NCBI GenBank assembly: GCA_949130485.1
Contig: OX422205.1
Coordinates: 6,680,235-6,744,234, forward strand
DNA from: Agelas oroides
Lineage: Eukaryota > Porifera > Demospongiae > Agelasida > Agelasidae
DNA length: 64,000 nt
Direction of reading: 5' to 3'
Below are positions 1 to 64,000 of the stretch, one piece after another (position 1 is the stretch's first letter; each line of letters starts with the position of its first letter). The notes below the pieces were generated by a model that had not been told where the DNA came from, made no database searches, and saw only the letters and a program-made list of their open reading frames with translations. The position numbers and the translations under genes were made by a program.

Positions 1-26
1 CCAAACTTCTTGTCCACTGGGAGACT

Positions 27-235
27 GAGGAGGAGGAGGAGTGAGGAGGAGGAGGAGTGAGGAGGAGGAAGAGTGAGGAGGAGGAAGAGTGAGGAGGAGG
101 AAGAGTGAGGAGGAGGAAGAGTGAGGAGGAGGAAGAGTGAGGAGGAGGAAGAGTGAGGAGGAGGAAGAGTGAGGAGGAGGAAGAGTGAGGAGGAGGAAGA
201 GTGAGGAGGAGGAAGAGTGAGGAGGAGGAGGAAGA
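27..235. repeat. Purine-rich 16-bp minisatellite
   Basis: About twelve copies of a 16-bp unit of the form GAGGAGGAGGAAGAGT run almost to the first visible exon of the Ca2+ ATPase gene. Relative to that minus-strand gene the tract is pyrimidine-rich intron sequence. Confidence 0.9.
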
Positions 236-285
236 AGAATGGTAATCCATAAATTGGCCCTTAAACACTTATAGCTTCAGCTGAC

Positions 286-2846
<2,561 letters not shown>

Positions 2847-3074
2847 CAGCTGAGAGTTTAAACAACCATCAAGTGACCGGCCACGGACTTTGAACCACGT
2901 GTAGTCACGCCAAGGTGGCCACGCCCATACACGACGTGCGAATTCGCGCGCGTGAAGATTGGAAGGATGCGACATTTTTGCACCTCCAGTCGAGGTGCCA
3001 GTAACAGCAAAGCTGCCACTTTTCACACCATCTGAGGAGAGCTCTCGGAAGCAACGTGCAAGACTTAGTGGAAG
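2847..3074. promoter_or_regulatory. Divergent upstream region between ATP2C1 and a membrane-protein gene
   Basis: Only 228 bp separate the minus-strand start at 2846 from the plus-strand start at 3075, so the two promoters must overlap or be shared. The stretch has several CG dinucleotides (for example the GCGCGCG run near 2944-2950) and no clear TATA box. Confidence 0.5.
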
Positions 3075-4547
3075 ATGCGAAACGTGGTGTTGTTCATCTG
3101 CGCCCAGTTCGTACTGTGTCGCAGCATGAATACGACGGACAGCAGCGGCTCAGGTATAGAAAAGGATATATGTGTTTACGACTAGAGTGAAATTCTGCAC
3201 TGTCTTCCTGCAGCAATACAGCCGTTCAATGATGGAAGTGCGTCCGGATCTGAAACCATGTTGATGCCCACTCGCCCGGTGTTCATCGGCTGCAATGCAA
3301 CCGCGGTAACGGCTGTGAGCGATGGCAGTAACCTAACCGTCAATGTGAGTGCTCCCGACGCTACCGACTCCAACGGAAACTTCATCAGTCTTACAGTGGA
3401 CGAAGTCGTGTCAAGCGGGGATGGACTCACGGCTCAGATTGACAATACCAGCATTCAGATCACGGTGCCGCAAGTGTCACTCCCCTCGCCCCTCAATGAG
3501 ATCAGAGCCACAGTGATATTGAATGCAACAGATAACTTTGGGGCATCAAATATCTGCCTGCTACCAGTCAACATATCCATACTGTCCTGTTCTGATAACA
3601 GCGGGCGGAATTTCTCCCAGGACCTGAGAGAGTCGCATGTCGTGTTACAGCAGTTGGACATTCCTTTTGAAGAAGTGAGAATAATGTGTAACACTCACGC
3701 AATGTCAGAATGATTGTAACCAGTGATCTGTTTTCCTTCAGTTCAATGATACAGTGAGGCTTGCTCTGAGGACCGCTGTGGCCAGGCAGGCCACGCAGAC
3801 CTGCAGAAGCAGTTGCTCAGGCTGTTCCCTCAGGTACAACCAGTCAGACGCTGCCAGGCGCTGACTGTATAGTGTTGATGGCTGTACTCTTGTTGATCTC
3901 CTCCCAGTGCAACGTGTTCTACCTTCCTGGATGTCTGCCGGGAGATTACCAGCTTTGATGTGTTTATCTTGCAAGTGCGGGCTGTGGAAGTGACTCGAGT
4001 GAGGCGAGGACTGGTGAGGAGAGCTGAAGTGGTGGAGGTGGAGCTTTACATTCAGTTGCCAGTGGGTGCTCCCGTGCTGGGGGGCACTCTCCCACCGTTT
4101 GTGCCAGCACCAACTCTCCAGCAGGTGGTGATCCTGGCAAGGTCTGAGTTTCAGAACAGTACAGGAGTCATCTTCCTTGGCTTACCAGTGCTGTTGGTCA
4201 CTACTGCCCCACCTACCCAAGCTATACCCTCTACCACTTTCACTGCAATAATTGTGGGCTCTGTTCTGGGGGCTTTTCTGGTTGTCGTTCTTGTTGTGGG
4301 CATTTTCGTCGTGATTCTTGTTGCGTAAGTGCCAGCAGTTTTCGCACCCCACACAAGATTGCATTTTCGCTAATTTTCACACTGTAGTAATAACTCACGG
4401 ACTGCATATTTCCTGTCTTTTTCTGGCAGATATGTCAAGCGTGCTCAGGAGAAGGGGAAGGTGCAGCCAACACGAGTTGATGTTGCAGCTGCTAAAGACA
4501 ACCCTCCTGCATATGTGGAGCAAAACATGAATGTGGAAGAAATATAG
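3075..4547 (+). CDS. Type I single-pass membrane protein, unrecognised family
   Basis: Five exons (3075-3153, 3214-3674, 3742-3833, 3908-4324, 4430-4547) join in frame to 388 residues. The N-terminus (MRNVVLFICAQFVLCRS) looks like a signal peptide. The ectodomain has several N-glycosylation sequons (NAT, NLT, NVS, NTS, NIS, NFS). One stretch ending ATDNFGAS resembles the beta-sandwich of cadherin-type or Ig-type repeats, but not enough to name it. A membrane helix lies at about residues 327-350 (IIVGSVLGAFLVVVLVVGIF), followed by a basic stop (YVKRAQEKGK) and a short tail of about 38 residues. The tail contains PPAY, a PPxY motif of the type bound by WW-domain proteins such as Nedd4 ligases. 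The gene is divergent from the Ca2+ ATPase. A receptor or adhesion protein is plausible, but no function is demonstrated. Confidence 0.85.
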
Positions 4548-4704
4548 CTAGTTGATAGCATTTGTTTTGTGAACAAAATGGAATTCTACTGTACCGCTTA
4601 TATCACAATTCACTTCTGCACTACATTACATAACTATGCGCACACTTGCTTTGCGCCCCGGTGCTAGTGTGTATGCGCTAAAGCGCACGTGTGTACGCTC
4701 GGCG

Positions 4705-6830
4705 ATGGACGACCATCAGGAAGCGCTTCTGGATAACTTTCTATCTGTGACTGGTTGTGAGAGAGAACGTGCAACATTCTACTTGCAGGCCGCTCGCTGG
4801 GATGTCGACGTGAGGGTTTGATGTAGCAGTGAAAGCTAAGGGTGCTGAAGTGGTAGCCTGTGTAAGGCATAGGCGAGTTTATGAGCGTTACAGAATAGTT
4901 CATCATGATCAGGGGTCATAGCAAGTGTGTTTCAGGGCCAGAGGGAAGTTGTGTTTTGGTTGTCCTTTCAGGCAGCCCTCAGTGCATTCTATGACACTGA
5001 GCAGGGGGAGCCAGCCGGTGTGGGGGTAGGAGGCAAGGAGCCGGCAGTCCTACCTCAGACCACACCTACCACCAGTACCAGCAAAGGGTTAGTACTCTCT
5101 CTTTTCTCCATCCTCCCCCTTCATCCTCCTCCTCCCCCTCATCTCCCTCCTCATTTCCCCCCACCCCCCCTCCCCCTACCCTTGATCCACCTACTCCCTC
5201 ATCCTGCCCCCTCACCTCCCTCCTCCCTCCTCCCTTATGTGAGTGAAGTGGTGTGGCTACTCTGTCAGACTATCAGCCCAGACATGAACACAGTAAGGAT
5301 GACGATGAAGACTCTGAGAAATTTTATGCTGGGGGCTCTGAGCACAGGTGATTGCTACTGGTGTTTTGAGGCCCATCTCAAGGGTCATTGTATCTCCTTC
5401 TGCACATGCAGTGGCCAGTTGATTGCAGGTCCTCCTCGCAAGAAACCTGATCCACAGAAACTGGCGCAAGAGGTCTTCACTGCGGCTAAGAAGTAATAAC
5501 CTGTTACTCACCATTTGGGAGCTTGCACACCAACAAGTGCGACTGTTCCCCTTCTCCAGGCACGGTGCGGTGAGTGTGGAGGAGGAAGAGAAGCAGCTTC
5601 ATCAGGAGAAAGCAGCACCCTTCCGAGGAACAGGTAGGTGCTAGCTCACAAGCAAGCAGCACCCTTCCGAGGAACAGGTAGGTGCTAGCTCACAAGCACA
5701 ATATTGCCTTCTTGTCATGAGCCTTTTCCTCCTCCTCAGGCTTCAGACTTGGTGATTCTGAGGGGCCTAGTCTGGAGATAGGAGGGGAAGCCATCAGCAC
5801 GGAGAGGGAGAAGGTCAGTCACACAGAGTAGGAGCTTCCTCCTCTAGTGTGTGTTCATCCCCAGGCCCTGCCCTGCACATTGTGAGACTCTGGGAACAAG
5901 GCTATGTGCATTGCATGCAGGTGCGCCATACTCTGTACTTCTGGTCAAATGGTTTCTCTGTGGATGATGGTCCACTGCGCAATGGACAGAGTGAGGAAGA
6001 TCGGAAGTTCCTTGCAGCTGTCAGCCGGGGGTAGGTTCATCTTCCCATCTCACACATGCACCCTCACACATGCACCCTCACACAGTACATCCCTCACACA
6101 TGCACCCTCACACAGCACATCCCTCACACATGCATCTCTTCACACATCATACTAGTGAGATTCCTGAGGAGCTACGCCACGCAGCGCAGGGTGGGGAGGT
6201 GGATGTGGACTTGCAGGACAGACGTACTGAACCCTACTCCAGGCCCAAGCCAAAGTTGGTCGCCTTCTCGGGCGAAGGACACAAGCTAGGGAGGTATGGG
6301 AAGCACTGACAGAAGCAGCGCATTGTGCCAAGTAGGACATTGTGTCTTTGATCTTCCTAGCTATACTCCTGTGGTTACACACGACCCTCCTAAGGCAGCA
6401 CCTCCAAAGGAGCCGAGAGTTCCCCTGGACCCTTCCCAGCCCACTACCACGGTGCAGATTAGACTGGCAGATGGTACTAGGTGAGCTTGCACCTAGCCTG
6501 TCATTGTCTCTATGAGGCCTGGTAATAAGGCTAACAGTTGATGGTCTATGTGCCCTGCAGGTTGGTGGTGAAGTTCAATCACTCCCACACTGTAAACGAC
6601 ATCAGGAACTTTGTCAACCTGTATCTTCCCATAGTTGAGGTAGTGGGTACCTTTTAGAACAGTCTCTGAGTGTGTGATCCTTAACTGTGTGTGTCAGCTC
6701 TCGTCCGAGCATGTCTGCTGCAAACTATGTGCTCATGACCACGTTCCCAAACAGAGAACTGACAGACCTTGGACAGTCACTAGCTGATGCCAACCTCTTG
6801 AATGCAGTCATCATTCAGAGAATGAAATAA
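4705..6830 (+). CDS. NSFL1C: p47-type UBA/SEP/UBX cofactor of p97/VCP
   Basis: This is the adaptor that links the AAA ATPase p97 to ubiquitin and to Golgi/ER membrane fusion. Domain order fits the family. An N-terminal UBA domain starts at 4705 ([19 protein letters not shown]). An acidic linker follows at about 5282-5346 ([16 protein letters not shown]), continuing into the conserved AGPPRKK (5412-5492). The SEP domain spans about 5922-6290 ([35 protein letters not shown]). A C-terminal UBX domain ([43 protein letters not shown]) ends at the TAA at 6828-6830. Early exon junctions were checked: 4705-4809, 4972-5087, 5282-5346, 5412-5492, 5560-5632, 5740-5813. The exon before the SEP core is uncertain because both 5864 and 5922 are possible acceptors. 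The intron at 5633-5739 contains a duplicated donor. Confidence 0.95.
5611..5698 (+). repeat. 44-bp exact tandem duplication carrying an exon end and its splice donor
   Basis: 5611-5654 and 5655-5698 are identical. Each copy has the last 22 nt of a p47 exon (AGCAGCACCCTTCCGAGGAACA then G) followed by the donor GTAGGT and about 15 nt of intron. Two equivalent donors therefore lie 44 bp apart. Confidence 0.95.
6047..6150. repeat. CACATGCACCCTCA minisatellite in a p47 intron
   Basis: Imperfect tandem copies of CACATGCACCCTCA alternate with CACAGTACATCCCT and CACAGCACATCCCT. They lie in the short intron between the SEP-domain exons. Confidence 0.85.
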
Positions 6831-7047
6831 ACCTTTCTGTAGTGGAGAGGGTTGGTTCTGGGAGGTGCATGTGGGAGGGTGGATAAACCATATGGCATCT
6901 TGCGCTTTTGCAATTGCGTGGTTGGCGCGCGCAGCGTAGCGTTGTTTAATGATGTAATCGCGCAATGATGCAATGCACGGTCACATGTACTATATGTTCG
7001 ATCATATGACCAGTTTGTTCGATCGAGCTATTGGTGCATGGTAGGAG

Positions 7048-8759
7048 ATGGATGAGTACTTCTTCAACGTGGACAACGGGTATTTGGAGGGGCTGGTGCG
7101 CGGGTTCCGCTCCGGGATCATGAGCAGGGCGGACTACCTGAACCTGGTGCAGTGCGAGACAATCGAAGGTATGTTATATGGGTTAGGGAGTCTTGCTAGT
7201 CAGAAGTGGGTCTGCCTTTGCGAGACTCCTCTTGTATCTAGACCACATATGAACTATCGAGTTTAGAGTTGGTTACTGTGTGCAGTTGTGTATTCATCTT
7301 GCGCTGCCTTTGTCTCCAGACCTGAAGGCCCAGCTTCAGGGGACTGACTATGGCAACTTCCTACAGAATGAGCCAAGCCCCATTCCAGTTGCTATCATTG
7401 ATGATAAGCTGCGGAGCCACCTTGTGGTCCAGTTTCTGCACATACGCAACCAGTGCACCCAGCCACTCGCCAAATTTCTTGATTACATTACGTGAGCTCT
7501 GCTAGTCAAAGCAGACGTGTGCTCTTTGCTCCCCGCACTGTAGTGTATTTGTTTTACTGAATGGGCCAGTGGTTGTTGGTGACTGTGCTTGTGAATAGGC
7601 TAATTGTTATTTCCCTGTACAGGTACAGCTACATGATTGACAACATCATTTTACTCATCACGGGTACCCTGCATCAGCGTCAGATTGCAGAGCTACGCTC
7701 CAAGTGTCACCCTCTGGGCAGCTTTGAGGAAATGGAGTCTGTGAACATTGCAAACACTCCAGCTGAGCTGTACGAAGCTGTGTTGGTGGACACACCACTT
7801 GGTGAGGGAGGGAAGGGAAGGGAGGGAGGGGTAAAGGATCACCTTACTGCTATTCTTTCATCCCCTCAGCTCCTTATTTCAAGGGTTGCATTTCACAGAC
7901 GGACTTGGACGAGCTGAACATTGAGATCATCAGAAATAAACTTTACAAGGTGTGTGCGTGTTATGTGATGTGTAGCCAACGTTCTTATGTGAGTGTGCCC
8001 TCTTCTCTTGGCTCAGGCTTACCTTGAGGACTTCTACAAGTTCTGCCAAAAGTTGGGAGGGGCAACGGCAGATGTCATGGGAAGGATACTGCAGGTGTGC
8101 AATCTATTCTCATTTGTGTATTCTCTTTCACTCGACTGGTTTTTCTCTGTTAGTTTGAGGCAGACCGGCGTGCGTTCATCATTACTATCAACTCATTTGG
8201 GACCGAGTTGACGATGGATGATCGTGAGAAGCTGTATCCCACATGTGGCCATCTGTATCCTGAGGGACTTGCACAGCTGGCCAAGTGTGAGGACTATGAC
8301 CAGGTCAAAGCCGTGGCTGACATTTACCCTGTAAGTTGTGACAGGCCAAGGTTGCTCAGAGCTGTCTAAAATGAGCAAATCTTGCTCTCGTCTGCAGGAG
8401 TATGCAGCCATCTTTGCTGGGGCAGGCACCAATCCTGGAGAGAAGACACTGGAGGATAAGTTCTTTGAGAAAGAGGCAAGTAGTGGCAATTACCCTCCCC
8501 CTGATCTTTACACCATTGTGCAGGTGGAGGTTAATGTGCAGTCCTTCATGCAATTACCCTCCCCCTGATCTTTACACCATGTTAACCCATTGTGCAGGTG
8601 GAGGTTAATGTGCAGTCCTTCATGCAGCAGTTCCACTTTGGCGTGTTCTACTCTTTCATTCGTCTGAAGGAGCAAGAGTGCCGCAACATTGTTTGGATCG
8701 CTGAGTGCATCGCACAGAGACACAGATCTAAGATTGACAACTACATTCCAATATTCTGA
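7048..8759 (+). CDS. ATP6V0D1: V-type proton ATPase subunit d (V0 sector)
   Basis: Subunit d caps the V0 proton rotor and couples it to the V1 central stalk on endosome and lysosome membranes. Eight exons (7048-7168, 7320-7491, 7623-7801, 7870-7949, 8017-8094, 8154-8330, 8398-8475, 8598-8759) join in frame to 348 residues; the human protein has 351. Signature stretches include [71 protein letters not shown] and the C-terminus [17 protein letters not shown]. The start ATG at 7048 gives the canonical N-terminus. The last intron begins with GC rather than GT (GAG|GCAAGT at 8476), and its acceptor region is duplicated. Confidence 0.97.
8487..8624 (+). repeat. Tandem duplication of a splice acceptor and exon start in ATP6V0D1
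   Basis: A 64-bp segment (8487-8550) is repeated at 8551-8624 with a 10-bp insertion (GTTAACCCAT). Each copy carries intron end, acceptor TTGTGCAG and the first 27 nt of the final exon. The second acceptor (exon start 8598) yields the full subunit. The first (8524) runs into a stop at 8566-8568 unless a further splice follows. Confidence 0.95.
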
Positions 8760-8819
8760 CTGCAGTGACAGTGTTTTGTGTATGTGGTCAATTATTGTCA
8801 GTGGCTGAATGTATACAGA

Positions 8820-10752
8820 TTAGTTCAATGCTGTCTTGACCAGTTGTGTGAGCGTGCTGGCATGTTGTTGGCTGACATGGCAGAGCTCCAGGAGGGTGTC
8901 AGCTGAGATGCTGGGGTTACCTTGTGTGTATGTGTGGGGAGGGGGGAGTCAGTAAAACCATTGAGTGTGCTGCAGAGGCTGTTAGTACCTGTCTTGCATA
9001 CTGTGGACAGTTTGCCACTGCTAAGAGTGACCACTGTGACTTGTCCAGTGCACACCCTCTCCTCCTCAGCAGTGGGGTCCAGAAGAGTGTGACTGCAGGG
9101 ACAGAGAGACCGTAAAACAATTACACTGCTGGTGCTGGAGCACAGAGTTGACTGACGTCTGAAAAAGTCCGAAGGTGGCTGACAGTGGTAGTGAGGACAA
9201 GTGTAGGGGAGTGCGGTGATGGAGGGATAGAGAGGGTAGGGCATCTCCTACTGTGACACTTGGCAGGTGGGCTGCATTGGGAAGGGAGGTCACACCGCTG
9301 GACAAGGTGGGTGAAGGGAAAGGAAGGGGAAAGAAGCTTTGCTCAACTGTTGGCCAGGGCAGCTGTTGCAGCAAGGACGGAGGCATCCCCTAGGTTACCA
9401 TCATCACAGAGACAGACCACGTCCACATACAGTGCCCAGCAGAGCTGGAGAAAGAGTTAGGGACAATCAACTCTCATGAATACACTCAGTAGAGGGTCAT
9501 GTGCTGACCTTTCCTGGTGAGATGCAAAGCTGAGCAGGATCGAGACACCCTGATCTGGGTGTGTGTGCAAGATGGTCCAATTGTGTTAGTGTCTGCAAAC
9601 AATGTGCCGTGTTAGTGTTGTGTACCTGAGCAATGTGTCCTGCAGTGACTGTGAGAGTGCCTGTGTTCGAGAGGAGGGAGGGCCAGAGGAGACATGGGCA
9701 GAGCAACAGGGAGGGATCTCCACATTGCACACTGTGACAGAGGAGTGAATGTGACAGGCATCCAGCCAAGTGACGGACAACTGCATGCTCACCAAGATAG
9801 CCCTGGGAGGGGCTGCTCACTGCGGGGTTGGCTAGCTCCTGGAGGAAAGAGAATCAGGTGTGTAATGGTGGGACAGTGTGATGGTGGGACAGTGTGACGG
9901 TGGGACAGTGTGATGGTGGGACAGTGTGATGGTGGGACAGTGTGACGGTGGGACAGTGACGGTGGGACAGTGTGACGGTGGGACAGCGTGATGGTGGGAC
10001 AGTGTGACGGTGGGACAGTGTGATGGTGGGACAGCGTGACGGTGGGACAGCGTGACGGTGGGACAGTGTGACGGTGAGACAGTGTGATGGTGGGACAGTG
10101 TGACAGTGTGATGGTGGGACAGTGTGATGGTGGGACAGTGTGATGGTGGGACAGTGATGGTGGGACAGCGTGACGGTGGGGCAGTGTGACGGTGGGACAG
10201 TGTGACGGTGAGACAGTGTGATGGTGGGACAGTGTGACAGTGTGATGGTGGGACAGTGTGATGGTGGGACAGTGTGATGGTGGGACAGCATGATGGTGGG
10301 ACAGTGATGGTGGGACAGTGATGGTGGAACTGTGTGACAGTGTGACAGCGACGGTGGGAGGTGAGCTTACTGCTTTTACACCACACAGGACCACAGTGTC
10401 TCCTGAATGCACAAGTGCGGAACCGTCTGCTGTGGATATGGAACCTGGAGGGGGGAGATGACACACATCACGTTCATTTCCCTCAGATGTCTGTTTGTCT
10501 ATTACCAGTGTTGATGGTAGTGTGTCTGGCTGTGTGTGTACCCCTCCCATCTGTTCGGACCTCATGCCCCTGCACAGAACAAGTCAATAATTCTGAGACG
10601 CCTCCTCAATAGTGGGACAGAATGAAAGGCCTTACCAAAAATTTGGCCAAATACTCGGCGGGCTGTAAGACTCTGCATTACCAGAAATGATACGTGATTA
10701 GAGTTAGTTTAAACTCAGAGATCTTAATAACAGTTGCAAACCTGAAATCCAT
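8820..10752 (-). CDS. EXOSC8: Exosome ring subunit RRP43, RNase PH fold
   Basis: EXOSC8 is a non-catalytic member of the six-subunit ring of the RNA exosome. The start ATG at 10752 opens an 11-nt coding exon (10742-10752) that joins 10636-10672 to give MDFRVLQPAEYLAKFL. Later exons are 10506-10569 (HEVRTDGRGTHTARHTTINT), 10371-10444 (GSISTADGSALV, LCGVKA), 9793-9838, 9626-9731 (CNVEIPP, SSGPP), 9509-9554 (LCISPGK), an exon ending at 9444 (WALYVDVVCLCDDGNLGDAS), about 9155-9260 (LPSVTVGDALPS), about 8950-9100 (DPTAEEERVCTG) and a last exon ending at the TAA 8820-8822 (HVSQQHASTLTQLV). Order and spacing follow human EXOSC8. Boundaries of the last three exons are approximate. The fourth intron contains a 16-bp minisatellite. 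The gene is divergent from the neighbouring DsbA-like gene. Confidence 0.93.
9856..10350. repeat. 16-bp minisatellite inside an EXOSC8 intron
   Basis: About 31 copies of GATGGTGGGACAGTGT or the GACGG variant, with occasional shortened units of 11 bp. Long reading frames in all phases of the minus strand (HHHTVPPSHCPT-like) are products of the repeat. Confidence 0.95.
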
Positions 10753-10826
10753 GAAATCTTTGCACGTGCTTCATTGACGAGCTCCACCCCCACTCCACTC
10801 TGGTGCGTTCAGTGCCAGTGGTGAAG
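10753..10826. promoter_or_regulatory. Bidirectional promoter, EXOSC8 and DsbA-like gene
   Basis: Only 74 bp separate the start codons of the minus-strand EXOSC8 and the plus-strand isomerase-like gene. The gap has a C-rich stretch (CTCCACCCCCACTCCACTC) that could bind GC/CACC-box factors. I see no TATA box. Both transcripts must have very short leaders or overlapping initiation zones. Confidence 0.6.
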
Positions 10827-12719
10827 ATGAGCAGCGTTGTGTTTTACTACGATGTGGTGTGTCCGTTCGCGTACATGGCCAGTCGCCTGGTGGAGGGAAT
10901 GGGGAAGCGAGCCAACGCGATCGTCACTTGGAGACCTGTTCTATTAGGTATGGCCTACTCTTGCGAGGCTACACTCTGCCAAGCCACGCGAGAACTGAAG
11001 GGGCTAGGCAGATGCGATGTGCTCTGCTCTGCCTGCATGCTGTGATGTGCCCCATCATTGTTACAGGTGGGCTGTACGAGGCTACCCGAGCCCCACAGGG
11101 TAAGGGGGGCTCTTCTATGGATGTCATGAGTCCTGCCAAGCTACGGATCACTGGAGATGGTGAGTAGACCCGTACTGCCTGCCCTCCCTACTCTGCCGCT
11201 GTCATCCTTCTCTCAGACCTTCACAGGCAGACGCGGCGGCTGAAGGTTCCCTATCGAGAGCCCTCATACCATCCACAGAAGACTGTGTATGCCATGAGGA
11301 TGCTAGCAGGTATTGCAGACAACCAGCTGCGAGCATCTCTCTCACATGACCTCTATCAGGTAAGATCAGGGAAGGGGGTTAGGAAAACCCTGGTTGATAG
11401 CATGTTCCCTGTCGTTGCTGCAGGCTTATTGGTGTGAGGATCGGGATGTGGCCGATCTGTCTGTGCTGCAGGAGTTGGCCTCTCCCCATGGAATGGATGC
11501 CTCACAACTTGTAAACTCAGATGAGGCCTCACAACTGCTAAGAGCTAACACTGCTGAGGCTGCAGAAAGAGGAGCATTTGGAGTCCCAAGGTACGCATGG
11601 AAACAAGTATATAGTGATACAGTGTATAGACTGTGGTGACAGCATATGGTGGAGTTTACTGACTGACATTCTGACTGATACTGAAATTTGTTGTTTTTCA
11701 GTTTTTATGTGGGAGGGCGGCTATACTGGGGCACAGACCGGCTCTTTCTTGTGGAGCGAGCCCTTGGTCTACATGGTGCAGAACCAGAGCGTCTGATGTA
11801 CCCCCAGACGGCTGGTGGAGCACGCCTCACCTTCTTCTTTGACTACTCCAGCCCATGGGCATATGTGGGGTGCATGCGTTTGCAGCGTGTCCTGGAGGGT
11901 GTGGCCCCAGTGCGGGTGGAGGTTGAGTGGGTGCCCATCCTACTGGGGGCACTCTTTAAGCAGATTGGCACTCCCATTGTAAGAATTGCATTGTGGGAGG
12001 GTACGGTGCTCCCCGTGGGAGGGTAGGGTGCTCCCTGTGATGGTATGTTCAACTGTAGGTTCCACTTGCTGTACTGAGTGAAGCCAAGCAGAGGTACATG
12101 CAACAAGATCTCAGTGACTGGTGTGAGTATGCAGATGTGCCACTGCGCTGGCCTGATGCCTTCCCCCTCCGCACTGTGCTTCCCCTGAGGGTCACTCTGG
12201 CTGCTAGGTGTGACCCCAAGCTCATCAGGGCTCTCTGTAAGTTGGTGCTGGCTCCATTTGTTGAAGAGGAGGTCCTACGGATATTGCTGCAAATGGTCTT
12301 TGTCTTGCAGATGTGGCTGCATGGGAAAACAACCAAGATATTGGGGACGAGAAGGTATGTTGTGATAGGTGCACTGTGTGCCTTAGAACATCACTTGTAC
12401 TGACATATGGTGGCAGGTTGTTGGTGAGCTCCTGGCAGAGGGAGGGTGGGATGCTGGGAGACTGCTCCATGAAGCACAGAGTGCAGAAATGAAGGGCAAA
12501 CTGCACTCTACCACTAGCCGGTGAGTGACAGGGGTAGGCGGTGCCAGCAGGACTGGTGTCACAGTATGTCTACTTTCCTACAGGGCAGTTGAGGAAGGGC
12601 TCTGTGGAGTGCCCACATTCCAAGTGAACCAGAGACCACTGGTATGGGGACAAGACCGGCTGAATGTGGTCGCAGACATGCTGTGTGGCTGGCAGGACCA
12701 ACAGCAAGCCAAACTATGA
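10827..12719 (+). CDS. Two-domain DsbA-like protein of the 2-hydroxychromene-2-carboxylate isomerase / GST-kappa group
   Basis: Nine exons (10827-10947, 11067-11159, 11217-11359, 11424-11590, 11702-11978, 12059-12236, 12311-12354, 12417-12520, 12584-12719) join in frame to 420 residues, about twice the family length. Two similar halves are visible. Each begins with a beta strand and helix (VFYYDVVCPFAYMAS at residues 4-18; LTFFFDYSSPWAYVG after about residue 208). Each ends with the cis-proline motif (GVPSFYVGGRLYWGTDRL; GVPTFQVNQRPLVWGQDRL). The second half keeps the SPWAY serine typical of glutathione-dependent isomerases; the first has CPFAY there. Bacterial members isomerise chromene carboxylates in naphthalene breakdown. 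The animal substrate is unknown, so the role here (glutathione-dependent isomerase or redox enzyme) is inference. No signal peptide is evident. Confidence 0.88.
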
Positions 12720-12925
12720 CATTATGTGCACCAAACACATTTTCATGTTCTCAACATTACATGTATACAGCAGTGAATACATTGAGTTCAGTTCCCTGTC
12801 ACTTCAAGTATCCTCTGTAGTGAGAAAGAAACGGTATACACACACAACACAACAATTAAGGTCTCTCTATGTACCAGGATCTCAGTGTCTCTCTAAACGA
12901 TGTTAGTGGTGTACAAGCGTGTGAC

Positions 12926-13585
12926 TTACGGTAGCTTCATGGTCATGAAGATGCGGCAGGCAATGAATGCTGCGACAACACAGAAGAAGCCAAACGAGAG
13001 AAGCATGGTGCGGTGGAGCTTGGAGAGGCCAACCGAGTTGGAACGCTCCAGAATGATGAAGCCCAAGCCTCCCAGAATGTACATGAAACTGCTAGCCAGT
13101 CCCTCCATGATGTATTGGCCATTGACACGGTACTGCATGAAGGCAACTGGCTTGGAGTGGCCGTGCTCATCAGTGGTAGACCCAATGGAGGGAGGCTCCA
13201 CAATCACATCATAGATGATGCCTGCCGTCACCAGAAAGTATGAGCACAGCACCAGCCCAAACACCACCATGGCAGAGGGCACACGCACAAATCCTGGCTT
13301 TCTCAGGCGCAGATGAGGCACCTGCATACAGAACAGGTACACTACATCAGGACCAAGCTTACCCCAGCGCACCCGCTGTGCTAGATGGGATGACAATCAC
13401 AGACAGTACGTGTCACTCTACTATCCATGATCCAAATTATCTACCACCTGAGGAAGGGCACGGGTCCGCTATCACAAGTGCACGCCCGCCAGATGGTAGT
13501 CTAACCACCCAAACTAAAATCAAACCTGTTTTACAGTCTCCCTTACCTCCAGGAACGCGAACGGTATTCGGTACAGTAGCTCCAT
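12926..13585 (-). CDS. OSTC: Oligosaccharyltransferase complex subunit OSTC
   Basis: OSTC is a small ER membrane subunit of the STT3A-type oligosaccharyltransferase, linking it to the Sec61 channel for co-translational N-glycosylation. Exon 1 (13547-13585) encodes [13 protein letters not shown] and exon 2 (12926-13321) the rest, giving 144 residues; the human protein has 149. Conserved blocks are [42 protein letters not shown] and [12 protein letters not shown], with three hydrophobic helices. The frame ends MTMKLP then TAA. Because CTACCGTAAGT also reads as a splice donor, a tiny last exon (human proteins end GYLMG) may exist to the left. Confidence 0.93.
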
Positions 13586-13646
13586 TGCCACCGGTGCGCC
13601 GCACACTGTTTCTAAATATTACCCACCAGCTGGCTTGGCTTGTCTC

Positions 13647-13967
13647 TAGTCTCGTGCCCAGACCCCACCCAGCTCACGCGAGGAGAAGGGGTCTGGTGTC
13701 ACAAGTCGGAATGCTTGGGCTAGCTCCAGAAGCTTGGAGCGGCCAATGAAATCGCAGAGCAGCGTTTATTGGAATAATGCGGAAGCGAGAACAAGTACTT
13801 CAATCGTACCGCTCAAAGCGTGTTATGAGATTCATTATCCAACACTGATCAATTTGTAATTCTACACTAACAATTGCAAGGCTTCAACACTTCCGCAAGC
13901 CCAAGGATTCAGGCTTGTGACACCAGACCCTTTCCTCGTGAGAGGGTTGGGTCTGGGCACGAGACTA
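13647..13967. mobile_element. Inverted-repeat (MITE-like) element, TAGTCTCG family, 9-bp target duplication
   Basis: The 321-bp element begins TAGTCTCGTGCCCAGACC and ends with the complement GGTCTGGGCACGAGACTA. Similarity continues inward (GGTCTGGTGTCACAAG against CTTGTGACACCAGACC). It is flanked on both sides by the exact 9-bp duplication GCTTGTCTC (13638-13646 and 13968-13976). No transposase frame is present. A related fragment (TCTCGTTCCCAGACCAGATT) starts at 13972, directly beside it. Confidence 0.85.
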
Positions 13968-13976
13968 GCTTGTCTC

Positions 13977-14444
13977 GTTCCCAGACCAGATTTTCGGCGC
14001 GCGCCCTGCGTCCCCATAGATCGGTGCTGGGCCATGGGGTTGAACGTTGTGGGCGTTAACTCTTATCACACGCCTTAGCGCCCACACAGGCTATTGCCTA
14101 TGAGCAATTTGATTGGTGCAAATATGCTTGATTATGCTGCTTCCCTCCTCCACGAAGAAACACTCTACGTACTCTCGTGCCCAGACCTTCCCGAGTTTTC
14201 TGAAAGGGGCCTGGCTATACTCTATACAAAGTCAATTAACAACTGCAGAATGGTGACACTCCAACAGCATGAAGCGCTAACCCTAGCACACAGCTAGCAG
14301 CAAATGTTATTTCTCTGGTCGCTCCTGAACAACAGGTGAGAGGTAGGACACTCTGAGAGTGTGTGTGTGCATAGAAAGAACAAGATGAAGGGATGCACCA
14401 CTGAAAGACTGTCATGACTTTAACCTGCTATCTCTGGGACATGC
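13977..14444. other. Intergenic, no gene seen
   Basis: Apart from the element fragment at its left end I find no conserved reading frame, RNA gene or clear repeat. It separates OSTC from the 3' end of the dioxygenase gene. Confidence 0.5.
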
Positions 14445-17400
14445 TTACCCTTCCTCCTTCTCCGGCTTCCAGCTAGGGTTGAATGTCTTAGGGATGTCCT
14501 GCCAGCACTGGTAGTACTCCTGGTCCAGCCTCTGGCAGCCCATCTCTCCCCACTCTGTCACGGCCATGCTCAGAGAGGACTCAAACATGAAAGCCTGTGT
14601 GCCTTCCAGCTTCACTGGACGCAGGTCTGCCTGGCTTGCCTCTTTGAAGACTTTAGCGTCTGGACCATGTGGAGTCATCATGCTGTGCAGGCTGGCTCCT
14701 CCCGGCTGGAACCCCTTCTTAGCATCATACGCCCCATAGATCAGCCCCATGAATTCACTCATGCAATTCCCTGAGGAGGAAGAGGTGGAGTTACCTAAAA
14801 TCAAATTTTCATGCAACCCTTCAAAGTGATGAAGTAGACTAGGGTTGAGAAGCGCAATGGTTTGATGGAAGACAGACATGCACACATTACCCACCATGAT
14901 GTATGGCCCAATCACTGGATGCCTTGTAATCCTCAAATTAATGCTTGATAGACTGATCGAGTCTACCATTGATGCTACTTACTATGGTACCAGGGTGGTC
15001 TGAAGACTGATTGAGTCTACCATTGATGCTACTTACTATGGTACCAGGGTGGTCTGAAGACTGATTGAGTCTACCATTGATGCTACTTACTATGGTACCA
15101 GGGTGGTCTGAAGACTGATTGAGTCTACCATTGATGCTACTTACTATGGTACCAGGGTGGTCTGAAGACTGATTGAGTCTACCATTGATGCTACTTACTA
15201 TGGTACCAGGGTGGTCTGAAGACTGATTGAGTCTACCATTGATGCTACTTACTATGGTACCAGGGTGGTCTGAAGACTGATTGAGTCTACCATTGATGCT
15301 ACTTACTATGGTACCAGGGTGGTCTGAAGACTGATCGAGTCTACCATTGATGCTACTTACTATGGTACCAGGGTGGTCTGAAGACTGATTGAGTCTACCA
15401 TTGATGCTACTTACTATGGTACCAGGGTGGTCTGAAGACTGATCGAGTCTACCATTGATGCTACTTACTATGGTACCAGGGTGGTCTGAAGACTGATTGA
15501 GTCTACCATTGATGCTACTTACTATGGTACCAGGGTGGTCTGAAGACTGATTGAGTCTACCATTGATGCTACTTACTATGGTACCAGGGTGGTCTGAAGA
15601 CTGATTGAGTCTACCATTGATGCTACTTACTATGGTACCAGGGTGGTCTGAAGACTGATCGAGTCTACCATTGATGCTAGTTACTATGGTACCAGGGTGG
15701 TCTGAAGACTGATTGAGTCTACCATTGATGCTACTTACTATGGTACCAGGGTGGTCTGAAGACTGATTGAGTCTACCATTGATGCTACTTACTATGGTAC
15801 CAGGGTGGTCTGAAGACTGATTGAGTCTACCATTGATGCTACTTACTATGGTACCAGGGTGGTCTGAAGACTGATTGAGTCTACCATTGATGCTACTTAC
15901 TATGGTACCAGGGTGGTCTGAAGACTGATCGAGTCTACCATTGATGCTAGTTACTATGGTACCAGGGTGGTCTGAAGACTGATCGAGTCTACCATTGATG
16001 CTACTTACTATGGTACCAGGGTGGTCTGAAGACTGATTGAGTCTACCATTGATGCTACTTACTATGGTACCAGGGTGGTCTGAAGACTGATCGAGTCTAC
16101 CATTGATGCTAGTTACTATGGTACCAGGGTGGTCTGAAGACTGATTGAGTCTACCATTGATGCTACTTACTATGGTACCAGGGTGGTCTGAAGACTGATC
16201 GAGTCTACCATTGATGCTACTTACTATGGTACCAGGGTGGTCTGAAGACTGATTGAGTCTACCATTGATGCTACTTACTATGGTACCAGGGTGGTCTGAA
16301 GACTGATTGAGTCTACCATTGATGCTACTTACTATGGTACCAGGGTGGTCTGAAGACTGATCGAGTCTACCATTGATGCTACTTACTATGGTACCAGGGT
16401 GGTCTGAAGACTGATTGAGTCTACCATTGATGCTACTTACTATGGTACCAGGGTGGTCTGAAGGTGTGCTCTTGCACACACCAGCGAGGAGGGAAAATGA
16501 CAAAGTCAGCAATGGCCACTCCTGGCGTTGTACTTGGGCAGGTCAACACTGTGAAGATGGAGGGATCCTGCAGAGGGAATGGTCATATTGTAAGAGCGAT
16601 ATGTCACAAACTGATTGAGGCTGGAACAGGTATCCTAGTAATCCTACCGATCTTTGGAAATGGTCATCCAAAACCCAGGATTCTCGCTAGGGCTTTAGCA
16701 GATGGTTGCACATTTTGTTAATTGCAGCACCATTTGGATGCTTGTGGTAAATTTAGGTAAGAGCACCACTTCCTAAACCCTGCCCATAGCAGTTACTATC
16801 CTGGCTTCCCACTTAACATTTCAATAGTGGTGTGTAGAGAGGGCGTTTCACACCTGCCTAGCTATTGTACTATGCACCATCTGGAAGTAGATTTCTAGCG
16901 AGAACCCTGCCAAAACCTATCAGTATTTGCTGCCAGTGTGTGTACAGCAAATTTCTGCACCTTTGCAACGTAGGGCACAACTCTACTAAACCACAATTAG
17001 GTAAAGTTACTGCATAGAGTATGGCTTCACTATTAGAAGCCAGGTAAAAAACACTTAGCTGTGGTTTAGCAAGTGTGGTGCACTTGTTGCAGAGGTGCTG
17101 AAATTTGCTGTATCACTTCACATGACAACGGAAGGAATTGCACCTTACAGCCACTCTAGCAATAGTCTCAAATCCCCCCCAATGAGTAAAGGGTTGACTA
17201 CGGGTTTTCTTGGTTCTGCCGAGTCAGCAGCATCATTTTAAACAAGCAAATGAAATGAGGCTGTTACTAGGGCACAGTCAGCTATGCATCATATTCATGA
17301 GCATGAGAAGTATGGTCACTATGGTAACAAAACCCTGCTGTCCAGTTCATCTGTACGTGCTCCACCCCAAGTGGGAGAAATGAATGTGTGTGTGTGTGTG

Positions 17401-17718
17401 TGTGTGTGTGTGGAGGGATGCTCACCGCATGGTCAAAGGCGACAGCGTTGATGACCATGAACTTGCTGAGGTCATACTTATAGGGATAGTAATTCCCGTG
17501 CCAGGCCACCACATCAAATGGGGAGTGGCCCTACAGAAAGAGACAGACTGGCGATCAAGCTCTATTCACTAACTAGGTAGAAGTACATACCTGCTTAGCA
17601 GTGAAGAGGGCTCCCTGAAACTTGTTCACAACCGTGTACCCGTGGTTGGCCACCTCTCTGTCTTCAAACCATGCCACTGGGCAGAGGAAATCCCTCGGAT
17701 TAGCAAGGCCATTTGCTC

Positions 17719-17758
<40 letters not shown>

Positions 17759-17771
17759 TGTGTGTGTGTGT

Positions 17772-17844
<73 letters not shown>

Positions 17845-20272
17845 GTGGACCGGACCCTGGGCAAAAAGCCTCTTCTATAGTTGAATACAAGTGTGTTGTT
17901 TTTATTTGTAGGGAGTAGGAAAACCTGCTCTACGAGCTACAGGAATAGCAGGACTGTGGACTCCCCATGATGCTGTAGGGTCACAAGGAGGTGCACAGGC
18001 ATGCAACCTTCTACTGCCTATTGCCCTCCCAGACCACAGAACTGTCCTTATCACAACACTCCCTCACCAATGGGTCCCAGGTTGGGCAGCTGGAAGTGGC
18101 CATTAAACACCTCCAGAATGTACCCACGTGAGGGGCCAGACACATTCACCATAAACCTCATACCTTGCTACAGAGGAAGACAGATAAGACCATTCTCCCA
18201 TTTCACACAATGGAAAAAATTAGAAGTGAGGCGAAGACCTGGACTACGAGCACACATACCTGGAGAATGACAATTTCATTTGGTCTCACGTGAAGCTGTC
18301 CAAACTCAGAGAGAATGTGTAGGCTTCCCTCCTGGGGCACTGCAGGAGACAGTTGAACCAGACTGTTTGTCTGCGGCGAGTGTGTGGCTGTCAGTCAACT
18401 CACCGATCAGAAAGTCTCCATCAGAATTGTAGAAACACTTGTCCCCCATGGAGGTGTTGCATGTGTAGATGTGCACAGCAACACCATCGCGTGTCTTTGG
18501 GTTGCCTGCACCACACACAGTTGCCAGACCCTGCGGAGAACAGTGAAGGTTGACACAGCACCTGTCAAAGCTATCAACTACAGTGTCGATACACAAGGTT
18601 AGCCATGTTGAGAGGGACAAGTGAATGATTCAGAAACAGGCACAGAACGTGTTTACCTCCACAAAGTCAGTCTTCTTGTCTGGAAGGACAAAAGGGCTCC
18701 AACGAAGCTGTGCAACACAAGTGAATTGGCTGTGAACTAGTGGTAAACTTAGCCTCACAAACCACACCCTTTGCGGAGGAAGAAAGGGTCTGGTCATGCT
18801 GCAACCATCTAGGTGTCACCAGGGCAGAAACTTGCAGTGACCAATGAGATCCGCGCTCTTCACAGATTGCATCTGTTGTCATGGAGCAGCAATTACGTCA
18901 TGTTGATGTCAGCGTCTTATTCCCTATAACAGCATGGCTCGATAATGTGACAATTTGTCAGCTGTAGTGCAACCAGAGCCTTCCTCCCTGTGAATGGTGT
19001 GGCTTGTGAGACTAGTACAGCCTTCCTCCCTGTGAATGGTGTGGCTTGTGAGACTAGTAAAGCCTTCCTCCCTGCGAATGGTGTGGCTTGTGAGACTAGT
19101 ATAGCCTAACCCTAGTATAGCCTTCCTCCCTGTGAACGGTATGGCTTGTGAGACTAGTATAGCCTAACCCTAGTATAGCCTTCCTCCCTGTGAATGGTGT
19201 GGCTTGTGAGACTAGTATAGCCTTCCTCCCTGTGAATGGTGTGGCTTGTGAGACTAGTAGAGCCTTCCTCCCTGTGAATGGTGTGGCTTGTGAGACTAGT
19301 ATAGCCTTCCTCCCTGTGAATGGTGTGGCTTGTGAGACTAGTATAGCCTAACCCTAGTATAGCCTTCCTCCCTGTGAATGGTGTGGCTTGTGAGACTAGT
19401 ATAGCCTTCCTCCCTGTGAATGGTGTGGCTTGTGAGACTAGTAGAGCCTTCCTCCCTGTGAATGGTGTGGCTTGTGAGACTAGTAGAGCCTTCCTCCCTG
19501 TGAATGGTGTGGCTTGTGAGACTAGTATAGTCTTCCTCCCTGCGAATTGTGTGGCTTGTGAGACTAGTATAGTCTTCCTCCCTGTGAATGGTGTAGCTTG
19601 TGAGACTAGTACAGCCTTCCTCCCTGTGAATGGTGTGGCTTGTGAGACTAGTAAAGCCTTCCTCCCTGCGAATGGTGTGGCTTGTGAGACTAGTATAGTC
19701 TTCCTCCCTGTGAATGGTGTGGCTTGTGAGACTAGTAAAGCCTTCCTCCCTGCGAATGGTGTGGCTTGTGTGACTAGGCTAAACTAGTGCAAACCTGGTT
19801 AGGGTTGGGTGGCCACTTGCTAAAGTTATTGGTGAGATTAGTCTGCTGAGGAAGAGGCTGGAAGGGTAGATGCTTCACGGATGGTTGAATGCGATAGAGC
19901 CAACTGCAGGGAGAGGAGGGAGGGGAGTCACCATAAGCGGGACAGGCAGTGGAGGCAACCCACCTTCTCCTATTTGTCTCTCTAGGGGCGGTGAAGGCAG
20001 AACCTGAGAGCTGCTCGCAGACCAGACCATAGGGACACACCTGGGGATTGTTCTGAGAAGAAGGTCGGCCTTACAAGGTACTTTCCTTCCCCAACTATTT
20101 CTCGCAAGCAGAGGGCGAAAAAATAGTCGGGGAACGAGACCAGAATAGATGATTTGCTACCCCACCCTACCTGCCCCTTTGGCAAAGCATCAGGCAATGC
20201 CTCAGATGAAATTTCGCTGCCAAACCCTGGATGATACTGAAACTGCGTCTGCATCTCGACCCGTGATGGCAA
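14445..20272 (-). CDS. HGD: Homogentisate 1,2-dioxygenase
   Basis: This iron enzyme opens the ring of homogentisate to maleylacetoacetate in tyrosine and phenylalanine breakdown. Eleven exons, right to left (20171-20272, 19964-20040, 19795-19903, 18657-18707, 18404-18530, 18260-18339, 18068-18167, 17591-17718, 17426-17530, 16441-16567, 14445-14770), join in frame to 443 residues; human HGD has 445. Landmarks are [83 protein letters not shown] and [10 protein letters not shown]. The three iron ligands are kept: the His of RPPWYH (human His335), the Glu of MSEFMG (Glu341) and the His of TPHGPD (His371). The start could be the ATG at 20272 or 20254. Introns carry a 54-bp array (14951-16461), a ~120-bp CA tract and a 42-bp array (18974-19779). 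Confidence 0.97.
14951..16461 (-). repeat. 54-bp minisatellite, about 28 units, each carrying the HGD exon-10 end and splice donor
   Basis: The unit, read on the gene strand, contains CTTCAGACCACCCTGGTACC then ATA, identical to the last 23 nt of HGD exon 10, followed by the donor GTAAGT and about 25 nt of intron. The genuine exon end at 16441 is the first member of the array. Units vary mainly at two sites, GATTGAG/GATCGAG and CTTAC/GTTAC. The second changes the donor from GTAAGT to GTAACT in three units (near 15680, 15950 and 16111). Since 54 is divisible by three, one minus-strand phase stays open for over 500 codons. That phase is not the HGD frame, which stops right after the donor. Confidence 0.97.
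16568..17425. other. HGD intron with a foldback element at 16946-17112
   Basis: 16946-17002 (CAGCAAATTTCTGCACCTTT onward) is complementary to 17057-17112 (ending AGGTGCTGAAATTTGCTG), giving a ~167-bp hairpin. 16780-16840 resembles 21690-21720 (both contain ACTTCAATAG-type or ATTTCAATAG-type text before GTAGAGA). A (TG)n tract lies at 17384-17411. No coding exon is seen. Confidence 0.6.
17719..17842. repeat. (TG/CA)n tract replacing the polypyrimidine tract of an HGD intron
   Basis: About 120 bp of TG with a few A interruptions lies directly before the acceptor of HGD exon 8. On the gene strand it reads (CA)n then CTAG|GAGC. It gives spurious TH-repeat frames. Confidence 0.95.
18068..18900. 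other. HGD exon cluster and a decayed TAGTCTCG-family fragment (18760-18900)
   Basis: 18750-18900 contains AAAGGGTCTGGTCATGC and CAATGAGATCCGCG. These resemble the inner part of the element at 13647-13967 (GGGGTCTGGTGTCAC and CAATGAAATCGCAGAG). It reads as an old, broken copy in the fourth-from-start coding intron. Confidence 0.4.
18974..19779. repeat. 42-bp minisatellite in an HGD intron
   Basis: About 19 units of GCCTTCCTCCCTGTGAATGG then TGTGGCTTGTGAGACTAGTATA. Some units are enlarged by CCTAACCCTAGTATAG (near 19107, 19157 and 19347). The unit is 14 codons long, so one plus-strand phase stays open. The repeat lies in the HGD intron between exon 3 (19795-19903) and exon 4 (18657-18707), and its last copy ends 15 bp from exon 3. 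Confidence 0.95.
20085..20145. mobile_element. Partial TAGTCTCG-family hairpin
   Basis: TCCCCAACTATTTCTCGC is followed by GCGAAAAAATAGTCGGGGA and then ACGAGACCA, a hairpin with a family-like right end. It lies in the first HGD intron. The left terminus is not recognisable. Confidence 0.45.
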
Positions 20273-20367
20273 GGGGGCGTAGCCTACACATGATATGTAG
20301 GCGCGGTCTGGATGGGGTTACGCCCAACCATGGAACGTAATACGGAAGCCGAGAAGCCAGAAGGGCC

Positions 20368-20480
20368 ATTCTATTCTGCCGTCCTGCCATTCTGCCGTCC
20401 TGCCATTCTGCCGTCCTGCCATTCTGTTAAGCTGCCATTCTGCCGTCCTGCCATTCTGTTAAGCTGCCATTCTGCCAGTC
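20368..20480. repeat. Short tandem repeat of GCCATTCTGCCGTCCT
   Basis: About seven copies of CTGCCATTCTGCCGTC-type units, some replaced by TGTTAAGCTGCCATTC. It lies upstream of HGD. Confidence 0.9.
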
Positions 20481-21759
20481 TTATCGTAGTTCTTATTGCA
20501 TTTTGTAGTAAGTTACTATGCACCTAAATTGACCTAATAATCAATGTACTGTTATGCCCCCTACCGGCACGGGCGGTGTGGATTCAAATGTCAATGGCTG
20601 GCCTACCCTAGAATCAAATTCCTTGCTGGGGGTTACTAGAGATTTGACACACGCAAATTGTAACTGTGCAGTCTACAGAGACGTGTGTTCAAGACGTTTT
20701 TAGAGGTAATCAAACACCCGACTCTCTTCTTTCAGTCAATGCCCCTATAAATTATGTCTGCCATCTGCCCATAAGGGGGTTGGTGGGACGAATAAGCACT
20801 AACAAATACAACCTCACTAAATGGTTTGTGCAGACGTATTAACAATCATAAGCTGGCTTTTAGGCCAAAATACCGAAGCTGAACAAAATAACACAGGTTA
20901 GGATGGCATATGAGCATAAGTACAGATGGACTTTTCAGTATTAGTGAAGGACTTCATACCTAGTGTGTAATGGCGTTCTTCTATGTTATAGTGTAGACAA
21001 CCTGACTTCAGTGACATTCCTAGGACTACAGATGAGGCTTGCAATCTGGTAAACTGTTCAGTTGTCACTACACCATACTAGCACACTATATACTGTGGTA
21101 TTCGAGTGTATGTTAGTGAGCAATTTAACCCAATGCTGTAGCAATTTCTTCAAATATCCGCAGTATTATGCTTGTTCATTTCTTCCTACAAGCATCATCT
21201 ATACCATCAGTATTATGCTTGTTCATTTCTTCCTACAAGCATCATCTATACCATCAGTATTCCCGGGAGGTAAAGTGCAACAACATAGGGTGTTGCTCTC
21301 TCTAACATGCAACTTTTGCTCCCCTCCCTCTCTGGCCCTGAGGCTATGGTGGGTCTATTTGGGAAGAGTCTGGAAAGTAGCGGGGATTTCTCGATGAGGT
21401 GCCAGTGTTTAACAAGCAATCTTCTGAGGCGGTGTGTTGGTAAATGTGGTGAGTACATAGTTGTGAAAGTTAGGCGTTCACCTGCATTGTGGGGTTTGTT
21501 TGCTAGCGTTTTTAGACCCCCCCCCCCTCCTGCACTTCTGAGTAGACTCATTGACCAGCTTCAGGTATATATGATGTTGTGTGCACATAACTCGTCCTGC
21601 CTGCAGTGTGCCGTGCCATTCAGATGCACTGGTTTTGCTACAATTTGTACCTCTTCAAATCCCACCCACAACAGTTGCTGACCTGGCTTGCTTCACTTAG
21701 CACTTCAATAGTTGGGTAGAGATGAATTTCAGTATCTCCATTTCTCTACATAATAAACA

Positions 21760-21799
<40 letters not shown>

Positions 21800-21801
21800 A
21801 C
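20481..21801. other. Intergenic, no confident gene; 47-bp duplication at 21161-21254
   Basis: CAGTATTATGCTTGTTCATT with 27 further bases is repeated exactly at 21208, with a third partial start at 21255. A C run (21519-21528) and a (CA)n tract (21757-21797) are present. The (CA)n tract ends in CAG just before the next reading frame, so it may be an intron end. I recognise no exon in this stretch. Confidence 0.5.
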
Positions 21802-22389
21802 ATGAGTGACGAAACATTTGCAAAGCGTCATGAAAAATGTGAGACAGGAGAAAAGAAACGGTTCCTGAACTTCATCTCTGGTGGCCAGCGGAAACATAGC
21901 CGACCGCAATCCCTAGCTTCTACCCCGGATGGAAGCGTTCTGATGAACAGTCCGAAACCTTTCACCAGCAAAGGCAAACAGCAACGCAAGACTCTTGTTT
22001 CCCCAACACTTGCAATGGAGATGGAGCCATCTGTCCCCGAGGTCCTCCCCTGGTGCCCCCAGGTGTTCCCACTGGGAGAAAAAGACCTAGATGCCTTACA
22101 GAACCCTGTCCCGCCTCCTCCTCCACTCAGAATTACTCCCGTCCACCTCTCCTCTTCTTTCTCCTTCCCTGACATGACCACACTCAAATCGCATACTCCA
22201 CTCAGTTCCTCCTCAACACTTGCCACGCCTCTCTCTACGCCACCTTCCACACCCAGCGATGAACTACCTAGTCCCTCAGAATGGGTTGTGACTCACAACA
22301 CACACACTGTTACCAAGTGTACAAGCAGTTCTCAGGGTCCTGCTCCGCACCCGAACTATATTATACTCAAGCTTAGCAAGAAATGCTAG
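21802..22389 (+). CDS. Uncharacterised Pro/Ser-rich protein or exon
   Basis: An uninterrupted 195-codon frame from ATG 21802 to TAG 22387-22389. It starts MSDETFAKRHEKCETGEKKR and has a basic N-terminal third. A low-complexity region follows, rich in Pro, Ser and Thr (PVPPPPPLR; SSSSTLATPLSTPPSTP). It ends YIILKLSKKC. No domain is recognisable. The frame follows a (CA)n tract and CAG, so it may be the last exon of a gene whose earlier exons I cannot identify. It is non-repetitive over its whole length, unlike most long frames in the window. It could still be chance, since the opposite strand is also open for 140 codons. Confidence 0.45.
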   Translation: MSDETFAKRHEKCETGEKKRFLNFISGGQRKHSRPQSLASTPDGSVLMNSPKPFTSKGKQQRKTLVSPTLAMEMEPSVPEVLPWCPQVFPLGEKDLDALQNPVPPPPPLRITPVHLSSSFSFPDMTTLKSHTPLSSSSTLATPLSTPPSTPSDELPSPSEWVVTHNTHTVTKCTSSSQGPAPHPNYIILKLSKKC

Positions 22390-23202
22390 CCACCCTTCTC
22401 TTCATTGTAACAGTTTTGTTTCCAGATGCATTCAGCTTTTCTATCTCTGTACTCATGACTGTATGGAACATGCTATGCTCAAGTTATGTCTTGATTGTCC
22501 TAGTGTTCATATTAAACCATCAACTCTTCCCAACTGTAATGACAGGCAGGCCAGTAATTATGACAGGAGGTGGCTTCAGTCGATAGTTACCATATCACTC
22601 AACATGCAACTAAATATTATGCACAATATTTGAAAGTTCTGAAGTTGGATTGAATTAAGGACGATCTTTATAATTTTTTTGTTATATTCTAGGTATGAGT
22701 GTGCTATGGTGTCATTCATCCAAGCACAACCTGATGACAGATATACTATACATCTTGATACAATATGTACAGAATGTGATAACACACTATGCACCCCACT
22801 CGAACACACGCACGCATTCCAAAAGCATAGAATAAATGTTGGCTGTGATGAATAAGGCAGAAGGGCCATCCATGTGATAGTTGCAAAACTCCTTCAGAAA
22901 CTTACATGACTGTAGTCTCGTCCCCAGACCCTCCATACAAGTTGGTCTGGGCACGAGACTAGCGCAGGATGTGGAAAGAGGACTGGGAATGAGACTACAA
23001 GCCGGAACGTCCTTCAAGCTGATTGGTTGATTTAAAGCTAATCTGATTGGTTGGTTGGTTTGAAACAGGCGGGAAACGGGGGGGTAAAGGTTTGGCATGC
23101 TCCTTGTTCTTTCTTTTCAGGTTTATTCCGGTGTTCAGTCATATCTCATTGCGACCTTCTACGACTTTCCCCTTCTCTTCGGTGAATCATTTCAGAGTGG
23201 AG
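22390..23202. other. Intergenic with a TAGTCTCG hairpin at 22913-22961
   Basis: A 49-bp near-perfect hairpin, TAGTCTCGTCCCCAGACC to GGTCTGGGCACGAGACTA, with a 13-nt loop. No target duplication is visible at this copy. The rest is AT-rich with no gene. 23030-23202 is the likely promoter and leader of the next gene. Confidence 0.7.
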
Positions 23203-25324
23203 ATGGCATCAAGGCGTACTCAGCCCCCACGTCAGTGCCGCCAGCAGCGTCGGCAGCAGCCGCAGCGACCCCCCTGCGCCGTAAGTTTGCTACGCTAGCC
23301 GAAATTATTTGAATTTCCCGCGGTGTTGCTAGTGTGTATGCCAAGAGTGGGAGGGGTGGGCTGCCTGTTGGAAGAGAGGGGGACATTTTCTAGAGATTTT
23401 GATGCAAAAATACTTTGCTATTTTCACAATCTGTACAAAAATATAATTATGTAGTCTTTTTGCATCAAAATTGTGTGCTTAAATTTCCCACGGTTTTGCT
23501 ACAAGGGTTGTGTGTACATATATGCATGTGTGGGGAGGGCAGGCTGAGAGGCAAGCTGGGGAGGGAAGAGCCTGGGGGGTATAGGTCGGTGGTGCACGGA
23601 GAAAGAGAGAGGGGACACACTCCTGTAATAACCACAATCTGTACAGTCTTGTCACTGTCTTGTACCATTGCTTCATTTGTGCAGATGACAGTCAAAGAGA
23701 TGGAGAACCACCTGCTCAAATACGCTAATGAGGCAGGTGATCTTTGGTGCCAGCTAGAAGGCTGTACTGGCACTCACACCCCCTATCGTGTGAATATCTG
23801 GGGACTGAGAAAGACGGCAGAGAACAGGGATGAGGGTCGGCTGATGGCCAAGCAGCAGGTCGCAAACATCCTCCGCCACCTGCAAAAGGTGCACAACATC
23901 CCCAAGGACGAGGTGGTGGAGGATGTTCTTCCCTGGGGCACCCCCCCTTTCCCAGGTAGGAAAAACTTACATTTGATTTCCCTAACTCCTAACATAACCT
24001 AATATATGAAAAGCCAAAGACTAGATTAGTGTGCTCCTTGAACAGATCCACATGGGACCATCTTTGACTCATGTACCAGTTTATGTGGGGAAGCGAGGTC
24101 AAAGCAAGTAGTGATAGACAATCTGTCCATGCACCCGCCTTAGCCTGTATATAGATTGTTCACTGACATCAACTCTTGTCTTCTTCCTTCCATGCAGAAT
24201 TGCTAGAGCTGGGAAGCTTGACAGGGGGTGAGGCTGCCCTCAAAGTGGAGGTGGCCAACCTGCGGGAGAGGGTGGCCTACCTTGAGAGGGATGTGGAGGG
24301 CCTGGAAGCTATCATCAAAAACCTTGCTGACCGGGAGGAAAGGAGTGCCACCCAGATGTACAAGATCTATTATGATGCCCGGCATAACAGGCCCTTCCAT
24401 CCCTCTCACGATGAGGATGAGTTTGTGAGTATCTTTGTTGTATGTTGTTGTGTAGTTGTACGTATAGCAGTATACTAGTTGACAAGAAGATGAGTATTGT
24501 TGGTGTGGAGGAGGGGGAGGTTGAATTGTAACATATATACATGTATGATTTACTTTCTTGTACACACCTGCACACACAGCTTGCCATCACTGATATCAGG
24601 CGGACGCTCAAGAAGCGGGAAGACAGGGTCTGGGCAGTCGCGGAGGGAGAAGAGCCACCAGAGTGGTCAGATGGTGATGACGAAGAGGGGGAAGAGGAGG
24701 AAGAAGTAAGTCAGCTTTATTAATTCATTGCATGTATACATTCTGAGCTAGAAAGTTAGACAAAGGTGAAAGTGTACAGAGGAACTAGCTAGCATAGAAA
24801 GTTAGACTGTTACCAACTTGAGTTCAGAAAATAACTTTATTTCCACTTTGCCTCCTCTCCAGCCTCTCCCCCCATCCCCAGCTCCACTGTTACCATCGCC
24901 AGCTCCACTGTCACCATCCCCAGCTCCACTGTCCCCATCCCCAGCTCCACTGTCCCCATCCCCAGCTCCACAGTCCCCATCCCCATCAGAAATCACCACC
25001 TATAGTTTGAAGTCCATGGAGCTCACGCTGGTACACCAACCTCCACAGCTGATACTCTCTCCTCTCCCCCCATCCCCAGCTCCACTGTCACCATCCCCAT
25101 CAGAGGTCACCAGCTATAGTTTGAAGTCAATGCAACTTACACCACCTCTCCACACAACCATCAGTGTGAGGAAAAGGGCAATGGAGACAGAGGAGGAGCT
25201 GGAGTTCGATCCTGTTATTACAAGCACCCCCAATGTAAGTAGCTACACTGTACCAGATATGTTGGTAGTGTACATTACAACATGAAAGAAGCCTTCATAG
25301 AGAGAGTGTGTGTGTGTGTGTGTG

Positions 25325-25358
<34 letters not shown>

Positions 25359-25780
25359 GACCGTACCAACAAGAAATATGTTAGGTATTACAGCTTTTCA
25401 AAAAAATTTTTTTTTTCTCCTCCAGAACCCCAGGGATGAAGGGAGCCCACCACTGAGGAAGAGGCCAAAGGTGACTCCGGAGGACAACATCTCAGTCCTC
25501 CTGTCAAGTGATAACGAGGAGGAGAACTTGCAATTGGTAAGTTCACAAGCCATGTACCTGTAGCTCTACATTACATCTAGCTGGCCATAACTAGTGTAGT
25601 CACATGCAAAGCTTCAGCTAAGTTACCATGGTATTGTAACCATCTTAAGGATTCCAGCCTTAATTTCCTAGCCTGGTCTAAATCTAGATCTATACATGAT
25701 ATTTTGCTATCACTTGACTATACCTCAGCTCTTTGCACATATGAACACTGTTACTTGCCCTCTTCCCCATCTCCACACGC

Positions 25781-25831
<51 letters not shown>

Positions 25832-26003
25832 CATGCACACATATTAGCGGATGGCCAAATCACCGCCCATGTCCCCAAGATCACGTCTATGGACACCAGC
25901 TCCCCCCCGCCCTCCTCCTAAAAAGTTCCCTAGATGGGCACCTAGGCACTATTGCTTTTGGTGCGATTCGGAGGATCACTCCGTGGACCTGCACTGGCAG
26001 TAA
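23203..26003 (+). CDS. Uncharacterised protein with Cys/His motifs at both ends and a central coiled coil
   Basis: Seven exons (23203-23280, 23685-23955, 24198-24424, 24580-24705, 24863-25234, 25426-25536, 25848-26003) all have GT-AG ends and join in frame to 446 residues. The N-terminus is Arg/Gln/Pro-rich (RRTQPPRQCRQQRRQQ). A candidate zinc-binding region follows: WCQLEGC, then 40 residues, then HLQKVH, giving C-x4-C...H-x4-H. Next is a coiled coil (LKVEVANLRERVAYLERDVE) and an acidic block. A tandem LSPSPAP repeat is encoded by 24870-24985 and 25070-25100. A basic, nuclear-signal-like stretch (LRKRPKVTPEDN) precedes a C-terminal CFWCDSEDHSVDLH, a C-x2-C-x4-H-x4-H knuckle. A nuclear nucleic-acid-binding role is plausible. 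I do not recognise the family. Confidence 0.8.
25306..25356. repeat. (TG)n then a run of 30 G
   Basis: The tract lies in the intron before exon 6 of the preceding gene (exon start 25426). The G run is uninterrupted at 25327-25356. A long T run adjoins the acceptor at 25407-25416. Confidence 0.95.
25778..25829. repeat. (CA)n tract near a splice acceptor
   Basis: About 26 CA repeats sit 18 bp before the final acceptor (ATATTAG|CGG) of the Cys/His-motif gene. The intron lacks a usual pyrimidine tract. Confidence 0.95.
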
Positions 26004-26270
26004 GGTAAGGCTGACTCTCTACTTTGTGTTAGCTTGGTGTGCACCTAGTGTAGAGTACATGTGTACATAGCTGGAGAGGATGGTACAAAGTGAATGCTCA
26101 GCCTGGATATGATTTGTGATGTAACCACAGTCCAGATGTGTTTCCATCTGCATCATTTACAAAGCATCACTCTTCTTTCTATTCCAGGTGCAGGCCGGGC
26201 CAGGCTAGGGGGGATAGCAGGGCTGCCTTAACTCGTCCAACCCACACTGCGGGGCCACAGTTACAACAGT

Positions 26271-26545
26271 AGGTGATCTTCTGGGAGGTGGTAGCTTTGG
26301 TCTCCAGTGAGCTGCCTGGTGGGTGGAATCATCGAAGGGGAAGGACTCTGTGAGCGAACACTTGAAGCTGTCATGTTGTCCGAGCCAAGCTGGAGAGCCA
26401 CAGTAACAACCGTAGGTGACCTCCTGGGAGGTGGGGGCTTTGGTCTCTGGTGAGTTACCTGGTGGGTGGGTCCATTGAAGGGGAGGGGATTGTAAGCGAG
26501 CATTTGAAGCTGCCATGTCCTTCCTGGCCCAGGGTGATTGACGGT
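26271..26545. repeat. 142-bp tandem duplication, diverged
   Basis: 26271-26412 (from TAGGTGATCTTCTGGGAGGT) is repeated from 26413 (TAGGTGACCTCCTGGGAGGT) with roughly 15-20 percent differences. It contains no recognisable coding exon. Confidence 0.8.
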
Positions 26546-26780
26546 GATGTCGATTGCTCTGGGCACCTGGTTGACGGTGATGTCAACCAGGTTGGTTGAC
26601 GGTGATGTCAACCACAGGTGGTTGACGGTGATGTCAACCAGGGCCTTAGGTGGTTGACGGTGATGTCAACCGGGGTCTTAGGGGTCTTAGGTGGTTGACG
26701 GTGATGTCAACTGGGGTCTTAGGTGGTTGATGGTGATGTCAACCAGGGTCTTATAGGTGGTTGACGGTGATGTCACCAGG
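26540..26780. repeat. Minisatellite of GGTTGACGGTGATGTCAACC
   Basis: About eight copies with spacers such as AGGGTCTTAGGT and GGGGTCTTAGGT. The core GGTTGACGGTGATGTCAACC is itself a near-palindrome, so each unit can form a small hairpin. Confidence 0.9.
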
Positions 26781-26924
26781 GTTTTGTAGGCTGGGCCAGG
26801 GTGTTGTGGGTTGGGAGCATATTTGTGTCTCTGAAGGAAGGGTGGGAGCCTCAGGGAATGTTGCAGGTGGGAGGGAGCCTTCTTGTGTGTATGTATATGT
26901 TTATGTATGTATGTGTGGTGTGTG

Positions 26925-27867
26925 TGTGTGTGTGACATTGTGTCAGGTTGTGTGTGTACATGTGTGTGTGTGACATTGTGTATGTGTGTGTGTATTTGTG
27001 TGTGCATGTGTGTGACATTGTGTCAGGTGTACAGTTTGTGTGTTTGGGTGTACGGTTGTGTATGAGTGCATTGTTTGTGTGGGTGTGTGTGCGTGTATGT
27101 GTGTGACTGTGCATTGTTTGTGTACATTGTGTGTGCAGATCTGCTTTGACTACTCTTCGTCACATAGTTTCGCCTGTCGGGTCATTTCTCTAGCAGCCAC
27201 TGAAACGTATCTGTACTCCAAGGTTACCATTCCCCTTTTGTTGAGCATTTGAAGGTGACTACTCCTCATATGAATGCAAGTGGGTGTTTGCATGTGGGTG
27301 TTTGCATGTGCATGTATACCAGCCAGCCACACTAAAATAAATGTCGGGTACACTAAGTGGTGGTGTCAAAATATTGGTTGTGTCACATATAGTATCCATG
27401 TGAGTCATGGATATTATCCATGTGAGTCGCGTAATGTGCACTATTGTCATGTCACGTGAGTCACGTCACGTACACTAACGTCATGTCACGTGAGTCACGT
27501 ACACCAACATCATGTCACTTGAGTCGCATCACGTACACAAACATCATGTCGCGTGAGTCGCGTATTAATCATGTTATGTGCACTTGTCCGGTACATTAAG
27601 TTACACTAACCACCACCTAAAACTAACTAACCAACTAAGATAGTAACTGTGGCTGCATGGTTTGGCTGGTTAAAAACTCCCACTTGCATTCCTATGAGTA
27701 TTTTTGTGACCTTCGTGATCCTTTTTTGAGCCTTAGCAAGGAATGGGTAACTTTGGAGTGTGCATGTGTTTCAGCGGCTGCTTTAGAAATGACCTGACAG
27801 GCGAAACTATGTGACGAAGAGTGGTCAAGGCAGATCTACACACACAATGTACACACACAATGCACAC

Positions 27868-27902
<35 letters not shown>

Positions 27903-28020
27903 AACAATGCACTCATACACAAGCGTACACCCTAACACACAAGCTGTACACCTGACACAATGTCACTAACATGCACACACAAATACACACACATGCACAC
28001 ACACACACATACACATGTCA
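26925..28020. repeat. Large imperfect inverted repeat, arms about 340-390 bp
   Basis: The left arm (about 26925-27310) matches the complement of the right arm (about 27680-28020). Clear anchors are CTTCGTCACATAGTTTCGCC (27156) against GGCGAAACTATGTGACGAAG (27801), AATGCAAGTGGG against CCCACTTGCATT, and GTGTCAGGTGTACA against TGTACACCTGACAC. TG-rich left-arm and CA-rich right-arm stretches lie in the outer parts. The ~370-bp centre holds tandem GTCACGTGAGTCACGT-like units (27440-27560). No transposase frame is present. It could be a foldback element or a secondary inverted duplication. Confidence 0.85.
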
Positions 28021-28285
28021 GTTCAGTACATGTCAGTCCAGTACATGTCAGTCCAGTACATGTCAGTACACGTCAGTCCAGTACATGTCAGTCCAGTACC
28101 TGTCAGTCCAGTTCCTGTCTGTCCAGTACATGTTCTTGTTAGGCAGGTAGTTCTGGGAATGTGTGCATGTCGGTGAGTGAGTAAGCAAGTGAGTAGGTGC
28201 CTGGGTGGGTGGGTGCCTGGGTGGGTGGGTGCCTGGGAGGGTGGGTGCCTGGGTGGGTGGGTGCATAAGGGAGTGAGTGAGGGTG
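28015..28285. repeat. Two small minisatellites (CAGTCCAGTACATGT; GGTGGGTGCCTGGGT)
   Basis: 28018-28135 holds about eight 14-15-bp units of TCAGTCCAGTACATG. 28190-28262 holds units of GGGTGCCTGGGTGGGT. Confidence 0.9.
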
Positions 28286-28451
28286 TGAGAGTGCATGGCT
28301 TGGCTTGGAGGGTTGGGTGTGTGTTCTCTTGTAAGTAAGAGGTACGTCCATGAGTTTTTCCCCATGCATTTTTTCCCGGGGATTTTTTTGTGTAGGTTTT
28401 ACTCCCTGGGTTTTTCTCCGTGGGTTTAAGGGGTGGCCCAAGGACGTGGTA

Positions 28452-28752
28452 GTGGATAGTGTGAGCTTGCAGGGTTCCTCCTTGGAGATGGGCCTGCCTA
28501 CTGGGTGCTCACTGGGACCTTAGCCATCCACCAAACAGGAGAGATCCTACTCGCCAGCTCAAACCTGGTACTGTGGCTCCAAGGTGCGGTGAGGACAATT
28601 AATGGCAGTGGATAGTGCAAGCTTGCAGGGTTCCTCCTTGGAGATGTGCCTGCCTACTGGGTGCTCGCTGGGACTTTAGCGATCCACTGAACAGGAGAGA
28701 TCCTACTCGCCAGCTCGAACCTGGTACTGTGGCTCCAAGGTGCGGTGAGGAC
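28452..28752. repeat. 157-bp tandem duplication
   Basis: 28452-28594 and 28609-28752 match from GTGGATAGTG to AAGGTGCGGTGAGGAC, with about ten differences in 143 bp. The two copies are joined by a 14-bp stretch (AATTAATGGCA within it). Confidence 0.9.
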
Positions 28753-28859
28753 TTGTGACGGCAGCCTGAGTTCGGAGAGCTAGCCTGGCCCACAGCACGG
28801 GTGCCCTCCCTCACTTCCTGAGGATTGGCACACAGAGGAGGCTCCATCCACCGTCCTCC

Positions 28860-30475
28860 TACTCCCCACTTCCTGGGAGTTGATTGATTTTGACGAAAAG
28901 ACGGAAAAGAAAAAAGAAGAAAAACGAAAAAAAAAAAAAAGAAGTGCTATGACTTGATTTCCAATTTGATTTTCAATGTGCGATGGAGTTACAAAAGAAG
29001 AAAAGAAAAAAAAGAAAAAAAGAAAAAGAAAAAAAAAGATGTGCTGTGACTTGATCCGATCCCGATTTGCTGAGACATGATTTCCGATATATGATGAACT
29101 TACAAAAGAAGACGTGTTGTGAAGAAAGACTTGATTCGATAACGGATGGAACTTTTGTGTCTGTGAGTTTCTTCGTTCAAGTCACTGTACTCCAGTCTGT
29201 TATCTGTTATGTCTGTAAGCCACTGTATGTCTCTTTTGTAACCCCTTTCTCTCTCCCTATTTGTATCTTATAATCTCTCAATCTCTATTATTTGCTGCCA
29301 ACCATATATTATGTATTATGCATTTTGTGAAAAAGAGAAAAGATGGGGCAAAAAAAAAGAAGAAGCTAACCTTGAGCCATTCCTGGTCCCAACCACTTAC
29401 TAGCATTTTCATTTTCACTGTAATGCTATTCATAGGACACAACCTTTTGAATGTAGGCCATTGTATTTTTTACTCCTCTTTGTAAGCATATTGAAAAAAA
29501 AATCACCATCATACCTCTCATGTTGCTGTCATGCTGTCTACCTCTGGACGGACATCTTGCAACTGACTCTTCCGATCCGAATTCTTACTGGGTGCAGTCG
29601 TTGATCACGTACGATGCTGATCCGGTCCACAATGTTCCAGAGGTACGAAACAGTTGCTGGTCGATATGTTATGGAGACTCTTATCGCTTTGTGCTACTGA
29701 TTGTCGTCCGATCTGAGTTCTCACCGGGTGCAGTCACATATACTGCCGATCATGTTCGAAATGTTCCAGACATTACACTTGCCGGTTGTCACTTGCTCAA
29801 ACATGTTCTGGAGTCTGTTGCTGCCTTTGTGATCTGAAGAACTGAGTTGTGTGCTCACTTACTTCCAAAAGTTGCTGATGTCTCGACATCCCATATCTCT
29901 CTCTTTCTCACCACTAGTCTTACCTGTTGAGCACCTGACCAAGGAACCAAAATGCTTTCTAGTTCGCAGCAGCAGAGCAACTGAAAGTTAATGCCGATCG
30001 AAATCAAAACGACTCGAGTGAACTTGTGCCCATTGACACCAGCTGTGACAGCTTCACATCGTACTGACAGCATTTCATACGGAAAAAAAAATCATCTCAT
30101 CTCACTATCTCATACTGAAAAAAAAATCACCCCATTCATCTCCCACTATCTCATTCACCATCTCATTCATTCCCTCACCATCACCATTGTTTGCATTGTG
30201 GTTGAGTGTTTACCAGGCTCTGGCGATAGGCTCTGGCTAAAAGAATAGAAGAGAAGCCCCCAATATTAATCATTTTGAAAAAAAAAATCGGTGAACCATT
30301 CACGTGAAGCATGCGCACTTCTGCATGAGTTGTGAAACTCAGAGAGGAGGAGCTGTTGAGGAGGAGCGGATGTCTTCTAAGACTAGGTGAGTAGTACTCT
30401 ACTAGCTATGCAGGGTCATTTTGCAAATTGTTCATTGCTAGTCTTTTCTCTTCCTCAGGTGTGTTCCAGATCATC
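28860..30475. other. Low-complexity, A-rich repeat-derived DNA, no gene
   Basis: A-rich tracts (28895-28942, 28995-29038) separate two diverged copies of a GACTTGATTTCC...TTACAAAAGAAGA segment (28952-29002 and 29048-29112). Two diverged copies (29568-29640, 29706-29770) share GGGTGCAGTC and AATGTTCCAGA. No open frame with recognisable content is seen. It looks like an old decayed interspersed element. Confidence 0.45.
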
Positions 30476-31535
30476 AAGCCCACACCTGTGCTCCGTTAGC
30501 AAGAGCTACCACATCATGCCCTACCTCACCAGTTGTCCTGCAAGAGATTCCAGTTCTCACTAGTCATCCTGTAAGAGTTCCCACATCCTACACTACCTCA
30601 CCGGTCGTCCCACAAGAGTTCCCACATCCTACACTACCTCACCGGTCGTCTTACAAGAGTTCCCACATCCTACACTACCTCACCGGTCGTCCGACAAGAG
30701 TTCCCACATCCTACACTACCTCACCCCAGTCATCCTACAAGCGTTCCCACGTCCTACACTACCTCACCAGTCGTCCTACAAGAGCTCCCACATCCTGCAC
30801 TACCTCACCGGTCGTCCTACAAGAGTTACCACATCCTACACCACCTCACCAGTTGTCCTACAAGAGCTCCCACATCCTGCACTACCTCACCGGTCGTCCT
30901 ACAAGAGTTCCCACATCCTACACCACCTCACCAGTCGTCCTACAAGAGTTCCCACGTCCTACACTACCTCGCCAGTCGTCCTACAAGAGTTCCCACATCC
31001 TGCACTACCTCACCGGTTGTCCGACAAGAGCTCCCACATCCTACACTACCTCACCGGTCGTCCTACAAGAGTTCCCACATCCTACACTACCTCACCAGTC
31101 GTCCTACAAGAGTTCCACATCCTACACTACCTTGCTGGTTGAGTCTCACTGTGATCAGAAGAACGTCTGTGATCAAAGAGCTACTGCATTTGTGAACTAA
31201 AGAACTGCTGTGTCTGTGATCATTTTGAAATATGCATGTGTTGCATGCATGCACCCTTTACATTTGGTTGGCCTCCCAGACATGTTTCACTGTGTAATGA
31301 TTTGTCACTGTTACTGCATGTGTGGTTAGTTAAGCATCTTGTTAGTTATGTCCAGACATGTGTGGTTGCTTGGGTAGAAGGTGCTGATGAGGAGGATCTG
31401 AGCTGCTGAGACTTGGGGAGGATCTGAAAGCTTCTGTGACTTGGTGAGTAGTACTCCATTAGCCATGCCGGGTCAGTTTGCCAATTGTTCATCGCTTAGT
31501 CTTTTCTTCCTCAGGTGCATTCCAGATCAGCCCCC
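30380..31535. repeat. 41-bp minisatellite flanked by direct copies of an intron-like segment
   Basis: About sixteen units of GTCGTCCTACAAGAGTTCCC plus ACATCCTACACTACCTCACCG occupy 30480-31135. Left (30385-30475) and right (31441-31530) lie direct repeats of about 90 bp that begin GGTGAGTAGTACTC and end TTCCTCAGGTG. These have donor- and acceptor-like ends, and both are followed by TTCCAGATCA. Confidence 0.85.
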
Positions 31536-31624
31536 ACCTATGACAAGACAAGAAGACAAGACAAAGAGAAGACAAAGAGGAGATCAGACAAACTGTAGAA
31601 ACTGTATAAGCATTAGCTTAGGGT

Positions 31625-33045
31625 CCATAACAGTGTGATTGTGTGTGTGACATGACATGGGAGGGTGGTGACTGCCTGATTTTGTGCATATGGGAGGGTG
31701 GTGACTGGCTGATTGTGTGTGACATGACATGGGAGGGTGGCGACTGCCTGATTGTGTGTGTGACATGACATGGGATGGGTGATTGCCTGATTGTGTGCAT
31801 GTGGAAGCCGGGTGGTGACTGCCTGAGTGTGACATGGGAGGTAGGTGACTGCCTGAGAGTGTGTGACTGCCGGAGAGTGTGTGCATGTGGGAGGGTGGTG
31901 ACTGCCGGAGAGTGTGTGCATGTGGGAGGGTGGTGACTGCCGGAGAGTGTGTGCATGTGGGAGGGTGGTGACTCAGCCAGAGAGTGTGTGCATGTGGGAG
32001 GGTGGTGACTCAGCCGGAGAGTGTGTGCATGTGGGAGGGTGGTGACTGCCTGAGAGTGTGTGCATGTGGGAGGGTGGTGACTCAGCCGGAGAGTGTGTGC
32101 ATGTGGGAGGGTGGTGACTCAGCCGGAGAGTGTGTGCACGTGGGAGGGTGGTGACTCAGCCAGAGAGTGTGTGCACGTGGGAGGGTGGTGACTGCCGGAG
32201 AGTGTGTGCACGTGGGAGGGTGGTGACTGCCGGAGAGTGTGTGCATGTGGGAGGGTGGTGACTGCCGGAGAGTGTGTGCATGGTGGTGACTGCCTGAGAG
32301 TGTGTGGACATGACATGGGAGGGTGGTGACTGCCTATAGGTAGGTGACTGCCTGAGAGTGTGTGCATGTGGGAGGGTGGTGACTGCCTGAGAGTGTGTGC
32401 ACATGGGAGGGTGGTGACTGCCTGAGAGTGTGTGCATGTGGGAGGGTGGTGACTGCCGGAGAGTGTGTGCATGGTGGTGACTGCCTGAGAGTGTGTGGAC
32501 ATGACATGGGAGGGTGGTGACTGCCTATAGGTAGGTGACTGCCTGAGAGTGTGTGCATGTGGGAGGGTGGTGACTGCCTGAGAGTGTGTGCACATGGGAG
32601 GGTGGTGACTGCCTGAGAGTGTGTGCATGTGGGAGGGTGGTGACTGCCTGAGAGTGTGTGTGACATGACATGGGAGGTAGGTGACTGCCCACCCTTCCAT
32701 GTCATATCACACGCACTCTCAGGCAGTCACCTACCTCCAACATGCACATGTGACTGCCTGAGTGTGCACACTCAGGCAGTCACCACCCTCCCACATGCAC
32801 ACACTCTCAGGCAGTCACCACCCTTCCACATGCACACACTCTCAGGCAGTCACCACCCTCCCACATGCACACACTCAGGCAGTCACCACCCTCCCACATG
32901 CACACACTCAGGCAGTCACCACCCTTCCATGTCATGTCCACATACTCTCAGGCAGTCACCACCCTCCCACATGCACACACTCTCAGTGACTGCCTGTGAG
33001 TGTGTGGGCATGTGGGAGGGTGGTGACTGCCTGAGAGTGTGTGCA
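31625..33045. repeat. 36-37-bp minisatellite with strand reversal at about 32690
   Basis: Units of GTGACTGCCTGAGAGTGTGT plus GCATGTGGGAGGGTG run in one orientation from 31640 to 32690. From about 32691 the complementary orientation (GCAGTCACCACCCTCCCACA plus TGCACACACTCTCAG) takes over to about 32990, with a brief return at 32991-33045. An inner segment (32285-32345) recurs at 32467-32530, indicating a ~182-bp higher-order duplication. Confidence 0.95.
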
Positions 33046-33224
33046 TGTACGATCACATGATCCAGGAGCATGATCTGGGAAGCACGATCATGTGATCTGG
33101 GAGAATTATCATGTGGCCTAGGGAGTATGTCACATAATCCTGGGAGCATGGTCACATGACCGGAAAATAATTGGGCAATAAGTACTTAGCCAGTGAACAT
33201 CTCACCACCAACCTAGGTATTAGT

Positions 33225-33386
33225 TAGCCTCGTCATCAGGCTCATTTCCTCTTTCCGCGCGAGAAAGAGCCTGGGTACGAGGCTATAATAGTCTCACGAG
33301 CCAGCCTTTATTTCCGTTTGGAGGAGAGTTATCGCTCCTCCCACGTGCACCGGAAATAAAGAAAAATAACAGCTGCCGCGAGACTA
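33225..33386. mobile_element. Two adjacent hairpin elements (TAGCCTCG and TAGTCTCA ends)
   Basis: 33225-33285 runs TAGCCTCGTCATCAGGCTC to GAGCCTGGGTACGAGGCTA. 33289-33386 runs TAGTCTCACGAGCCAGCC to GCTGCCGCGAGACTA, with an inner inverted match TTTATTTCCG/CGGAAATAAA. Only 3 bp lie between them. No 9-bp duplication is evident. Confidence 0.65.
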
Positions 33387-34621
33387 CCGGTCCGCGGTGG
33401 CGGGGCGGATCTATGGACTATGGGCAGATCGGGCAGATTCAGCGCAAGTTGTCGTCTCTACTTGTCGGATGCAGCTCAAACATGCGGCGCTCTCAACAGC
33501 AGCTCAACGTATGCCGCCGTCATTATCTATGCCTATGGAAAATATTGACACTCAGGGCAAACAGCTGCAGGAAATGGACTCAGAAAAAAGTTTCAAGGTG
33601 GGATAATATTAACTGGTAGCGATTCCGGACGGTCAAAACTTCCATCAAAAACAGCAGGCACTAGCCGTTATCAAAATCCAAATATCTATACACCAGACGA
33701 AAGCTCTCAGCGAGCTCTGTCGAACGATCCCCGTTGGTCGTTGCGAACTCCCTTGATGCGGAAGTTACTTGCGTTTTTAATTTTTCCCATACAAATTTCA
33801 ATTGAACGAAAATTAAAAACAGCAGGTACTAGAGCCGATTAGTTTGCAACGATTCGCGATTTTTTGTAAAGAGCAACCATCGGGACATCGTTTGATGTGC
33901 GTTGGTCGCTCGTAGCACGAGCCATTCCTGAGAACGAGCTGTTTCTTTCAAAAATGTCAATCTTCCGGAATCGCTACAACTGGTAATTTCCCTGTCCATT
34001 GTGTACCATCCTCCTTTCTCCTCCTCTCCCTATTTCTCGCTCTTACCTGTCACTCCCCATTCTTCCCCCTCCCTCCCTCACTCCTACCACTCCCTTCTCC
34101 CCCTCCCTCCCTTCCTCCCACCCTCCAGCTCTCAGAGCTACAAAAAAAAGTCGAATGAGCTAAAAGACGAGATGGATGAGAGCTATCAGCTGGCGGAGAA
34201 CCTGGTTGTGGGTGGAATGGCCAAACAGCAGTACTTGGAGCGAGAGCGAACCAATCAGGCTCACCTCAACCGTCTCCAGAATGAGATCGACACCATTGTC
34301 CAGGGACTTGGACTCCAGGCTGCAGCAATCCAGTTTTTCGATTTGCTATTCTTTACATGAACGTAATGAATGTGACCCATCATTATCTCCTCCACTACCT
34401 CCCTCCTGCCTCTCTTTTCCAAAATTGTAAGTGCATGCTACCGGAAGTGGGCGGGGCCACTCCCAACGCTTATCTCACATTGTCTCAGCTCCCAATGGCG
34501 ACTATCTGGGTGAACCTGCTTCACAAGAACGGTGTAGACACTCCTGCGTGATCCTCAGCTGTGCGCCAGACCTCGAGGGCGGGGCTGGGTCGGGGAGTGA
34601 CTGTGTCGGAGAGGACTGTCA

Positions 34622-36330
34622 CGAAAAAAATGGAACCCCCCGAAATAGTTCCCCCCGGTCCAAATACTTCAGAGTAGTACCAAAGTATTTGGACCCCCAG
34701 TGCTGTAAGCAGAAATTCCAGTATATTGGTGTATTGGCACCTGCTGGCAGTTTGAAATATTATTATGAAGCATGAATTTGGCATGAAACCACAACAATAT
34801 GGCAATCATAGAAAACAATCTATAAACAACTGTTACAAAACCAAGCACCACTGGAGTCAAGTACACTTGAACATACATTTACAGTTGTATCATACTGCGT
34901 GGGAAGTTGAAAGAAGCCGCCACGGGGTACAAATCCCATGTACACCGTGGCGGCACCTGTGATCCTAGTTGTCTCATATGGTACAACTAGGTTGCTAAGC
35001 AACAGTCCAGCCTGTTCACATAGCAGAAGCCTCACACCAGACTACACTGGTTTGCATAATCTTTGAAAATTGAATCGCAAACTGCTGAGCAGAAGTGGTT
35101 AATTACGGCACGGGCATTGTGCAATGGCAGGACGTGTGTGCTTCTGGCGGTACAGTGATGCGTGCCTCTGCAGCCAATCATTGGTTCAGAGTCCTGTCTA
35201 CCTTATTGCGGTACGATTCGGGGTTATGCCTGTGGCACCCTCTTTGTACCATGCTCCTGTCACCCATATTCAGGTTAGCCACGTGCCTAGTAGAATCAGA
35301 GTCTGATTCAGAGTGTGGGCCTGGTATTTTGCAATGTAAGCTTAAAGTTGCGTGTCAGGAAACTCATGTCCTCCGCTACTCGAAGGTGGAACGCCGTAGT
35401 GGTAGTGCCATCCATTTGGATCTCAAAAAAAAAAACACTCCTGGTTGTCATTCTTCTGACAGTCAGCGCGGGATCAAACAATCTATCAGAAAGTGTGGGA
35501 AAGCCTACCGCAAATTAACCACTTCCGCCAAAGTTTGTGAATTCAATTTTTCAAGGACTATGCAAATTGCAAACCGGTGTAATCAGATCAATTATGATAC
35601 AAGCCAGCTGTACCATGGCTTCTTAATGGTATGGGTTGTACCATCCTCGGGTTATTGATGTCCTTCCTCGGGCTTCGCCCTCGGAAGTACATCATTAACC
35701 CTCAGATGGTAAGTACAATCCCCATACCCATTAAGAAGCCATGGTACAACTATAACATGAGACATGATACCACTGCTTACAGGTAGTACACTCCATCATG
35801 CGTTCTCCCATCTCTGGCATCCTGCAATTGCAAAACACTGGAACTTTCGATTTATTCGACCTTCTCTCACGCAAATGGAAACATTTCCATCTTTTGTTCC
35901 TGAAAACATCAGTAGAGATGTTTTCTCATCTCGTGTTGTCGTCTTCCCAAAGCAAGTGCCGTAGCAAAGGCTACTGCAAACAGTCCACAGTCATATGTAC
36001 CTAGTCTCGGAACCAGACCCTCGAAAAATCGAAAAGGGTCTGGTTCCGAGACTAATATGTACCAGCTTGAACTGGCACATCCATGAACTCGAGAGAAATC
36101 TCAGGCTTCTCTGTTTGAGAGTAGAGACTGTCGTAAACACACACTGTTGGGTGAGCCACTCCAATCGTTGAGACGGTCACCAAATGGCCATGTCCAGTAT
36201 TGAGAATCTGAAATTTATGGGGGGTCCAAAAATTTCGAAGGGGGTCCAAATACTATCATAGAATTTGGCCGGGGGTCCGATTACTACGGGGGTCCGATTA
36301 CTACGGGGGTCCAAATACTACGCGACAGGA
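34622..36330. mobile_element. Composite inverted-repeat DNA element (about 1.7 kb) with nested hairpin elements
   Basis: The left end (34640-34700) and right end (36210-36325) share GGTCCAAATACT and GGGGGTCC motifs in opposite orientations. Nested inside are a ~550-bp inverted-repeat element (35033-35590, arms of about 70 bp; CAATTTTTCAAGGACTATGC against GCATAATCTTTGAAAATTGA), a hairpin element at 35608-35756 (TGTACCATGGCTTCTTAATG/CATTAAGAAGCCATGGTACA) and a small palindrome at 34915-34953. The whole lies between exon-like pieces of the coiled-coil gene. No transposase is recognised. Confidence 0.55.
36002..36054. mobile_element. 53-bp hairpin, TAGTCTCG family, exact 9-bp target duplication
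   Basis: A perfect hairpin TAGTCTCGGAACCAGACCCT to AGGGTCTGGTTCCGAGACTA with a short loop. ATATGTACC flanks both sides (35993-36001 and 36055-36063). It is nested in the composite element, so it is the younger insertion. Confidence 0.9.
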
Positions 36331-36891
36331 CTCCTCAGGCGAGGGTGGGCGCTAAAAAGAGTACAACTCGTTCTAAGGAGAGCAGTAGTGTGCAAGTGCT
36401 ACACTCGCAGATCGCTAACTTGCCGAGGGAGAAACGCCAGCTTTCTGATAAGGTGTGTGAACGTGTGCGTGTTAGAGTACCTCGGTGCGTGTGGCGGGGA
36501 TGCAGGTGAGAGGGTGTGAAGTTAAGTGCAATGGACTGGTATAGCCCAGGTGCATTGCTAATGTGCAGTAGGTGTGGGAGAGGATAGCCGGGCTGTAGTG
36601 ATGGTTGTGCAGTTTACCATATATGGCGAGATCTATGTCTCCATTAAATAGTAGAGATGGAGGTCACTTCTGCAGAGTAGTCTTCACTGTCATTGACCAG
36701 GTCACTCAGTTACTCAAATGCATGACCACGGTTTCAGCCTAATTGGGCCTCCTCAGGTGCATGCAGAGAACGAAATGCATACATGTTCTCACTGTTGGTG
36801 CACATGGGTAGCTGGTTCTCTCCATTGAAACATGTGAAAAGAGCTCTTTTCAGTATTATGATTTGCTGTACCGTATATGGTATGGCTGCAC

Positions 36892-37054
36892 CAAGAGTGC
36901 ACAAGAACGGGCAGCTTGAGTAAGAGCATGTACCTCTTAATAGAAGCCTGTAGTCTGGTCATGAACCATACTATTAGTACTGGTGGTAAATCGTGACTTT
37001 CAAATTTTGTGGAGGTACACGCTCTTACTCAAGCTGCCATTCTTATGCTGTTCT
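36892..37054. mobile_element. Inverted-repeat element related to the one at 54417
   Basis: Its left end, CAAGAGTGCACAAGAACGGG then CAGCTTGAGTAAGAGC, and right end, GCTCTTACTCAAGCTGCC then ATTCTTATG, are inverted. They share the CGGGC...TTGAGTAAGA motif and the inner TAGTACTGGTGGTAAAT with the element at 54417-54676. About 160 bp, more diverged. Its right edge directly precedes the acceptor CTGCAG|GTGGAGG of a coiled-coil exon. Confidence 0.75.
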
Positions 37055-38063
37055 GCTGCAGGTGGAGGAGGAGGAGCATGCGTCACATGTGATGACCAAG
37101 AGTGAACTGGAGCAGACAAAGTCTCAGCTGGAAGGTGAGGTAGCAGGGGGGGGAGGGGGGACCCGGACTTAGTGTACATGTGTGTGTGTGTGTGCGTGCA
37201 TGTACTTATGGGGGAGAGAATGGCCAGCATGTTCATAAACTGACCTGGACCTAATGAAAGCCTCAAAGTGTGTGCACGTGCTTATGTACCATGAGCGTTG
37301 TTTCTGATTCACTTTCAGCAGCAGTGAAGATGAATCGATGGCAGCTGGTAGGGCACTCATCGGGCCATGCCTCCTCCCCCTCGTGGCAGCCATCCTGTCT
37401 ACACAACCATTTTGACAGTGTTTAATTTCCTGCTCCACTGCCTTCGCCACCCCCTCCTCCTGCATCCTCCTTGAGAGGCTACTGCACCATCACACTGTCA
37501 CACAAGCATATCCTCACACTGTCACTGTCACACTCTCACAACATCACGTGCCTTCCCTCCCAGAGCCTCCGTGAACGTGAGGAGCAGGTGGAGGGGTTGG
37601 TGGCCCATGTGACAGACCTCCGCTTTGAGATCTCTCTCCTGAGGGACCATGTCACCTCCCACCACACACACAACAATAACATACTTGTTAAGGACCTGGT
37701 GAGGGAGGGAGGGGGATGTGAGGAGGGGAGGGATGCGGGGTAGGGAGGTGTGAGTGGGATGTGAGGTAATTGGAGTGATTTATCTCTTCCTCTCCCTTCC
37801 TCCCTCTTTTTCCACTCACCAGGTGAGGGAGAGGGTGGCCAGCAGCAAGGGGGAGGGCAGCAGGAGGCTCAGAGGGATGCAGAGACAGGTAGGTAGGAGG
37901 TGATTGTGTCAGCAGGACGGTAGCCTGCAAACAAATCTTTTGTGCTTAACCTGTTGGACTGTAGCTCCTCTCTCCCACCATTCCTCTCCTTCCCTATCTT
38001 CTCTTGCCTCCCTCCACTTTGTCCCCCTCCTTCCCCTCTCTTTTCTCCTTTCCTCTCCTCCCT

Positions 38064-38109
38064 TAGCCTCGTACCCCGGCCGTTAATTAACGGCCGGGGT
38101 ACGAGGCTA
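38064..38109. mobile_element. 46-bp perfect palindrome, TAGCCTCG family, 9-bp target duplication
   Basis: TAGCCTCGTACCCCGGCCGT followed by its exact complement, with no loop. CTCCTCCCT flanks both sides (38055-38063, 38110-38118). The surrounding intron is C/T-rich, so this duplication alone is weaker evidence than at 13647, 36002 and 44273. Confidence 0.85.
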
Positions 38110-38654
38110 CTCCTCCCTCCACTTTGTCTCCCTCCTTCCCCTCTTCTCCTTTCCTCTCCTCCCCTCTCTCCCCTCCTCTCCTCTCTCTTCTCCTTTCCTC
38201 TCCTCCCTCCCTTCTCTCCCCTCCTCTCCCCTCCTCTCCTCTCCTCCCCTCCTCTCCTTCCCTCCTAGCTGGACAGTGTGCTGGCAGACAGTGGTCGGCT
38301 GGAGGGCACCCTCTCCTCCCTGGGCAGCGAGAAGGAGCTACTGGCGACCTCCCTGAGACCAGAAGCCAATTACAACAAGCAGCTTGAGGAGGAAAAGGTT
38401 CAAGACTTGATAAATTGCACTTTTTAAGATTGACGGCTCCATTGTAAAGTGTTTGGACTCTTTTGTTTCTCTCTCCTCCTTCCTAACACACACACAGGAG
38501 GCACCTTCATCGCAGCGTCTTGAGGCCTCACAGGCTGAACTGCAGCAACTGTAGGACTCACAAGTGTCGGAGATCAACGCGAAGTGTCGTGAGATAGATG
38601 GTATGAAGTCGCAGCTACAAGAACTCGGGGGCTGGTGGGAGAGAAAGAGACTCT

Positions 38655-39062
38655 AAAATCAGAACTACGGAAGACTAAGGAAGATCTGGGGAGGCTGGCG
38701 GGGGAGAAGGATGCTCTCACACAGGAACTGCAGGACACGAGAGAACAACTGGGGAGGCTGGCGGGGGAGAAAGGAATACTTACACGGGAACTGCAGGAGA
38801 CGAGGGAACAACTGGGGAGGCTGGCCCTTCCCTCGTCTCCGGCAGTTCCCGTGTGTTTCTTTCTCCCCCGCCAGCCTCCCCAGTTGTTCCCTCGTCTCCT
38901 GCAGTTCCCGTGTAAGTTTTCCTTTCTCCCCCGCCAGCCTCCCTAGTTGTTCCCTCGTCTCCTGCAATTCCCGTGTGTTTCTCCCCCAGAGAAGGATACT
39001 CTTGCACAGGAACTATGGGAGACGAGGGAGCAACTGGGAAGAACAAGAGCAGAGAATGAGAG
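38655..39062. repeat. 63-bp coding repeat with an inverted central block
   Basis: Three forward copies of the GGGAGGCTGGCGGGGGAGAA unit (38690-38825) are followed by about two and a half copies on the opposite strand (38826-38985, starting CCCTTCCCTCGTCTCC) and then a forward copy (38986-39062). The block can fold into a long hairpin. Confidence 0.9.
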
Positions 39063-39765
39063 GTAAGAGGGAGGGAGGGAGGGGGGATAGAAGAGGAAAT
39101 GTGAGAGAAAAAGGAGTAATTTACCAGATGAATGGTCACCTCTCAAGTCATCTTGTCTGTGTTTGTTTCACTTCTCTGCAGACTGTCATCTGAGTGTGGA
39201 TCATTGCATGAGTCGTTGGCGGGTGTGGAGGGGAGAGTTGGAGGTGGAGACCGGGAGACTCTCTTTTCTCCTCCCCCTCCCCTCCTCCCTTACCTCCTCA
39301 CCTTCTCCCCAGCTGGATCATTTGTCCTCGCAGGTGAAACTCAGTGCACGGCAACTGGTGGGACGGGGGGAGATTAGAGCCATGAAGGTGTTGATTGATG
39401 TTGGAATGTGTCTCTTCCCTCACTCTCCTCCCTCCCCCCTCTCTCACAGTGTTGCTACTGATTGTCTCCAGAGTAGTCTGCAGTGGGTGATGTCCGAGCT
39501 TGACTCCACCCTCACTGAGCTAGAGGGCACACGTACCAGCAATATGCTCCTCAAACAGCAGGTGAGGGGGCGTCAAGCTCAGCGTGGGCCAGTTCTAGTG
39601 CTGGTCTAAGGGAGCTGTTGTAATTCATCCATTTTCCACCCTCTCCCTCTCTCCCCTTCCATTCATGTATCGGACTTGGAGGGCCAGGTGTCTGACCTGA
39701 GGGGACAGGTAGATGATCGGGATACGCCAGCTGGAGCAAGAGAGAAGGGACTCCGGTGATGTACT

Positions 39766-40379
39766 CAACCTTTCACACAACACACAAGTAAATACATGAA
39801 TAGTTATTCTATGATACGTCACACTAGGGGTCCTATGAGGCTTCTTGGAATGAAGTGTTCCATCTTCCCCCTCCCCACCCTCCATCCTCCACTACACACC
39901 ATTACAGATACACATACAAAACAGAGTCTTTTGTGTTCAATTTCACCATCCCCCCTCCACTCTGCAGGTTTTGAGTTGGTGGATGGCTGGTGCAGGCCCA
40001 TAAACAAGCTTATCATACAATTGTTGTAAAAAATTTGCTTTTGGTTTGTCTCTATGGGGGGGGGAAACCAACATCATTTCGAGTGAAATATGTACATGTA
40101 CATACAGAAGACGGACCCCAGAACTAAAGATAAACAAGTATAAAACTTGGGCTTGGCAAGGGCAAAAACTGCACAATCATATGCCAGTGTGCTTATTTTG
40201 CATGCCAACTACAACTGATCATAGGCTACGACCAAGCCATCTGATGCAGAGAAGGGAGGAACAGCGATTTCTTAGTGGTGCGCACTAAATAGAAAAGCCA
40301 CACACAAGCTCATCAGGACTAGGACGGTTTATATAACGTGCACATATTTTCAAGTAGCACTACCATCTGTTTCTTCGTC
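39766..40379. other. No gene recognised
   Basis: Mixed-composition DNA without a supported exon, RNA gene or tandem repeat. Confidence 0.4.
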
Positions 40380-40640
40380 CTTGATGGCAGTGTCCCGAGT
40401 GCAGACAGGTGTTTCGACACGGAGCCGCGACGCACTTGTCCCTCAGCCGGCAGTTCTCGATCCCTCTCAGACAACGCACACCATAGATAATATTATCTAT
40501 GACGCACACGCAGAAGGACACATACCGTTGGCGAATTGGTAGTTCGGAAGTCTGTGATGGTTCTTCTTAAACCACTGGAGGCAAACTACGATCACTAGTA
40601 CGGGACTGCATACGCAGCACTGGCCACATAGTTTCGTACA
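40352..40640 (-). CDS. Possible Cys-rich short coding exons, unrecognised
   Basis: On the minus strand a donor at about 40525 (GCCAACG|GTATGT) follows a frame reading CGQCCVCSPVLVIVVCLQWF and KKNHHRLPNYQFAN. A second frame reads ENCRLRDKCVAAPCRNTC then LHSGHCHQGRRNRW and a stop (TAG at 40367-40369). The cysteine spacing is suggestive of a small zinc-binding or secreted Cys-rich domain. No start codon or convincing 5' exon is found. A 40-bp piece upstream (40636-40690, GCGTGGGCACGTTGCCATCA) recurs at 42449-42480. Confidence 0.25.
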
Positions 40641-40744
40641 TGCGTGGGCACGTTGCCATCATTATGAGTCCACATTTCCGTACTAACTGGATCCACCATT
40701 TCCGGTGTTATTGACCGCTCGGAAAATCATCAAGGAAACGGTTT

Positions 40745-41300
40745 CATAGGATGGGTGGCCCCCCCTTAAAATTGTCCCCCAAGACGCGTGGTCCTAGGAC
40801 CACGTGTCCCCCAGGACAACTTGTCCTAGGCCCATGTGTCCCCCTAGGACAGCTGGTCCTAGGCCCATGTGTCCCCCTTACGACAAGTTGTCCCCCCCAT
40901 TAGTCAGCGGCTACAAAGTAGCTACACTATCCTCTGTGGCCATTCTGTCCACCAAAACTAAAACTTCAACTTGATGTCAGTAGATAGTCTCGTGCCCAGA
41001 CTACTGCTTCTACAGACCTGTCTAGTTTCCAGACCGCATTTTCCTGCGGGGGCGAAAAATGCGGTTTTGGAAACGAGCGGGTTCTGCCTTCTCCACACTT
41101 GGACCACTTCATCGTAGTCTGCCTTGTCGCGCCGTTGATTCCAACCCCCCTGGCGCAGCGTACCCGTCCTCTTCGTTACCCTCTACCACCACCGCCGGGT
41201 CCGCGCTATCCGGCGGTCGCCGCACGAGGTCCACATTCGCTCGAACGGGGATGTTGACCGCCTAGGGGGACATGTGGTCCTCCCACAACGGGCCCTCAAG
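40745..41300. repeat. Minisatellite of GTCCTAGG...GTGTCCCCC units and a decayed TAGTCTCG-type element
   Basis: 40780-40895 holds four to five units of about 33 bp around GGACNNNTGGTCCTAGG and CATGTGTCCCCC, rich in palindromic GTCCTAGGAC. 40985-41080 starts TAGTCTCGTGCCCAGACTAC and contains an inner hairpin (CCGCATTTTCCTGC/GCGAAAAATGCGG). A related GGGGGACATGTGGTCCT lies at 41265. Confidence 0.6.
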
Positions 41301-43324
41301 GAAACATCATTGCTGCAAGGAAATTTGATTGATCATGGTAGAAGTAAGCAGATTCAAAATCAGTGCATGGCTCCTAAGACTCTTAGCTACTGTAGGTAAC
41401 TGATATACATGTAGGTAGATGCAACAAAAAACGTTTGGTAGCTGCAGCAAGAATGTCTCACTTAGATTTGTTTACAAATCACTCAGCATGGAGCTTGTGT
41501 ATGTGCATCAATTATCAAATAGATTTTAAACTAATATTAATGGCCAGAAAGAGATGTCTTGTCTCAAAGACACATGTACAGCCTTCATTGCAGACTTGGT
41601 GGCCTGGCAATTGTATTTTAGCGCAGGCCCAAGAGTTGGTCAATATACTCCACACTGCAGAATGGAGAAATTAGAGGAAATGACAAAATCATTGAAAGCA
41701 TGGAGCACTTTGATATGTGTATTACACAGGGCTCCAATGCTAGGATTCCCACTATAGTAGAGCTTCGGATCATAATCATGCCCTTTATAGCTCTTTCTTA
41801 TGCCAGCATATGCTCCTATGCTTTCACCCTACTCTCATGCGTAACATGCCAAGGCCTAGTACCTGGGAATGAGGCTAAATACACAAGCCCTTACTCGTCC
41901 TCTTCACCCTCTTTGGCCTGCTATGGCTCTCACCCTGTCCTCCTTCCTCTCCAGCAGCTGTGTTGGATGTGTGCATGTGTGTACGTACAAGCAGTGAATC
42001 AGTCTATGAGTATGTAACAATGTCCCCTTACCCCCCTCGCAAGTACCAAGTTGCTAACGATTTGTAGATGCAAGTGAAAGGCATTATGTGTGCACGTTGA
42101 CCGAAAAGGTCTGAAAAGCAGCAGGCTAAGGGCAAGTGTGTCACTGCATGTCAATTAAGTGACGAAACACTATCGTCAAGGACGAAAAACAGAATCTGAT
42201 GGTAAGGCTACTTGTAGGTATAGTTATCTAAGCCGTTCTAGTTCTGGCCTGAACCTCTGTACAAGGCTATTCTATTTGGAGTGCAGCATAATTAATCACA
42301 GCTCCTCAGCCCTTCTTCCACTTGTCTAGACTACACATTGTTAGCGACTTGGTGCTTGCAAAGTGCAGCTGTTGTCAAAATACCTAGGTGAACTTTCCTG
42401 ACCGATCGCTAGTATGGGCTTGTACTGACTGCATATTGCGTGGGCACGTTGCCATCATTACGAACTGAGTCCATTATTTCCAGTTTGTGCCATATAGTAA
42501 CTGTACAAGGGCTTCTCCCAATTTATATCCACAGCTATGAGATAAATTCTGGGAGTGGCCTGTGACCAAGCCTAACTGTCACAAACACTGGTCTTCCAGG
42601 TCAGACCCAGTACCCTGGCTTCTCAGTCTGTGGAAGCGAGTCTCACTCATGAGGCTTGACACCAGGCTGACTTCGTGTGTACCCAGCAAGACTAAATGCA
42701 TTTTAAATTCACTGCAGAAAGTCGAGTCAGAACATGCAATCACACAATACTACACCTGGTAAATGCCATAGGCTGTCTAATGAGTGCAATGATGTAATGT
42801 GACAAGGGAAAAAGAGTTCGAGAAGCAGAAGACAGTCAGGGAATTGGCCTACACTGAGCTGAAGCTTGAATTATTGGGCAGGTGTTGCATAATACATTAC
42901 ATTCCCTCTGAGTATTACTATATAGCCCCTACTCAGAGGTCAAACTGAGCTCAGGATGTGCACCTCTTATCAGCCAATCATCACAATTAGTTTATAGGAC
43001 AGAACAGCCCACAGTTGCCATGGAAGCCTAGGTGTACCATGGGAATGCTTTAGTGGACTGTCCCCTTGTATCCCAGCTTTGGTCTGATTTTTCTCCAAAG
43101 CTGGAAGACAAAATCAAAATTGGAAGACAGAATTCTAGTGCTCCTTTGAACGTAGGTAAGTACCACTACTAAACAAATTGTCGACATACCTTAGACACTT
43201 CTTGTGCAGCTTCTTCAGAGGAATGGCCCTCGCTGGGTGCAGTCTAAAGGAACACAACACAATAATTAGGTACATACCAGCATAAAACAACTTCTCTCTC
43301 CCTTCTTGGTTTCTTCAATGGAAA
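41300..43324. other. No supported gene
   Basis: I find only scattered short frames. A minus-strand piece at 43197-43243 (TAPSEGHSSEEAAQEVSK, flanked by TTTAG and GTATGT) could be an isolated exon, but no partner exon was found. 42449-42480 repeats part of 40636-40690. Confidence 0.4.
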
Positions 43325-44105
43325 GCAGGCACTCTATACTACTGTATACTAAACCTTAGTCTTTGGACACTCACCAGTTAACTACTAGATTGTGTCCCCA
43401 GACCAAACTTTGTGTGAGTGACCTTCAACCTATAGTCTGGACACATTCAAAGCAGTCTGAACATTCTCCAAGAGAAGTAACCAGACAATTGACAAGCCAG
43501 GTAGGAAGTTTTCTCTAGCCATGGGTAACCCATAGGTGTAGTAAAACCCTACAGTCACACAAGGACAATCAAAGAACTCTTACCTAACAATGCCTGACAG
43601 CAAGTAGTTTCATTGGTTTCAGCTTGTGACTAACCCTAGTCAGCCAAGTGGACTGGGAACACGGAGTCTGTGTGTGGTGTGAATGTGTATGTGTGCAGTG
43701 TGCCATGATGAAGGAAAGTCAAAATTGGGAGACATTATAAAGCTATAGCCTGTGGTGTACAATGCAACTGAGGACGAAGTGTTCTGAGAGTAACAAACCT
43801 ACCAAAAAAAAAAGGTTTTAGTAGTTTGGACCTCGAAGAACCAGGCTGATCATTGTGCAGGTATATTATGCATGGATATTCGCGGGCGCATAATCAACAT
43901 TTCAACCCCGGAGGATCTTCAAGCAAATACAACACTTGGAGACACACTTTAGAAAACAGACTGCTTTGAATGTGTCCAGACTAATTTTTGATAAGGTTGA
44001 AGGTCACTCACACAAAATTTGGTCTGGGGACAAAATCTAGTAGTTAAATGGTGAGTGTCCAAAGACTAAGGTTTAGTATACAATAGTATACAAAATTGTG
44101 AACTT
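43325..44105. mobile_element. Inverted-repeat element, about 780 bp, arms about 150 bp
   Basis: 43330-43480 is complementary to 43960-44100. Anchors are ACCTTAGTCTTTGGACACTC/GAGTGTCCAAAGACTAAGGT and GAATGTGTCCAGACTA against TAGTCTGGACACATTC. The ~480-bp interior has no transposase frame. It looks like a non-autonomous DNA transposon or foldback element; arms are about 90 percent alike. Confidence 0.8.
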
Positions 44106-44272
44106 GAGAGGCCCTCTGCTAACTATAACACAAGCTGTCGCATGCCAAGTGAAGTCAGACAGACCAGGCCAGTGGGGAACTTGGGATGGTTTTGAGGAGG
44201 AATCCGAGGATTACCTCACAGGTTTCCCATGAAGAGTTATGCACCTTTCAATGGTATGCCCCACCTTGCATA

Positions 44273-44352
44273 TAGTCTCGTGCTCAGACTAGTACTTTTC
44301 ACCAAGTGCATTTTTCCAGTGGGCGTGAACAGTACGGTCTCAGAACGAGACT
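44273..44352. mobile_element. 80-bp hairpin, TAGTCTCG family, exact 9-bp target duplication
   Basis: It starts TAGTCTCGTGCTCAGACTAG and ends TCTCAGAACGAGACTG. CCTTGCATA is present on both sides (44264-44272 and 44353-44361). The inner part pairs imperfectly (GTGCATTTTTCC). Confidence 0.85.
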
Positions 44353-44361
44353 GCCTTGCAT

Positions 44362-45000
44362 ACCTGGGGCGGATGTTGCAGAAACAGGGGGATTTGCCAT
44401 CAGAATCTTTCCTGAGGGGTTAGTACTAGGTTAGGATTGTCCCCCTCAAATGTAATACACATTCTCTCTCATTGTGTCTTGAGAGAATTCTGTGTGAATT
44501 CCACAGATACCCATATCTACCTGTCGTACACTGTGCATGACAGGGAGGTATGGGTATATGTAAGAGATATGTAGGGGGATGGCACGCAGGTTTGTACCCG
44601 GCTTGTTCCATTTGGACATGTCAATTCCCTTCCTACCCCTTATCAAGCCCCAGATATTGGAGGTAGGGCATACCACTGATACACGCAGGCGCATTACATT
44701 GCTCTCATCTACGCTGAAAGTGGCTAAAGTTAGTAATATGCATGCTACACTTACGTACATTCGCAAGTTCACCCATAGACTACCCGCTGTTCGGCAATGC
44801 GGGTGGGCAAGGGTCGAAGCTCAAATAAGGGGCGTGGTCACGCACTAATGAAGCGGGGCACCCTACTCCACTTGCTTGCAAGCATTCCTTGTTACGTCCG
44901 TGGTATCTATGCACGGGAGCTACCGAGACAACCTAGTATCTATGGTCGACTGGTGCTGCCAATACTTGCCAAGGTGAGGAGCCGCGTCGGCATGTAGCTG
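44362..45000. other. No supported gene; imperfect hairpin at 44485-44560
   Basis: ACCCATATCTACCTGTCG against GGTATGGGTATATG gives a weak inverted repeat. 44579-44848 is open on the plus strand for 89 codons but has no recognisable content. Confidence 0.35.
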
Positions 45001-45073
45001 TAGTCTCACAAGGATTTCTGTTCCGCAGCGCGATCGGCGCTGCGGAACGGTAAAGGCCTGGCTTGCGAGACTA
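45001..45073. mobile_element. 73-bp hairpin with TAGTCTCA ends
   Basis: TAGTCTCACAAGGATTTCTG to GGCTTGCGAGACTA, with a strong inner stem TTCCGCAGCGCGATCGGCGC then TGCGGAA. It resembles the element at 33289-33386. No target duplication is seen. Confidence 0.65.
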
Positions 45074-45104
45074 CAGCAATTGCGAGAAAACCCTCTGATG
45101 AGAA

Positions 45105-45300
45105 CAAATCATGTAATGTGTCCAAGGGGGTCAGGGATGAATCACGTAATGTGTTCAAGGTGGTCTAGGACCGAGCACATAATGTGTCCAAGGGGGTCTA
45201 GGACAGAGCACATAATGTGTCCAAGGGGGTCTAGGACCGAGCACATAATGTGTCCAAGGGGGTCTAGGACAGAGCACATAGTGTGTCCAAGGGGGTCTAG
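45105..45300. repeat. 33-bp minisatellite
   Basis: About six units of GTGTCCAAGGGGGTCTAGGA plus CAGAGCACATAAT. A TAGTCTCG-like fragment (GTCGTCCCCAGACC) abuts its right end. Confidence 0.9.
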
Positions 45301-46186
45301 GACTACTGTCGTCCCCAGACCAAATTTGTCGCACACGCCCTTCGGACTCGTCGAAAAATAGTGTCTGGACACTTTCACTATGCAAACTGGGGCAAGATTA
45401 CATACGATGGTCAGTAAATTGGGTAATTGTAGGTGTTAATTACATCATCAGCTACCGGCAGCATTTGCTTTGGCGCCGAAAGACGCCAGCAACCTGAAGC
45501 TCATTAAATATGTAATGCAGCAATGACCTTTGTACTGCGCATGTGCAGTAGCTGTCTATCTTGTAGGTGCCACTAAAATGACAGTAGTATATACTAGTGA
45601 GATGATTCATCATCATGGGGAGAGCCTGAGCAAGCAGCAAACTGCTGATTTACTACTTTGTCATGGCACTCAGCAGGATTAGTCACTGTCGAGCCAAATT
45701 AAATGAACGCCGCTATAAGAGCTAACTCCTCACCAGAGATAAATATAAGTATCACACATGCCAGCCATTTCTCCAGCCAGGGCAGCTAACGTGGCTACAC
45801 ATGCATGGACTAAGCTTTACACCGAAATCATGAGCTAAATTTCCGGTGTTTCTGATTTTGCATGGCCCGCTACCTAGCTGAAGCGACCCAGTCAACCACT
45901 GCCCATATTAAATTTGTACCGCCTGTGAGCGGCCTGCCGTCGTCGGTAGAAGCACAAACCAGTGCCACGCGTGCTTCAACTTCACACTCCAGGCTCCCGA
46001 CGCTGCACTCTGACAGTAGCCCTCCACTGGCCTTCACATGCTTCACGCACAATATCGATCTTCGTGAAATATTTGATTGCGCTCATTTAAAATTTACGGT
46101 AAGTGGTCGGTCCAAGCACGGTCGTATACACACATGCGTGCGCAATGCAGTCACGCTAGTGTGGGGCTCGCTCAGGCTCGCCCCAA

Positions 46187-46318
46187 TTATTTGATGTGTG
46201 AGAAGGCAATTGGATATTGCACTCTTGTGCTGTATTTTCACTCGCCGTGGCTCGTGAAAATACGGCCACACACTCATGCAATATCCAGCCATATTGCCTT
46301 CTCACCCATCAAATAATA
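46187..46318. mobile_element. Hairpin element in the kinase relic
   Basis: TTATTTGATGTGTGAGAAGG against CCTTCTCACCCATCAAATAA, continuing through GGATATTGCA/TGCAATATCC and TGTATTTTCAC/GTGAAAATACG. About 130 bp. 46320-46385 also holds a 47-bp direct duplication (ATAACCTGTTACCTAGGCAA). Confidence 0.85.
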
Positions 46319-46809
46319 TAACCTGTTACCTAGGCAACATGTAAGAATGTGCATATAACCTGTTACCTAGGCAATGTGTAAGAATGTTGCTTATATCTGG
46401 TCCAGTGTGTTGCCTAAGTAATAGTTAATTACGTATTTATTAAACCATCTGCAATTGTGGCCAGTGAATGTTACAAGATTGTTGCTATTGAACAAACCTA
46501 GTGTGACAAGACATGTACCCTCCTCCACCAGACCTTACCAACACTCACACCCTTCTATACACACGTTTCCTCTGCCTGTACACTTTCACCCACACCCTCC
46601 ACCCAACACACCACCCCACACACCCTCCACCTCATCCACCCACCATCCCACACACCCACACACAGGCACAGGTCATGTGGTGTTGGCTAGAGACATCCCC
46701 ACGAAGAATTTTTTTGCTCTCAAGATTGACTCTCAGAGATGATTCTGGTGAGACGAGTGGAGCACTCAACAGCGAGAAATCCATTCTTCCATTCTGCATT
46801 CAACATGTG

Positions 46810-47965
46810 AGTCTGCCTCACTTCTCTCCACCTCCCTCTCTTTCCTCCCCCTCCTCCCTCCCCCTCCTCCCTTCCTCCCTCCCTCCTCCCTCCCCCTCCT
46901 CCCTTCCCCTCCTCCCTCCCCTCCTCCCTCCCACTCCTCCCTCCCCTCCCTCCCCTCCTCCCTCCCCTCCTCTCTCTCCCCTCTCCCTCTCCCATTTCCC
47001 TCCACCTTCCTCCATCCTTCCCCTTGCCTCCTCCCAACCCTCCCTCTCTTCCGTAACCCTACTCCCACTCCCTCCTTCCCCTCCTCCCTCCCTCTTCCCT
47101 TTTCCTCCCCTTCCTCCCTCCCCTCCTTCCTCCCCTCCTCCCTCCCCTCCACCCTTCCCCCTCCACCCCTCCCCTCCCTCCCCTCCTCCCTCCCCCTCCT
47201 CCCTCTCTCCCCTCCCTCTTCCCTCCCCCTCCCTCTCCCCTCCCTCCCTCTCTTCCCTCCTCCCTCTTTCCTCCCTCTCTTCCCTCCCCCTCTTCCCTCC
47301 CTCTCCCTTTCCTGATTCCTTTCCCTCAGGACTGCTTCCCCTCCCCTCCCTCCTTTCCCTTCTCTCTTTTCTCCGTCCCCTCACCTCCCTCTTCCCTCCT
47401 TCCCCTTCCATCCCTCCTTCCCTCTCTCCTCCCTCCTTCCCCTTCCACCCTCTCTCCCCTCCCCCTCACCCCCCTCCTCCCTCCATCCCTCTTCCCTCCC
47501 CCTCCCTCTTCCTCACCCTTCCTCTCTTCTCTCCCCCTCCTCCCCTTCCATCCTCCCTCCCCCTCTTTCCTCCTCCCCTCCCCCTCTTTCCTACCCCTCT
47601 TCCCTCCCCTCCCTTTCTTTCCCCTCTTCCCTCCCCTCCCCCTCCCTCTCCCTCTCATTTCTAACCTTGCTACCCCTCCCCTCCCTCTCCCTCTTTTCTA
47701 ACCTTACTCTCCCTTCCCTCCTCCCTCCCCCTCCTCCCTCCCCCTCCCTCCTCTCCCTTTTTTCCCTCTCCCCATTAGTCACCATCTATCATGGCACTTA
47801 AGTCTGTACTCTTCCCCCTCTCCCCCTCTCCCCCTCTCCTCCCCCTCTCCCCCTCTCCCCCTCTCCTCTCCCCCTCTCCCTCTCTCTCCCCCTCTTCCCC
47901 TCCCTCTCTCCCCCTTTACTCACCCCCTCTCCTCCCCCTCTTCCCCACGTTTTCAGTTGTCACTT
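46810..47965. repeat. About 1.15 kb polypyrimidine (C/T) tract
   Basis: Almost only C and T on the plus strand, in CCTCCCTCCC-like text with CCCCTCTCC units at 47812-47935. All long frames here (up to 383 codons) are low-complexity artefacts. The tract lies inside the kinase relic, where an intron would be. Confidence 0.95.
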
Positions 47966-48734
47966 GTGTTATTCAAGTGTATACTAGTAGAATAAGACTA
48001 GTGCTTTTGAACACTAGCTGTGTTCGCAGGCCACTTTCTGTCACTCGGAAAACTGTAGACGGCCTGGGAAATATTCCCACAAATGGTAGAAAGACTGATT
48101 CCACATGGGCTCACCTCTCCTCCTGCGCACTGTGGTACGCCACAGTACCTGGCTTCACAGATCATCCAGAGACAGAGGCACGGGAAGGAGGTGGATTGGT
48201 GGGCACTTGGTATCTCATCTGTGAGATGCTTGTGGGGTAAGTGGGGATGTGGGTTGTGGAAAGTGGGTGGGTGTGGGCGGTGGTGAAATTTCATCTTTCC
48301 CATTCTCCACATTTCTCTTTCCTCCTCTTTCTCCTTCATTCCCTCCCCTCCCTTTCTGTCCCCTTCCTTTCCTCCCTTTCTCCCTCTCCCTCTTCATCTT
48401 CCATCCTCCGTGCTCTAGCTATCCACCAATTTTTGATGAACATCTGTTTTGTATCTACAAGATCCCAGAGAGGAAGACCAATACAGATCGACCCAAGTGC
48501 AAAAGATCTAGAGATGTGATATGAAGGCTTGGGAGCTTGAAGGTGTGTGGGTGCATGAGTATGTGAAGGGGTGTGTGGGGTGTGGGTGAGGGGTGTGTGG
48601 GGGGAAGGGTGTGGAATGAGTGGGAGAGGAAGATAGAGGGTGTGAGGGAGATACCATTATTGAGTGCTCCTCTCCCAAGACGTCAAGATGGTGATGTACT
48701 CGACTTAAAGAGTAAAACTTGTGTTGCACTCTTG

Positions 48735-49010
48735 TGTGCATGGCTTGTCCAAGAAAATATACTCTGCTGCCTGCTTAAATCTGTCCTGTGTCTCTCCCCT
48801 CTTGCCCCCCTTTCTATTTTTCCCATCTAGTCTAAATAAATCTGAAGTATATTCCGAAGCAGCAAGATGTGTGCATGCCAACAAACTGAACCTACCAATA
48901 TGCATGGCTTGTGTTGTCTTAAAATATCCTGCTGTCTGTTGTTCTCGTGTTTCTCTTCCCTCTTGCCCCTCCCAATTCCCTTCTAGTCTCACACGGAATA
49001 CTCCACATCG
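48735..49010. repeat. Diverged 164-bp tandem duplication
   Basis: 48737 (TGCATGGCTTGTCCAAGAAA) and 48901 (TGCATGGCTTGTGTTGTCTT) begin similar segments that both run through CTCCCCTCTTGCCCC-like or TTCCCTCTTGCCCC text and TCTAGTCT. Confidence 0.75.
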
Positions 49011-49014
49011 TAAA

Positions 49015-49410
49015 GCAGTCCTCTAAACAGCAAGACTTAGTACAAGACTTCAAGGTACCTAGTGTAGATATTAACTACATTTTGCCTTTGGCAGAATGCA
49101 GGTGTGTGCAGGTAGGTTAGGAGGTAGCTAAATACTGTGAATGCATATTTAGCACGTTACTTAAGTGCCTGACAAACTGGTGAGGTTTGTACCAGGTGTA
49201 GGTTAGGGTGTAGGTAAATGCACACATACTTATTTTCTATTACAATGCAGTTGTGAACATTGTTCACAACTGTGTTAAGTTTGGGGCTCCATGATGCTTT
49301 GTTTTGCTTTCGGTTTTTGTAACCAGCGTTGTGTTTTGCAGGTGGTACTTTAGCTTTCGTAGGTAGAAATAGAAACTGATGCAATTTAGTTTGTGTTTTT
49401 GTTTGTGCAG
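49015..49410. other. No gene seen
   Basis: Contains a small palindrome TTGTGAACATTGTTCACAA (49250-49268) and duplicated AGGTTAGG...GTAGNTAAAT text (49112-49130, 49200-49218). No reading frame of interest. Confidence 0.4.
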
Positions 49411-50032
49411 TTAACCCTTTATACCCGAATGACGACTATAGTCGTCATGAATATAGGTACGTTAATTCCGAATGACAACTATAGTCGTCATGGCCACTAT
49501 CGAGCGGTTAGCGCTCTACACCCTGCGGCTACGTAGTATATAGTTAGTATGTGCCGCAGGAAGTCGAATAAAGCATAATTAGCTGGGCCATCCTATAGGG
49601 ACTTTCCCCGGAAATCGCGTTCGAAGTTTACCGTTCGATCGTGTTGTACTTAGTACTGCCACAGAACAGCTGGTTTCCCACGCGCTACTGCTCCTACCGA
49701 ATTTGTTCTAGCTAATCATCTAAACAACAGTGAAAACCTACCTTCGCTGGAAGTTTTGCCACGGATTTCCAGTCATTTTCCAATATGTAGCGAATACCCG
49801 CGCTTCCACCGCTGTATCTTATTCGGACTTCACTGCCAACTCGTATGACTACTTCCCGAGTAAAGCAGGTTTGTTTTCAACCTAACTAAGCCTAACTACC
49901 AATTGTTGAACTCTGCTAGTTCACAAGATATAACGCAATGAATCAACATAGTACAAAATCGCCATTTTTTATCTTGCTTCTCTCGTAATCACGTGTTTAT
50001 TGTGCGCATGCGCATCGGGTGTAAAGGGTTAA
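49411..50032. mobile_element. TTAA-flanked inverted-repeat element, piggyBac-like non-autonomous
   Basis: The 622-bp element begins TTAA-CCCTTTATACCCGA and ends TCGGGTGTAAAGGG-TTAA, that is, near-perfect 14-bp terminal repeats bounded by TTAA. Near the left end two palindromes ACGACTATAGTCGT and ACAACTATAGTCGT are spaced 44 bp apart. A TTAA target and CCCT termini are typical of piggyBac-type transposons. No transposase is encoded. Confidence 0.8.
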
Positions 50033-50560
50033 GAGCTAATTAGCCTACACTTAGCTACTATTTTTTTTAATATTCTGAACTGTATATAATCAGAATTGTA
50101 GCATTGCAGGTAAATACCAGTTGCATTTCAAGGTGCAACTGATTTACAGCTGTCTGCCCCAATAGCACGTAATGTCCATTGTTCTCACAATTTTGTGAGA
50201 ATTGTAATCATGTATGTATGTTGGGCAGGTAAATGCTTCCCTTATGGTAATTACATAGATCTATATCTAGCATGCATCTATCATGGGGAGAAATGGTAGA
50301 GCTACTTGTGATGGTCACTGGGAGGAGGTTTGGAGGTCACATCTATGCATGGAAGCAGTGCTGGGCTAGTGAAAAGATGGTGCCAACCCTATTCTGAATG
50401 TATAGTCTCAACTGGCTTTTCTGAAAGCCATTAACACACAAAAGACCTTTGCCCCTCTTACCTGTCCCTGTCCTTCTCATCCATGTTCCTGTCCATCTAT
50501 CCCTGTTCATATTCCTGTCCCTGTCTATCTGTTCCTCTCCCTGTCCATGTATCCCTATAG
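50033..50560. other. No gene seen
   Basis: AT-rich DNA leading into the satellite array. 50460-50545 is a CCCTGTCC-rich short repeat (CTGTCCATCTATCCCTGTTC). Confidence 0.4.
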
Positions 50561-53500
50561 TATATGCAGTGATGTGCGATAGTATATGCATTGATGTAAT
50601 ATTGCATGCAGTGATGTGCTATAGTATATGCTGTGATGTACTATAGCATGCAGTGATGTGCAATAGTATATGTAGTGATTTACAACAGCATGCAGTGAAT
50701 GTGCAATGGTATATGCAGTGTTGTACTGTAGCATCAGTGATGTGGAATAGTGTATGCAGTGATACACTATAACATCCAGTGATGTGCAATAGTATATTCA
50801 GTGATATGCAATAGCATGCAGCAATGTGCAATAGTATATGCAGTGATGTGAAATAGTATATGCAGTGATGTGCAATAGTATTTGCAGTGATGTGCAATAG
50901 CATGCAGGAATGTGCAGTAGTATATGCAGTGGTGTAATATAGCATGCAGTGATGTGCAATAGTATATGCAGTGGTGTAATGCATGCAGTGATGTGCAATA
51001 GTGTATGCAGTGATGTACTATCGCAGCAGTGATATGCAATAGTATATTTAGTGATTTACTATAGCGTGCAGTGAATGTGCAATGGTGTCTGCAGTGTTGT
51101 ACTGTGGCATTCAGTGATGTGGAAAGTGTATGCAGTGATGAGCTGTAGCATGCAGTGATGTGCAATAGTATATGCAGTGATATGCAATAGCATGCAGCAA
51201 TGTGCAGTAGTGTATGCAGTGATGTAGCATGCAGCAATGTGCAGTAGAATATGCAGTGATGTAATATAGCATGCAGTGATGTGTAGTATATGCAGTGATA
51301 TGCAGTAGTATATGCAGTGATGTAGTATTGCATGCAGTGATGTGCAACAATAGATGCAGTGATACTCAATAGCATGCAGCAATGCGCAGTAGTATGTGCA
51401 GTAATGTAATATTGCATGCAGTGATTTACAATAGCATGCAGTGAATGTGCAATGGCATATGCAGTGATATGCAATAGCATGCAGCAATGTGCAGTAGTAT
51501 ATGCAGTGATGTAATATAACATGCAGTGGTGTGCAATAGTATATGCAGTGGTGTAATATAACATGCAGTGGTGTGCAATAGTTTATGCAGTTATATACTA
51601 CAACATCCAGTGATGTGCAATAGCATATGCAGTGATATGTAATAGCATGCAGCGATGTGCAATAGTATATGCAGTGATGTAATATAGCTTGCAGTGATGT
51701 GTAATAGTATATGCAGTAATGTACAATGGTATATGCAGTGATGTACTCTAGCATGCAGCAATGTTCATTAGAATATGCAGTGATGTGATATAGCATGCAG
51801 TGATGTGCTATAGTATATGCAGTGATGTGCAGTAGTGTATGCAGTGATGTACTATAGCATGCAATGATGTGCAATAGTACATGCAGTGATTTACAATAGC
51901 ATGCAGTGATGTAATATGAATGGCATGAGTGATGTTCAATAGTATATGCGTGATGTGGAATAGTATATGCAGTGATGTGCAATAGTATATGCAGTGATAT
52001 GCTATAATATGCAGATGTGCAATAGTATATGCTGTGATATGCTATAACATGTAGTGATGTGCAATAGTATATGCAGTGATATGCAAAGCATGCAGCAATG
52101 TGCAGTAGTATATGCAGTGATATAATACATCATGCAGTGAATTGCAATAGTATATGGAGTTTTGTAATATGGCATGCAGTGATGTGCAATAGTATATGCA
52201 GTGATGTGCAATAGTGTATGCAGTGATGTAATATTGCATGCAGTGATGTGCATTAGTGTATGCAGTGATGTACTATGGCATGCAGTGATGTGCAATAGTA
52301 TATGCAGTGATTTACAATAGCATGCAGTGAATGTGCAATGGCATATGCAGTGATATGCAATAGCATGCAGCAATGTGCAGTAGTATATGCAGTGATGTAA
52401 TAAACATGCAGTGGTGTGCAATAGTATATGCAATGATGTGCAATAGATTATGCAGTGGTGTACTATACCATGCAGTGATGTGCAATAGTATATGCCGTGA
52501 TATGCAATAGCATGCAGCAATGTGCAATAGTATATGCAGTGAAGTAATATAGCTTGCAGTGATGTGTAATAGTATATGCAGTGATGTACAATGGTATATG
52601 CAGTGATGTACTCTAGCATGCAGGAAAGTGCAATAATGCAGTGATGTAATATAGCGTGCAGTGATGTGCAGTAGTATAAGCAGTGATGTACTATTGCATG
52701 CATTGATGTGCAACAATAGATGCACTGATATGCAATGGCATGCAGCAATGCGCAATAGTATATGCAGTAATGTAATATTGCATGCAGTCATGTGCAGTAG
52801 TGTATGCAGTGATGTACTATAGCATGCAGTGATGTGCAATAGTACATGCAGTGATTTACAATAGCATGCAGTGAATGTGCAATGGCATATGCAGTGATAT
52901 GCAATAGCCTGCAGCAATGTGCAGTAGTATATGCAGTGATGTAATATAACATGCAGTGATGTGCAATAGTATATGCAGTGATATGCAATAGCATGCAGCA
53001 ATGTGCAGTAGTATATGCAGTGATTGAATATAACATGCAGTGGTGTGCAATAGTATATGCAGTGGTGTGCAATAGTGTATGCAGTGATGTAATATTGCAT
53101 GCAGTGATGTAATATTGCATGCAGTGATGTGCAATAGTGTATGCAGTGATGTACTATAGCAAGCAGTGATTTGCAATAGTATATGCAGTGATTTACAATA
53201 GCATGCAGTGAATGTGAATGGTATATGCAGTGTTGTACTGTAGCATTCAGTGATGTGGAAGTGTATGCTGTGATATGGAATAACATGCAGCAATGTGCAG
53301 TAGTATATTCAGTGATGTAGTTTGGCATGCAGTGTAATATAGCTTGCAGTGATGTGCAATAGTATATGCAGTGATGTGCAATGGTATATGCAATGATGTA
53401 CTCTACCAGGCAGCAATGTGCAATAGAATATGCAGTGATGTAATGTAGGATGCAGTGATGTGCTATAGTATATGCAGTGATGTGCAGTAGTATATGCCGT

Positions 53501-54870
53501 GATGTGAAATAGTATATGCAGTGATGTGCAATAGTATATGCAGTGATGTACTATAGCATGCATTGATGTGCAATAGTATATGCAGTGATATGCAATAGCA
53601 TGCAGCAATGTGCAGTAGTATATGCAGTGATGTAATATAACTTGCAGTGATGTGTAATAGTATATGCAGTGATGTACAGTGGTATATGCAGTGATGTACT
53701 CAAGCATGCAGCAATGTGCAATAGAATGTGCAGTGATGTGCTATAGTATATGCAGTGATGTGCAGTAATATATGCCGTGATGTGAAATAGTATATGCAGT
53801 GATGTGCAATAGTATATGCAGTGATGTACTATAGCATGCATTGATGTGCAATAGTATATGCAGTGATATGCAATAGCATGCAGCAATGTGCAGTAGTATA
53901 TGCAGTGGTGTAATATAACATGCAGTGATGTGTAATAGTATATGCAGTGATGTGCAATGGTATATGCAGTGATGTACTCTAGCATGCAGCAATGTGCAAT
54001 AGAATATGCAGTGATGTAATATAGCATGCAGTGATTACAGTATATGCAGTGGTGTGCAATGGCATATGCAGTGATATGCAATAGCATGCAGCAATGTGCA
54101 GTAGTATATGCAGTGATGTAATATAACATGCAGTGGTGTGCAATAGTATATGCAGTGATGTGCAATAGATTATGCAGTGATGTATGGCATGCAGTGGTGT
54201 GCAATAGTATATGCAGTGATGTGCAATAGATTATGCAATGATGTAGTATGGCATGCAGTGATGTGCAATAGTTTATGCAGTGTTGTACTATAGCATGCAG
54301 TGATTTACAATAGCATGCAGTGAATGTGCAGTGGTATATGCAGTGTTGTACTGTAGCATTCAGTGTTGTGGAATAGTGTATGCGTGATGAGCTGTGCATG
54401 CAGTGATGTGCAATAGCAAGAGCGCATAAGAACGGGCGGCTAGAGTAAGAATGTGTAACTCCAATAGAAGCCCGTAGTCCGGGCAAAATTATTGAACTGT
54501 ACTAAAATAGAACATCCGGTCACGTGTGTGCTTAGCAACAATGCATAAGGGCTTATGTCAACGCAGCGTGCGCAGTGCGTGTTACTATTTTTAGTACTGG
54601 CGGTAAATTCCGCCCGGTTTCGAATTTTACGTAGTTACACGCTCTTACTCTAGCCGCCCGTTCTTATGCGCTCTTGCAATAGTATATGCAGTGATACACT
54701 TTAACATCCAGTGATGTGCAATAGTATATTCAATGATATGTAATAGCATGCAGCAATGTGTGATAGTATATGCAGTGATGTGCAATAGTATATGCAGTGA
54801 TGTTAATAGTATTTGCAGTGATGTGCAATAGTATATGCAGTGATATACAATGGCATGCAGCAATGTACGG
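50561..54870. repeat. 22-bp satellite array, about 4.3 kb
   Basis: The core unit is GTGATGTGCAATAGTATATG plus CA, alternating with GTGATGTAATATAGCATGCA, GTGATGTACTATAGCATGCA and GTGATATGCAATAGCATGCA forms, so a 40-44-bp dimer and longer higher-order periods are visible. The minus strand is open for up to 338 codons in this array (HITAYTIAHHCMLYYI-like) only because stops are rare in the unit. An inverted-repeat element interrupts it at 54417-54676. Confidence 0.97.
54417..54676. mobile_element. Inverted-repeat element inserted in the 22-bp satellite
   Basis: Terminal repeats CAAGAGCGCATAAGAACGGG (then CGGCTAGAGTAAGA) and the exact complement at the right end, about 34 bp, ending CGCTCTTG. 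CAATAG flanks both sides (54411-54416, 54677-54682), and removing one copy restores the satellite unit. A diverged relative lies at 36892-37054. Confidence 0.93.
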
Positions 54871-57800
54871 TTGCACCCACTTCCATACGTTCCCCTCGCA
54901 TTACCCTGCATTCTCCTGTGTTCGTCTGGTGTTTAGCACCCACCCCATACATTCCCCTGGCGTTCCCCTACATTTCCATTGCACTTTGCACACACTCCCA
55001 TGCATTTCCCTGGCACTTTGCACCCACTCCCATACGTTCCCATGGCATTCCCCTGCATTCCACTGGTACTTTGCACCCACTCCCAAACGTTGCTGTGCAT
55101 TTTCTTGCATTCCCCTGCATTCCCATGGCATTTTGCACCCATTCCCATACGTTTCCCTGGCATTCCTCTGCATTCCCCTGCATTCCCCTGTGACTTTGCA
55201 CCCACTCCCATACGTTGCTATGGCATTCCACTGCATTTCCCTGCATTTCACTGGCACTTTGCACCCACTCCAATACATTCCCCTTGCATTTCCTTGCATT
55301 CCCTTGCATTCCCTTGCATTCCACTGGCACTTTGCACCCACTTCAATATGTTCCTTGGCATTCCCCTGCATGACACTGCATTCTTGCCCTCCATTTCCCT
55401 GGCACTTTGTACCCACTCCCATACATTTACCTGGCCCATATGTTCCCCTGGCATCCCCCTGCATTCCCCGGCATTCCCGACACTTAGTACCCACTCCCAT
55501 ACATTCCCTTGGCATTCCCCAGGCACTTTGCACACCCTCCAATACATTACACTGGTAGTCCCCTGCATTCCCCAGGTACATAGCACTCACTCCCTTACAT
55601 TCACCTGGTACTCCCTTACATTAACCTGGTATTCCCCTGCATTCCCCTGCATTCCACTGGCACTTTGCACCCACTTCCATACGTTCCCCCTGGCATTCCC
55701 TGCAATCCCCTTTGTTCCCCTGGCATTTTGGACCCACTCCAATGCATTCCCCTGCATTCCCCTGGCACTTTGTACCCACTCCCATTTGTTCCCTGGCATT
55801 CCCTTGCACCCACCTGCATTCCTCTACATTCCCCTGGCAATTTGCACCCTCTCCCATACATTCCCCTGGCATTCTCCTGCATTCCCTGGCACTTTGCACC
55901 CACTCCCATAGATTTACCTGCATTCTCCTGGCACTTTGCACACATACCCATTCGTTTCCCTGGCATTCCCCTGCATTTGCCTGCATTCCACTGAATTCCC
56001 CTCGCATTGCGCCCACTCCCATATGTTCCCCTGGTATTCCCCAGCATTCCCCTGCATTCACTTGCATTCTCCTGGCACTTTGTACCAAATCCCATATGTT
56101 CCCGTTCCCTGCATTCCCCTGCTTTTTTCTGGCTTTTGCACCCACACCCATACATTCCCCTGGCATCCTCCCACATTCCCATTGCACTTTGCACACTCCC
56201 ATGCATTCCCATGGCACTTTGCACCCACTCCCATATGTTCCCTGGCATTCCCTTGCATTCCCCTACATTCCCCTGGCACTTTGTGCCCACTCCCATACGT
56301 TCCCCTGGCATTCCCCAGCATTTCCTGCGTTCCCCTGGCACTGCACCACTCCCATACGTTGCTGTGGCATTCACCTGCATTCCCCTGACACTTTGCACCC
56401 ACTGCCATATGTTCCCTGGCATTCCCTTGCATTCCCCTACATTCCCCTGGCAATTTGCACCCACTCCCATACGTTCCCCTGGCATTCCCCAGCATTTCTT
56501 GCATTCCCCTGGCACTGCACCACTCCCATACGTTGCTGTGGCATTCCCCAGCATTCCCCTGGCACTTTGCACCCACTCCCATACGTTCCCCTGTATTCCC
56601 CTGTATTCCCCTACATTCCCCTGCATTCCACTGCGTTCCCCTGGCACTTTGCCTCCACTCTCGTACGTTTCCCTGGCATTCCCCTGCATTCCCCTTCATT
56701 CCGCTAGCACTTTACACCCACTCCCTTGCATTCCCCTGGTAGTCCCCTGCCTTCCCCTGGCACTATACACCCACTCGCATACGTTCCCCTGGCACTATAC
56801 ACCCACTCGCATACGTTCCCCTGGCATTCCCCTGCATTCCCTGCATTCCCCTGGCAGTTTACACCCACCCCCATACGTTCCCCTGGCATTCCCCTACATT
56901 CCCCAGCATACCCCTGGCACTTTGCACCCACTCCCATACGTTCCCCTGGCATTCCCCTGTATTCCCCTGTATTCCCCTGCATTCCCCTGCGTTCCCCTGG
57001 CACTTTGCCTCCACTCTCATACGTTCCCCTGGCATTCCCCTGCATTCCCCTTCATTCCGCTAGCACTTTACACCCACTCCCTTGCATTCCCCTGGTAGTC
57101 CCCTGCATTCCCCTGGCACTATACACCCACTCCCATACGTTCCCCTGGCATTCCCCTGGCAGTTTGCACCCACTCCCATAAGTTCCCCTGGCATTCCCCT
57201 GGCAGTTTGCACCCACTACCATACATTCCCCTGGCATTCCCCTGCATTCACCTGAATTTCCCTAGCACTTTACACCCACTCCCGTGGATTGCCGTCATTC
57301 CCCTGCATTCCCCTGGCACTTTACACTCCGATACGTTTCCCTGGCATTCCCCTGCATTCCCCTGGCGCTATACACCTATTCCCATATGTTCCTCTGGCAT
57401 TCCTTTAAATTCCCCTGCATTCCCCTGGCATTTGCACCCACTCCCATACGTTCCCCTGGCCTTCCCCTGCATTCCCCAGCATTCCCCTGGCACTTTGCAC
57501 CCACTCCCATACGTTTCCCTGGCATTTCCCTGTATTCCCTTCCATTCCCCTGCATTCCACTGCGTTCCCCTGGCACTTTGCCTCCACTCTTGTACATTTC
57601 CCTGGCATTCCCCTTCATTCCGCTAGCACTTTGCACCCACGCCCTTGCATTCCTCTGGTAGTCCCCTGCATTCCCCTGGCACTATACACCCTCTCCCATA
57701 CGTACCCCTGGCATTCCTCTGCATTCCCTGCATTCCCCTGGCAGTTTAAACCCACTCCCATATGTTCCCCTGGCATTCCCCTGCATTCCCCAGCATTCCC

Positions 57801-60800
57801 CTGGCACTTTGCACCCACTCCCATACGTTCCCCTGGCATTTCCCTGAATTTCCCTGTATTCCCCTGCATTCCCCTGCGTTCCCCTGGCACTTTGCCTCCA
57901 CTCTTGTACGTTCCCCTGGCATTCCCCTGCATTCCCCTTCATTCCGCTAGCACTTTACACCCACTCCCTTGCATTCCCCTGGTAGTCCCCTGCATTCCCC
58001 TGGCACTATACACCCACTGCCATACGTTCCCCTGGCATTCCCCTGCATTCCCTGCATTCCCTGCATTCCCCTGGCAGTTTACACTCCCATATGTTTCCCT
58101 GGCATTCCCCTGCATTCCCCTGCATTCCCCTGGCACTTTGCACCCACTACCGTACGTTCCCCTGCCATTCCCCTGCATTCCCCTGGCAATTTGCATCCAC
58201 TCTTGTACCTTCTCCTGGCATTCCTGTGCATTCCCTTTCATTCCCCTAGCACTTTACACCTGCCCCCATACATTCCCCTGGCGCTACACACCCACTCCAT
58301 CATGTTCCCCTGGCATTCCCCTGCATTCCCCAGCATTCCCCTGGTACTTTGAACCCACTCCCATACGTTCCACATGCATTTCCCTGTATTCCTCTGCATT
58401 CCCCTGCATTCCCGTGTTCCCCTGGTACTTTGCCTCCACTGTTGTACGTTCCCCTCGCATTCCCCTGCATTCCCCTGCATTCCCCTGGCAATTTGCATCC
58501 TCTTGTACATTCCCCTGGCATTCCTTTGCATTCCCCTTCATTTCCCTAGCACTTAACACCCGCCCCCTTACATTTCCCTGGTAGTTCCCTGCATTCCCCT
58601 GGCGCTATACACCCACTCCCATATGTTCCTCTGGCATTCCCCTGCATTCCCCTGCATTTCCCTGCCTTCCCCTGCATTCCCCTGGCAGTTTGCACCGACT
58701 TTTGTACGTTCCCCTGGCATTCCCCTGCATTCCCCAGCATTCCCTTGGCACTTTGCACCCACTCCCATACGTTCCCCTGGCATTCCCCTATATTCTCCTG
58801 CATTCCCCTGCATTCCCCAGCATTCCCCTGGCACTTTGCCTCCACTCTTGTACGTTCCCCTGGCATTCCCCTGCATTCCCTTTCATTCCACTAGCACTTT
58901 ACACCCACGCCCTTGCATTCCCCTGGTAGTCCCCTGCATTCCTCTGGCACTATACACCCACTCCCATACGTACCCCTGGTATTCCCCTGCATTCCTTGCA
59001 TTCCCCTGGCAGTTTAAACCCACTACCATACGTTCCCCTGGCATTCCCCTGCATTCTCCAGCATTCCCCTGGTACTTTGCACCAACTCCATACGTTCCAC
59101 TGGCATTTCCCTGTATTCCGCTGTATTCCCCTGCATTCCCCTGCGTTCCCCCGGCACTTTGCCTCCACTCTTGTACGTTCCCCTGGCATTCCCCTGCATT
59201 CCCCTTCATTCGGCTAGCACTTTACACCCACTCCCTTGCATTCCCTTGGTAGTTCCCTGCATTCCCCTGGCACTATACACCCACTCCCATACATTCCCCT
59301 GGCATTCCCCTGCATTCCCTGCATTCCCCTGGCACTTTGCACCCACTCACATAAGTTCCCCTGAGATTTCCCTGTATTCCCCTGGCACTTTGCACCCACT
59401 ACCATACGTTTCCCTGGCATTCCCCTGCATTCCCCTGTATTCCCCTAGCACTTTACACCCACTCGCATAGATTCCCGTCATTCCCCTGCATTCCCCTGGC
59501 ACTTTACTCTCACATACGTTTCCCTTGTATTCCCCTGCATTCCCCTGCATTCCCCTGTCACTTTGCACCCACTACCGTACGTTCCCCTGGCATTCCCCTG
59601 CATTCCCCTGGCAATTTGCATCCTCTCTCGTACGTTCCCCTGGCATTCCTTTGCATTCCCCTTCATTCCCCTAGCACTTTACACCCGCCCCCTTACATTC
59701 CCCTGGTAGTTCCCTGCATTCCCCTGGCACTATACACCCACTCCCATATGTTCCTCTGGCTTTCCCCTACATTCCCCAGCATTCCCCTTGCACTTTGCAC
59801 CCACTCCCATACGTACCCCTGGCATTCCCCTACATTCCCCAGCATTCCCCTGGCACTTTGCACCCACTCCCATACGTTCCCCTGGCATTCCCCTGCATTC
59901 CCCAGCATTCCCCTGCCACTTTGCACCCACTCCCATTCGTTCCCCTGGCATTCACCTGTATTCCCCTGTATTCCCTTGCATTCCTCTGCATTCCCCTGCG
60001 TTCCCCTGGCACTTTGCCTCCACTCTCGTACGTTTCCCTGGCATTCCCCTGCATTCCCCTTCATTCCACTAGATCACACCCACTCCCTTGCAATATCCTG
60101 GTAGTCCCCTGCATTCTCCTGGCACTATACACCCACTCCCATATGTTCCCCTGGCATTCCCCTGCAATGCCTGCATTCCCCTGGCAGTTTACACCCACTC
60201 CCTTACGTTCCCCTGGCATTCCCCTGCATTCCCCAGCATTCCCCTGGCACTTTGCACCCTCTCCCGTACGTTCCCCTGGCATTCCCCTGTATTCCCCTGA
60301 ATTCCCCTGCATCCCCCTGCGTTCCCCAGCACTTTGCCTCCACTCGTACGTTCCCCTGGCATTCCCCTGCATTCCCCTTCATTCCGCTAGCACTTTACAC
60401 CCACTCCCATGCATTCCCCTGGTAGTCCCCTGCATACCCCTGGAACTATACACCCACTCCCATACGTTCCACTGGTATTCCCCTGCATTCCCTGCATTCT
60501 CCTGGCAGTTTACACCCACTCCCATACGTTCCCCTGGCATTCCCTGCTTTCCCCAGCTTTCCCCTGGCACTTTGCAACCACTCCCGTACGTTCCCCTGGC
60601 ATTCCCCTGTATTTTCCTGGCACTTTGCACCCACTACCATACGTTCCCCTGGCATTCCCCTGCATCCCCCTGCATTCCCCTGGCAGTTTGCACCCACTCC
60701 CATACGTTCCCCTGGCATTACCCTGCATTCCCCAGCATTCACCTGGCACTTTCCACTGCCATACGTTCCCTTGGCATTCCCGTGTTCCACTGAATTCCCC

Positions 60801-63800
60801 TGCATTCCCCTGCATTCCCCTGCATTCACCTGCGTTCCCCTAGCACTGCCTCCACTCTCGTACGTTCCCCTGGCATTCCCCTGCATTCCCTTTCATTCTG
60901 CCAGTACTTTACACCCACTCCCTTGCATTCTCCTGGTAGTCCCCTGCCTTTCACTGGCACTATACACCCACTCGCATACATTCCCCTGGCATTCCCCTGC
61001 ATTCCCTGATTCCCCTGGCAGTTTACACCCACTCCCATACGTTTCCCTGGCATTCCCCTATATTCCCCTGCATTCCCCTGGCAGTTTACACCCACTCCCA
61101 TACGTTCCCCTGGCATTCCCCTACATTCCCAAGCATTCCCCTGGCACTTTGCACCCACTCCCATACGTTCCCCTGGCATTCCCCTGTATTCCCCTGTATT
61201 CCCCTGCATCCCCCTGCGTTCCCCTGGCACTTTGCCTCCACTCCTGTACGTTCCCCTGGCATTCCCCTGCATTCCCCTTCATTCCGCTAGGACTTTACAC
61301 CCACTCCCTTGCAATCCCCTGGTAGTACCCTGCATTCCCCTGGCACTATACACCCACTCCAATACGTTCCCCTGGCATTCCCCAGCATTCCCTGCATTCC
61401 CCTGGCTGTTTGCACCCACTCACATACGTTCCCCTGGCATTCCCCTGCATTCCCCAGCATTCCCCTGGGACTTTGCGCCCACTCATATAAGTTCCACTGG
61501 CATTCCCCTGTATTCTCCTGGCACTTTGCACCCACTCCCATACTTTCGCTTGGCATTGCCTGCATTACCCTGCATTCCCCAGCATTCCCCTGGGACTTTG
61601 CGCCCACTCATATAAGTTCCACTGGCATTCCCCTGTATTCTCCTGGCACTTTGCACCCACTCCCATACTTTCGCTTGGCATTGCCTGCATTACCCTGCAT
61701 TCCCCAGCATTCCCCTGGCACTTTGCACCCACTCCCATACATTCCCCTGGCATTCCCCTGTAGTCCCCTGTATTCCCCTTTATTCCCCTGCATTCCCCTG
61801 GCACTTTACACTCGCCCCCTTACATTCCCCTGGTAGTTCCGTGCATTCCCCTGGCAATTTGCATCCTCTTCGTACGTTCCCCTGGCATTCCTTTGCATTC
61901 CCCTTCATTCCCGTAGCACTTTACACCCGCCCCCTTACATCCCCCTGGTAGTTCCCTGCATTCCCCTGGCACTATACACCCACTCCCATATGTTCCCCTG
62001 GCAATCCCCTGCATTCCCCTGCTTTCCCATGGCAGTTTGCACCCACTCCCATACGTTCCCCTGGTATTCCTCTACATTCCCCAGCATTCCCCTGGCACTT
62101 TGCACCAACTCCCATACGTTCGCCTGGCATTCCCCTGTATTTCCCTGCATTCCCCTGCATTCCCCTGGCACCTTGCCTGCACTCTCGTACGTTCACCTGG
62201 CATTACCCTGCATTCCCCTTCATTCCGCTAGCACTTTACCCCCACTCACATTCCCCTGGTAGTCCCCTGCATTCCCCTGGCACTAAACACCCACTCACAT
62301 ACGTTCCCCTGGCATTCCCCTGCATTCCCTGCTTTCCCCTGGCAGTTTACACCCACTCCCATACGTTCCCCTGGCATTCACCTGCATTCCCCAGCATTCT
62401 CCTGGCACCTTGCACCCACTTCCATACGTTACCCTGGCATTCCCCTGTATTCCCCTGAATTCCCCTGCGTTCCCCTGGCACTTTGCATCCACACTCGTAT
62501 GTTCCCCTGGCATTCCCCTGCATTCCCCTTCATTCCGCTAGCACTTTACACCCACTCCCTTGCATTCCCCTGGTGGTCCCCTGCATTCCCCTGGCACTAT
62601 ACACCCACTCCCATGCGTTCCCCTGGCATTCCCCTGCATTCCCTCCATTCCCCTGGTAGTTTACACCCACTCCCATCCGTTCCCCTGGCATTCCCTTGTA
62701 TTCCCCAGCATTCCCCTGACATTTTACACCCACTACCATACGTTCCCCTTGCTTTCCCCTGCATTCCCCTGCATTCACCTGAATTCCCCTAGCACTTTAC
62801 ACCCACTCCAGTAGATTCCCCTGTCATTCCCCTGCATTGCCCTGGCACTTTACACTCCCATCTCTTCCCCTGGCATTCTCCTGCATTCCCCTGCATTCCC
62901 CTGGCAGTTTGCATCCACTCCCATACTTTCCCCTGGCATTCCCCTGCATACCCCAGCATTCCCCTGGCACTTTGCACCCACTCCCATACGTTCCCCTGGA
63001 ATTCCCCTGTATTCCCCTGCATTCCCCTGCGTTCCCCTGGCACTTTTCCTCCACTCTCGTACGTTCTCCTGGCATTCCCCTGCATTCCCCTTCATTCCGC
63101 AAGCACTTTACACCCACTCCCTTGTATTCCCCTTGTAGTCCCCTGCATTCCCCTCGCACTATACACCCACTCCCATACGTTCGCCTGGCATTCCCCTGCA
63201 TTCCCTGCATTCACCTGGCAGTTTACACTCTGATACGTTTCCTTAGCATTCCCCTTCATTCCCCTGCATTCCGCTGGTACTTTGCACCCACTACCGTACG
63301 TTCCCCTGGTATTCCCCTGCATTCCCCTTCCTGTAGCACTTTACACCCGCCCCCTTACATTCCCCTGGTAGTTCCCTGTATTCCCTTGGCACTATACACC
63401 CACTCACATATGTTCCCCTGGCATTCCCTTGGATTCCCTGCATTACCCTGGCAGTTTACAACCACTCCCATACATTCCCCTGGCATTCCCCTGCATTCCT
63501 CCGCAATCCCCTGGCGGTTTGCACCCACTCCCATACGTTCCTCTGGTATTTCCCTGTATTCCTCTGGATTCCCCTACATTTTCCTGCATTCCCTTGGGAC
63601 TTTGCCTCCACTCCCATACGTTCCCCTGGCATTCCCCTGCATTCCCTGCAATTCCCTGGCAGTTTACACCCACTCCCATACGTTCCCTTGGCATTCCCCT
63701 GTATTCCCCAGCATTCACCTGACACTTTGCACCCACTCCCATAAGTTCCCCTGGCATTCCCCTGTATTCCCCTGGCACTTTGCAACCACTACCATACATT

Positions 63801-64000
63801 CCCCTGGCATTCCCCTGCATTCCCCTGTATTCCCCTAGCACTTTACACCCACTCCAGTAGATTCCCGTTATTGACCTGCATTCCCCTGGCACTTTACACT
63901 CACTGCCATACGTTTCCCAGGCATTCCCGTGCATTCCCCTGCATTCCTATGGCACTTTGCACCCACTACCGTACGTTCCCCTGATATTCCCCTGCATTCC
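54871..64000. repeat. CCCCTGCATT/CCCCTGGCA satellite array, at least 9.1 kb, open at right edge
   Basis: Built from 10-11-bp monomers TTCCCCTGCA, with longer modules CCCCTGGCACTTTGCACCCA then CTCCCATACGTTCCCCTGGC. These assemble into composite units, commonly 55-120 bp with variable numbers of TTCCCCTGCA monomers. Two related modules alternate: TTTGCACCCACTCCCATACG and TATACACCCACTCCCATACG (or TTTACACCCACTCCCTTGCA). Parts are duplicated as longer blocks (61453-61560 recurs at 61584-61690). Frames of up to 363 codons on both strands are artefacts. Confidence 0.97.

Follow-up and report, generated by a model that had tools for sequence, protein, structure and literature searches.

A 54-bp minisatellite repeating an exon end and its 5′ splice donor in the homogentisate 1,2-dioxygenase gene of the sponge Agelas oroides

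The Agelas oroides gene for homogentisate 1,2-dioxygenase (HGD), an enzyme of tyrosine breakdown, raises the question of how an exon is spliced when its end and its 5′ splice donor are followed by 27 further copies of themselves. We analysed the surrounding window, a stretch of 64,000 nucleotides (C23:6680235-6744234) in the 259-Mb assembly of 141 contigs, and asked what the repeated donors would do to the product and how such an array may have arisen.

The HGD gene and its repeated exon end

HGD lies on the minus strand, and its last eight coding exons were annotated. The features used below are as follows (positions in the window).

18707-18657, 18530-18404, 18339-18260 and 18167-18068, minus strand: first to fourth of the last eight HGD coding exons; spliced frame open
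17718-17591 and 17530-17426, minus strand: fifth and sixth of these exons; spliced frame open
16441..16567, minus strand: seventh of these exons, 127 nt; spliced frame open, aligned to 1ey2
14445..14770, minus strand: last HGD coding exon, 326 nt; begins GGAATTGCATG and ends TAA
14771..16440, minus strand: array-bearing HGD intron, 1670 nt, including 27 x 54 = 1458 nt of extra units
14950..16463, minus strand: tandem array, 54 bp x 28 (TRF and unit-by-unit cut)
16435..16440, minus strand: donor 1, GTAAGT; gives full-length HGD in the spliced frame
14977..14982, minus strand: donor 28, GTAAGT, the last; about 212 nt before the acceptor
16111..16116, minus strand: weak donor GTAACT of unit 7 (unit cut; score 3.53 vs 7.29)
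15949..15954, minus strand: weak donor GTAACT of unit 10 (unit cut)
15679..15684, minus strand: weak donor GTAACT of unit 15 (unit cut)
14941..16542, minus strand: 534-aa frame open across the array, in a register other than that of HGD (open reading frame list; Pfam)

When spliced, the eight annotated exons gave an open protein of 347 aa, which is partial, covering the last eight coding exons and excluding the N-terminal portion. Its residues 1-341 aligned with human HGD (1ey2; E 3.5e-158), and Pfam detected HgmA_N (profile positions 91-273 of 273) and HgmA_C (1-153 of 153). The His-Glu-His iron ligands of 1ey2 have aligned counterparts in the product, and these together with the HGD domains identify the gene by alignment as HGD. 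Each of the two exons flanking the array was found in one place in the 259-Mb assembly. The exon at 16567-16441 follows an acceptor reading ...CCCTCTGCAG and ends in TAC CAT A. The ligand numbering used here is presumably that of human HGD. In the alignment the His codon at this exon end falls at position 361 of the 1ey2 chain (471 residues), which would be His335 if, as we infer, the chain carries a 26-residue extension; the other two ligands are borne, according to the alignment, by the last coding exon (14770-14445). The iron ligands are named His335, Glu341 and His371 in PMC6337169.

The array adjoins the exon at 16567-16441 without a gap and consists, in gene orientation, of 28 head-to-tail units spaced at 54 nt (TRF: period 54, 28.0 copies, 98% matches, score 2944). 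It is thus a minisatellite in the usual sense of head-to-tail units of about 10-100 bp, and also a donor-bearing VNTR, unit 1 containing both the exon end and the exon's own donor. The unit consists of the last 23 coding nt of the exon, CTTCAGACCACCCTGGTACCATA, followed by 31 nt that include the donor, GTAAGTAGCATCAATGGTAGACTCAATCAGT; the exonic part encodes F-R-P-P-W-Y-H plus one base of the following codon. The sequence-only reading had described about 28 tandem copies of an exon end and donor inside a dioxygenase gene, with the first 23 nt of each equal to the end of the HGD exon that codes for the iron-ligand histidine, and both points are borne out by TRF, the spliced frame and the alignment to 1ey2. 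The 23 nt of unit 1 close a real HGD exon in an open 347-aa frame, so the possibility raised there that the shared stretch is not exonic does not apply. The interval of 14951..16567 given for the copies has to be divided: the array occupies 14950-16463, and the remainder is the rest of the HGD exon. The exon numbered 10 in that reading is the seventh of the last eight coding exons annotated, which leaves its number provisional.

Variation within the array is confined to two variable sites that define three unit types, with 12 of 1512 cells off consensus and none of them in the exonic 23 nt of the 28 units. Mean pairwise identity among units is 98.8%. The array DNA had a single match in the 259-Mb assembly in a search that skips very common words, and the unit DNA had no match in viral and prokaryote contigs; a protein scan of viral contigs confirmed no relative. 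Without the 27 extra units the intron would measure about 212 nt; the other six HGD introns measured are 126, 64, 92, 349, 60 and 858 nt long.

Donors and the products they predict

According to the sequence-only reading each unit has a full donor, mostly GTAAGT, and the count agrees: 25 of 28 are GTAAGT and three (units 7, 10 and 15) are GTAACT. Upstream, the 25 GTAAGT donors share an identical flank of 23 nt, and downstream one of at least 31 nt. On a human donor weight matrix, the repeated GTAAGT donor scores 7.29, compared with 6.65-9.68 for the six other HGD donors scored, and GTAACT scores 3.53. The window contains 49 GTAAGT sites, compared with an average of 25.8 in 100 shuffles, none of which reached 49, and 25 of the 49 sites are inside the array. 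Internal acceptors were also considered, each unit containing CTTCAG, but were rejected for their poor pyrimidine tract.

Splicing from donor 1 yields CAT A/GG AAT (His-Arg-Asn), the residues also present in human HGD. The in-frame stop of CAT AGT AAG TAG falls among the first nine bases of the intron, and therefore any donor after the first retains it; spliced-frame translation agrees with the earlier claim on this point. All the later donors listed (2-5, 27 and 28 of 28) gave one product of 241 aa ending in FRPPWYHSK, which is predicted to be inactive, lacking the last exon and with it the other two iron ligands. The stop precedes the junction by 46 nt for donor 2 and by at least 100 nt for the later donors listed (3-5, 27 and 28). 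Decay of transcripts with an early stop follows a 50-nt rule, and decay would thus be expected from donor 3 on. Provided that this allele makes the full-length enzyme, the predicted products allow a fair inference that the most upstream donor is strictly chosen.

A coding repeat in the HGD frame is interrupted by a stop already in the intron part of unit 1. The 534-aa frame that does run through the array was considered as a coding array and rejected. Five unrelated Pfam families matched it above cut-off, the best being a Suprabasin repeat at 54 bits, and since these families disagree with one another we take the matches as repeat artefacts. Against the protein database 7997 candidates were scored and none reached E 1, short-read contigs being prone to collapse such arrays. 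The frame is regarded as incidental; its openness is expected for an 18-codon unit in one of several frames.

Relatives, known parallels and genome background

Relatives were compared at the protein level, among the best 120 of 3507 proteins. One of them, P0006, belongs to a close relative; it is a single sequence of 162 aa from a 2030-base contig and is 99% identical over a stretch of 71% of the query that is mostly the last HGD exon. P0006 starts inside the exon corresponding to 16567-16441 in a frame other than that of HGD and extends across the intron as far as the last exon. A hand count on the protein puts its intron at 30 codons plus one base, or 91 nt, and the array is absent. The intron does contain LQTTL, which is the unit start CTTCAGACCACCCTG read in another frame, beginning exactly at a unit boundary 53 nt past the first copy (hand count). 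An exon-derived 5-mer in any frame arose by chance in 54 of 20000 shuffles of the P0006 intron residues. A look for the unit in related species had been proposed; in P0006 the array is missing, but part of the exon end recurs once. This copy is likely the seed of the array, and at the protein level P0006, be it of a relative or of a second haplotype, points to an array-free state; alternatively, an array may have contracted there, or the contig may come from short reads. In P0001, a protein of another relative (90% identity over 100%), the exons are joined at the normal junction, in P0004 the intron is read through at the same HGD position, and P0007 and P0018 share just the intron tail or the last exon. 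With residues 1-70 of P0006 as the query, three of nine candidates were P0006 itself, P0007 and, weakly (E 0.26), P0018.

Arrays of this class are not new. Intron 18 of human ABCA7 contains a 25-bp VNTR extending over the donor of exon 18, with 23.7 copies in the human reference and 12-427 measured in people (PMC5954066). Use of the next unit's donor there leads out of frame to a premature stop. Transcripts that retain one unit are few, about 2% as we read '14 +/- 6 and 2 +/- 1%, respectively', and their share is unaffected by array length, whereas exon 19 skipping rises strongly with VNTR length (PMC5954066). The case is repeated in PMC7999247. The ABCA7 and HGD arrays are alike in starting directly at an exon end, in including its donor and in carrying donors in later units. 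The ABCA7 unit has 25 bp, of which the first two are the GT of the donor, and varies slightly from copy to copy; a coding exon part is not described for it, whereas the 54-bp HGD unit has 23 coding nt. The HGD units are nearly identical, unlike those of ABCA7, and their copy number comes from one assembly. The coding sequence in the unit is the variant feature of the HGD array, and because of it the HGD donors share their upstream context. Competing 5′ splice sites have reportedly also been duplicated experimentally in globin minigenes. These constructs resemble the HGD array in having identical donors in cis before one acceptor, but contain two or a few hand-made copies instead of 28 natural ones.

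Tandem repeats are common in the host genome. In a sample of 20 stretches of 10 kb, TRF repeats covered 22.3% of the sequence and minisatellites (unit of at least 15 bp, at least 4 copies) covered 8.5%, or about 3.7% without the all-satellite stretch L014; 12 of the 20 stretches contained at least one minisatellite. Among 35 other arrays of the sample and the window, five, one of them in the window, had a donor-like consensus scoring at least 7.2 on the human matrix. With minisatellites and donor-like arrays this common, it is not very surprising here to meet one that crosses the end of an exon. Three of the stretches, L014 (1-9993), L017 and L021, are nearly all tandem repeat by TRF (99.9%, 86% and 99.9%, respectively).

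Further arrays were observed in the window itself. A 42-bp-unit minisatellite with higher-order periods of 100 and 126 bp lies at 18977-19777, just upstream of the HGD exon 18707-18657, and a 41-bp x 13.6 array at 30573-31132 (minus strand) bears a donor-like CCG/GTGAGG, with 12 copies scoring at least 7 on the human matrix. Both are ordinary intronic minisatellites whose units are close in length to the HGD unit; overlap with an exon boundary is a property of the 54-bp HGD array and is established for neither of them. Long degenerate satellite-like arrays with 22/42-bp and then 63-bp units extend from 50557 to the right end of the window at 64000. At 38622-38982 (plus strand) a 63-bp (21-aa) coding array for a coiled coil is followed by inverted copies of its unit (38828-38982); from about 38989 the coding units seem to continue. 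The inverted copies are rich in pyrimidines, have GTAAGT at 38912 and end in CTCCCCCAG; this part looks like an intron built from inverted coding repeats.

Origin of the array and competing readings

The array is probably a young minisatellite that was duplicated across the boundary of the next-to-last HGD exon and its intron, that leaves donor 1 mostly in use and that is mainly neutral. A stretch of exon end may have been duplicated about 53-54 nt downstream in an ancestral short intron, leaving the donor flanked by direct repeats. By slippage or by unequal exchange, these repeats would then have gained whole units of exon end and donor, and the presence of 28 near-identical units with two variable sites suggests that this expansion was recent. 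Donor 1, which adjoins the real exon and is transcribed first, would be used in most transcripts, the extra 1458 nt would be removed as intron, and the occasional transcript spliced from a later donor would encode the one common truncated, inactive protein. The short array-free intron of P0006 and the normal junction of P0001 argue for this reading at the protein level, and so, by analogy, does the minor, length-independent retention of single units in ABCA7.

The neighbouring introns are mostly short, and under intron definition donors near the acceptor could be favoured over donor 1. The identical flanks of the 25 GTAAGT donors also count against the neutral reading. If intron-proximal donors were used throughout, the allele would be partly or fully defective and the haplotype would yield little HGD. 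The acceptor is about 212 nt from the last donor and 1670 nt from the first, and four of the six other introns measured do not exceed 126 nt. However, the 347-aa coding part has an uninterrupted frame and is a close match to human HGD, and as the exons are found once in the assembly a loss of function is expected to be costly to the animal; we give this reading a small chance. Neutrality may also fail through copy number, with more donors giving more stopped or mis-spliced transcripts so that array length tunes HGD output. The intact state of 25 of the 28 donors, the stop and common truncated product predicted for later donors and the distance of that stop from the junction (46 nt for donor 2, at least 100 nt for donors 3-5, 27 and 28) all fit such control. 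The length-dependent exon 19 skipping of ABCA7 (PMC5954066) likewise cautions against taking such arrays in introns to be neutral, and since the next HGD exon is the last coding one, similar skipping would cost the protein its C-terminal end. P0006, however, manages without the array, the homogeneity of units is accounted for by youth, and the ABCA7 donor-shift isoform stays constant with length (PMC5954066). We therefore consider tuning by copy number possible but unlikely. A related reading is likewise unlikely: a self-expanding splicing rheostat on a catabolic enzyme, born when a minisatellite took in the exon end, in which 28-fold competition among donors of shared context would let array length set the share of productive HGD mRNA.

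A role of the array as a sink for U1 snRNP or as a splicing enhancer, which the sequence-only reading had offered as an alternative, found no support and is very improbable. It could draw on 25 GTAAGT sites spaced at 54 nt, but P0006 has one donor, donor-like arrays are found elsewhere in the genome too, and the predicted RNA fold of a segment comprising the exon end and some three units was ordinary (z -0.17; equalled by 86 of 200 shuffles). A hairpin with the donor in its loop (UACCAU/AUGGUA) was rejected, the fold of 16302-16520 being no better than shuffles. A scan for bacterial promoters and terminators, uninformative here, found none. We hardly credit, finally, that the array is an assembly artefact or has a wrong copy number. 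The array-free state of P0006 would fit an artefact, but a 1.5-kb array within a large contig (C23; the largest, C1, has 32.7 Mb) suggests a long-read assembly, and the GTAACT units are interspersed in a definite order.

Read as a young and mainly neutral minisatellite, the array indicates that such a repeat is able to capture a catalytic codon together with a splice site without closing the frame of the gene. It also amounts to a natural duplicated-donor experiment in which one acceptor is preceded by 25 nearly identical donors at a fixed distance from each other, and junction counts across it would show how equal donors are ranked by position in an animal with short introns.
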